From positions 1 through 31,472 of the IMG/VR virus record IMGVR_UViG_3300034790_000061: 31,472 nt of DNA; one strand, written 5' to 3'. A model generated the notes under the pieces. That model saw only the letters and a list, made by a program, of their open reading frames with translations, had not been told where the DNA came from and did not search any database. The position numbers and the translations under genes were made by a program. Shown here one piece after another: positions 1-31,472 of this stretch (position 1 is its first letter; each line of letters starts with the position of its first letter). The stretch is from a virus.

Positions 1-928
1 CAAGATGCCATAATGGATAGTACAATGTTGCTGCACCACCTCGTACACCACCCTGTGAACAACTTTTAACTGCTGATTGAAACATCTTGTAAAAAGGAAT
101 AACACCTGTATGTGCTGCATCACCATTGCGAATAGGAGAGTTAATTGCACGAATGCGTCCTGCACCAATTCCAATTCCTGCTTTTTGTGATACATACTTT
201 ACAATCGCATTTGATGTTGCATTAATACTATCTAGACTATCATCTGACTCAATTAAAACACATGAACTAAACTGACGCACATTTGTACGAACACCAGCCA
301 TGACAGGAGTAGGTAACGAGATATCAAAGTTACTAATTGCATCATAATAATCTTTAACCCATTTCATACGATTAGTTGTGTAACTACCAAACAAAGTTGC
401 AGCAATCATCATATACGCGATTTGTGGCGTTTCAAATATTTGACCAGTTACTCGGTTTTGTACCAAGTATTTTCCACGAAATTGCTCCATACCAACATAT
501 GCAATGTGGTTGTCGCGATCATGCTTGATATAACTGTTTAGTTGATCAAGTTCATCCGATGTATACAATTCAAGAATTTCATCATCGTAATATCCACGAT
601 CAATGTTATCTTCAATAACTCTAGACAAATGATCAGGTTCAAAGTCATTATATACTTGCTTGCGTAGATGATAATTAATCAAGCGCCCTGCTACCCATTG
701 ATAGTTTGGAGTTTCCTCTGTGATCAAATCTGCTGCTGCTTTAATTAATGTTTCTTGAATTTCATCAGTTGTTATTCCGTTATAAAACTGAATACTACTT
801 TTAATTTCCACTTCTGACGGACTGACGCCAGCAATATCATTGCAAGCATAAAACACAACCTTGTGTAATTTATCTAAGTCAAGTGGTTCTCTAGCGCCGT
901 TGCGCTTTTGTACCATTATTTCCTTCAT
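1..928 (-). CDS. nrdA: Ribonucleoside-diphosphate reductase class Ia, alpha subunit (N-terminal part)
   Basis: Reduces ribonucleoside diphosphates to deoxyribonucleotides for phage DNA synthesis, in the cytoplasm with the beta subunit NrdB. About 309 residues are visible and the gene runs off the left edge; the family is usually about 750-780 residues. The N-terminus is an ATP-cone (VQKRNGAREPLDLDKLHKVV, residues 6-25), followed by KYLVQNRVTG (about 153-162), the redox-active cysteine in SSCVLIE (Cys223, equivalent to E. coli Cys225), NATSNAIVKYVSQKAGIG and KSCSQGGVRGGAATLYYP. These match E. coli NrdA almost word for word. Start chosen at the ATG ending at 928 because AAGGA lies 5 bases upstream; an in-frame ATG four codons later is possible. 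No promoter of its own is seen, so it is probably read from upstream genes. NrdB is not in the window. Confidence 0.97.
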   Translation of the reverse strand, partial: MKEIMVQKRNGAREPLDLDKLHKVVFYACNDIAGVSPSEVEIKSSIQFYNGITTDEIQETLIKAAADLITEETPNYQWVAGRLINYHLRKQVYNDFEPDHLSRVIEDNIDRGYYDDEILELYTSDELDQLNSYIKHDRDNHIAYVGMEQFRGKYLVQNRVTGQIFETPQIAYMMIAATLFGSYTTNRMKWVKDYYDAISNFDISLPTPVMAGVRTNVRQFSSCVLIESDDSLDSINATSNAIVKYVSQKAGIGIGAGRIRAINSPIRNGDAAHTGVIPFYKMFQSAVKSCSQGGVRGGAATLYYPLWHL

Positions 929-959
929 TTATATCCTTACCTGTTTGGTTTCAATATTG

Positions 960-1403
960 TTATTTTACTAGATCGTCTGAATACCATGTATTCAAAATTT
1001 CACATTTGTCTAATACAGACACGTTATCTACTATACCATAATTATGATTTAATACATACTCATTATCTAATCGTATTACAAGTCCTACCTTTGATTTTCC
1101 TGCGTCTTGTACTAATAGTATATCACAAGACCAATCGCATAATTCCAATGTATATGCCATTCCAAGCGCAATCACATTTTCATCATATAGACCATGCCAT
1201 AATAGATCCCAAGGGTTGGGCCATTCTTCTGAACTGTATGGGTCTATTACTCTATTAGAAAGTGGTGCTAAACGCCACCAATCTACTAGGGTTTGTAAAA
1301 AATCTTCATCAGATATATCATCTAACTCGTTCAACTCGGTACGAAATGCTTTCCACTCCGTCAGTCGTTCTTTGGGCATTAATTGCCATATTGCTGAATT
1401 CAT
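960..1403 (-). CDS. Conserved phage protein of unknown function (147 aa)
   Basis: A soluble protein of 147 residues with no transmembrane segment. It is tryptophan-rich (VDWWRLAPLSNRVIDPY near 40-56, EEWPNPWDLLWHGLY near 59-73). Proteins with the same WP(D/N)PW layout are, from memory, common near structural genes of marine T4-like phages, but I know of no function. The ATG lies one base after the stop of the fibre-like gene upstream (TAGTATG), so the two are probably translated together, and nrdA follows after about 30 bases. No catalytic motif can be pointed to. Confidence is in the gene being real: the arrangement is compact, the length fits and the strand agrees. Confidence 0.8.
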   Translation of the reverse strand: MNSAIWQLMPKERLTEWKAFRTELNELDDISDEDFLQTLVDWWRLAPLSNRVIDPYSSEEWPNPWDLLWHGLYDENVIALGMAYTLELCDWSCDILLVQDAGKSKVGLVIRLDNEYVLNHNYGIVDNVSVLDKCEILNTWYSDDLVK

Positions 1404-1404
1404 A

Positions 1405-2292
1405 CTACAGTGTCGCTTTGAAGTTATCGGTTAACCATGCGAAATCTGCGTTTGCTGTGTCAGTGGTAGCATAGTGTAATGTAAATAAACCACTTGACAT
1501 TGTACCAGTAAATACATGATCTAATAAACTACCTGATGTAGTTGCATTATTTGTATAATTGTCAGAAATAGTATGTGTATTATTTGTTGCATTAACTGCA
1601 ATGCTCAATGAACCTTTACGAATATGCCCTGCTACGTTTCTTAATGAATAACGAATATCTGCGTTATCATACCTAGTTCCATCAAATGCAACAGGCAGTG
1701 CACCTGTGGTAGATGTTATTGCCACAAATCCAGGAACATCTACACCGACATCTGGCTCAAATAGAGGAATCTCAGAATTATACTCTAATGAGACATTTCC
1801 TGTTCCGACTGCCAAAGGATCTTTAACAACTACAGTTATCGTTGAATTATCAGTAGTAAATGCTGGTGATGTAAAAGTAACATTTGTACCAGTTAATGTC
1901 CAATCAGATGGTGATACATATAATGTACCATCAACATCTATTGAAACAATAGCATCAGTTGTTCCTATATCATATACTTGCTGTGAAGTTACAGATGAAA
2001 TAGGACTGAGTGCACGAATGAACGAGACTGTGAAATTATCTACTGTATAATCGGTTGCGTCTGCTTTGACAACCGTATCTACTGTTATTTTATAGGTGCT
2101 TGACGAAATATTATCTAAATCAACACCAAAGGTGAAGTCAGTTTTTGTACCATCTCCATCTTGCAATTCAGCCGTATTACCAATGAATAATCGTTTTGCA
2201 TCTAATGCATATCCTAATTCACCAGCCAGTAATATTGGAAGTTGGGCTAAATTACCGCTTCTTTGTTTTTGTATTTTTGTTTCAATTGCCAT
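1405..2292 (-). CDS. Tail fibre / virion surface-like protein
   Basis: 295 residues, probably a late structural protein. Residues 10-39 (SGNLAQLPILLAGELGYALD, then AKRLFIGN) resemble the N-terminal motif of phage fibre and tropism-determinant proteins, where a GELG(Y/F)..D..RL.IGN segment attaches the fibre or begins a beta-helix. The rest is rich in Thr, Ser, Val, Asn and Asp with beta-type alternation and no cysteine, as in fibres and adhesins. Start set at ATG 2290-2292, with AAAAAGGTG as ribosome site; an upstream in-frame GTG lies inside that site and is unlikely. A late promoter (AATAAATAC) lies about 25 bases upstream. Receptor-binding function is inferred only; it could be a neck or head decoration protein. 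Confidence 0.7.
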   Translation of the reverse strand: MAIETKIQKQRSGNLAQLPILLAGELGYALDAKRLFIGNTAELQDGDGTKTDFTFGVDLDNISSSTYKITVDTVVKADATDYTVDNFTVSFIRALSPISSVTSQQVYDIGTTDAIVSIDVDGTLYVSPSDWTLTGTNVTFTSPAFTTDNSTITVVVKDPLAVGTGNVSLEYNSEIPLFEPDVGVDVPGFVAITSTTGALPVAFDGTRYDNADIRYSLRNVAGHIRKGSLSIAVNATNNTHTISDNYTNNATTSGSLLDHVFTGTMSSGLFTLHYATTDTANADFAWLTDNFKATL

Positions 2293-2314
2293 TGTAATCA
2301 CCTTTTTAGTATAT

Positions 2315-2323
2315 GTATTTATT
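2315..2323 (-). promoter_or_regulatory. T4-type late promoter, AATAAATAC
   Basis: On the minus strand the sequence reads AATAAATAC, one mismatch from the T4 late -10 element TATAAATAC. It precedes the fibre-like gene ending at 2292, leaving a short leader that contains AAAAAGGTG. Late promoters of this class have no -35 box and need a phage late sigma factor with the sliding clamp. Confidence 0.7.
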
Positions 2324-2340
2324 AAATTCTGGTTCCAAAA

Positions 2341-3030
2341 TCATGAAATATTGTAAAATTCTTCCAATCTTTTTGCCCATTTTAGTTCCCATTCTGCGAA
2401 CTCTCCAATCTGCATTTCAAACAATTGCCACAGACCTTCTCTGCTACACATAAAAATAGCAACGTCTTTTATATCAGTTCCATACATTTCATTGTGTGCT
2501 AATGCATACGCTGTACACTGTAGAAAGTAATCACCAATCCATTCACGCCTCTTAGGCTTATTGGTTTGTTTGAAATCCATGACAGTGGGCTTACCTTTCC
2601 ACACACCTAATAAATCTGCTGAACCAGCATATAATTCAGGATAGCATAGACTAACTTCTGCTCCCCATACTTCATCTAGTTCAGCATCAATATTCTTTAT
2701 TACCACATCAGCCATCATACGAGATTGAAGTAATGTTTTACCAGTTTCTTCATTACCTACGTATTCTTCATTTTTAACATATGATTCTAGCATAGCGTGC
2801 ATCTGCGTGCCCACCTTTGATGCTTCGGTAACTATTTGTTGGGCGGCTTCATTACCTACACGTTTCTTCCAATCGGATAACATCTTTCGATCACGTGCTG
2901 GTTTTGTTGCAGACAGGACAGTGGTGACACTAGGTACAGGTTCACCATAGGGGTTCTTATATAAACGTTGACCGTTTACAGAAGTTCGTATTAATTCGCT
3001 ATAAGCGTAAGGAGTTGTTATATTTACCAT
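2341..3030 (-). CDS. PD-(D/E)XK exonuclease, MGME1/RecB-like
   Basis: 229 residues; a probable DNA exonuclease of the Cas4/RecB nuclease clan, closest in layout to mitochondrial exonuclease MGME1. Visible in order: PVPSVTTVLSATKP (31-44), LSDWKKRVG (51-59), VGTQMHAMLE with His78, GAEVSL with Glu125, GSADLLGVWKGKPTVMDFKQ (136-155) giving Asp139, Asp152 and Lys154, and Gln171 in YFLQCTAYALAH. Together these form the H, E/D, DxK and QxxxY motifs of the RecB nuclease family. Such nucleases are common in T4-like marine phages and probably work in recombination or host-DNA degradation. It has its own perfect sigma70 promoter, whose -10 box ends 6 bases before the ATG, so the message should be leaderless. 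No ribosome site is visible. Confidence 0.9.
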   Translation of the reverse strand: MVNITTPYAYSELIRTSVNGQRLYKNPYGEPVPSVTTVLSATKPARDRKMLSDWKKRVGNEAAQQIVTEASKVGTQMHAMLESYVKNEEYVGNEETGKTLLQSRMMADVVIKNIDAELDEVWGAEVSLCYPELYAGSADLLGVWKGKPTVMDFKQTNKPKRREWIGDYFLQCTAYALAHNEMYGTDIKDVAIFMCSREGLWQLFEMQIGEFAEWELKWAKRLEEFYNIS

Positions 3031-3036
3031 TTAGAT

Positions 3037-3065
3037 ATTATACTATAATAACATCTAAATGTCAA
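3037..3065 (-). promoter_or_regulatory. Perfect sigma70 promoter for the exonuclease gene
   Basis: On the minus strand TTGACA (3060-3065) is followed after exactly 17 bases by TATAAT (3037-3042). The exonuclease ATG starts at 3030, 6 bases past the -10 box, where transcription itself should start. This is an early/middle-type promoter read by host RNA polymerase. Confidence 0.92.
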
Positions 3066-3079
3066 GTGTTATTTACTAA

Positions 3080-3697
3080 TTACCAGTAAATGTACCATGA
3101 AAATGTTTTACCAGTTGCAGTATTGGTGATGCGCTCAATCTTAAAACCAAGATTGCTGAAATGTTGAATTACTGATACCATATCTGATGATTTTGCACGA
3201 TCTGTTTCAGTTCCTTGCCATACATTAAAATAACTAACACTTGTTGGGTTAGTTGCAGTAGATGTGCCAGGCGTTAATCCTAAACTAGCATTCGCTGTAC
3301 CAGTACCTATGACATATGACCATGTAGCAGAACCAGCAACCGTTATCTTTAAACGAAGTTGGTTGTTTTCTTTGTATGCAAGTACATTTGGAATTGGTGC
3401 ATCATTTATATCAGCGATTACCGCATTGAGACTCAAGCCAGTTGTACCTAATACAACAGTTACACCCTCAATAATTACAGTAGTAGCAGCAACAATTGTG
3501 GGATTTGTAACTGATCCAGACACGACTGCATCTGGCGTAGAATCTGTCATAGACGAACCATCAGAGACAGTTGTTTCATATAGACCAGTAACCGAACCTG
3601 CAATAATTGCTTTCATTATCGTTTCAGTTTCATTAAAGATAGTTAAATCTTGATTGCTATTTGCTCTTGCTTGTGATGCATTTAATCCTACACTCAT
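3080..3697 (-). CDS. Putative virion structural protein
   Basis: 205 residues. The N-terminus MSVGLNASQARANSNQDLTI (1-20) is alpha-helical. A Thr/Val/Ala-rich beta region follows, containing ALSLN..IADINDAPIPNV and TANASLGLTPGTSTAT (about 133-148), which resembles the LGLTxG segments of flagellin/hook-type and phage tail proteins. The C-terminus (VSYFNVWQGTETDRAKSSDM, then FSNLGFKIERITN and FSWYIYW) is a conserved ending I recall from virion proteins of T4-like marine phages. A good ribosome site (AAAAAGGA) lies upstream and overlaps the end of the preceding gene, so it is co-transcribed from the late promoter at 4848. The exact position in the particle is unknown. Confidence 0.65.
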   Translation of the reverse strand: MSVGLNASQARANSNQDLTIFNETETIMKAIIAGSVTGLYETTVSDGSSMTDSTPDAVVSGSVTNPTIVAATTVIIEGVTVVLGTTGLSLNAVIADINDAPIPNVLAYKENNQLRLKITVAGSATWSYVIGTGTANASLGLTPGTSTATNPTSVSYFNVWQGTETDRAKSSDMVSVIQHFSNLGFKIERITNTATGKTFSWYIYW

Positions 3698-3698
3698 G

Positions 3699-4013
3699 TT
3701 ATATGTCCTTTTTAACTTGCTTTCTTGCCATTTTATCTATGCGATTATCTTGTTGATCACGAGTCGGTTCAGAAGAAGATGAATCATCTCTTCCAAAAAA
3801 GATAACATCATCTTTAATATTATCTACGATGGGAATAGAATCCAATAGATCAAACAATATTGAATGATCTACTTCATTTCCCATTTCAGCAAGAGATTTG
3901 TGTAATGTATCAATACTCAAACTTGTCATACCTTCTGCTGATGCAACTGAAATAATATCAATGATAATTGATTTAATGTCACTTGTGTCTTCAACAATTT
4001 CAGAAAAACGCAT
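3699..4013 (-). CDS. Small conserved protein, unknown (104 aa)
   Basis: 104 residues with an acidic first two-thirds (MRFSEIVEDTSDIKSIIIDI, helical) and a short polar, basic tail (RDQQDNRIDKMARKQVKKDI). No domain is recognised. It lies between a helical acidic protein and a structural-type protein, with its start one base after the upstream stop region and its stop next to the downstream start. It therefore belongs to the late operon from 4848 and could be a head-core or assembly protein. That role is a guess from position. A GAGAA sequence serves as a weak ribosome site. Confidence 0.7.
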   Translation of the reverse strand: MRFSEIVEDTSDIKSIIIDIISVASAEGMTSLSIDTLHKSLAEMGNEVDHSILFDLLDSIPIVDNIKDDVIFFGRDDSSSSEPTRDQQDNRIDKMARKQVKKDI

Positions 4014-4014
4014 T

Positions 4015-4815
4015 TTAGTTTCTCAATGTAGCAAATGCTTGCTTTAGCAAATCTTTGCTGATTTTTCCGTCTTGTTGTGCTTCTTTAACCATGCGCATTG
4101 CAGAAAGATACTTATCTTCTTTCATTTCACGACCAATTGGGTTTTCTGCACCTGATGCTGCATCAACGCCTTCAAAATCATCGCCCATTTCCAATTCATC
4201 GTCTGATTCAAAATCATCGCCCATACCTAACTCGTCACCGAAATCAGTATCAAGTGTATCAACTGAACCACCTGCTTCAACTGGCTGACCTTGTGCAACT
4301 AATAATGCATTAGTAACTTCACTGTTAGCCGATTTAACTGCTGCTAGTGCTGCACCGATTGCTGCCTCAGATGCCATTGTGAATGCTTCTGCTTCTGCTG
4401 TACCTACTTCTTCTTTCATTGCGTTGGTGATGCTCATTAGGTCTTCAACTTGCATACTTGCTAAGTTTTCAGCCATTTTTTGTAAATCATCAGCCATTTG
4501 CTTTGCAGCGAGTAATACTTCTGCTTGATCTAAATCTTGGTTTTCTTGAATTTTCATTTTAGTACCTTGTGTTGTTTGTGTCACGTCTACCAGTACCATA
4601 TTGATACCTTCTGATATTAGAAGTAACTTTTGAAAATCTTTCGCACTAACGTCTACGCCAGATTCGCGTAATGCGGCTATACGAGAGTTAGTTGTTTCTT
4701 GAATTTTAACAAGTTTAGATTGCTCCATTCCGAAGTTGAATTTAATATCAAATACTTCGTTTAAGGCTTTAGTTAACTTGGTAAATTTGTCTTCCTGCAA
4801 ATCATGTAAAATCAT
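4015..4815 (-). CDS. Helical protein with acidic repeats; possible scaffold or virion protein
   Basis: 266 residues, mostly predicted alpha-helix (FTKLTKALNEVFDIKFNFGM, QENQDLDQAEVLLAAKQMAD) with many Ala, Glu, Gln and Met. Near residues 192-217 sits a duplicated acidic module (DELGMGDDFES / DELEMGDDFEG), mirrored in the DNA by an 18-bp perfect repeat. The C-terminus is amphipathic and basic (SAMRMVKEAQQDGKISKDLL). First gene after a consensus late promoter, with a GGAG ribosome site. The composition resembles phage scaffold/core proteins, but no homology is claimed. Confidence 0.7.
   Translation of the reverse strand: MILHDLQEDKFTKLTKALNEVFDIKFNFGMEQSKLVKIQETTNSRIAALRESGVDVSAKDFQKLLLISEGINMVLVDVTQTTQGTKMKIQENQDLDQAEVLLAAKQMADDLQKMAENLASMQVEDLMSITNAMKEEVGTAEAEAFTMASEAAIGAALAAVKSANSEVTNALLVAQGQPVEAGGSVDTLDTDFGDELGMGDDFESDDELEMGDDFEGVDAASGAENPIGREMKEDKYLSAMRMVKEAQQDGKISKDLLKQAFATLRN
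4171..4224. repeat. 18-bp direct repeat encoding the duplicated acidic module
   Basis: TTCAAAATCATCGCCCAT occurs at 4171-4188 and again at 4207-4224, in the same frame (36-base period, 12 residues). It looks like an internal duplication in the helical acidic protein. Confidence 0.85.
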
Positions 4816-4847
4816 TTTAGTGCTCCATTAAAATTATATATTATAAT

Positions 4848-4856
4848 GTATTTATA
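4848..4856 (-). promoter_or_regulatory. T4-type late promoter, TATAAATAC
   Basis: The minus strand reads TATAAATAC, an exact match to the T4 late -10 consensus. It lies 33 bases before the ATG of the helical acidic protein, with a GGAG site in the leader. It should drive the four-gene virion-type group 4815-3080. Confidence 0.85.
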
Positions 4857-4877
4857 CAAAAACTAAATTACTTCTTG

Positions 4878-6155
4878 TTAATTAAGTTGTAATATAGTAT
4901 TAGTGTAAGTGGTAACATAATCATGCACATCAAGTCGTCTTGAGTTCTTCCAATATTTTGTCATATCTCGTAATTGTGTTAATTTAAGTTGTTTTGATTC
5001 AATATTATTGTTTAATTCATTATATTGTGACTCTAACATCGCAAATACGTCTTTGACTGTATTAATAAATTTTCCATTATATTGTTCTACCGATAATTTA
5101 AATTGTGCAAACGTATCCGCATCAATAAGTCCAGGTTCCATTCCCGATGGTGACGAGGCTAATACTACTTCTATGCCATTCGCAGTTATGTGAGGTAAAT
5201 GCTCTTCTGCATATTTGAATATATCTATTATTTTATGTACATTCAATACATGCATAACTGTACTAATTTCTAATGATATTGTTTGAATGTAGTTCTCGTT
5301 GTCAACTATTGCATCATGTATAGTGATATGGTTGTTCATTAGTTTAGGGAATTTAACAGGATATCTAATATATTCCGTTAATTCATCTACCGCATCAATA
5401 CTCAATACCATTATAAATTTCTTAAATTGTCCCATTAGTGGTAGAATAGGAATTGAACTTACTGTACCATTGGTAACTACTACGACTTGTATATTTTTTG
5501 AATAATCTGATTCAACTAAAAATTCCAACCAAGACTTGAATCCTGGCAATAGCATTGGTTCACCACCTGTTGTTTTAAATCTACGAATATCTCCTGCTAC
5601 TAATTTTAGTTGTTCTAATTCATGATCATCAAAATCAATTAATACAGTTTCTGGAGTAAGCCATATATCTTTAAGTAACGCTGGGATTTCATAATCATGT
5701 CGTTCTTGGGAAATTATACTTGAAGATGATGCAGAACACATTACGCACCCCATATTACACTTATTGCCAAACTTGATGTCTAATGTCTTTAATTGAACAG
5801 TACCTTTCTGTACAATACTGTTAAATAATTCAGGATTATTTGAACGTACTTGATTAGAAGATTCTAATCTCATTGATGTACCAGTTATTGATTCAAATGA
5901 TATGCATTTTGTACATGCGTTGATTGGTGCGCCACTTAGTGCTTTTTCACGTATTTCACCAAATGTACGATGATTAAAGAAAATATCTTTATGTGATTGA
6001 TTTTGTTTTTCTGCTGACGATACGACTATCTCACTATTACAACATAACAGGACGTTGTTAGCAGTGTCATTGCAAATTTCAATAAATGGCTTAACACAAA
6101 ATGATTCCCCATAGAGTACATTAAACTCTTCAAGACTTAGATTGTCTTGTTTCAT
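4878..6155 (-). CDS. Radical SAM protein, twitch/SPASM type
   Basis: 425 residues. The radical SAM cluster motif NKCNMGCVMCSASSS has Cys133, Cys137 and Cys140 (CxxxCxxC). The S-adenosylmethionine-binding GGEP motif is in FKTTGGEPMLLPG (about 193-205), and the strand VVVVTNGT follows. Ahead of the core, residues 20-84 hold further cysteines (Cys20, 28, 38, 39, 81, 84: SFCVKPF, NVLLCCNSE, CTKC) in the pattern of an N-terminal twitch/SPASM-like second iron-sulfur cluster. That architecture occurs in phage and environmental proteins called twitch-domain radical SAM proteins; as far as I know the substrate is unknown. Related SPASM enzymes usually modify peptides. A strong AAGGA ribosome site precedes the ATG. 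A second radical SAM system occurs at 30278-31364. Confidence 0.88.
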   Translation of the reverse strand: MKQDNLSLEEFNVLYGESFCVKPFIEICNDTANNVLLCCNSEIVVSSAEKQNQSHKDIFFNHRTFGEIREKALSGAPINACTKCISFESITGTSMRLESSNQVRSNNPELFNSIVQKGTVQLKTLDIKFGNKCNMGCVMCSASSSSIISQERHDYEIPALLKDIWLTPETVLIDFDDHELEQLKLVAGDIRRFKTTGGEPMLLPGFKSWLEFLVESDYSKNIQVVVVTNGTVSSIPILPLMGQFKKFIMVLSIDAVDELTEYIRYPVKFPKLMNNHITIHDAIVDNENYIQTISLEISTVMHVLNVHKIIDIFKYAEEHLPHITANGIEVVLASSPSGMEPGLIDADTFAQFKLSVEQYNGKFINTVKDVFAMLESQYNELNNNIESKQLKLTQLRDMTKYWKNSRRLDVHDYVTTYTNTILQLN

Positions 6156-6172
6156 TAGTTAGTCCTTATTAA

Positions 6173-6760
6173 TTACAATAACTTTTTGATTGCAGTCTTC
6201 ATTTTGTGCATTTTGTCAGATGCGACACTGTGCTTTGCTGCTGCGATATCTGATTCAACGCTTTCAGTTAATGTCTTCTGTCTTCTTTTTTGCTTTGCTG
6301 CTTCTTCTAGTGCAGATGCATATCGTGAATCATACTCGGTGATCGCTTTAGATTTACTTGCATCATTCTTGAATAATTCATTCTTTATGATTGCCATTGC
6401 TGACTCAAATAATGCTAGATTTTCATATCTACGGATACCATTTTCTACTACCGTATAATACGTTTTTACATAACCAGATATATTGTGTCTTTCTAATACG
6501 ATATTAAACTTATCAATACCTACACTATCTGTTGCCTTGTTAACCGATTCTGACTCGGTTACAATATTAGTTGCTGCTGTATCAGTCGCATCTTGTACTT
6601 TATGTAACTTAGCCAAAATGTTATACATCTCCGTAGCATCTTTACTGATATTAGTTGGTACTGAATTACCAGATGCATCAACCACTGGTGCTGATTTATT
6701 GTTAGTTGCATTCTCTAGATTCTGCAATATTTTAAGCATGTCCTGCGATTCGTTATTCAT
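6173..6760 (-). CDS. Conserved phage protein, unknown (195 aa)
   Basis: 195 residues, mainly helical. It has a short helix at the N-terminus (SQDMLKILQNLENATNN), a low-complexity middle and a conserved-looking core (HNISGYVKTYYTVVENGIRR, ALFESAMAIIKNELF, ITEYDSRYASALEEAAKQKR). The C-terminus is basic. Its ATG overlaps the upstream stop by one base (TAATG), indicating translational coupling. Proteins of this build occur in marine T4-like phages without a known role; a virion or head-assembly role is possible from the neighbourhood. No catalytic motif is seen. Confidence 0.75.
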   Translation of the reverse strand: MNNESQDMLKILQNLENATNNKSAPVVDASGNSVPTNISKDATEMYNILAKLHKVQDATDTAATNIVTESESVNKATDSVGIDKFNIVLERHNISGYVKTYYTVVENGIRRYENLALFESAMAIIKNELFKNDASKSKAITEYDSRYASALEEAAKQKRRQKTLTESVESDIAAAKHSVASDKMHKMKTAIKKLL

Positions 6761-6969
6761 TACAAACTACCTCTAAGTCTCTTATAATATACTTTGCCTT
6801 CCCTAACTACTCTTGTTAGAACACCCTTTGATACTAATGACTTAGCAACAAATGCTTCGCGTTCAGTAAAATCTGATTTACATGTTTCTTCAACGATCTT
6901 ATCATACACTGTATATTCAGTATTTGATAATATGATTGAAATTCCACCAGGACACTCAACAAGTTTCAT
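6760..6969 (-). CDS. Small protein, winged-helix-like (69 aa)
   Basis: 69 residues. The second half (TEREAFVAKSLVSKGVLTRV followed by REGKVYYKRLRG) has the helix-turn-helix plus beta-wing shape of small winged-helix DNA-binding domains, with the wing VVREGKVYYKRL. This is a reading of the pattern only. It is coupled at both ends: its ATG overlaps the stop of the acidic protein upstream and its stop overlaps the next ATG (TAATG). If the fold is right, it could be a small regulator or a structural adaptor. Confidence 0.65.
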   Translation of the reverse strand: MKLVECPGGISIILSNTEYTVYDKIVEETCKSDFTEREAFVAKSLVSKGVLTRVVREGKVYYKRLRGSL

Positions 6970-7754
6970 TACTTTATGCCCGCTAGTTTCTTCAATCTGG
7001 CAATCTCGCTTGCATTATCATCTGCTGCTTCTGAATTACTTGCTGATGCATCTGAGTTTGCGTCTTGCTGTGCATCATCTGGATCTTTTGCCATAGTACG
7101 ACCAGTAGACACAGAGTTACTACCATATGATGAATTACCACCCGGCGCGCCTGCTACTCTACGCTCTTCAAGTTCGTGTCCCCATCCTTTATCTTTTAGT
7201 TCTAAATGTAATTCTTCTGTATCTGCATACTTTTCTTCTTTACCATCTTTGCTGTACATCATATGCGGTTCAAATGCTTCGTCGGCTGCTTCATCAACAG
7301 TATCTTCTTCTTCACCATCACGCTTATCTTTTAAATTCGCTACAACGCCAGGAGACTGCATCTCTTGCATTCTGTCATCTTTGTCATACTGAATATATTC
7401 GTCATAAGACAAATAGTAATCAGTATCTGGATCATAATATTTACCTTCACGTGGGTCATAATATACTACTTTACCAGATCGCAATGGAAACGGACCTTCT
7501 AATCCTTCACGCTCTTGATAACGCTCTCTATCCATTGGAGGAAGAATAGTGTATCCTTCTTCTAAATCTAGTGTGATATATTTAGTGAATAAGTCTTTGT
7601 CGTTATTCTTTAGTGCATTAGTTAACTGCAATGTACCAGAAAAATTCAAGTCTCTAAGTTCTGCACTAATCTGCTCATCAGTTAATTCTACACCAAAATT
7701 CTCAAGTGCAAAATCTCGTACTGTATGTATAATACTATTATTCTTGATTTCCAT
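6969..7754 (-). CDS. Acidic Tyr/Asp-rich protein with RLKKLAGIK tail
   Basis: 261 residues. Residues 1-60 are a compact helical region. Residues 75-125 are rich in Tyr, Asp and Arg (VVYYDPREGKYYDPDTDYYL). The second half is low-complexity and acidic (DGEEEDTVDEAADEAFEP; later DDAQQDANSDASASNSEAAD). The last residues, EIARLKKLAGIK, resemble a short conserved C-terminal tail I recall on several unrelated proteins of marine T4-like phages. Function unknown; the disordered acidic half would suit a scaffold or a partner for the very basic protein encoded next to it. It is coupled to both neighbours by TAATG overlaps. Confidence 0.72.
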   Translation of the reverse strand: MEIKNNSIIHTVRDFALENFGVELTDEQISAELRDLNFSGTLQLTNALKNNDKDLFTKYITLDLEEGYTILPPMDRERYQEREGLEGPFPLRSGKVVYYDPREGKYYDPDTDYYLSYDEYIQYDKDDRMQEMQSPGVVANLKDKRDGEEEDTVDEAADEAFEPHMMYSKDGKEEKYADTEELHLELKDKGWGHELEERRVAGAPGGNSSYGSNSVSTGRTMAKDPDDAQQDANSDASASNSEAADDNASEIARLKKLAGIK

Positions 7755-8041
7755 TATCTTCTCGATTTATTTAATTGTTTTACGATTTTACTCGTTGGAT
7801 TGACGCGCTTTGTTTTTTGCGCTTTCTTTGTCATCCTAGTACCCTTTGACGCTTTTGTCTTTTTCATTAAGAAACGTTTTTTAATATCAATTGGAGCAGC
7901 ACATTGCTGTGGACTTGCCACAACTCTGCCTTTTCGCTTTCCAACGGTACATCTAAATTTCTTAACAACTTTATTTCCCCTCTTAGCAAAGACTACCTTT
8001 GATTCGGAAATAACAGTATTATATGCTTCGTTAAGTATCAT
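7754..8041 (-). CDS. Small very basic protein (95 aa)
   Basis: 95 residues, about a third Lys and Arg. The ordered part (GNKVVKKFRCTVGKRKGRVV, SPQQCAAPIDIKKRFLMKKT) contains two cysteines about 17 residues apart. The C-terminus (RMTKKAQKTKRVNPTSKIVK) is nearly all basic and probably binds nucleic acid or an acidic partner. From memory, similar basic proteins occur beside virion genes in marine T4-like phages; no function is known. It sits between a membrane protein and the acidic protein, to which it is coupled (TAATG). A packaged DNA-binding or head protein is possible. Confidence 0.75.
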   Translation of the reverse strand: MILNEAYNTVISESKVVFAKRGNKVVKKFRCTVGKRKGRVVASPQQCAAPIDIKKRFLMKKTKASKGTRMTKKAQKTKRVNPTSKIVKQLNKSRR

Positions 8042-8044
8042 CGT

Positions 8045-8398
8045 TTACCCAATCCCTACCATCGGAGTCATTGATTGTAAATTTATCATTAGCATAACAA
8101 CAACTGATACCAAACCTACGATAACTGTTCCTGCTGCTGCTACAATCAATCTCATATTATTATCTTTACCTGTACGATTTCTATCAACCATGCCTGACAT
8201 ATCCTCGGATATTCGGTCAATTTTCTTTTCTAATCGTTCATTATTATTATCTATTTTTTCTTCTATTCTTTTATTGGAATCATTAACTCTATCTTCCAAA
8301 TTAGTAAATTTTTCTTCTAACACGCGATACCTCTCTGCACATAAATCCACATGGGCTTCGAGATTTTCACGCTCTAATCTTGACTGACGTATTGACAT
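8045..8398 (-). CDS. Coiled-coil protein with C-terminal membrane anchor; 5' end uncertain
   Basis: 117 residues from the ATG ending at 8398. Residues 5-75 form a charged coiled coil (LEEKFTNLEDRVNDSNKRIE, ERLEKKIDRISEDMSGMVDR). A single hydrophobic segment near the C-terminus (LIVAAAGTVIVGLVSVVVML) should span the membrane. The layout resembles haemolysin XhlA-like phage proteins and some lysis or membrane-adaptor proteins. The frame stays open upstream to a TTG at 8428 (adding VWNQF just before the ATG), and an ATG at 8444 in another frame gives MKISSFEDAK before that frame stops. Removing one A in the run at 8414-8417 would fuse the two. This suggests a one-base indel or a +1 shift; see findings. 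Confidence 0.72.
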   Translation of the reverse strand: MSIRQSRLERENLEAHVDLCAERYRVLEEKFTNLEDRVNDSNKRIEEKIDNNNERLEKKIDRISEDMSGMVDRNRTGKDNNMRLIVAAAGTVIVGLVSVVVMLMINLQSMTPMVGIG

Positions 8399-8450
8399 AA
8401 ATTGATTCCATACTTTTCGCGTCTTCAAAAGAGCTGATTTTCATTCTTGG

Positions 8451-8463
8451 GGCGCTCTGCGCC
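8451..8463 (-). other. 5' hairpin GGCGC-AGA-GCGCC just after a late promoter
   Basis: A perfect 5-bp GC stem with a 3-base loop, lying between the late promoter at 8472-8480 and the ATG at 8444. The transcript should begin about 8466, so the hairpin would be at its extreme 5' end. No T-run follows, so it is not a terminator. It may stabilise the message or shape the start region. Confidence 0.6.
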
Positions 8464-8471
8464 TCTTAGAA

Positions 8472-8480
8472 GTATTTATG
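8472..8480 (-). promoter_or_regulatory. T4-type late promoter, CATAAATAC
   Basis: The minus strand reads CATAAATAC, the same variant as at 11094 and 15222. It is placed to transcribe the coiled-coil membrane protein and the virion-type genes down to about 6173. Confidence 0.8.
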
Positions 8481-8492
8481 CAAACAGGGTTA

Positions 8493-8900
8493 CTATATAA
8501 AATATATGTTTTTAATTTGGGTATTTTTAGTGGATAAACTACTAGGATTCAATTTAATCGTTTCTTGCAATTCGGTGTGAACAGGTACATTATTACAGTC
8601 ATTTATTAAATGAGTATAGTCACCTTCTCCTGATTTATATGCATCTTCTATATCGGTGACAAATGCCATTTTCCAAACAGAATGTGTATCTTTGAATGTT
8701 GAACCAAAATCATATTCACTCATTGATGCATTATCAATTTTAGTCACAGTAACGTGTAATGGTTGAGTACGCATACTGAGAACTTGTGTCAATGAATTCA
8801 AATTTTGGGCTTGTCGGAATTCCATAGTGGAACCCTTGGGGTTATTAACGCCAGTATCAGTGATATCAACCAGCGTGTACAATACATGGTCTATGTGCAT
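8493..8900 (-). CDS. Conserved phage protein, unknown (135 aa)
   Basis: 135 residues, mixed alpha/beta, no membrane segment. The opening MHIDHVLYTLVDITDTGVNN, then PKGSTMEFRQAQNLNSLTQV and VWKMAFVTDIEDAYKSGEGD, suggests a compact beta-sheet domain, ending in a short tail (NTQIKNIYFI). No recognised domain. The ATG follows the upstream stop by one base (TAATATG), so it is co-translated with the 230-aa protein and is the last gene of the group behind the late promoter at 11094. A virion or assembly role is only an inference from position. Confidence 0.7.
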   Translation of the reverse strand: MHIDHVLYTLVDITDTGVNNPKGSTMEFRQAQNLNSLTQVLSMRTQPLHVTVTKIDNASMSEYDFGSTFKDTHSVWKMAFVTDIEDAYKSGEGDYTHLINDCNNVPVHTELQETIKLNPSSLSTKNTQIKNIYFI

Positions 8901-8901
8901 A

Positions 8902-9594
8902 TTAAAGTTCTAACGCTTTACCAGCCGCATAACCTACTGCAAATGCAGCGGCGCCCTTTGCCAATGTATTACCAATGCCTGCCTTCTTCTTATCATTAAT
9001 CTCAAGACCCTTTTCTTTTGCAAACTTTGCATATAACGGCATCAAATCACTGCGCCTAGCACTCATTCTGAAATATCTCATTAATTGAGTCGTAACCAAT
9101 TGCTGTTGCTGTGTTGATAATTTAGTCCAGTCTTGCGTAAGTCTACGCGCTGCACGTAACTTAGGATCTTGTATTTTTAAATCTTTTTCTAACTTAAAAA
9201 AGAACTGCTGCGCTGTTGCTGGTGTCATATTTCCAGTTTTGATCTTTTGTAAGAATTGCTTTATCTTAGGAGTATCAATTCTTACTTTACCCATCAACAT
9301 AGTATCTCTTTCATCAGTGAACATCTCACCCGGACGCTGAATACTAAAAATTGTTTGATATAAATCAGGACTGCTGGGACTCGGTCTATTAAAACTACCC
9401 ATTGCGGAAGTTCGCTGGGCATATGCCTTTGCAACTGGTGCATAGTTGTAATCATTGCTCATTGCATATAGACTCATAAGACTAACAAACAAATGATCGG
9501 TTAGACCTCTTGCGCCTACGCTTGCAATCTGATTTCTTGTTCTGAACATTCTTGCTTCGCCCAGTGTTTGCATAAATTCTAATTCATCTGACAT
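8902..9594 (-). CDS. Conserved phage protein, unknown (230 aa), glycine/alanine C-terminus
   Basis: 230 residues, largely helical. The N-terminal part contains LTDHLFVSLMSLYAMSNDYN and KAYAQRTSAMGSFNRPSPSS. A middle region (FLQKIKTGNMTPATAQQFFF, LSTQQQQLVTTQLMRYFRMS) looks like a helical bundle. The C-terminus (LAKGAAAFAVGYAAGKALEL) is a Gly/Ala-rich hydrophobic helix of the kind that can insert into membranes or pack inside a virion. The ATG overlaps the upstream stop (TAATG), so it is coupled to the ligase-like gene. No function is known; it may be a virion-packaged protein. Confidence 0.7.
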   Translation of the reverse strand: MSDELEFMQTLGEARMFRTRNQIASVGARGLTDHLFVSLMSLYAMSNDYNYAPVAKAYAQRTSAMGSFNRPSPSSPDLYQTIFSIQRPGEMFTDERDTMLMGKVRIDTPKIKQFLQKIKTGNMTPATAQQFFFKLEKDLKIQDPKLRAARRLTQDWTKLSTQQQQLVTTQLMRYFRMSARRSDLMPLYAKFAKEKGLEINDKKKAGIGNTLAKGAAAFAVGYAAGKALEL

Positions 9595-10826
9595 TATCTT
9601 ACCGCCCCTCTGTTTGCTGCACTAAATGTTGCTCTTGGTACAAACTTCATATCACCTTCTGGATTAGCAAGTACATAACCCTCACCGCCTGGCTGACCAT
9701 TAATGCTTTGCTTAACTTGTCCACCTTGACTGTCGAATTTGCCAATGATATCGTCTTTCGTAGCCATAACTGCTGCTACTACATTCCATAATGCAACGAA
9801 TGCAACTTTATGTTGTCCAATATATTCTAATACCTTACCTTTCATTTTATCTGACACTTGCTTTCTATTCTCTAACCAAGTTGGGAAATCTGCACCTAAC
9901 TTAGTTAGACCTGTGTCTACTTTACTATTCATATATGCGTATAGTAAATCTGGTAATGCTTTCATTTTTTGCGCGGTCAATGTGCTATCATTTAATAGTT
10001 CATCAACGCCCGATGCATTCTTTTTAATTATTTGCTCAAGTTGGTCAATAGCACCTGTATCAACTTCGACAGGTTGCTCAGTGGTTACACTTGGTACTAC
10101 CAATACATCCTGTTGACCATTAAACATCTCAATACTGGTGAACGGACCTTCTTTACCATTGGCATCTTCTTCTCTATGTATTACAATACCAGATTTACTT
10201 GCGCCAATACGCTTGCCTAAGTCGCTTTCTACATCTACTGCATAATCAACAATCTGTGGCTTAAACACGTAGTTCTTTTCAACAACGGGTGGGGTTGATT
10301 GATATAATAGATCACCTTTAAAGAATCCTCTATAGTCTGTTGGTACTGCCTTTTCATATATAGGAAATAAATTTGCTAACCTATTCGCAAATTCTATGCG
10401 CTTTGGGTCTTCACGGAACTTACCACCACTACGACTAAGCATGATATCTTGTAGTTGTTCTGCACTCTTTGCTTTACCATCGGTTTTAACTGCTACAAAC
10501 CCTGACTTGTCGGTGAATATAAACTCACCTTCTTGATCACGACCAAATACCATTGCAGGACTTCCATCCCATTTAAGTGTTACTGCTTTATGATCATCTC
10601 CTGACATGCTACGAAGTGCTGCAACTGCTCTCATTGCACCTGCGCTGCCTTGGTAGAATATTAAGTCTTCTACATGCTGTATGCGACTTTCTGATAGTTG
10701 AGTTTCCCCTAACTCAGATACATCAACATCATATAAATCAGCGCCATGCTTCATTCTGCGTTTTCTTGCATCACGATCTTCGCGTTTCTTCCTACCTGTA
10801 ATATTAATAATTTCTGAAATTTTCAT
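9594..10826 (-). CDS. Putative nucleotidyltransferase / polynucleotide-ligase-like protein (DUF6267-like)
   Basis: 410 residues. A basic N-terminus (GRKKREDRDARKRRMKHGAD) leads to a domain carrying motifs that resemble covalent nucleotidyltransferases (DNA/RNA ligases, capping enzymes): LKWDGSPAMVFG with Lys85 (motif I, KxDG), FIFTDKSGFVAVK, FFKGDLLY at 168-175 (motif III-like), SGIVIHRE at 212-219 (motif IV-like), and GEGYVLANPEGDMKFVPR at 381-398 (EGxV...KF.R, motif IV/V-like). I believe this family is catalogued as DUF6267 in T4-like marine phages, without a demonstrated activity. Long helical inserts (residues 255-345) are unusual for a ligase. First base overlaps: ATGA with the upstream gene and TAATG with the downstream one. 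It may join or cap nucleic acid, or be a derived non-catalytic copy. Confidence 0.72.
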   Translation of the reverse strand: MKISEIINITGRKKREDRDARKRRMKHGADLYDVDVSELGETQLSESRIQHVEDLIFYQGSAGAMRAVAALRSMSGDDHKAVTLKWDGSPAMVFGRDQEGEFIFTDKSGFVAVKTDGKAKSAEQLQDIMLSRSGGKFREDPKRIEFANRLANLFPIYEKAVPTDYRGFFKGDLLYQSTPPVVEKNYVFKPQIVDYAVDVESDLGKRIGASKSGIVIHREEDANGKEGPFTSIEMFNGQQDVLVVPSVTTEQPVEVDTGAIDQLEQIIKKNASGVDELLNDSTLTAQKMKALPDLLYAYMNSKVDTGLTKLGADFPTWLENRKQVSDKMKGKVLEYIGQHKVAFVALWNVVAAVMATKDDIIGKFDSQGGQVKQSINGQPGGEGYVLANPEGDMKFVPRATFSAANRGAVR

Positions 10827-11071
10827 TTTTTGTCCCGTAATTTTTTTACACCACGTACAAAACGATTTGGTTCTCTATTTTTAAGATCCAAGATCAAACG
10901 CTTTTGTAAATCTTGCGCAATCTCAGCATCATAAGTATGTTCTATCATTTCAAGAAGATTAATCATACTGCTCAGTACATTCACGCCACGAGTTTCTATT
11001 AATTCTGCGTTGTCTCGGGCTGGTGCAATATTGTTAATTTCTTCTAATAATGATCTAGTTCGTTTCTTCAC
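10823..11071 (-). CDS. Small conserved phage protein, GTG start (82 aa)
   Basis: 82 residues, helical, basic at both ends (MKKRTRSLLEEI; NRFVRGVKKLRDKK), with a conserved-looking core GVNVLSSMINLLEMIEHTYD. Homologues seem widespread in T4-like marine phages but have no known function. The start is GTG at 11069-11071, supported by a perfect GGAGG seven bases upstream. It is first in the late unit driven by CATAAATAC at 11094-11102 and overlaps the ligase-like gene by four bases (ATGA). Confidence 0.8.
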   Translation of the reverse strand: MKKRTRSLLEEINNIAPARDNAELIETRGVNVLSSMINLLEMIEHTYDAEIAQDLQKRLILDLKNREPNRFVRGVKKLRDKK

Positions 11072-11093
11072 GTCGATGCCTCCATGCTTATGT

Positions 11094-11102
11094 GTATTTA
11101 TG
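11094..11102 (-). promoter_or_regulatory. T4-type late promoter, CATAAATAC
   Basis: Minus strand CATAAATAC, about 22 bases before the GTG start at 11071, with GGAGG in the leader. It lies directly after the gp41 stop, so it separates replication transcription from a late unit (11071-8493). Confidence 0.82.
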
Positions 11103-11105
11103 CTT

Positions 11106-12500
11106 TTAATCTTGTTTTCTTAAAATACTACGTAGACGTGCTGATTGATCTTCTGTGCTAGTAGGCTCAGGCGCTGACTCATTAGGACTATCAACTATTG
11201 TGTTTTTCTTCTTCAATTTATCATATATTGTACTAGATTGTGTAGTTATTGTATCTTGTTCATCGTCAGGTAAGTCAGTTATTCGCAATCCTTCAATATC
11301 AAATGCTAAATCAACTTTCTGTCCTACACCAGATGAACTACGTGTCTTCATAAATTGAATTTGATACCTACCACGCTCTCTCATTGCTTGACTTGTAAAA
11401 ATACCAATCACATTGTCTGCTGTTTGAATTTTACTTAAACCACCAGAAATATGACTATGATCAAATTCTACTTCTTCAACTGCTGATCTATTCAACTGTG
11501 ACGCTGTTGCAAACAATACATTATTCTCTACTGCAAAGTTACGCAATTCTTCTGATACATACTTGTCTTTAATGAACAAGTCACTCGCATTAATCTTTCG
11601 TCCCGCAGGAGTCATTAAATCCAAGTAGTCAACTAACATAGCATCTATACGCACACCATTCTGAACTTCAAATTCTCGCATATAACTTGTCAAATCATTT
11701 GTAGTGATACCATTAGGTACTTGAATTATTTGTAGTTTACCAGCATTCTTTCCTTGAATTCCAACTTTCAATGCTGTACCTTCTACATCATTAAAAATTG
11801 CTTTCGTGTTCATACCAGTTAACATACCATCAAGTCGTAAACCAGATAATTGCTCACTCAATTCTAGTGATACATACAATACATTCTTACCCATCAATGA
11901 CCAATTAAGTGCCAAGTTTTGTAAGAATAAACTTTTACCACCACCTGATGCTGCTGCGAAGATATTCAACTCGCCAGGATTGAATCCACCAAATAATTTG
12001 TAATCAACTGACTTCCAACCAGTACTTGTTCCTGCTCGTTCATGTCTTGCTGCGTTAATGCGTTCTTTAGGATCATCCCAATAGTTAATACCCATATGCT
12101 TTGCAAGTCCTACTTGCACTGCTTCTTTAATAATACGCTCTACTTCACCAAATTCACCTTTTTCTACTAGATCAGCACTTTGAAGAATAGCCGCTTCCAA
12201 TGCTTTGTGCTTACAAAATCCTTCAAACTCGTCAATGAACCAACTCTTATGTCTATCATCAATTGTATCACTAATGCCAGCCAACTTAATACCAGTAAGT
12301 GCGATAATCTGTTCAGGAGTGGGCAATGCACCATATGATGCTACATGCTCTTGTAAGAACACAACTGTCTTCCTAAGTGTTCTATCAAAATAACTTGCTT
12401 CTACGATATTATTAACTCGTAAAAATAAATCTTTGTCTTGTGCTAAAAACTCAATGAAAAGTTGTTGCAATTCCACTGTGTATTCTTTTGTTTCGTTCAT
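11106..12500 (-). CDS. 41: Replicative DNA helicase, T4 gp41 / DnaB family
   Basis: 464 residues. The ring-shaped replicative helicase that unwinds the phage replication fork with primase gp61. The N-terminal helical domain (1-150) is followed by a RecA-type motor: Walker A AASGGGKS (183-190), SLELSEQLSGLRLDGM (about 211-226), Walker B DAMLVDYLDLM (286-296), FATASQLNRS (DnaB-type sensor) and SHISGGLSKIQTADNVIGIF, then an arginine-finger region (MKTRSSSGVG). The C-terminus is a flexible Asp/Ser/Thr-rich tail. Start: ATG with AAAGGA upstream, own promoter at 12529-12557. A loader like T4 gp59 was not seen in the window. Confidence 0.96.
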   Translation of the reverse strand: MNETKEYTVELQQLFIEFLAQDKDLFLRVNNIVEASYFDRTLRKTVVFLQEHVASYGALPTPEQIIALTGIKLAGISDTIDDRHKSWFIDEFEGFCKHKALEAAILQSADLVEKGEFGEVERIIKEAVQVGLAKHMGINYWDDPKERINAARHERAGTSTGWKSVDYKLFGGFNPGELNIFAAASGGGKSLFLQNLALNWSLMGKNVLYVSLELSEQLSGLRLDGMLTGMNTKAIFNDVEGTALKVGIQGKNAGKLQIIQVPNGITTNDLTSYMREFEVQNGVRIDAMLVDYLDLMTPAGRKINASDLFIKDKYVSEELRNFAVENNVLFATASQLNRSAVEEVEFDHSHISGGLSKIQTADNVIGIFTSQAMRERGRYQIQFMKTRSSSGVGQKVDLAFDIEGLRITDLPDDEQDTITTQSSTIYDKLKKKNTIVDSPNESAPEPTSTEDQSARLRSILRKQD

Positions 12501-12528
12501 TTAGGTTCCTTTATGATTATCGTGATGT

Positions 12529-12557
12529 ATTATAACATATTATTGTTGTAAAGTCTA
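12529..12557 (-). promoter_or_regulatory. Sigma70-type promoter for gp41
   Basis: Minus strand TAGACT (12552-12557; 4 of 6 to TTGACA), 17 bases, then TATAAT (12529-12534). The -35 box overlaps the end of the methyltransferase-like gene. The leader before gp41 is about 20 bases and contains AAAGGA. Confidence 0.7.
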
Positions 12558-13304
12558 GTGTAATAGGTAATCTATATTACTCTTCCCTGCAACTATATAC
12601 TCTTCGTATTTTTTAATGACTGTTGCATAAAAATCAATATTCGGTGCCCAAATCCCCACAAAGTTTCCATAATGATTATTGTCACTACCATCTTTAAATT
12701 CAGATAAATCAAATATTACCATACCTTGAACAACTAATTCTTCAAATCTAATTTGGTGGTGCATCATACTCACATCTTTCATTGAGTCACCATTGCCGTC
12801 TGGTGTTTCTGTAATGTAACATCCTGTGTCACTTATTGCACGACTCCATGATGGGAGAGAATCACGCATATCAGGCCACGAGGTTGCACCATCATCTATT
12901 ACAATATCAAATTTTTCAGTTGATATTGCCGATAATGCCCTGTCTACTGTTTCTGGTATATACCCATCTTCACCTAATACCAGCGTACATTTTGTATACG
13001 CTGCGGTTTGCACTTTCGCATGTATTAAATTTTCAATGTGAACGAATTCATGACGAAGTGCATAATGGTATGGGTTGTCTGGATCAAACATATCAACACC
13101 CACAATTTCACAATCATCTGTTGTAACTTCGCACCATATGCGTATCTTAGATCCTTGTGATACTCCAATTTCACATAAACTCTTTATAGGTTGTTGTTGC
13201 TGTGATGCGTATAACATATCTGCAACAAAGTTGGAGAATCCACGCTGACTACATCGTAGAGATTCATCATCAGCCAATTTTTTCCATTTTTTTACATCTA
13301 ACAT
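12555..13304 (-). CDS. SAM-dependent methyltransferase-like protein (class I)
   Basis: 249 residues with a Rossmann-type methyltransferase core. SLCEIGVSQGSKIRIW (42-57) is motif I (E/D-x-G-x-x-x-G), EIVGVDMFD (66-74) places the acidic residue that would hold the ribose hydroxyls (Asp71), and KFDIVIDDGATSW (131-143) is the motif IV strand. This IDDG signature is typical of the Methyltransf_24/CmcI-like group, which acts on sugars and small molecules more often than on DNA bases. Nothing shows the substrate. It lies between primase and helicase, with ribosome site AGAGGA. Possible roles are modification of a nucleotide, a glycan or a virion component. Confidence 0.82.
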   Translation of the reverse strand: MLDVKKWKKLADDESLRCSQRGFSNFVADMLYASQQQQPIKSLCEIGVSQGSKIRIWCEVTTDDCEIVGVDMFDPDNPYHYALRHEFVHIENLIHAKVQTAAYTKCTLVLGEDGYIPETVDRALSAISTEKFDIVIDDGATSWPDMRDSLPSWSRAISDTGCYITETPDGNGDSMKDVSMMHHQIRFEELVVQGMVIFDLSEFKDGSDNNHYGNFVGIWAPNIDFYATVIKKYEEYIVAGKSNIDYLLH

Positions 13305-13318
13305 ATCAAATCCTCTTA

Positions 13319-14332
13319 TTATTTACAGTAAGATTTCATCTTTACTTGTATTTTTAGTGGGTTATGTATCGCACTATCTAGTATAGTCTGTATCATGAAT
13401 AGTTGACCATATTTCAATGCTGCATCTGCTGCGTCTTTACAATCAGACCATTCAGGGAATGACACATACCATCCACGGGAAACTGCTCTCTCAACAAATA
13501 ACTTACTTGCACTATCTGCATCGGGCAACACTATAATTTTTTTCTTTAAACTATCTATTATATTTCCCTGTTCAACATTTATATTATTTGAACCGATTGC
13601 TATTCCATCAGTGAAGTACGCATCCAGTTGTCCTTCGGTTACGATCACAATCTTTTTATTAGATTGCTTATCCAATCCATATACGAAATCTAGCATTGGT
13701 TGCTTAGTGAAATATTTTGGTATTTCTTTAGTAATTGTTCCTACCCATCGCGCAGTGTATCCTACTATCACACCTTTATAAAAGAATACATGCATGAATC
13801 TATTCTTCATTCGTGCTGGTGACATAGATGGTGAATAATAGAAACGAGAATCCATAGGATCTAATCCCCTTGACACCATGTATTCCAATACTCTCTCAAG
13901 TTCAGGAGTTACCTCGGTGTACTCAGATATAGGCTTTGCACCTTCTGGTAATTCTACTGGTTTCCAATTGATCTCTACCGCATCATCGGTTGATACTTTC
14001 TTTAAAAGAATAGACTCAATATCGCGATCTTCAAGTAATCTTAATTGTAATCGTTGAATATCACTTGAATCTGCACCAAATGCTGTATATAATGCTTTCA
14101 GACGGTCGTCTATTTTATTGTCTAGCGTGGGCCAGCCTGCTGTGAAATTACAGTTGAAGCAATTGTATTGAAAGGTATCTTGCTCTGGGAAATAGAAACC
14201 ACCACGACCTTTTGTGTCGTGAGAATGACCCCTAGTAGCACATACAGGACAATTACCAGAAACCCATCCAGACGGATTCGGCTTCCAGTTAGGTGGTATA
14301 TGCGCTCTTGTAAAATCTATTATTAATCTCAT
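13319..14332 (-). CDS. 61: DNA primase, T4 gp61 / DnaG-type
   Basis: 337 residues from ATG 14330-14332. Makes RNA primers for lagging-strand synthesis with gp41. An N-terminal zinc ribbon has Cys28-x2-Cys31 (GNCPVC) and Cys58-x2-Cys61 (NCFNCNF). The TOPRIM domain follows with IVIVTEGQLDAYF (catalytic Glu at about 233) and VLPDADSAS (about 268-276). An upstream in-frame ATG at 14341 overlaps the -10 box of the promoter, so it cannot start a message from that promoter; the ATG at 14332 lies seven bases past the box, giving a leaderless mRNA. No ribosome site is visible. Homologues begin with the same (L/R)IIDFT segment, from memory. Confidence 0.95.
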   Translation of the reverse strand: MRLIIDFTRAHIPPNWKPNPSGWVSGNCPVCATRGHSHDTKGRGGFYFPEQDTFQYNCFNCNFTAGWPTLDNKIDDRLKALYTAFGADSSDIQRLQLRLLEDRDIESILLKKVSTDDAVEINWKPVELPEGAKPISEYTEVTPELERVLEYMVSRGLDPMDSRFYYSPSMSPARMKNRFMHVFFYKGVIVGYTARWVGTITKEIPKYFTKQPMLDFVYGLDKQSNKKIVIVTEGQLDAYFTDGIAIGSNNINVEQGNIIDSLKKKIIVLPDADSASKLFVERAVSRGWYVSFPEWSDCKDAADAALKYGQLFMIQTILDSAIHNPLKIQVKMKSYCK

Positions 14333-14339
14333 ATCATAC

Positions 14340-14368
14340 ATTCTACACGATTAATGTTATTTTGTCAA
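14340..14368 (-). promoter_or_regulatory. Sigma70-type promoter for primase
   Basis: Minus strand TTGACA (14363-14368), 17 bases, TAGAAT (14340-14345; 5 of 6). Transcription should start at about 14332-14333, that is, at the ATG of primase. Confidence 0.88.
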
Positions 14369-14375
14369 TAGAATT

Positions 14376-15197
14376 TTACACTCTTATTACGATTTTATCC
14401 ACAGTACCACTAAGCGTATTATCAACTTTTGCTCTTAAATATGATAAGTTAGACTGTATTGAAAACGGCTCAATACCAGTGAATGTATTGAACTCGTGAT
14501 AATCATAGAATGGCGTTAAATCTAAGTCAAACCAATCACCATCACTAGGAGAAGATGCAGTTGTTCCCTGCATATAAAAATCACCTGTATAATTAGTGCA
14601 ATACACCCCAAATGTAATCAATCCATTTGGCTTATTGTAATATGAAGGTCCAGCGATAATTGAACTATAATCAAATGTACCATTTGGTGTGAATTCTATT
14701 ACAGATTGCGAAGTTAATGGAAGTGCGTGTGCATCATCAGATATTTCTACTGTGAAATTTGGTCGCATATTCTGATCTACAAACATAGGTAATACAAGAC
14801 CCAGTTCATTGGTATATGTTAAAACTAAATCACATAAACCAATATCTATATTAGATATATGAGATGCACGCACTATTAATTTAACACTGCCTAATTCATA
14901 ATCTGTAATGATACATTTTGTACTTAATATTGTACTATTGGATTCTCTGTATACCAATGCTGCATTAACGTCCATATTAAATAATTTAACAGGTTTTCTA
15001 TCTTGATTCTTTATGAAGAAATGCAACTCATTATCAAGTCCCTTAAATAATTTAAGACGATTGAAATTAACGGGTGCATTAACTGTTGTACCACGTGTAC
15101 TGTTGTATTGTGATAGACCCGTTGCGGTTCCGTGATCTTGTACGATGTATAGATCACCAGTTTGGTTTATATTGTAACTTGTGCTGTAATTGCTCAT
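14376..15197 (-). CDS. Beta-rich virion/tail protein, probable
   Basis: 273 residues, beta-sheet-type throughout with no charged helices and no cysteine pairs. Segments such as NRLKLFKGLDNELHFFIKNQ, VNAALVYRESNSTILSTKCI, CDLVLTYTNELGLVLPMFVD and GVYCTNYTGDFYMQGTTASS look like stacked beta-sandwich domains, as in baseplate upper proteins (BppU-like) or fibre-tip proteins of phages. It has its own late promoter (CATAAATAC) and an AGGGA ribosome site, which fits a late structural gene. The identity of the part is inferred. Confidence 0.68.
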   Translation of the reverse strand: MSNYSTSYNINQTGDLYIVQDHGTATGLSQYNSTRGTTVNAPVNFNRLKLFKGLDNELHFFIKNQDRKPVKLFNMDVNAALVYRESNSTILSTKCIITDYELGSVKLIVRASHISNIDIGLCDLVLTYTNELGLVLPMFVDQNMRPNFTVEISDDAHALPLTSQSVIEFTPNGTFDYSSIIAGPSYYNKPNGLITFGVYCTNYTGDFYMQGTTASSPSDGDWFDLDLTPFYDYHEFNTFTGIEPFSIQSNLSYLRAKVDNTLSGTVDKIVIRV

Positions 15198-15221
15198 TTT
15201 ATAAGTCCCTGATTATATGTT

Positions 15222-15230
15222 GTATTTATG
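15222..15230 (-). promoter_or_regulatory. T4-type late promoter, CATAAATAC
   Basis: Minus strand CATAAATAC, 24 bases before the ATG of the beta-rich protein at 15197. It lies back to back with a plus-strand late promoter 23 bp away. Confidence 0.85.
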
Positions 15231-15253
15231 CAAAAATGACCAAAATATTTTAG

Positions 15254-15262
15254 TATAAATAA
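15254..15262 (+). promoter_or_regulatory. T4-type late promoter, TATAAATAA, for the only plus-strand gene
   Basis: TATAAATA at 15254-15261, six bases before the ATG at 15268. T4 late transcripts start about 6-7 bases after this element, so the transcript would begin at the ATG itself. Confidence 0.78.
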
Positions 15263-15267
15263 TAGTA

Positions 15268-15639
15268 ATGCTAAAACAATATGAAGAATTACTCGACCAA
15301 TATCCGTTCTTGACTGTGTTATCTTACGCTGGCAACGAATACGTGGGTGTCATGCAAAACATAGACACCCAAATCGCAAGCATGTATATGTTTGAACGGT
15401 TGGAAACTGTAGGTGAAAAACAATTATTTCTTATGTTAGGGGAAGAATGGTGGTGGGAAACTAATAGACAGTTACCGATCAACATAGCCTTGATCAATAG
15501 GTGGCATTTTCAACATTGTATACAAAGTTTCAATGTGAAGCAAATGACTATTATTGCGGGTCCAGAAGTTAGACTAAGTAACTCCATCACAAAACGAATA
15601 AAACGTAGAAGTATTAATCTTATGAAAAAGAATCTTTAA
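15268..15639 (+). CDS. Conserved phage protein on the opposite strand (123 aa)
   Basis: 123 residues; the only plus-strand gene. Conserved-looking core: MYMFERLETVGEKQLFLMLG, EEWWWETNRQLPINIALI, and a basic C-terminal tail (KRIKRRSINLMKKN). From memory, T4-like marine phages carry homologues with this EEWWWE(T/S)NR segment and the RRSI..(L/V) tail, but the function is unknown. It has its own late promoter, apparently leaderless. Its 3' end overlaps the 3' end of the mini-DnaE gene on the other strand by 20 bases. Late transcription through it would produce antisense RNA against the early operon. Confidence 0.82.
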   Translation: MLKQYEELLDQYPFLTVLSYAGNEYVGVMQNIDTQIASMYMFERLETVGEKQLFLMLGEEWWWETNRQLPINIALINRWHFQHCIQSFNVKQMTIIAGPEVRLSNSITKRIKRRSINLMKKNL

Positions 15640-16198
15640 CAATCTTGTTTAATTGCATCACTACTACCATCGCGTATGAGTGAGCATGACTTTTCTTAAA
15701 GTAATAAGAATCATCTTCTGGTTTTACCCATATATTGTTCATCACAGTATCCCAATCCTTTCCAATCAAATAACTCTTTGCTGGACGAATCATTGCCAAC
15801 ACTGCTGCCAATTGACCAACACTACTGGGCTTCATTTGTTGAACAATACTAAAATGGGAATGTATATGAAAACATTTCTCAACAATTTCCCTATGTTCTA
15901 ATAGATCCCACATAGGTTCCATATCAATCAATTCATCAAGTTCTGCTTTGTTACTAATATCATTATATGCCGATACATTCAACAAATCCATTTTAAAGTA
16001 ACCCATCTTCTCGGCTTCTTTGTGATCTATTGTCGCTAATCCGTTATATGGATTAGTAGGAATCTCATGAAAATATACACCAGTGTTGTGCTTTTTTTCA
16101 ATATGTTCACGCTTTATCATCGCAGGAGTATTTTTAATAAGAGCAAGTAATTTATCTCTATTTGCGATGTCTATATCAATATCTGTATTAACTATCAT
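15620..16198 (-). CDS. Miniature DnaE-like protein (family C polymerase palm/finger fragment)
   Basis: 192 residues; the residues that match bacterial DNA polymerase III alpha occur in the right order: TDIDIDIANRD (5-15) for the palm PDIDIDF-type motif (E. coli Asp401/Asp403), HNTGVYFHEIP (38-48) for the HxxGV segment, MGYFKMDLLNVSAYNDI (65-81) for the GLVKFDFLGL segment (Asp71 at the third catalytic Asp position), FHIHSHFSIVQQMKPSSVGQ (110-129) and AAVLAMIRPAK for the FQ..S.GM...L.P....L.AL.RPG region, and FKKSHAHSYAMVVV (167-180) for FNKSHS(A)AYA. The full subunit is over 1,000 residues, so this is a drastically reduced form without PHP, most fingers, clamp- or tau-binding parts. It may be inactive or non-polymerising. 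It overlaps the QueC-like gene by four bases. Confidence 0.8.
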   Translation of the reverse strand: MIVNTDIDIDIANRDKLLALIKNTPAMIKREHIEKKHNTGVYFHEIPTNPYNGLATIDHKEAEKMGYFKMDLLNVSAYNDISNKAELDELIDMEPMWDLLEHREIVEKCFHIHSHFSIVQQMKPSSVGQLAAVLAMIRPAKSYLIGKDWDTVMNNIWVKPEDDSYYFKKSHAHSYAMVVVMQLNKIVKDSFS

Positions 16199-16809
16199 AC
16201 TAATCTACCAAATGCCCATTTACGTTCCGAACACCACCAACAATTATCGCAGTGAGTCCCATCTCTATTTTTAGTACAACTAAGAGTCAACGGGAATAAT
16301 GTATCGGTAATTCCCAAGTAGTCATACATTTCTGCAACTTTACTTTTATCAATATTATAGAAGGGTATGTAGATTGCACCATCACGCCTCCATACAGGTC
16401 GCACCTCGGACGATAGACGATCTGCTTCACCGTTTAACTCACTATTGAACGTTTTTACTACTTCCTCTGACGGATTAGATGTAATTCCTAAGTAGTATAG
16501 TTTAATATTTTCATCAGCAACAAGTGATTCATTCACCGCCTTTCTACCGTCAAATTCTCGCATATATGTTATACTATGCTCTACGCTATAATTATCAGTT
16601 AATTCTACTACTTTGTTAACCACCTGTGTTGCAGGGATTGTATTGCAATTATCAATACCAATGTTACCACTAGTCACTGCAATGACTTTATGTGGTGAAT
16701 ACTTCATTAATATATAAAGTAATAATGCACTATCTGCGCCACCACTAACATTGATTGCAATTTCTCCATCTGGGATGTGGATATCCACACCACATAAATT
16801 AATATCCAT
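16195..16809 (-). CDS. PP-loop ATPase, QueC-like (7-cyano-7-deazaguanine synthase-like)
   Basis: 204 residues from ATG 16807-16809. The PP-loop SGGADS (22-27) is that of ATP pyrophosphatases. The C-terminal zinc site has the exact QueC spacing: Cys178, Cys187, Cys190, Cys193 (C-x8-C-x2-C-x2-C in SCTKNRDGTHCDNCWWCSER), followed by a basic-aromatic end. IPFYNIDKSKVAEMYDYLGI fits the QueC IDKAE region. The central section is unlike QueC (no VPGRN-type motif), so the substrate is not certain. QueC makes preQ0, which phages can use to modify DNA. This start overlaps the upstream stop (TAATG) and puts the PP-loop near the N-terminus; a start 39 bases upstream is less likely. No preQ0-inserting enzyme (DpdA) is visible nearby. 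Confidence 0.75.
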   Translation of the reverse strand: MDINLCGVDIHIPDGEIAINVSGGADSALLLYILMKYSPHKVIAVTSGNIGIDNCNTIPATQVVNKVVELTDNYSVEHSITYMREFDGRKAVNESLVADENIKLYYLGITSNPSEEVVKTFNSELNGEADRLSSEVRPVWRRDGAIYIPFYNIDKSKVAEMYDYLGITDTLFPLTLSCTKNRDGTHCDNCWWCSERKWAFGRLV

Positions 16810-17501
16810 TATCCTATACTCGCTTGCTTCAAAATAGTTTCCACCCATTGTAAATCTTTAACTTCATTCTTACGCTTCAATCGTATCTGCCAATATTGAG
16901 GATCAATATAATCCACAATCATTTCAATCTGCTTGTTATTCAACATGTCCAATAAACTCTGTGCATCATTACTTGCATAGATAACCCACGGACTAATTCT
17001 ACCAGAACATATATGAAATACCGCTAGACTCGGTGCTACTGTTTTGAAATAGGTATTCCAATCATTCTCTCTATCTTCTGCCCAATCTTGCATTGACAAT
17101 ATTGTACGCTCAACTGCCCTGTCAACACTTTCAACTTTCAATCTCTCTTTTACCCAACCGCTAAACTTTGCATCATGTGTCCACTGATCTAGTTTTACTT
17201 GATTCTTTAACAACCATGTAGTATAACTAGTAACATCATCTATCTTAACTTCAATGCAATATTTACCATACTTTATGAAGGCAGCATAATACGAACTTTT
17301 TGCAAATTCCGTATAAGATTTTTCTTTCTTTGAATTTGTGCCAATACGATAGAACAACTGATATGCACGATATCCTAATTGAACATCTTTGTCATTCTCT
17401 TGCATATGTCGTTTTTTCTGCACACACATATGCACAATGAGCGTATTTTCACGCTTAAAGTCTTTATTGCAGTATTCACACTTGTACGATATTGGTTGCA
17501 T
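16809..17501 (-). CDS. C2H2/C2HC zinc-finger protein of phage type
   Basis: 230 residues. The N-terminal YKCEYCNKDFKRENTLIVHM has Cys8-x2-Cys11, His24 and then His32 or Cys26: a classical C2H2- or C2HC-type finger with the usual Phe and Leu core. The rest is helical with a basic/aromatic surface (GYRAYQLFYRIGTNSKKEKS; SSYYAAFIKYGKYCIEVKID). The C-terminal half (APSLAVFHICSGRISPWVIY, PQYWQIRLKRKNEVKDLQWV) forms an alpha/beta region without a known motif. Proteins with one such N-terminal finger recur in marine T4-like phages, from memory, without a role. It overlaps the preceding gene by 26 bases, with no good ribosome site, so coupling is likely. It would bind nucleic acid or a partner protein. 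Confidence 0.78.
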   Translation of the reverse strand: MQPISYKCEYCNKDFKRENTLIVHMCVQKKRHMQENDKDVQLGYRAYQLFYRIGTNSKKEKSYTEFAKSSYYAAFIKYGKYCIEVKIDDVTSYTTWLLKNQVKLDQWTHDAKFSGWVKERLKVESVDRAVERTILSMQDWAEDRENDWNTYFKTVAPSLAVFHICSGRISPWVIYASNDAQSLLDMLNNKQIEMIVDYIDPQYWQIRLKRKNEVKDLQWVETILKQASIG

Positions 17502-18276
17502 AATTTATAAACTTTTTATACTCGGCTGTCATTTTACTATTATACACTATATCTAAGTCTTTGCATAGCACTTCTAGGTCTAAATTGAATAAATCATCAA
17601 TGACCAAAGTTGATGTCCGACTTAGATAGGATTTGCTATCAGTCATGATATCATCTTTTATTTCTGCTATAATAGTAGTTATCTCTTCTGGTGATGGTAT
17701 AGCGTTACCGCCATGATGAAAACAATGCTGCAATTGCCAAAATTCCAATTCACCTCGCTCTGCATATTTCAATGCGGTTGGGTACATATGCTTCATCATG
17801 TTAGCACGATACTCTGCATCATCTTGCTTATGATCATGTATATGTGTGTTCATTGAATGAATCAATTCATCTGGTGTGATTGTACGCTTTTCATATGATT
17901 CATAAAATAGATTGAACAATCTGTCAGTTGGATTAATATAAATCGTATCTATTGATTCGTTGTTCCACGGAACTGACTTTCGCCAATCACCATAACTCAA
18001 ACCAAAGATTGACCTATCTGTAAATCCATCAACAAATCCATTTAACCACGAAAAATCATCATCATTTCTTTCTATTTCTTCTATGTACAATCTAGACCAA
18101 TCATCGGCATCATCTGTAAAATCAACATGGTTATCCCATGGATCAATTTTAGTTTCAGATAGAAACCTAGTTTCGCACTTGAAATACTCACTTTTATAAC
18201 TATCACTCTGTTGTAATATCCAACCTAGTGCTGACGATAGCATTGGTACTGCACTGAATATATGAGCGTGTTTCAC
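17476..18276 (-). CDS. Unknown protein, GTG start (266 aa)
   Basis: 266 residues with no recognised domain. The N-terminus (MKHAHIFSAVPMLSSALGWI) is hydrophobic and then acidic (HVDFTDDADDWSRLYIEEIE). The middle contains YINPTDRLFNLFYESYEKR (about 114-132), loosely like the substrate-binding segment of sulfotransferase-type proteins, but no PAPS-binding loop is seen. Histidines cluster at 144-148 (THIHDH) and 184-188 (HCFHH). It starts with GTG inside the end of the gp62-like gene (GTGA overlap) and overlaps the zinc-finger gene. The function is unknown; it may belong to the same process as the zinc-finger and PP-loop genes. Confidence 0.68.
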   Translation of the reverse strand: MKHAHIFSAVPMLSSALGWILQQSDSYKSEYFKCETRFLSETKIDPWDNHVDFTDDADDWSRLYIEEIERNDDDFSWLNGFVDGFTDRSIFGLSYGDWRKSVPWNNESIDTIYINPTDRLFNLFYESYEKRTITPDELIHSMNTHIHDHKQDDAEYRANMMKHMYPTALKYAERGELEFWQLQHCFHHGGNAIPSPEEITTIIAEIKDDIMTDSKSYLSRTSTLVIDDLFNLDLEVLCKDLDIVYNSKMTAEYKKFINYATNIVQV

Positions 18277-18731
18277 TTTAAAACAGCCGTCGCTTCTTTT
18301 TTACTTAATCCAAAATCACCTAACAACTCTCTTAAATCGTCCTTGCTATGCATCCCAATAAACAATTCAACTTCATCATCGTTTAAGTTAAGATAGTTTT
18401 CTTTAATGAATCTAAATATCTTCGTATCAGTTCCTTTCTTGCCGGGAGAAATCCACTCGTGATATTGACTAGACCCTAATGACAGTGCTTGCAATAACTG
18501 AAACTGCAACTTAGGATGATGTCGCAGAGTATTAAAGTGAACATTGACTAATTCATTTGTCCATTCTAAATAATGCTCTGCGAATTGTCCCTTGCATGAA
18601 CTTATGAAACGTTGCTGTGTCCACATATTCTTATTGTATTTTACAGTCTCTTCATCAGTTAGACTATCGTACCAATTGCGATCACGTGTATCTATTGCAC
18701 GCATTTCACTTTTAATATTTAACTTACTCAA
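18273..18731 (-). CDS. Possible clamp-loader small subunit, gp62-like
   Basis: 152 residues, helical. Residues 28-60 read YNKNMWTQQRFISSC and HYLEWTNELVNVHF; residues 70-150 contain HHPKLQFQLLQALSLG, SSQYHEWISPGKKG, KIFRFIKENYLNLNDDEVEL and LRELLGDFGLSKKEA. The order of features (N-terminal helical segment, then an H.KLQ helix, then a KxW segment and a terminal helix) resembles T4 gp62, which with gp44 loads the sliding clamp. The match is weak, and gp44 was not found. It starts with TTG (18729-18731) under a GGGA site, overlapping the upstream gene by four bases. It might also be an unrelated conserved phage protein. Confidence 0.5.
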   Translation of the reverse strand: MSKLNIKSEMRAIDTRDRNWYDSLTDEETVKYNKNMWTQQRFISSCKGQFAEHYLEWTNELVNVHFNTLRHHPKLQFQLLQALSLGSSQYHEWISPGKKGTDTKIFRFIKENYLNLNDDEVELFIGMHSKDDLRELLGDFGLSKKEATAVLK

Positions 18732-19432
18732 ATCAAAATTCCCATTTCATGTTCTGGATCGCTGTCTTCTGTTTCAAGAAGAATTGCTTCTTTAATAGTA
18801 CACGACTTAACATCAAATGTCAACCTAAACATCATCAACGCAGTTACATCATTAGTGAATAATTGAATTTCATCCCACCACACACTTGATGAATTATCTG
18901 GCATTGCATTATTAATCCATGATTGCATTGCACCAGCGCGTTTCATTCTGTCGGTATGTCGTGATGGTGCAAAACCAGAATTTGATGGTGCAAAACCTGG
19001 ACTATCCAAAATAATCTTCACACTGTATACATACTTGCCATAGTAAATTTGTTTTCTAATTACCTGTGTAATTTCTTTATTGTTAATCATATCTAAATGA
19101 GCTTGATTTTTAGGAGTCTTTACTTCAAGCAATTCAAAGTTATGCGTATTCTTAGAAGTGATGTTTAATAGTGCATCACATGATTCTTTATCAGATACAT
19201 TGAAATATACACGCAAACTATTACCTTCATGATAACTGTGCTGGTTAACTACTTTGACGTTTTTCATAGTTTTATTAAGTACAGATTTCAATGCTTGACA
19301 TCTACCATACACCGATACCGCAGTGCTACGATCAGATGATTTAGTCGTAGAAATAAAAGCAACTGAATCAAAACCATAACATAATTTAGTCTGCATCTTC
19401 CATACACGATATTTTAAAAATTCTTTGTTCAT
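18728..19432 (-). CDS. Unknown protein with small internal duplication (234 aa)
   Basis: 234 residues, mixed alpha/beta, no signal peptide or membrane segment. Residues 143-157 hold a seven-residue duplication (SPGFAPSNSGFAPSRH), mirrored in DNA by TGATGGTGCAAAACC at 18962-18976 and 18983-18997. Other parts: FDSVAFISTTKSSDRSTAVS, SLRVYFNVSDKESCDALLNI, IRKQIYYGKYVYSVKIILDS. It might be a small alpha/beta domain protein; no match is recognised. A good AGGAG site precedes the ATG and overlaps the stop of the upstream gene, so it belongs to the uvsW operon. Confidence 0.7.
   Translation of the reverse strand: MNKEFLKYRVWKMQTKLCYGFDSVAFISTTKSSDRSTAVSVYGRCQALKSVLNKTMKNVKVVNQHSYHEGNSLRVYFNVSDKESCDALLNITSKNTHNFELLEVKTPKNQAHLDMINNKEITQVIRKQIYYGKYVYSVKIILDSPGFAPSNSGFAPSRHTDRMKRAGAMQSWINNAMPDNSSSVWWDEIQLFTNDVTALMMFRLTFDVKSCTIKEAILLETEDSDPEHEMGILI
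18962..18997. repeat. 15-bp direct repeat coding the GFAPS duplication
   Basis: TGATGGTGCAAAACC at 18962-18976 and 18983-18997, with a 21-base period, in frame, giving two copies of GFAPS inside the 234-aa protein. Confidence 0.8.
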
Positions 19433-19440
19433 AACTACTC

Positions 19441-19941
19441 CTAGATCAATTCACTAATGTCCAACACTTCTGGGATCTTGTTTACTTCTTTAATCAGATA
19501 GATACACTCAGGATTATCCCCATCACACAATGGTACTGACAATATATGACCAAACTTTAGTTTTGGTGCGTGCCATTTTACATCTGTAAATACATTAACA
19601 ATATTAACATCAAGATATTTTGGACTATAGCCCGTCATTGGGTTCATCGCAAGTGTAGTGAAACCCCTGTCATTTAATCCCATCAAACTAATCACTTCTG
19701 GATTACCCACTTCTGGGTCGCAGATAATAATACTCCAATCTAAAGGTACATTGATCGTATATTCACCAACTTGCAACACTGCTGCTGGACTGTAAAAACT
19801 TTCTAAAAAGATCAATGGAATGAAAAAATAATCCACGTTCTTTGGGTCACTGTAATCTAATACACCATATCGTAGATCATCTACCAATTCTGGCACATCA
19901 TCCAATTCGTATGTTTTGTTCTCTACTGTTAGAATTTTCAT
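19441..19941 (-). CDS. Conserved phage protein, unknown (166 aa)
   Basis: 166 residues. The core is strikingly conserved in character: DYFFIPLIFLESFYSPAAVL, YTINVPLDWSIIICDPEVGN, SLMGLNDRGFTTLAMNPMTG, YLDVNIVNVFTDVKWHAPKL, FGHILSVPLCDGDNPECIYL. I recall close relatives in many T4-like marine phages, always unnamed. It reads as a soluble beta-rich domain, not a membrane protein. The ribosome site is AAGAGAA; it lies 16 bases downstream of uvsW and 8 bases before the next gene, so it is part of the uvsW operon. No catalytic motif is evident. Confidence 0.8.
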   Translation of the reverse strand: MKILTVENKTYELDDVPELVDDLRYGVLDYSDPKNVDYFFIPLIFLESFYSPAAVLQVGEYTINVPLDWSIIICDPEVGNPEVISLMGLNDRGFTTLAMNPMTGYSPKYLDVNIVNVFTDVKWHAPKLKFGHILSVPLCDGDNPECIYLIKEVNKIPEVLDISELI

Positions 19942-19956
19942 ATTTTGTTCTCTTTG

Positions 19957-21414
19957 TTATTTGTAGTCAACTTTCTCTATTGAGAACGGATAATTTGCTT
20001 CTTTATAAAACTTTTTGCGTTCAGTCAAATGACGCTTACTGAACTTTGCTGTACTAGTGAAATCATATATTTCCACAAAGTCCTTATCATCTGCTCTACG
20101 AACACCACGACCAATTGATTGTATTACACGCACGAAACTCTTCCCAGGCTCAATCAATACCATGTTAAAGATGCGTGGGATGTTTAATCCAACTGCTGCT
20201 ACACCATATGTCGCAATAGTAATACTATTAGTCGCTTCATTAATTTCATCGTATGCGTCTTTACGATCTGTAGACTTCATTGCTCCCTTAACGAAAGTAG
20301 TATCACCGCCAATATGCTCAACTAACATTTCGCCTGCTTTGATGCGATCAACCAATACCAGAGTATTACCAGATTGTGATATTGTCTTTATTAAATTACC
20401 CATGTAACTGATGCGTTGTGGATTTGTTGTCAAAAATGTCAGTTCACTTTGATAATTAGTATAGTCGGTATTTTCTTTCATCTGTACAATATTAACATGA
20501 CAATTACTTAGTACGCCCATATCTTGTAATTCTGATGCGGCTAACCGATTTACTACATTACCTAAACTAACTTGTAATGTCATTTGTTCATTTTCTGCTT
20601 TTGGTATTGTGCCTGTCAATCCCCATCGTAGAGGTATATTAGCAAATTCTTTAGTTAGCATGTCTTTTAGTACATCTGCTTTCGCTTGGTGAACTTCGTC
20701 AACTATGATACAAACTACATCTTCTGCAAAGTCTTGTAGACTCCAATCCTGCTCACCATTCTTGAATCGTTTACGAATGACGTTAAGACTCTGCCATGTA
20801 CAAATGGTATGGGTACGACCAAATTCTTTTTTGTCACCAAAGTACACACCAACATCAAGTCCAAGATTAATATAATCTGCACATGTTTGATTCACCAAAT
20901 CTTTATTTGGTACAATAACAATAGAGCGACCATACTTTTCTGCTTTGTAACTCAATGCTGCGGTGATTAATGTCTTACCAGCACCAGTTGCAATCTCTTG
21001 TAGACACTGGGGTGTTTCTATAAACTTGTTGACGATATCAATCTGATAATCACGTAGTGTAACAGGATCACCAGCAAACCGATGCTTCTCGGGCCATACC
21101 TTATGCTGGAATGTAGATTCATCTACCAAGTCAAACTCAAGATCATGAAGTGTACGTCGATCTTCAAGATCAATCTTATAACCATCTTCAATGATAATAG
21201 GAATCGCTGTCTCTAATAGACTGACAAATGTAATACCACCAATGGTAAAATATCGTTCGCATCCATCCCATCTACCTAGTTTATAAGAAGGAACATGTCG
21301 CGCATAAGGCAAGAAAAACTTAAACTTTGCCTCTAGTTTTTTTCTAGTGGTAAGTTCAAGTCCCTCAATCTTTGCATTGACTTCGTCTTTCAATATAATT
21401 GTTGCAGTTTTAAT
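19957..21414 (-). CDS. uvsW: RNA-DNA/DNA helicase UvsW, probable ATT start
   Basis: 485 residues if begun at ATT 21412-21414. A superfamily 2 helicase which in T4 unwinds R-loops and branched recombination DNA and switches replication mode. The N-terminal DNA-binding part includes PSYKLGRWDG. Motif I is ATGAGKT (142-148), motif Ia IVIVPNKDLVNQT, motif II VDEVHQAKA (DEVH, 239-242), motif III LTGTIPK, and motif VI RVIQSIGRGVRRADD. GGAG stands exactly seven bases before the ATT, and reading from it gives KTATIILKDEVNAKIEG, which fits the family's beta-strand N-terminus. The alternative TTG at 21393 (478 residues) has no ribosome site. The promoter at 21440-21468 is perfect. Confidence 0.94.
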   Translation of the reverse strand: MKTATIILKDEVNAKIEGLELTTRKKLEAKFKFFLPYARHVPSYKLGRWDGCERYFTIGGITFVSLLETAIPIIIEDGYKIDLEDRRTLHDLEFDLVDESTFQHKVWPEKHRFAGDPVTLRDYQIDIVNKFIETPQCLQEIATGAGKTLITAALSYKAEKYGRSIVIVPNKDLVNQTCADYINLGLDVGVYFGDKKEFGRTHTICTWQSLNVIRKRFKNGEQDWSLQDFAEDVVCIIVDEVHQAKADVLKDMLTKEFANIPLRWGLTGTIPKAENEQMTLQVSLGNVVNRLAASELQDMGVLSNCHVNIVQMKENTDYTNYQSELTFLTTNPQRISYMGNLIKTISQSGNTLVLVDRIKAGEMLVEHIGGDTTFVKGAMKSTDRKDAYDEINEATNSITIATYGVAAVGLNIPRIFNMVLIEPGKSFVRVIQSIGRGVRRADDKDFVEIYDFTSTAKFSKRHLTERKKFYKEANYPFSIEKVDYK

Positions 21415-21421
21415 TGTTGTT

Positions 21422-21425
21422 CTCC
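21422..21425 (-). promoter_or_regulatory. Ribosome site GGAG deciding the ATT start of uvsW
   Basis: The minus strand has GGAG, seven bases before ATT at 21412-21414 and 28 bases before TTG at 21393. No other ribosome site exists near any start in this frame, so it favours ATT as initiator. Confidence 0.6.
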
Positions 21426-21439
21426 AATTTGTTTTACTT

Positions 21440-21468
21440 ATTATAGCATCAAACTACAACAATGTCAA
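21440..21468 (-). promoter_or_regulatory. Perfect sigma70 promoter of the uvsW operon
   Basis: Minus strand TTGACA (21463-21468), 17 bases, TATAAT (21440-21445). The -35 box overlaps the end of the preceding gene. The leader before the uvsW start is about 19 bases and holds GGAG (21422-21425). Confidence 0.92.
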
Positions 21469-22115
21469 ATGATATTGTTGCTTCTCCATATATTAATAAA
21501 GAATTTCATTGTATCAATATCAATCACAGGATTAATACTGAATATATCTTCTGCCCAATCGCCAATACGATTCATTGTTTTTGTAGTGTCAGTTATGAAT
21601 AATTCATATGGGTCAATCACTAATACATTTTGATCTTCTAATACATGCATCTGCTTATCAACTCGTTCATTCATATCAGCAAATGTAGGACGTGGGGCAA
21701 TGCCTAAATTTAGTTTCTTGTTTCGAATATTTTTAAAATATTCATGACTTTCTGATGTAAGTGATCGTAACACTATTAGACATGATTCATTCCATATGTC
21801 GCACTTATCATTTACAAACTTTTTAATTAATTCATCATCCCATTTCGTATCAGGATGAAAATAAAACATGTGATCACGACTAATATTGATTTGATCAGGG
21901 TGGAAATGAAACTGTGTATGATCTATGCCCGCTTCACCATTCCATTCATCAATCACATGAAATGGTGTACTTTGACCATCTACCATTCTCCATCTATTAT
22001 TTGAGTTCACAAAAACTGACGTTGGTACATACAATTCATTTTGACCCAAGACCCAGGCAAGGAATTCACCTCCTAATCCTGGGTCATATACAACAGTCAA
22101 TAACCTATTATACAT
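21465..22115 (-). CDS. Unknown protein, loosely sulfotransferase-like (216 aa)
   Basis: 216 residues. It begins with a strand and glycine turn (LLTVVYDPGLGGEFLAWVLG, 5-24) that resembles a degenerate nucleotide-binding P-loop as in sulfotransferase-fold proteins; later QNVLVIDPYELFITDTTKTM and IGDWAEDIF resemble the C-terminal part of such proteins. The usual PAPS-binding residues are not convincing, so the assignment is weak. A histidine-rich stretch (HTQFHFHPDQ) lies near residue 68. It overlaps the AAA+ gene by eight bases and ends at the uvsW promoter. It may carry out a transfer reaction or be a non-enzymatic relative. Confidence 0.6.
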   Translation of the reverse strand: MYNRLLTVVYDPGLGGEFLAWVLGQNELYVPTSVFVNSNNRWRMVDGQSTPFHVIDEWNGEAGIDHTQFHFHPDQINISRDHMFYFHPDTKWDDELIKKFVNDKCDIWNESCLIVLRSLTSESHEYFKNIRNKKLNLGIAPRPTFADMNERVDKQMHVLEDQNVLVIDPYELFITDTTKTMNRIGDWAEDIFSINPVIDIDTMKFFINIWRSNNII

Positions 22116-22992
22116 TAGACTTCATACAAGTGATTTCTGCCATACGCTGCCATTTGTCACTTTTGGTTTTACGCAAGTCTGCAATTTTACCTACCATACG
22201 TAGACTAATCTCGCGCATACGATCTTTGTTATCATCTACAAAGTCAACAATTTCGTTTTGCTCTGCTTCTGAAAAACCATACTCTTCTAGCATACCATCC
22301 TTAACAACTTGACGACAACGCAATAGACGCTCACGTGTACTGTTCATAGTCAAATCAAGATAGTGACAACGAGACATAATTGCATCTAAGTGATCTTTGA
22401 TCTTACCACGAACTTTATCAAATTTTAGGTTAGTGATGAAAATAACAGAACCTTTAAATTCAAATGACTCAGGAATTCCTTCACGACGGAGTGCTGAACT
22501 TTCAGTGTTCCAAGAAATCCTACGCTTCTTAGAACTATCTAACGCTGCTTTTAATAGGTTTAATGATAATTCATCATACAACACCGAATCACAATCATCT
22601 AATACAAGTACATTGTTAGCATCAGCATAACGATATAACAACTTATATAAACCGATTGCAGAAGCAGCGCCTTTCTCAATGCCAAATCGCGATACTGCAC
22701 CACGTAACTTATCAAACAATGAATTCTTTTCAATAATATTCTCAACACCGAATGACTTGCCAACTCCCGGAGGACCTGTTACTACCATTCCGCGAATATC
22801 ACCATCTACTGACATTTGTGTCATTTCATCTAAGATACCAAATCGTTCGCGTAGACGCTCAACAATCTGTTCATCAGTTTCAGTAGTCACAGTTTCAGTA
22901 GTATCAATCTCGATGATAGATGTTGCTGCATTCTTACGAGGGCGACCCGCTGTTTTGCGTTTAGTAGTTAATTTGATTGTTTGAGTAGTCAT
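22108..22992 (-). CDS. AAA+ ATPase with AT-hook-like N-terminus
   Basis: 294 residues. Residues 1-22 are basic with TKRKTAGRPRKNA, an AT-hook-like GRPRK core that may bind AT-rich DNA. A Thr/Glu-rich linker follows. The ATPase domain has Walker A GPPGVGKS (73-80), Walker B VLVLDDCDSVL (128-138), sensor 1 VIFITNLKF, and a lid region with SRCHYLDL. It is not the clamp-loader ATPase gp44, whose start and P-loop context differ. Phages of this group carry such a stand-alone ATPase next to uvsW; the partner is unknown. It could help load or remodel protein on DNA. It has its own promoter at 23029-23058 and an AGGA site. Confidence 0.88.
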   Translation of the reverse strand: MTTQTIKLTTKRKTAGRPRKNAATSIIEIDTTETVTTETDEQIVERLRERFGILDEMTQMSVDGDIRGMVVTGPPGVGKSFGVENIIEKNSLFDKLRGAVSRFGIEKGAASAIGLYKLLYRYADANNVLVLDDCDSVLYDELSLNLLKAALDSSKKRRISWNTESSALRREGIPESFEFKGSVIFITNLKFDKVRGKIKDHLDAIMSRCHYLDLTMNSTRERLLRCRQVVKDGMLEEYGFSEAEQNEIVDFVDDNKDRMREISLRMVGKIADLRKTKSDKWQRMAEITCMKSNV

Positions 22993-23028
22993 GGTTTAGA
23001 TTCCTATCTAATTAATTAATGAAGTTCT

Positions 23029-23058
23029 ATTATACAGTAAGATGTATTGGTTTGTCAA
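23029..23058 (-). promoter_or_regulatory. Sigma70 promoter for the AAA+ ATPase gene
   Basis: Minus strand TTGACA (23053-23058), 18 bases, TATAAT (23029-23034). Both boxes are perfect and the spacer is one base longer than optimal. The leader is about 30 bases. Confidence 0.88.
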
Positions 23059-23061
23059 GGG

Positions 23062-23280
23062 TTATTTAAAATATAATGCAAATGATGTTGCGTACTTCTT
23101 AACGATGTACGACTGTGGTCGTTTATATGCTGCATTTGAAGGACCGCGATACTTATAACGAAACTTCCCAGGATATTGACGCTGTACATCATCTACATAC
23201 ATCATTGGGATACCTTTTGCAAAACTGCTCTCTTTAGGTGATGTTTCAAAAATCTGCAATATTGAATCAAGTTGTGTCAT
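23062..23280 (-). CDS. Small basic protein, unknown (72 aa)
   Basis: 72 residues with a basic, aromatic C-terminal half (QYPGKFRYKYRGPSNAAYKR, SYIVKKYATSFALYF) and an acidic N-terminus. No domain recognised; the Arg/Tyr-rich part could bind nucleic acid. It has a perfect sigma70 promoter of its own, so it is likely an early gene. The promoter for the AAA+ gene lies directly after its stop codon. Confidence 0.72.
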   Translation of the reverse strand: MTQLDSILQIFETSPKESSFAKGIPMMYVDDVQRQYPGKFRYKYRGPSNAAYKRPQSYIVKKYATSFALYFK

Positions 23281-23315
23281 AATTTTCTCGCTCTTCTTTA
23301 TTAACTTACTTAACT

Positions 23316-23344
23316 ATTATAGCAAGGATCATTGCTTTTGTCAA
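23316..23344 (-). promoter_or_regulatory. Perfect sigma70 promoter for the 72-aa gene
   Basis: Minus strand TTGACA (23339-23344), 17 bases, TATAAT (23316-23321). The leader is about 29 bases. The intrinsic terminator of the gp32-uvsY operon lies 15 bases upstream. Confidence 0.92.
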
Positions 23345-23353
23345 GTGTTTATC

Positions 23354-23390
23354 CATAAAAAAACCCACAAATGTGGGTTTTTATTTTTTA
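23354..23390 (-). terminator. Intrinsic terminator of the gp32-uvsX-uvsY operon
   Basis: On the minus strand AAACCCAC-ATTT-GTGGGTTT (23361-23380) forms an 8-bp stem with a 4-base loop, followed by a run of seven T. It stands just beyond the uvsY-like stop at 23391. The plus strand also has a T-rich tail, so it could work both ways. Confidence 0.93.
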
Positions 23391-23849
23391 TTATAGTGTT
23401 GCGTCTTCTAATCCCGCACATCGTAACTTAATTACGTTAGTGAGTTGCCATTGCTTTACTTCAAGTGCTTTGATAACGCCCATGAACTTATTTCTAACCA
23501 TTGAAAATTCAACAATAAGATGCTGCAAATCAACTACATCAGGCTCACCATCAACAAATGCTTTCGCGTCTGCTGACGTTAATGCGCGTTGGTAATGCTC
23601 AGTAAAGTGTCTAAACTTCTGACTGCGCAATTTGCGCATTTCAGTATTTAAAAATTCAAGTATCGCTTCTGTCTCTTGTAGTTGGTTGAAACGATGTTCA
23701 ACGATGCCCGGAATATCACGACTGTGCTTTTCCAAGGAACCTTTCATACTACATTCAAACTTAGCCTCTGAAACTTGTATTTCATAATGTGAAATAGCAT
23801 TTACTATCTCTGACAAATCTCCAGTGACCTTGCGATACCATTTACTCAT
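23391..23849 (-). CDS. uvsY: UvsY-like recombination mediator
   Basis: 152 residues, helical, charged. Features: MSKWYRKVTGDLSEIVNAIS, then HSRDIPGIVEHRFNQLQETE (44-63), a basic segment TEMRKLRSQKFRHFTEHYQR, DGEPDVVDLQHLIVEFSMVR, and the end LEVKQWQLTNVIKLRCAG. Order and character match UvsY of T4-like phages, which loads UvsX onto gp32-coated single-stranded DNA; the C-terminal helix is the more conserved part. Position supports it: it is the last gene of gp32-uvsX-uvsY, ending at a terminator. T4 UvsY is 137 residues, so the size fits. Sequence alone is not decisive. Confidence 0.72.
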   Translation of the reverse strand: MSKWYRKVTGDLSEIVNAISHYEIQVSEAKFECSMKGSLEKHSRDIPGIVEHRFNQLQETEAILEFLNTEMRKLRSQKFRHFTEHYQRALTSADAKAFVDGEPDVVDLQHLIVEFSMVRNKFMGVIKALEVKQWQLTNVIKLRCAGLEDATL

Positions 23850-23855
23850 TTAAGT

Positions 23856-24104
23856 TTAATCCCACTCTTCTTCTTCGTCTGTATCTACATCTTCTTCGTG
23901 TTCAATGTATTCATCAACACTAGTTTGAAGATATTTATCATGCTCACTGATCTGTTCTGCATTACCAGCAATATCAAATCCATATTGATCTAATATTTGT
24001 AGAAAATGTTCTGCGAAATTTCCGCGCTCTTTTTCTACAACACTAGACCTTGCAGCATCATACATGGCAATGATAAATTCTAAATCATTATCACTCAGAC
24101 TCAT
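23856..24104 (-). CDS. Small acidic protein between uvsX and uvsY (82 aa)
   Basis: 82 residues. The N-terminal helix pair (SLSDNDLEFIIAMYDAARSS, NFAEHFLQILDQYGFDI) is followed by a strongly acidic tail (YIEHEEDVDTDEEEEWD). The acidic end resembles those of proteins that compete for basic DNA-binding surfaces, and gp32 here has lost its own acidic C-terminus (see the gp32 entry), so a supporting role is conceivable. I recall that homologues occupy this place in marine T4-like phages. The ATG overlaps the uvsX stop (ATGA), with GGGGATGATCA as ribosome region. Confidence 0.8.
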   Translation of the reverse strand: MSLSDNDLEFIIAMYDAARSSVVEKERGNFAEHFLQILDQYGFDIAGNAEQISEHDKYLQTSVDEYIEHEEDVDTDEEEEWD

Positions 24105-25192
24105 TGATCATCCCCTTCGGTAACTAATTCATCACCACTAGAATCTAAGATCGCTTCTGGTTGTTGTTCCCACTCGCGCATCATGATATCTAGACAATCA
24201 TCTGTATTCTTTGACCATGCTTTACGGAACTTCTTAATAACTTCGCCAGTTACGGGACTAATGTACTCAAGACTGTTACCAGACTTTTTAAGTGCACCTT
24301 TCGCTTCAAAGAATTCAGTCAATCCACTGTAAGGACTCATACCAGTATCATATGGAATTTCTACTTGTACACTCTCAAATGGTTTAGCATAACGTGTCTT
24401 CATTATCTTACACGCTGCACGAATACCATTTACAGTAGTCGTTTTGTTACCATCTTCGTCAACTTTTAACTTCAATTTACGCATTGCGATTACAATTGAA
24501 CTTGCGTAGATAAATCCTTGACCACCAGAGATTTTATCATCGGGATCAAACATATCTTGTGATGCATAGGTGTGATTCGTAGCAAGTAAACCTACATTGT
24601 ATTCACCTAACATATTTACAGTGTTACGAACAAGTGAGGTTAGTGCTTTAGGTTTGCGACCTAAGTCACCTTTCATGTCGCCTGCTTCAAACTGCTTAAC
24701 ATCGGTAGGTGTTAATAACATACCTAGACTGTCTACAACGAATAAGATTTTAGGACGATCTGCTGGCTCTTTATCACCATGCTCAGTCTTGTAATCTTTC
24801 ATCAAGTCAGACATAATTTTAGCAACATCATCAATCATTGCTACGTTCAACTTCATCAATTTTTCTTCACTCGTATCTACACCTAATGCATGTAACCATG
24901 CTTCGTCTAGTGCATTTTCTGAGTCAATTAGAACAACATAAATATCTTGCTCTTGTGCATGACGAATAATGTTTCCCGAAGCAATATATGATTTCCCTGC
25001 TCCAGATTCGCCTGCTAGTACTGTTACTTTACCTAGTGGGATACCTTTATCAAAGTCTCCGCTAATTAGTTTGTTTAATGTAAAATTACCTGTTGAAATC
25101 CAAGTATCAGGATCGTGAAATCCAGTGCTTAGACCAGGAACCGCCTTGGTAATACTCCGACGGAACTTAGACACATCAAATGGTCTTGCCAT
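24101..25192 (-). CDS. uvsX: RecA-like recombinase UvsX
   Basis: 363 residues from ATG 25190-25192, which has AAGGAG directly upstream. Forms a filament on single-stranded DNA and drives strand exchange and recombination-dependent replication. Walker A GESGAGKS (61-68), IDSENALDEAW (89-99; RecA-type Glu), Walker B ILFVVDSLGML (149-159), ATNHTY (204-209) and DDKISGGQGFIYASSIVIAM (218-237; L2-like loop). The C-terminal tail is acidic. An open frame continues upstream as far as 25327 inside gp32 but lacks a ribosome site. A hairpin at 25211-25231 separates it from gp32. Confidence 0.97.
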   Translation of the reverse strand: MARPFDVSKFRRSITKAVPGLSTGFHDPDTWISTGNFTLNKLISGDFDKGIPLGKVTVLAGESGAGKSYIASGNIIRHAQEQDIYVVLIDSENALDEAWLHALGVDTSEEKLMKLNVAMIDDVAKIMSDLMKDYKTEHGDKEPADRPKILFVVDSLGMLLTPTDVKQFEAGDMKGDLGRKPKALTSLVRNTVNMLGEYNVGLLATNHTYASQDMFDPDDKISGGQGFIYASSIVIAMRKLKLKVDEDGNKTTTVNGIRAACKIMKTRYAKPFESVQVEIPYDTGMSPYSGLTEFFEAKGALKKSGNSLEYISPVTGEVIKKFRKAWSKNTDDCLDIMMREWEQQPEAILDSSGDELVTEGDDQ

Positions 25193-25210
25193 TTTATTCT
25201 CCTTGAAAAT

Positions 25211-25231
25211 GGGAGCAAAGAACTTGCTCCC
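25211..25231 (-). other. Intercistronic hairpin between gp32 and uvsX
   Basis: On the minus strand GGGAGCAA-GTTCT-TTGCTCCC is a perfect 8-bp stem with a five-base loop. It sits 10 bases after the gp32 stop and before the uvsX ribosome site. Only ATTTTC follows, so termination would be weak. It could trim the ratio of gp32 to UvsX, or protect the upstream mRNA 3' end. Confidence 0.75.
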
Positions 25232-25241
25232 TATTGGTTGC

Positions 25242-26246
25242 TTATGCGTTAGCACCAGACTTGCGATTGCGAATTGCTGCAAGAATATCTTGTGCATTTG
25301 CTTTAGGTTTTTCTTCTGATCCTGCATCTGCGTTTACTGCTGCTGATGGTACAGGATCTGCTTTAAAAGGGATTTCATCAGATGTAATCTCCTTCTCTAC
25401 GACAGGCGCTGATTGAACAACAGATTGCGCAGGCTTAGATGTTGGTGCATCTACACCCCATGGGCGGTAGTAATTACCCCACTTCTCATTATCGTATAAC
25501 TGACCATCGACAGATGCTTCAAACATCTCGACCATTGCATCTAAATGCGCTTGATCAGGCTTCTTAGGTAGGAAATCAGATAGATTAAATAATCCATTTG
25601 TTTCAACTGCATCTAGTTCATCTTGATTTAGACTACGCTCACGCCTTGCCCAGTTAGAAGTACTATAATCAGCCCACTTACCATTCTGACCTTTGACTAC
25701 TTTAAAGTCTGTACCTTGATCATAATCAGTAGGTAATGATGTGAAATCTACGTCCATTAACGCTGCGCTGATTACCTTAAAGATTTGAGGTGAAATCATG
25801 AAACGACGGATTGGATTTTCGGGTGCTTCTTCAACTAGATCACTTTCAGTGACAAAGCCTTGAAACAAGTATGACTTTTTCTTCCAATACTTACGCGCAA
25901 CATCTTCCAAAGAAGGATCTTTGAACCATTGACGTAATTCAGAATGAATAGGACAGGTTGTTTTTTCATCATCGTACATTTCAATACAAGGTACTTGAAT
26001 TGTTACGGGTTTTGATTCATCACCACCTTTTACGCCTGCAAATTCTAAACGAATCATTTCACGCTTCAACCAAAAGAATGGGTTGTTCGTGTCTCCGTCA
26101 GGTAAAAATCGTAGTGATGCTGATGTGTTGTCTGGAATACTCCAGTGAGGAAAGACAGTGTTGTCTTTATTGGTGTTTGACTTAGTTCCAGATGAACGTG
26201 AGTCTTGTTCAAGCAATTTTGCTCGGATTTCTGCTAATGATGCCAT
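25242..26246 (-). CDS. 32: Single-stranded DNA-binding protein gp32
   Basis: 334 residues. Coats single-stranded DNA at the fork and in recombination, and interacts with UvsX/UvsY and gp41 loading. The N-terminus SLAEIRAKL (3-11) fits the cooperative LAST-type segment; the OB fold includes WSIPDNTSASLRFLPDGD, WLKREMIRLEF and NWARRERSL. Candidate zinc ligands are Cys87, Cys98 and His101 (T4 uses His64, Cys77, Cys87, Cys90); a fourth ligand is not obvious. The C-terminus ends in a basic helix (KANAQDILAAIRNRKSGANA), unlike the acidic tail of T4 gp32. Start: ATG with GGAG. The leader holds a hairpin and repeated AAAACTAAGGCA that may mediate autoregulation. Confidence 0.95.
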   Translation of the reverse strand: MASLAEIRAKLLEQDSRSSGTKSNTNKDNTVFPHWSIPDNTSASLRFLPDGDTNNPFFWLKREMIRLEFAGVKGGDESKPVTIQVPCIEMYDDEKTTCPIHSELRQWFKDPSLEDVARKYWKKKSYLFQGFVTESDLVEEAPENPIRRFMISPQIFKVISAALMDVDFTSLPTDYDQGTDFKVVKGQNGKWADYSTSNWARRERSLNQDELDAVETNGLFNLSDFLPKKPDQAHLDAMVEMFEASVDGQLYDNEKWGNYYRPWGVDAPTSKPAQSVVQSAPVVEKEITSDEIPFKADPVPSAAVNADAGSEEKPKANAQDILAAIRNRKSGANA

Positions 26247-26261
26247 TGTTACTTCTCCATG

Positions 26262-26324
26262 TGCCTTAGTTTTGTTTTAGGTATTTTGCGGACTATTCCG
26301 CTAATACAAGTTTGCCTTAGTTTT
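26262..26324 (-). promoter_or_regulatory. gp32 leader: hairpin between two AAAACTAAGGCA copies, putative translational operator
   Basis: The 88-base leader contains a 5-bp hairpin GCGGA-ATAG-TCCGC (26288-26301) with a perfect 12-base direct repeat on each side, AAAACTAAGGCA at 26313-26324 and 26262-26273; the second lies directly before ATGGAGAAG, the gp32 ribosome site. T4 gp32 is known to repress its own mRNA through a leader pseudoknot and an unstructured region. The parallel is inferred. Confidence 0.5.
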
Positions 26325-26340
26325 ATTACTTAGCCTATAC

Positions 26341-26369
26341 AGTATACTTCTTTTAATGCCTACTGTCAA
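26341..26369 (-). promoter_or_regulatory. Strong sigma70 promoter of the gp32-uvsX operon
   Basis: Minus strand TTGACA (26364-26369), 17 bases, TATACT (26341-26346; 5 of 6). Leader of about 88 bases to gp32. Confidence 0.9.
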
Positions 26370-26404
26370 GCACTTTTTCGTTTTAATTTGATTTAATTTT
26401 TTAG

Positions 26405-26510
26405 TCTTTCATTGAAGATATTACGTTGTTAATGCAGGCTCTCAACTGGCGCTGCTTCTTTCATTGAAGATATTACGTTGTTAATGCAGGCTCTCAACTG
26501 GCGCTGCTTC
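26405..26510. repeat. Exact 52-bp tandem repeat, two copies
   Basis: TCTTTCATTGAAGATATTAC begins at 26405 and again at 26457; the 52-base units (26405-26456 and 26457-26508) are identical, with two further bases of a third. Each has a short inverted element (GCAGcGC ... GCcTGC on the minus strand). It lies between the stop of the 53-aa membrane protein and the gp32 promoter, without a gene of its own. The 272-base span 26247-26518 otherwise holds only the gp32 leader and promoter. Confidence 0.9.
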
Positions 26511-26518
26511 ATTTATAT

Positions 26519-26680
26519 TTATTCTTCTTTGATAATAGACCAGATGCCATATACAAGGGCAATCCATGCTGCTACGTCGAGCAACGGAGCTGCTAATAGA
26601 ACTGCTAGTGCAGTACCAATTAATACTGCACCATCTAATGATGTGCGTTCTGTTAAGCGACCTTTCATCCAATTAATCAT
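26519..26680 (-). CDS. Small two-helix membrane protein (53 aa)
   Basis: 53 residues from ATG 26678-26680, one base after the stop of the 423-aa gene, with GGTGGGA upstream. A charged N-terminus (MINWMKGRLTERTSLDGA) is followed by two hydrophobic helices (VLIGTALAVLLAAPLLDVAA and WIALVYGIWSIIKEE). From memory, homologues with MINW.K.R..ERTS.DG occur in many marine T4-like phages with no known role. It should lie in the cell membrane or in the virion. An earlier in-frame ATG at 26722 would overlap the upstream gene by 41 bases and is unlikely. Confidence 0.8.
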   Translation of the reverse strand: MINWMKGRLTERTSLDGAVLIGTALAVLLAAPLLDVAAWIALVYGIWSIIKEE

Positions 26681-26681
26681 A

Positions 26682-27953
26682 TTATCCCACCATCTTACGT
26701 AAGTTAGTAACTGCTTCACCATCCATTGAAGGTGATTCTTGAGTTACTTCTGGTACTACTTCTTCTGTTACCTTATCAAGTAATTGATCAAGTGCAGTAA
26801 GAAATACCTTATTCATTTTATGAACATCAACGCTCAACATATCAAGTAAGTTAGACAATTCAAATTGCTTTACTTGAATAGCCTTCATACCAATGTATGA
26901 TGCTTTGTGTCCTAGTGCAGAAACATCACCACCTTCACCTGAGAAATCAGTCATTGCGTTTTCAGGATGCTCTGGGTCAGTTGAATCAACAGGAATCTTA
27001 ATACCAGATTTAACAATGTTGATCAATTTTTCTAAGTTTTCAATTGCGCTCACGGTTTTCGCCTCTTTCAATTTAGTTTCAGATACTACACGATTTACTG
27101 TAGCGAGTGCTTGTTGCATACTCTCAGTAGATAATGCATTATACTTGAATTTCTCAGAGATGTCAAGGGTTTCTTCAATTAAATCTTCATTTACTTCAAC
27201 TTTAAAATTATCATAACCACGCTTGGTAGACAAACGCTTAACTGACTCTTTTAGTTGTGCAATCTTTGATTTAATAGTCTCTACGATTTCTTGATTGTCT
27301 TCATTGACTAATTTTTGCTGCTTTGTGTATTTTGTGAATTTGTTTAAATCTGAAATCTCTTCACACATAGCCAAAATTGCTTGTCCCTTAACATCGTAAG
27401 GATTTCCCTGTTCATTGACATGCATGGTCATTGCTCTCGCGCCTGCCATGTACTTATGTGGGAATGCAAACTTTTCGCCTGATGCATTTTCAATAAACAA
27501 ACTATGAATATTTCTACTGCGAGAACCACGCATCTCTTCATTAACACTCTTGTTGTGCTTTATGATAAGAGTCGCCTCTGGTAGTCTAATATAACTTGTT
27601 TTGGTTGAACCGCCTGCCTTAGTGAAACCTTCTGTCACTTGTGCATCTGTTTTCGGTTGGATTTTTTTATCAAATTTTCTCATTGTGAATTCACCTAATT
27701 TTGAATGTGCAATTGCTTTGATTGCATCTAAAATATCTTTATTTCTCTGTATGTCGTAACTTTCCCCAATCTTAACAATCACTTCAAACTTGTTATCTTC
27801 TTGTTTGATTGTAACAATCAAATTTTGATCAACAGCGTATAGTCGCGTTGCTTCTTCTACATTCAATGTCTCTACACCATCAATAGTGTATAAACGCATC
27901 TTGTAGCCTGCGCCTTTTAGTATGTTAAATAGTTCTGTTGAAATATCATTCAT
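26682..27953 (-). CDS. Conserved virion-associated type protein, unknown (423 aa)
   Basis: 423 residues. The N-terminal part (1-95) is an alpha/beta domain with DQNLIVTIKQEDNKFEVIVK. The middle has the conserved-looking run GGSTKTSYIRLPEATLIIKH (114-133), GSRSRNIHSLFIENASGEKF and PHKYMAGARAMTMHVNEQGN. From about residue 200 it is helical and charged, ending in MDGEAVTNLRKMVG. I recall the GSTKTSY/SRNI.(A/S)(I/L)F(I/V)ENA pattern from unnamed proteins of marine T4-like phages. A late promoter (GATAAATAC, 27981) and an AAGGA site precede it, which fits a late structural or packaging-related protein. No enzyme motif is apparent. Confidence 0.72.
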   Translation of the reverse strand: MNDISTELFNILKGAGYKMRLYTIDGVETLNVEEATRLYAVDQNLIVTIKQEDNKFEVIVKIGESYDIQRNKDILDAIKAIAHSKLGEFTMRKFDKKIQPKTDAQVTEGFTKAGGSTKTSYIRLPEATLIIKHNKSVNEEMRGSRSRNIHSLFIENASGEKFAFPHKYMAGARAMTMHVNEQGNPYDVKGQAILAMCEEISDLNKFTKYTKQQKLVNEDNQEIVETIKSKIAQLKESVKRLSTKRGYDNFKVEVNEDLIEETLDISEKFKYNALSTESMQQALATVNRVVSETKLKEAKTVSAIENLEKLINIVKSGIKIPVDSTDPEHPENAMTDFSGEGGDVSALGHKASYIGMKAIQVKQFELSNLLDMLSVDVHKMNKVFLTALDQLLDKVTEEVVPEVTQESPSMDGEAVTNLRKMVG

Positions 27954-27980
27954 CGGGGTAATTCCTTTTTAATTATATAT

Positions 27981-27989
27981 GTATTTATC
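27981..27989 (-). promoter_or_regulatory. T4-type late promoter, GATAAATAC
   Basis: Minus strand GATAAATAC, 27 bases before the ATG at 27953 and after the stop of the large terminase gene. Confidence 0.78.
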
Positions 27990-27997
27990 TTTTTAGG

Positions 27998-29554
27998 CTA
28001 TAAAAATGACATTGGCATTGGGTCGTCATAGTCGTTATCTAAGCCCTCTTCCATCAAGTATTCATATGCAGTGTCTTCGTAATTTGTTACTTCTTGTGCC
28101 ATTCGTATAATCAATACTAGTGCCATAACCAAATCATCATTTTCACCTTCTTTTGCCCCATAACTATTGCCACGAGAAATAAATACTTTCAGTTCACGTA
28201 GTAGATTCTTACTTGCTATTTCTAACTTATCAGTCTCTACCCAATATTTCAATTTAGCACATGCTGCTATCTTTGATTTATGTGTTGTAGTGAAACCCTT
28301 GCGATATGCTTTTGTATTACCATGCTTCTTACGCTCACTCAAGAATGTGCCTGGGAAGTATTCTTCACCTATCTCTTCCACACAAACCAATCCTGCTTCG
28401 CCCATTGAGTTGTTTTCTAGACTGTAATATATTTCCGATTGTTGCTTTGTCTCGTCATCTATGTATATTGCTATCTTCTGTAATATTCTTACTTGCTGTT
28501 GTATAGTCGTTTTATTATGTTGCCATTCAGCAATTTGATTCATTCCGGGAAGTTCGTAAACTTGTATTGCTGCGTTATCTCCACCAGTTCCTAAACTAGG
28601 ATCTAATGCAATAAGATATAAATTGCCCGCTTTCAACGGCTTATACCAGCGTACTTGTCCCTGCATTGCCCATGCTTCTTTTGCTTCCATCATGGCTAAT
28701 TTCAAACTACTCACCAATGTCTCATCAAATGCGATGAATTCATTTTTATGCTCACGTCTGAATTTCTCTTCACCGATCTTGGCTTCTTCTACAATTGCCC
28801 ACTCTTCATCACGATCTGGATGTCTATCCCATATCGCATCATACGAGGCAAAACTATTAATACCTAATTCAGTTTCATTACCGTATTCATCTGTCTTCTT
28901 TTGTGAATCTCTCCAAATCTGTGCAAATTGATCATCGTCTTGGTTTGGTGTTGATGTTATTATACATTTACCACCAGTTGCTAATGTAGGAGACAATGCT
29001 GTCCAGAAATCTCTTGCGATGTTTGGTCGTACAAATGCAAACTCATCCAAGTATGCTAACGATATAGACATACCACGACCTGTGTTATCAGTAGTGGCTT
29101 GCGCAATAATACGACTACCATTATCAAATTCCAATGAACCTTTGTTATATGATGTTGCGCCCGCTCTCAAATAATCTGGCAATGTTTCATATGCAAAGCG
29201 AATACGCTGCATTATCTCTTGTGCGCCACTATATTTGTGTGCTGCAATTAGGATTGTTTGATCTGGTACAAACATCGCATACCATAATAGATAGCCAGCA
29301 GCACATGTTGATTTTCCCATTTGACGAGAAATCAATGCTACTGAGTTTCTATGATTGTGATATACATCAACTAATTCTTCTTGAAAATCAAACAACTCAA
29401 ATCTCATTCTACCCTTAACTGGATGCTGTATCCAACAATGCGCTTTCATGAAATATTTTGGGTCTTTAATACATTTTGCTAATTCTACTAATTGCTCATG
29501 TGTATAATTTTCTTTTTGATGTGGTGTTTTAACTAATTTAGTATCTGATGACAT
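27998..29554 (-). CDS. 17: Terminase large subunit gp17
   Basis: 518 residues. The packaging motor ATPase and nuclease that cuts concatemeric DNA and pumps it into the prohead. N-terminal ATPase: Walker A SRQMGKST (76-83), Walker B ISLAYLDEFAF (164-174) and coupling motif TSTPNQ (200-205). C-terminal RNase H-type nuclease: LIALDPSLGTGGDNAA (Asp318), SLENNSMGEAGL (about 378-389), NDDLVMALVL (472-481). T4 gp17 is 610 residues, so this is somewhat short. No ribosome site is seen: the late promoter GATAAATAC ends five bases before the ATG, so the late message should be leaderless, though readthrough from upstream is possible. Confidence 0.97.
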   Translation of the reverse strand: MSSDTKLVKTPHQKENYTHEQLVELAKCIKDPKYFMKAHCWIQHPVKGRMRFELFDFQEELVDVYHNHRNSVALISRQMGKSTCAAGYLLWYAMFVPDQTILIAAHKYSGAQEIMQRIRFAYETLPDYLRAGATSYNKGSLEFDNGSRIIAQATTDNTGRGMSISLAYLDEFAFVRPNIARDFWTALSPTLATGGKCIITSTPNQDDDQFAQIWRDSQKKTDEYGNETELGINSFASYDAIWDRHPDRDEEWAIVEEAKIGEEKFRREHKNEFIAFDETLVSSLKLAMMEAKEAWAMQGQVRWYKPLKAGNLYLIALDPSLGTGGDNAAIQVYELPGMNQIAEWQHNKTTIQQQVRILQKIAIYIDDETKQQSEIYYSLENNSMGEAGLVCVEEIGEEYFPGTFLSERKKHGNTKAYRKGFTTTHKSKIAACAKLKYWVETDKLEIASKNLLRELKVFISRGNSYGAKEGENDDLVMALVLIIRMAQEVTNYEDTAYEYLMEEGLDNDYDDPMPMSFL

Positions 29555-29558
29555 ATAA

Positions 29559-29567
29559 GTATTTATC
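29559..29567 (-). promoter_or_regulatory. T4-type late promoter, GATAAATAC, at the terminase start
   Basis: Minus strand GATAAATAC; it contains the stop codon (TAA) of the SGNH-like gene and ends 4-5 bases before the terminase ATG at 29554. Late transcription should begin at about the ATG. Confidence 0.75.
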
Positions 29568-30276
29568 TTTGTCCATTATTCAATATATCGACAATCTCTG
29601 GTGTCAATATGTAATTTTCTAATACCCAATCATTTGCTGATGGACTCCAATGAGTATCAGTTGGCGAAACTGTAATTCCCGCATCAAATAAGGCATTTCC
29701 TCTACGCTCTTCTCCTGGGATATTAATCGGAAGATTATGAAAAGCCTGTAATTGATGTTGGGCGCTGTTTGAACGAAAGGGCAATAGTTCAAGTTTTATT
29801 ATGTGTTTGAAATTGTATAATGAATCAATTGAATCAAACCATTTATTATGATAATCTTGACTTGTATTAGATATACTTCTATTAGCCAATGAAATATTTA
29901 TTTCTTTTACCACTGCGTTGAAAGGACTACGTCCTTGCTTGTGAGGCTCTTGTCCGCTAAACCATATTTGCTCTATCAATTCCAATGTCTGATAATTGTC
30001 TGATTTATGTATCATTTCAAAGTTAAAGCCACCATCGCCATGTAACTGTGCGACTCTATGCTTAAATGGTCTATTGACAAAAATAATGTCTATATCTTTA
30101 AGTTTTGCATCAAGCAATGACCATTGGAACAAATCAGTTCCGCGACCACCCCATGCATAATTATAGTATTGATGCTGTGGGAATTGTTGTGATAATTTCC
30201 ACGACCAATGATTGTTATATTGACCATCTTGTCTATATGCAGAGAAACTATCACCTATGAATGCAATTTTTAACAT
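29563..30276 (-). CDS. SGNH/GDSL-hydrolase-like protein
   Basis: 237 residues. Block I: FIGDSFSAYR with Ser10 in GDS. Block II: AWGGRGTDLF (41-50, the conserved Gly). Block III: IDIIFVNRP with Asn68. Block V: PTDTHWSPSAN with Asp207 and His209, the pattern of DxxH/DHHW-type members. These would give the Ser, Gly, Asn and His positions of SGNH hydrolases, which cut or add esters (often acetyl groups) on sugars and lipids. It may also be an acyltransferase-type relative. It lies between the large terminase and the SPASM-like gene, the four genes 31364-27998 being close-packed. The substrate cannot be told. Confidence 0.78.
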   Translation of the reverse strand: MLKIAFIGDSFSAYRQDGQYNNHWSWKLSQQFPQHQYYNYAWGGRGTDLFQWSLLDAKLKDIDIIFVNRPFKHRVAQLHGDGGFNFEMIHKSDNYQTLELIEQIWFSGQEPHKQGRSPFNAVVKEINISLANRSISNTSQDYHNKWFDSIDSLYNFKHIIKLELLPFRSNSAQHQLQAFHNLPINIPGEERRGNALFDAGITVSPTDTHWSPSANDWVLENYILTPEIVDILNNGQR

Positions 30277-30277
30277 A

Positions 30278-30607
30278 TTATTTATTAGAACAATGTTTTT
30301 TGCACAACAGCGGTGGATTTTCGCTATTCCATCCTTCGGGTGCGATATACTTCTTGAATATATTATTTTCTAATATATCATCAAGATCGTGATAGTTTAA
30401 ATCATTCCAAGTTTTATCTTTATCAAATTCAGCCTGTAATATTGCATCACTCGCTAATGTTTTTGCATCAGATCGGTTACTATTGCCATTAAAATCTTCA
30501 AATGCTTGTGAGTATTTGCAACATGGCCATACAGTTCCATCTTGACTCAATTGAACATGCACTAATGTGTTTCTTTGCATGAACGGACATATAATATTAT
30601 AACTCAT
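30278..30607 (-). CDS. Small SPASM-like iron-sulfur protein (109 aa)
   Basis: 109 residues. NIICPFMQRNTLVHVQLSQD followed by GTVWPCCKYS fits the SPASM start CP....(V)...DG.V.PCC, with Cys7, Cys29 and Cys30; the C-terminus LLCKKHCSNK adds Cys102 and Cys106. SPASM domains usually sit at the C-terminus of radical SAM peptide-modifying enzymes and hold an auxiliary [4Fe-4S] cluster. Here it is a separate gene overlapping the end of the radical SAM gene by 11 bases. It may therefore complement the core encoded upstream, or be a protein substrate or carrier. The function is inferred. Confidence 0.72.
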   Translation of the reverse strand: MSYNIICPFMQRNTLVHVQLSQDGTVWPCCKYSQAFEDFNGNSNRSDAKTLASDAILQAEFDKDKTWNDLNYHDLDDILENNIFKKYIAPEGWNSENPPLLCKKHCSNK

Positions 30608-31364
30608 CTAGTAACTTCCAAAGTGGACTGTTTATGTTGTATTTCTGTGCTAACATCATCTCTTGCTCGTCCGTTACTGCATTAAACTCGGTTCTATTAA
30701 ATAGCATAAATAATGAACACCCTATATCGGTTGCCATTTGCATGGCTTCACCTATCTGATGATCATTATGATTGAAGATTATGTATTGCCATTCTGCATC
30801 TGCTGGAGTTGCAGAAAACGCTTTCATATTTTCATACGCTTTGTCAAAATTAACATCTACTCTATACATATTGTTTATTTCTTGATTTGTACCATCTATG
30901 CCAAAAATTATTCTCAGTTTATCTTTATATTTGTTACCAAGATGAGTATACCATTTAGCATTACGCAATGCTCCGTTTGTAGATATTATTATATATGCCA
31001 CTTTACTTGCACATATATCAATAATTTCTTCTATCTGTGGATGCATCATCGGATCACCATAATCACCGCTAAGTCTAACAATTGCAGTCTCATTGAATAT
31101 CTTAGTACTCTTTGTCATCTTTTTTAAAATATCTATACTTAGATGTTCCAACTTTAAGCCAGGAATGGTCAAACCATCATCGCCTGTTCTAGCACATGAC
31201 GGACATCTCGCTTGACAAAAAGTGGTAGGTGTCAAGTCGATCATATTATGTTTTCTTTTTCTATGACCAACTTTGGTAGGATTAGATTTAGGTGCTGAAA
31301 CTGCAAGCGCGTTATCATACGGCTTATCAATGTCGTCGACACTGATATCTATTGATTCTGACAT
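30597..31364 (-). CDS. Radical SAM protein, split partner of SPASM-like gene
   Basis: 255 residues. Cluster motif TTFCQARCPSCARTG with Cys50, Cys54 and Cys57 (CxxxCxxC), then RLSGDYGDPMMHP (97-109), where GDYGDP takes the place of the usual GGEP motif that binds the S-adenosylmethionine amino group, and VAYIIISTNG (strand 4). The sequence ends after the radical SAM barrel with no C-terminal Fe-S domain, which the next gene supplies. Similar radical SAM proteins of phages have no characterised substrate to my knowledge. The N-terminal 30 residues are polar, acidic and possibly disordered. Its ATG follows the upstream gene's stop by eight bases. Confidence 0.87.
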   Translation of the reverse strand: MSESIDISVDDIDKPYDNALAVSAPKSNPTKVGHRKRKHNMIDLTPTTFCQARCPSCARTGDDGLTIPGLKLEHLSIDILKKMTKSTKIFNETAIVRLSGDYGDPMMHPQIEEIIDICASKVAYIIISTNGALRNAKWYTHLGNKYKDKLRIIFGIDGTNQEINNMYRVDVNFDKAYENMKAFSATPADAEWQYIIFNHNDHQIGEAMQMATDIGCSLFMLFNRTEFNAVTDEQEMMLAQKYNINSPLWKLLDEL

Positions 31365-31372
31365 TGCCTTCT

Positions 31373-31472
31373 CTATTTTGATATGATATTTTTTACTGAT
31401 ATTTCTAAATTTTCTAAAAAGGTATCAATGTCAATATCATCTGCTTCAACAACTTCTTCAATCTCTTCGACT
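31373..31472 (-). CDS. C-terminal end of an acidic protein (runs off right edge)
   Basis: The last 32 or so codons before TAG at 31373-31375 read VEEIEEVVEADDIDIDTFLE, then NLEISVKNIISK. The segment is acidic and helical. The start lies beyond the window. It is the gene directly upstream of the radical SAM gene, with eight bases between. The product cannot be named. Confidence 0.65.
   Translation of the reverse strand, partial: VEEIEEVVEADDIDIDTFLENLEISVKNIISK

Follow-up and report, generated by a model that had tools for sequence, protein, structure and literature searches.

A widespread phage protein of the DUF6267 family with a predicted RNA-ligase-like nucleotidyltransferase fold and a putative capsid-targeting extension

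The window analysed here is a whole stretch of viral DNA of 31,472 nucleotides (positions 1 to 31,472 of IMG/VR record IMGVR_UViG_3300034790_000061). The gene under study (Table 1) is an open reading frame with an ATG start and no internal stops. An ATGA overlap joins its start to the preceding 82-aa frame, so the long N-terminus belongs to the gene. In a Pfam scan the product was identified as DUF6267 (PF19782) at 3.7e-33 over residues 49-405, with 115.9 bits against a gathering cut-off of 27 bits. Its PHROG group (455) has no assigned function, and a literature search found no paper that names DUF6267 and no report of it as a ligase. The description of the family in the original prediction, as a widespread phage protein without a known role, was correct: by tblastn, 470 phage records contain a member. 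It is a real, under-annotated enzyme family. One relative, in Synechococcus phage metaG-MbCM1 (JN371769.1 145344-145583; BFVD H8ZNG8), is labelled a ribonucleotide reductase subunit, apparently a misannotation.

In the window the DUF6267 gene comes after genes for a primase, a DnaB-type helicase and the 82-aa protein, and farther upstream are DNA polymerase, helicase, UvsX/RecA and terminase genes; in cyanophages it comes after gp43, uvsX, gp41 and mazG. The gene had been assigned to a late transcription unit. This assignment is not supported: the neighbours are replication genes, and the stretch upstream of the gene has no T4-type TATAAATA on the same strand. A scan for TATAAATA found two where 4.8 were expected, one of them (4849) on the gene's strand, and a scan for sigma-70-type promoters was uninformative.

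Some neighbouring genes deserve mention in their own right. Many relatives of the 82-aa protein carry an early LLEE or LIE(T/S) stretch, and the protein is a possible prohead core protein. The same cluster in the window holds a Radical-SAM-like protein (4878-6155), a weak methyltransferase match (12555-13304) and a QueC-like protein (16195-16848), which are possibly concerned with nucleotide or DNA modification. In loci of the cyanophage type (L136:1175-2071, L119:2640-4001, L140:2613-3977, L143:1541-2956) the gene directly upstream of DUF6267 belongs to one of several unrelated-looking families that share, by eye only, a D...(G/F)hSxK pattern, suggestive of PD-(D/E)xK nucleases.

Table 1. Features of the DUF6267 gene and its neighbours in the window (an arrow marks a putative cleavage position)
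Feature	Position	Strand	Basis
DUF6267 protein, 410 aa; predicted covalent nucleotidyltransferase with RNA-ligase-like fold	9594..10826	(-)	ORF, Pfam, model, PDB comparison
Residues 1-46, N-terminal extension ending L44-S45-E46↓S47; putative capsid-targeting propeptide and prohead-protease site	10689..10826	(-)	pLDDT, [LIVM]xE count, T4 likeness
Motif I, L84-K85-W-D87-G88-S-P90-A91	10554..10577	(-)	Conservation; agrees with PDB alignment ranges
Motif III, FFKGD172LLY (residues 168-175)	10302..10325	(-)	Model strand 167-175; D in 162/163
SGIVIH217RE (212-219), mid-domain strand, motif IIIa-like	10170..10193	(-)	Strand 212-221; H217 in 162/163
Helical insert separating motifs IIIa and IV, about residues 253-370	9717..10070	(-)	DSSP on models
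Motif IV, G-E382-G383-Y-V385-L (GEGYVL, 381-386)	9669..9686	(-)	E and G invariant, 163/163
Motif V, M-K394-F-V-P-R398 (MKFVPR, 393-398)	9633..9650	(-)	K394 and R398 invariant, 163/163
Upstream 82-aa gene, PHROG 11854 'virion structural protein', ATGA overlap	10823..11071	(-)	Same family upstream in 70 loci
Downstream 230-aa gene, no recognised fold	8902..9594	(-)	Adjoins DUF6267 in 72 loci
Next downstream gene, 135 aa, no assigned role	8493..8900	(-)	Conserved in 68 loci
DnaB/gp41-type replicative helicase, upstream	11106..12500	(-)	Related helicase in 87 loci

Are the ligase-like strings in this protein more than chance? Relatives drawn from viral contigs were placed in two alignments, one of 110 distinct sequences, whose identity to the window protein ranges from 75% to about 20%, and a separate one of 53 short cyanophage forms, 163 in all. 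K85, D87, G88, E382, G383, K394 and R398 are invariant across both sets, as are H51, E53 and D54 of an HxED stretch; for motif I and the HxED stretch this is partly by construction, since both were in the search patterns for the 110 sequences. Motif I was not in the pattern used for the 53, and motifs III, IV and V were selected in neither set. Judged by this conservation the motif strings are not chance, and Lys85 is the predicted nucleotidylated lysine.

The elements follow one another as motif I, a helical pair, the motif III strand, the SGIVIH strand, the helical insert (much shorter in the cyanophage short form, by DSSP on the models), EGYV and K394. The strings that had been read as motifs I, III, IV and V are all present in the order claimed, but two of the names had to change. 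SGIVIHRE is not motif IV: it sits in the middle of the domain, no acidic residue is conserved where motif IV would have one, and the end points of the model, which set motif V at K394, also rule it out. The GEGYVL...MKFVPR string, taken as motif V in its entirety, divides into motif IV (E382GYV, 382-385) and motif V (K394). The motifs also depart from the classical pattern. The canonical Glu of motif III occurs in none of the 163 sequences, its place being taken by Asp172, and in motif V a single Lys stands where KxK is usual, the second Lys being Val, so the activity could differ from that of classical ligases. Only 16 residues follow Lys394 to the end of the protein, leaving no room for a C-terminal OB domain; both this domain, which is expected after motif V in an ATP-dependent DNA ligase, and motif VI are absent from the window protein.

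Structures were predicted for two members of the family. The AlphaFold model of the window protein, built on the 110-sequence alignment, had a pLDDT of 89.4 and a pTM of 0.84; residues 1-45 were disordered and the remainder, core blocks included, stood at about 97 pLDDT. A second AlphaFold model, of a distant 308-aa short form (L279) and based on an independent alignment, had a pLDDT of 92.4; by tblastn this short form is the one present in P-SSM4 (gp154). Both models have the nucleotidyltransferase fold. When the window model was compared with the PDB using VIA-align, the best 43 entries were only DNA/RNA ligases or capping enzymes. The top match was the Naegleria RNA ligase (Z 8.5, 182 residues, 4.1 A), and REL1 (Z 7.1), T4 Rnl1 (6.9), Trl1 (6.6) and Rnl2 (6.5) came lower; capping enzymes (5.1) ranked below the ligases, and unrelated chains began only at about Z 4. 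For the L279 model, all 50 entries listed belong to the covalent nucleotidyltransferase superfamily, among them T4 Rnl1 (Z 8.1, rmsd 3.4 A over 155 residues) and the Naegleria RNA ligase (Z 8.1). RNA ligases outrank DNA ligases in both comparisons. According to the alignment end points, K285 of L279, the equivalent of K394, lands no more than about one residue away from the lysine of motif V in Rnl1, the Naegleria enzyme and Rnl2, which we take to be K240, K326 and K225, respectively.

Foldseek alone was weak: the best match of the window model was a tRNA ligase (E 0.09), and neither model gave an E-value below 0.001. At 6 to 8.5 the Z values are middling, not high in themselves; the case for the predicted fold rests instead on both PDB lists holding essentially one superfamily. 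The original prediction of a hidden covalent-nucleotidyltransferase domain with Lys85 in motif I, for which comparison of an AlphaFold model with known structures had been proposed as a check, is well supported by these models, and we consider it very probable that the window protein has this fold with Lys85 as its nucleophile.

Another proposed check, profile comparison to RNA and DNA ligases, did not detect the relationship. When hhalign was run against the Rnl1, Rnl2 and gp30 profiles and 16 decoys, with the helical insert kept or removed, no ligase beat the best decoy, and one decoy, a Pol-beta-like family, scored as well as the ligase profiles. The sole placement worth noting, which was not significant, set motif IV on EGYV of T4 Rnl1 and Rnl2. 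PDB searches by phmmer and by profile, with the window protein or its family, gave no significant match. In Pfam scans RNA_lig_T4_1 (PF09511) was matched by one of the 110 relatives, only at 0.017, and not by the window protein; PF01068 was not among the top families for the window protein or the 110 relatives, the Rnl2 family PF09414 did not match the window protein, and PF09511 and PF09414 were silent in cyanophage records. By HMM, then, DUF6267 does not belong to the Rnl1, Rnl2 or gp30-type families, because it has no sequence match in the PDB and hhalign does no better than a decoy. Its kinship with ligases is undetectable by sequence methods alone.

The N-terminus tells a different part of the story. 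In the window model pLDDT is below 50 at residues 1-18 and 24-45, and the disordered N-terminus of relatives ranges from about 10 to 60 aa. An [LIVM]xE site at -12..-6 before H51 was found in 63 of 64 distinct window-branch N-termini against a mean of 11.9 (maximum 22) in 2000 shuffles, a comparison that is not a clean probability because the 64 are related sequences. The extension varies in length and position among these 64 and the site stays. Many of them start M[KR]F.EF, which resembles MKTYQEFIAE↓A of T4 ipII/ipIII; the T4 capsid-targeting sequences and their cleavage after Glu have been described (PMC9026906, PMC5694885). Stenotrophomonas phage DLP_6, whose protein starts MKFTQFLAE↓S, and Melnitz-2 are examples of phages that bear the tag. 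An S77 prohead protease is encoded in all ten records searched; the window itself is a fragment, and its 149-kb relative (G001) has a T4-type S77 protease at 2.9e-27. Most cultured cyanophage members (MAKNTHLEH, MPNKHLEH, MFSFKGF..) lack the [LIVM]xE site, which speaks against a need for it in the fold. Going by these sequence features, packaging of the window-branch protein in the capsid seems moderately probable. The suggestion that the enzyme may act on virion or packaged DNA gains partial, and unexpected, support from this likeness to a T4-type capsid-targeting propeptide.

Two kinds of partner accompany DUF6267 in relatives of the window, which itself has neither. In about 45 window-branch relatives a protein with a Pol-beta signature is encoded directly upstream (e.g. 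L048:513-1208 and 44 similar loci), and in L106 and L052 it is fused to DUF6267. A G, SGD[LIM]D and a third Asp are invariant in this protein, and most members have LxE↓GG at the equivalent boundary; since there is no Pfam or PDB match, its Pol-beta class is assigned from residues alone. A HIGH-type nucleotidyltransferase is encoded downstream of DUF6267 in 67 loci and fused to it in L167, L175 and L190. The nearest named families of the HIGH proteins are NMN adenylyltransferases, all below cut-off, and a PDB search with their profile gave nothing at 0.01. A single ORF of a 328-kb phage contig (L113:4025-6238) combines DUF6267, a HIGH-type nucleotidyltransferase and an Acb1-type 2H domain. These links favour a role in nucleic-acid end repair, short of proof. 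It is of note that the Acb1-type domain bears the 2H motifs LHMTV and PHSSV and that the L113 contig also matches Rnl1, Rnl2 and DNA ligase. At L191:1734-3785 and L170:3148-6783 the HIGH proteins downstream of DUF6267 extend into multi-domain proteins with RimK-like ATP-grasp, retropepsin-like, HNH and DUF5824 parts, often with [FIL]xE↓A ahead of the HIGH domain, and are reminiscent of polyvalent proteins that are injected.

The 470 records with DUF6267 comprise 371 Synechococcus, 61 Cyanophage, 24 Prochlorococcus, 4 Methylophilales and 2 Pelagibacter records and a few others. A tblastn search with cyanophage UvsX at 1e-60 gave 374, 61, 24, 4 and 2 for the same five names, and this near-match makes DUF6267 nearly a core gene in T4-like cyanophages. 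The T4 gp30 and DLP_6 ligase queries matched thousands of phage records, and neither Synechococcus nor Cyanophage was among the ten commonest names. Thirteen records were then surveyed with PF01068, PF09414, PF01653 and PF09511. None of the four ligase families was found in five Kyanoviridae (P-TIM40, Melnitz-2, P-SSM4, S-SSM7 and S-SZBM1) or in three large contigs, one of which is the window's 149-kb relative. DLP_6, EniLVp02, Vibrio phage 2.275.O and G003 have DUF6267 together with an ATP DNA ligase, and three of these four have RNA ligases too. T4, the positive control, showed three of the four families and no DUF6267. Cyanomyoviruses are described as having the T4 replisome without a g30 homologue, and it has been argued that host LigA could serve them (PMC2984593); most subgroup 2.1 jumbo phages, cyanophages included, 'lack any known DNA ligase' (PMC7824862). 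AAX44695.1 of P-SSM2, suggested to be a stand-alone ligase DNA-binding domain (PMC7824862), was considered as a neighbour of DUF6267 and dropped, since it lies at 243-244 kb and DUF6267 at 58.6 kb. AAX44695.1 (L359:21440-22060) matches Pfam DUF6433 (5e-35).

What, then, might the protein do? Its fold and active-site residues suggest that it probably joins nucleic-acid ends, and we consider it likely overall to be a divergent covalent nucleotidyltransferase that works like an RNA-ligase-type polynucleotide ligase. Lys85 would take AMP from ATP (or NAD+) and pass it to a 5'-phosphate end, and the adenylated end would be joined to a 3'-OH. RNA or RNA-like nicks would be likelier substrates than plain DNA; for an RNA-type substrate as such the case is evenly balanced. 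In the window branch a precursor would be made and enter the prohead, where the S77 protease would cut it after Glu46; the mature enzyme would be ejected together with the DNA and act early in infection on broken nucleic acid ends, in many relatives alongside the Pol-beta-like protein as an end-filling enzyme. In T4-like cyanophages the untagged domain would be an intracellular core enzyme beside gp41. The fullest version of this scheme, in which a new ligase-fold family is near-universal in T4-like cyanophages without a recognised ligase and, in another branch of marine phages, enters the capsid by means of a cleaved tag and leaves it again, along with a Pol-beta-like partner, as a ready-made kit for nucleic-acid repair, we put forward tentatively, as less than an even bet.

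The distribution raises another reading, that DUF6267 supplies the replicative DNA ligase missing from T4-like cyanophages and their relatives, sealing Okazaki nicks beside gp41/DnaB. The near-universal occurrence in parallel with UvsX, the eight ligase-negative records, the published gap (PMC2984593, PMC7824862) and the adjoining replicative helicase are all in its favour. An OB domain and motif VI are absent, however, both structure comparisons place RNA ligases ahead of DNA ligases, host LigA could do the work (PMC2984593), and DLP_6, EniLVp02, Vibrio phage 2.275.O and G003 have an ordinary ATP DNA ligase as well. It remains a rival because of this coexistence and the missing OB domain, and we think it unlikely. 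Nor does the fold have to mean ligation: the enzyme might adenylate ends, proteins or a small molecule, perhaps with NAD+ regenerated by the adjacent HIGH protein. The Asp in motif III and the single motif V Lys would fit, as would frequent fusion or adjacency to HIGH nucleotidyltransferases nearest (below cut-off) to NMN adenylyltransferases. The NAD+ idea, though, comes from neighbours alone, the window branch has no HIGH partner, and HIGH proteins are also tied to RimK, retropepsin and DUF5824 without visible ligase logic; we regard this reading as improbable.

Transfer of GMP, as by a capping-type enzyme, is the least credible alternative: capping enzymes have the same fold and do appear in the PDB list, but they come below the ligases there and use an OB domain that DUF6267 lacks. 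Middling Z values and the lack of a significant sequence match are what one would expect if the motifs had converged on a common fold arrangement in a structural or regulatory protein. Against this, nearly everything that the two models, built from independent alignments, retrieve belongs to a single superfamily, and unrelated folds score distinctly lower. The invariance of the key residues points the same way, and we regard convergence as very improbable. Should the RNA-ligase-type end-joining reading and the tag both hold up, some phages would deliver an enzyme for mending nucleic acids into the cell as infection begins, ahead of any phage gene expression. T4-like cyanophages have nearly the whole T4 replisome and no recognised DNA ligase, and a near-universal gene with a predicted ligase fold makes that gap testable.

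Among known systems, T4 RNA ligase 1 (gp63; PF09511) and the ligase domain of fungal Trl1 are similar in fold (Rnl1 Z 6.9 and 8.1), in the KxDGS motif I, in having no OB domain and in an EGYV motif IV followed about 12 residues on by the motif V Lys. DUF6267 differs from them in the absence of HMM-level similarity, in its motif III Asp and single motif V Lys, in the helical insert between IIIa and IV and the N-terminal HxED motif, and in lacking the Rnl1 C-terminal domain. The Naegleria gruberi RNA ligase (6vt8, 5cot) comes closest in structure to both models (Z 8.5 and 8.1), at about 10% identity, but the alignment begins at its residue 143-145 and the part before this has no DUF6267 counterpart. 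T4 gp30 ATP-dependent DNA ligase (PF01068) shares the superfamily, and DUF6267 sits in the replication locus of phages without gp30; DUF6267, however, has no OB or DNA-binding domain, is undetected by PF01068 and coexists with gp30-type ligases in some phages. RlaP, an RNA-ligase-associated Pol-beta nucleotidyltransferase, sits beside known RNA ligases (PMC7824862), much as in many DUF6267 relatives a protein with the Pol-beta signature adjoins the ligase-like domain or is fused with it, the differences being that the DUF6267 partner matches nothing in Pfam and that the window lacks it. T4 IPII/IPIII and Alt, finally, have a short N-terminal extension, often M[KR]F.EF...[LI]xE↓A/G/S, directly before the mature domain, and the window's close relative likewise encodes an S77 protease; the DUF6267 extension is up to 60 aa long, its packaging is predicted, and the tag is absent from most cyanophage members.
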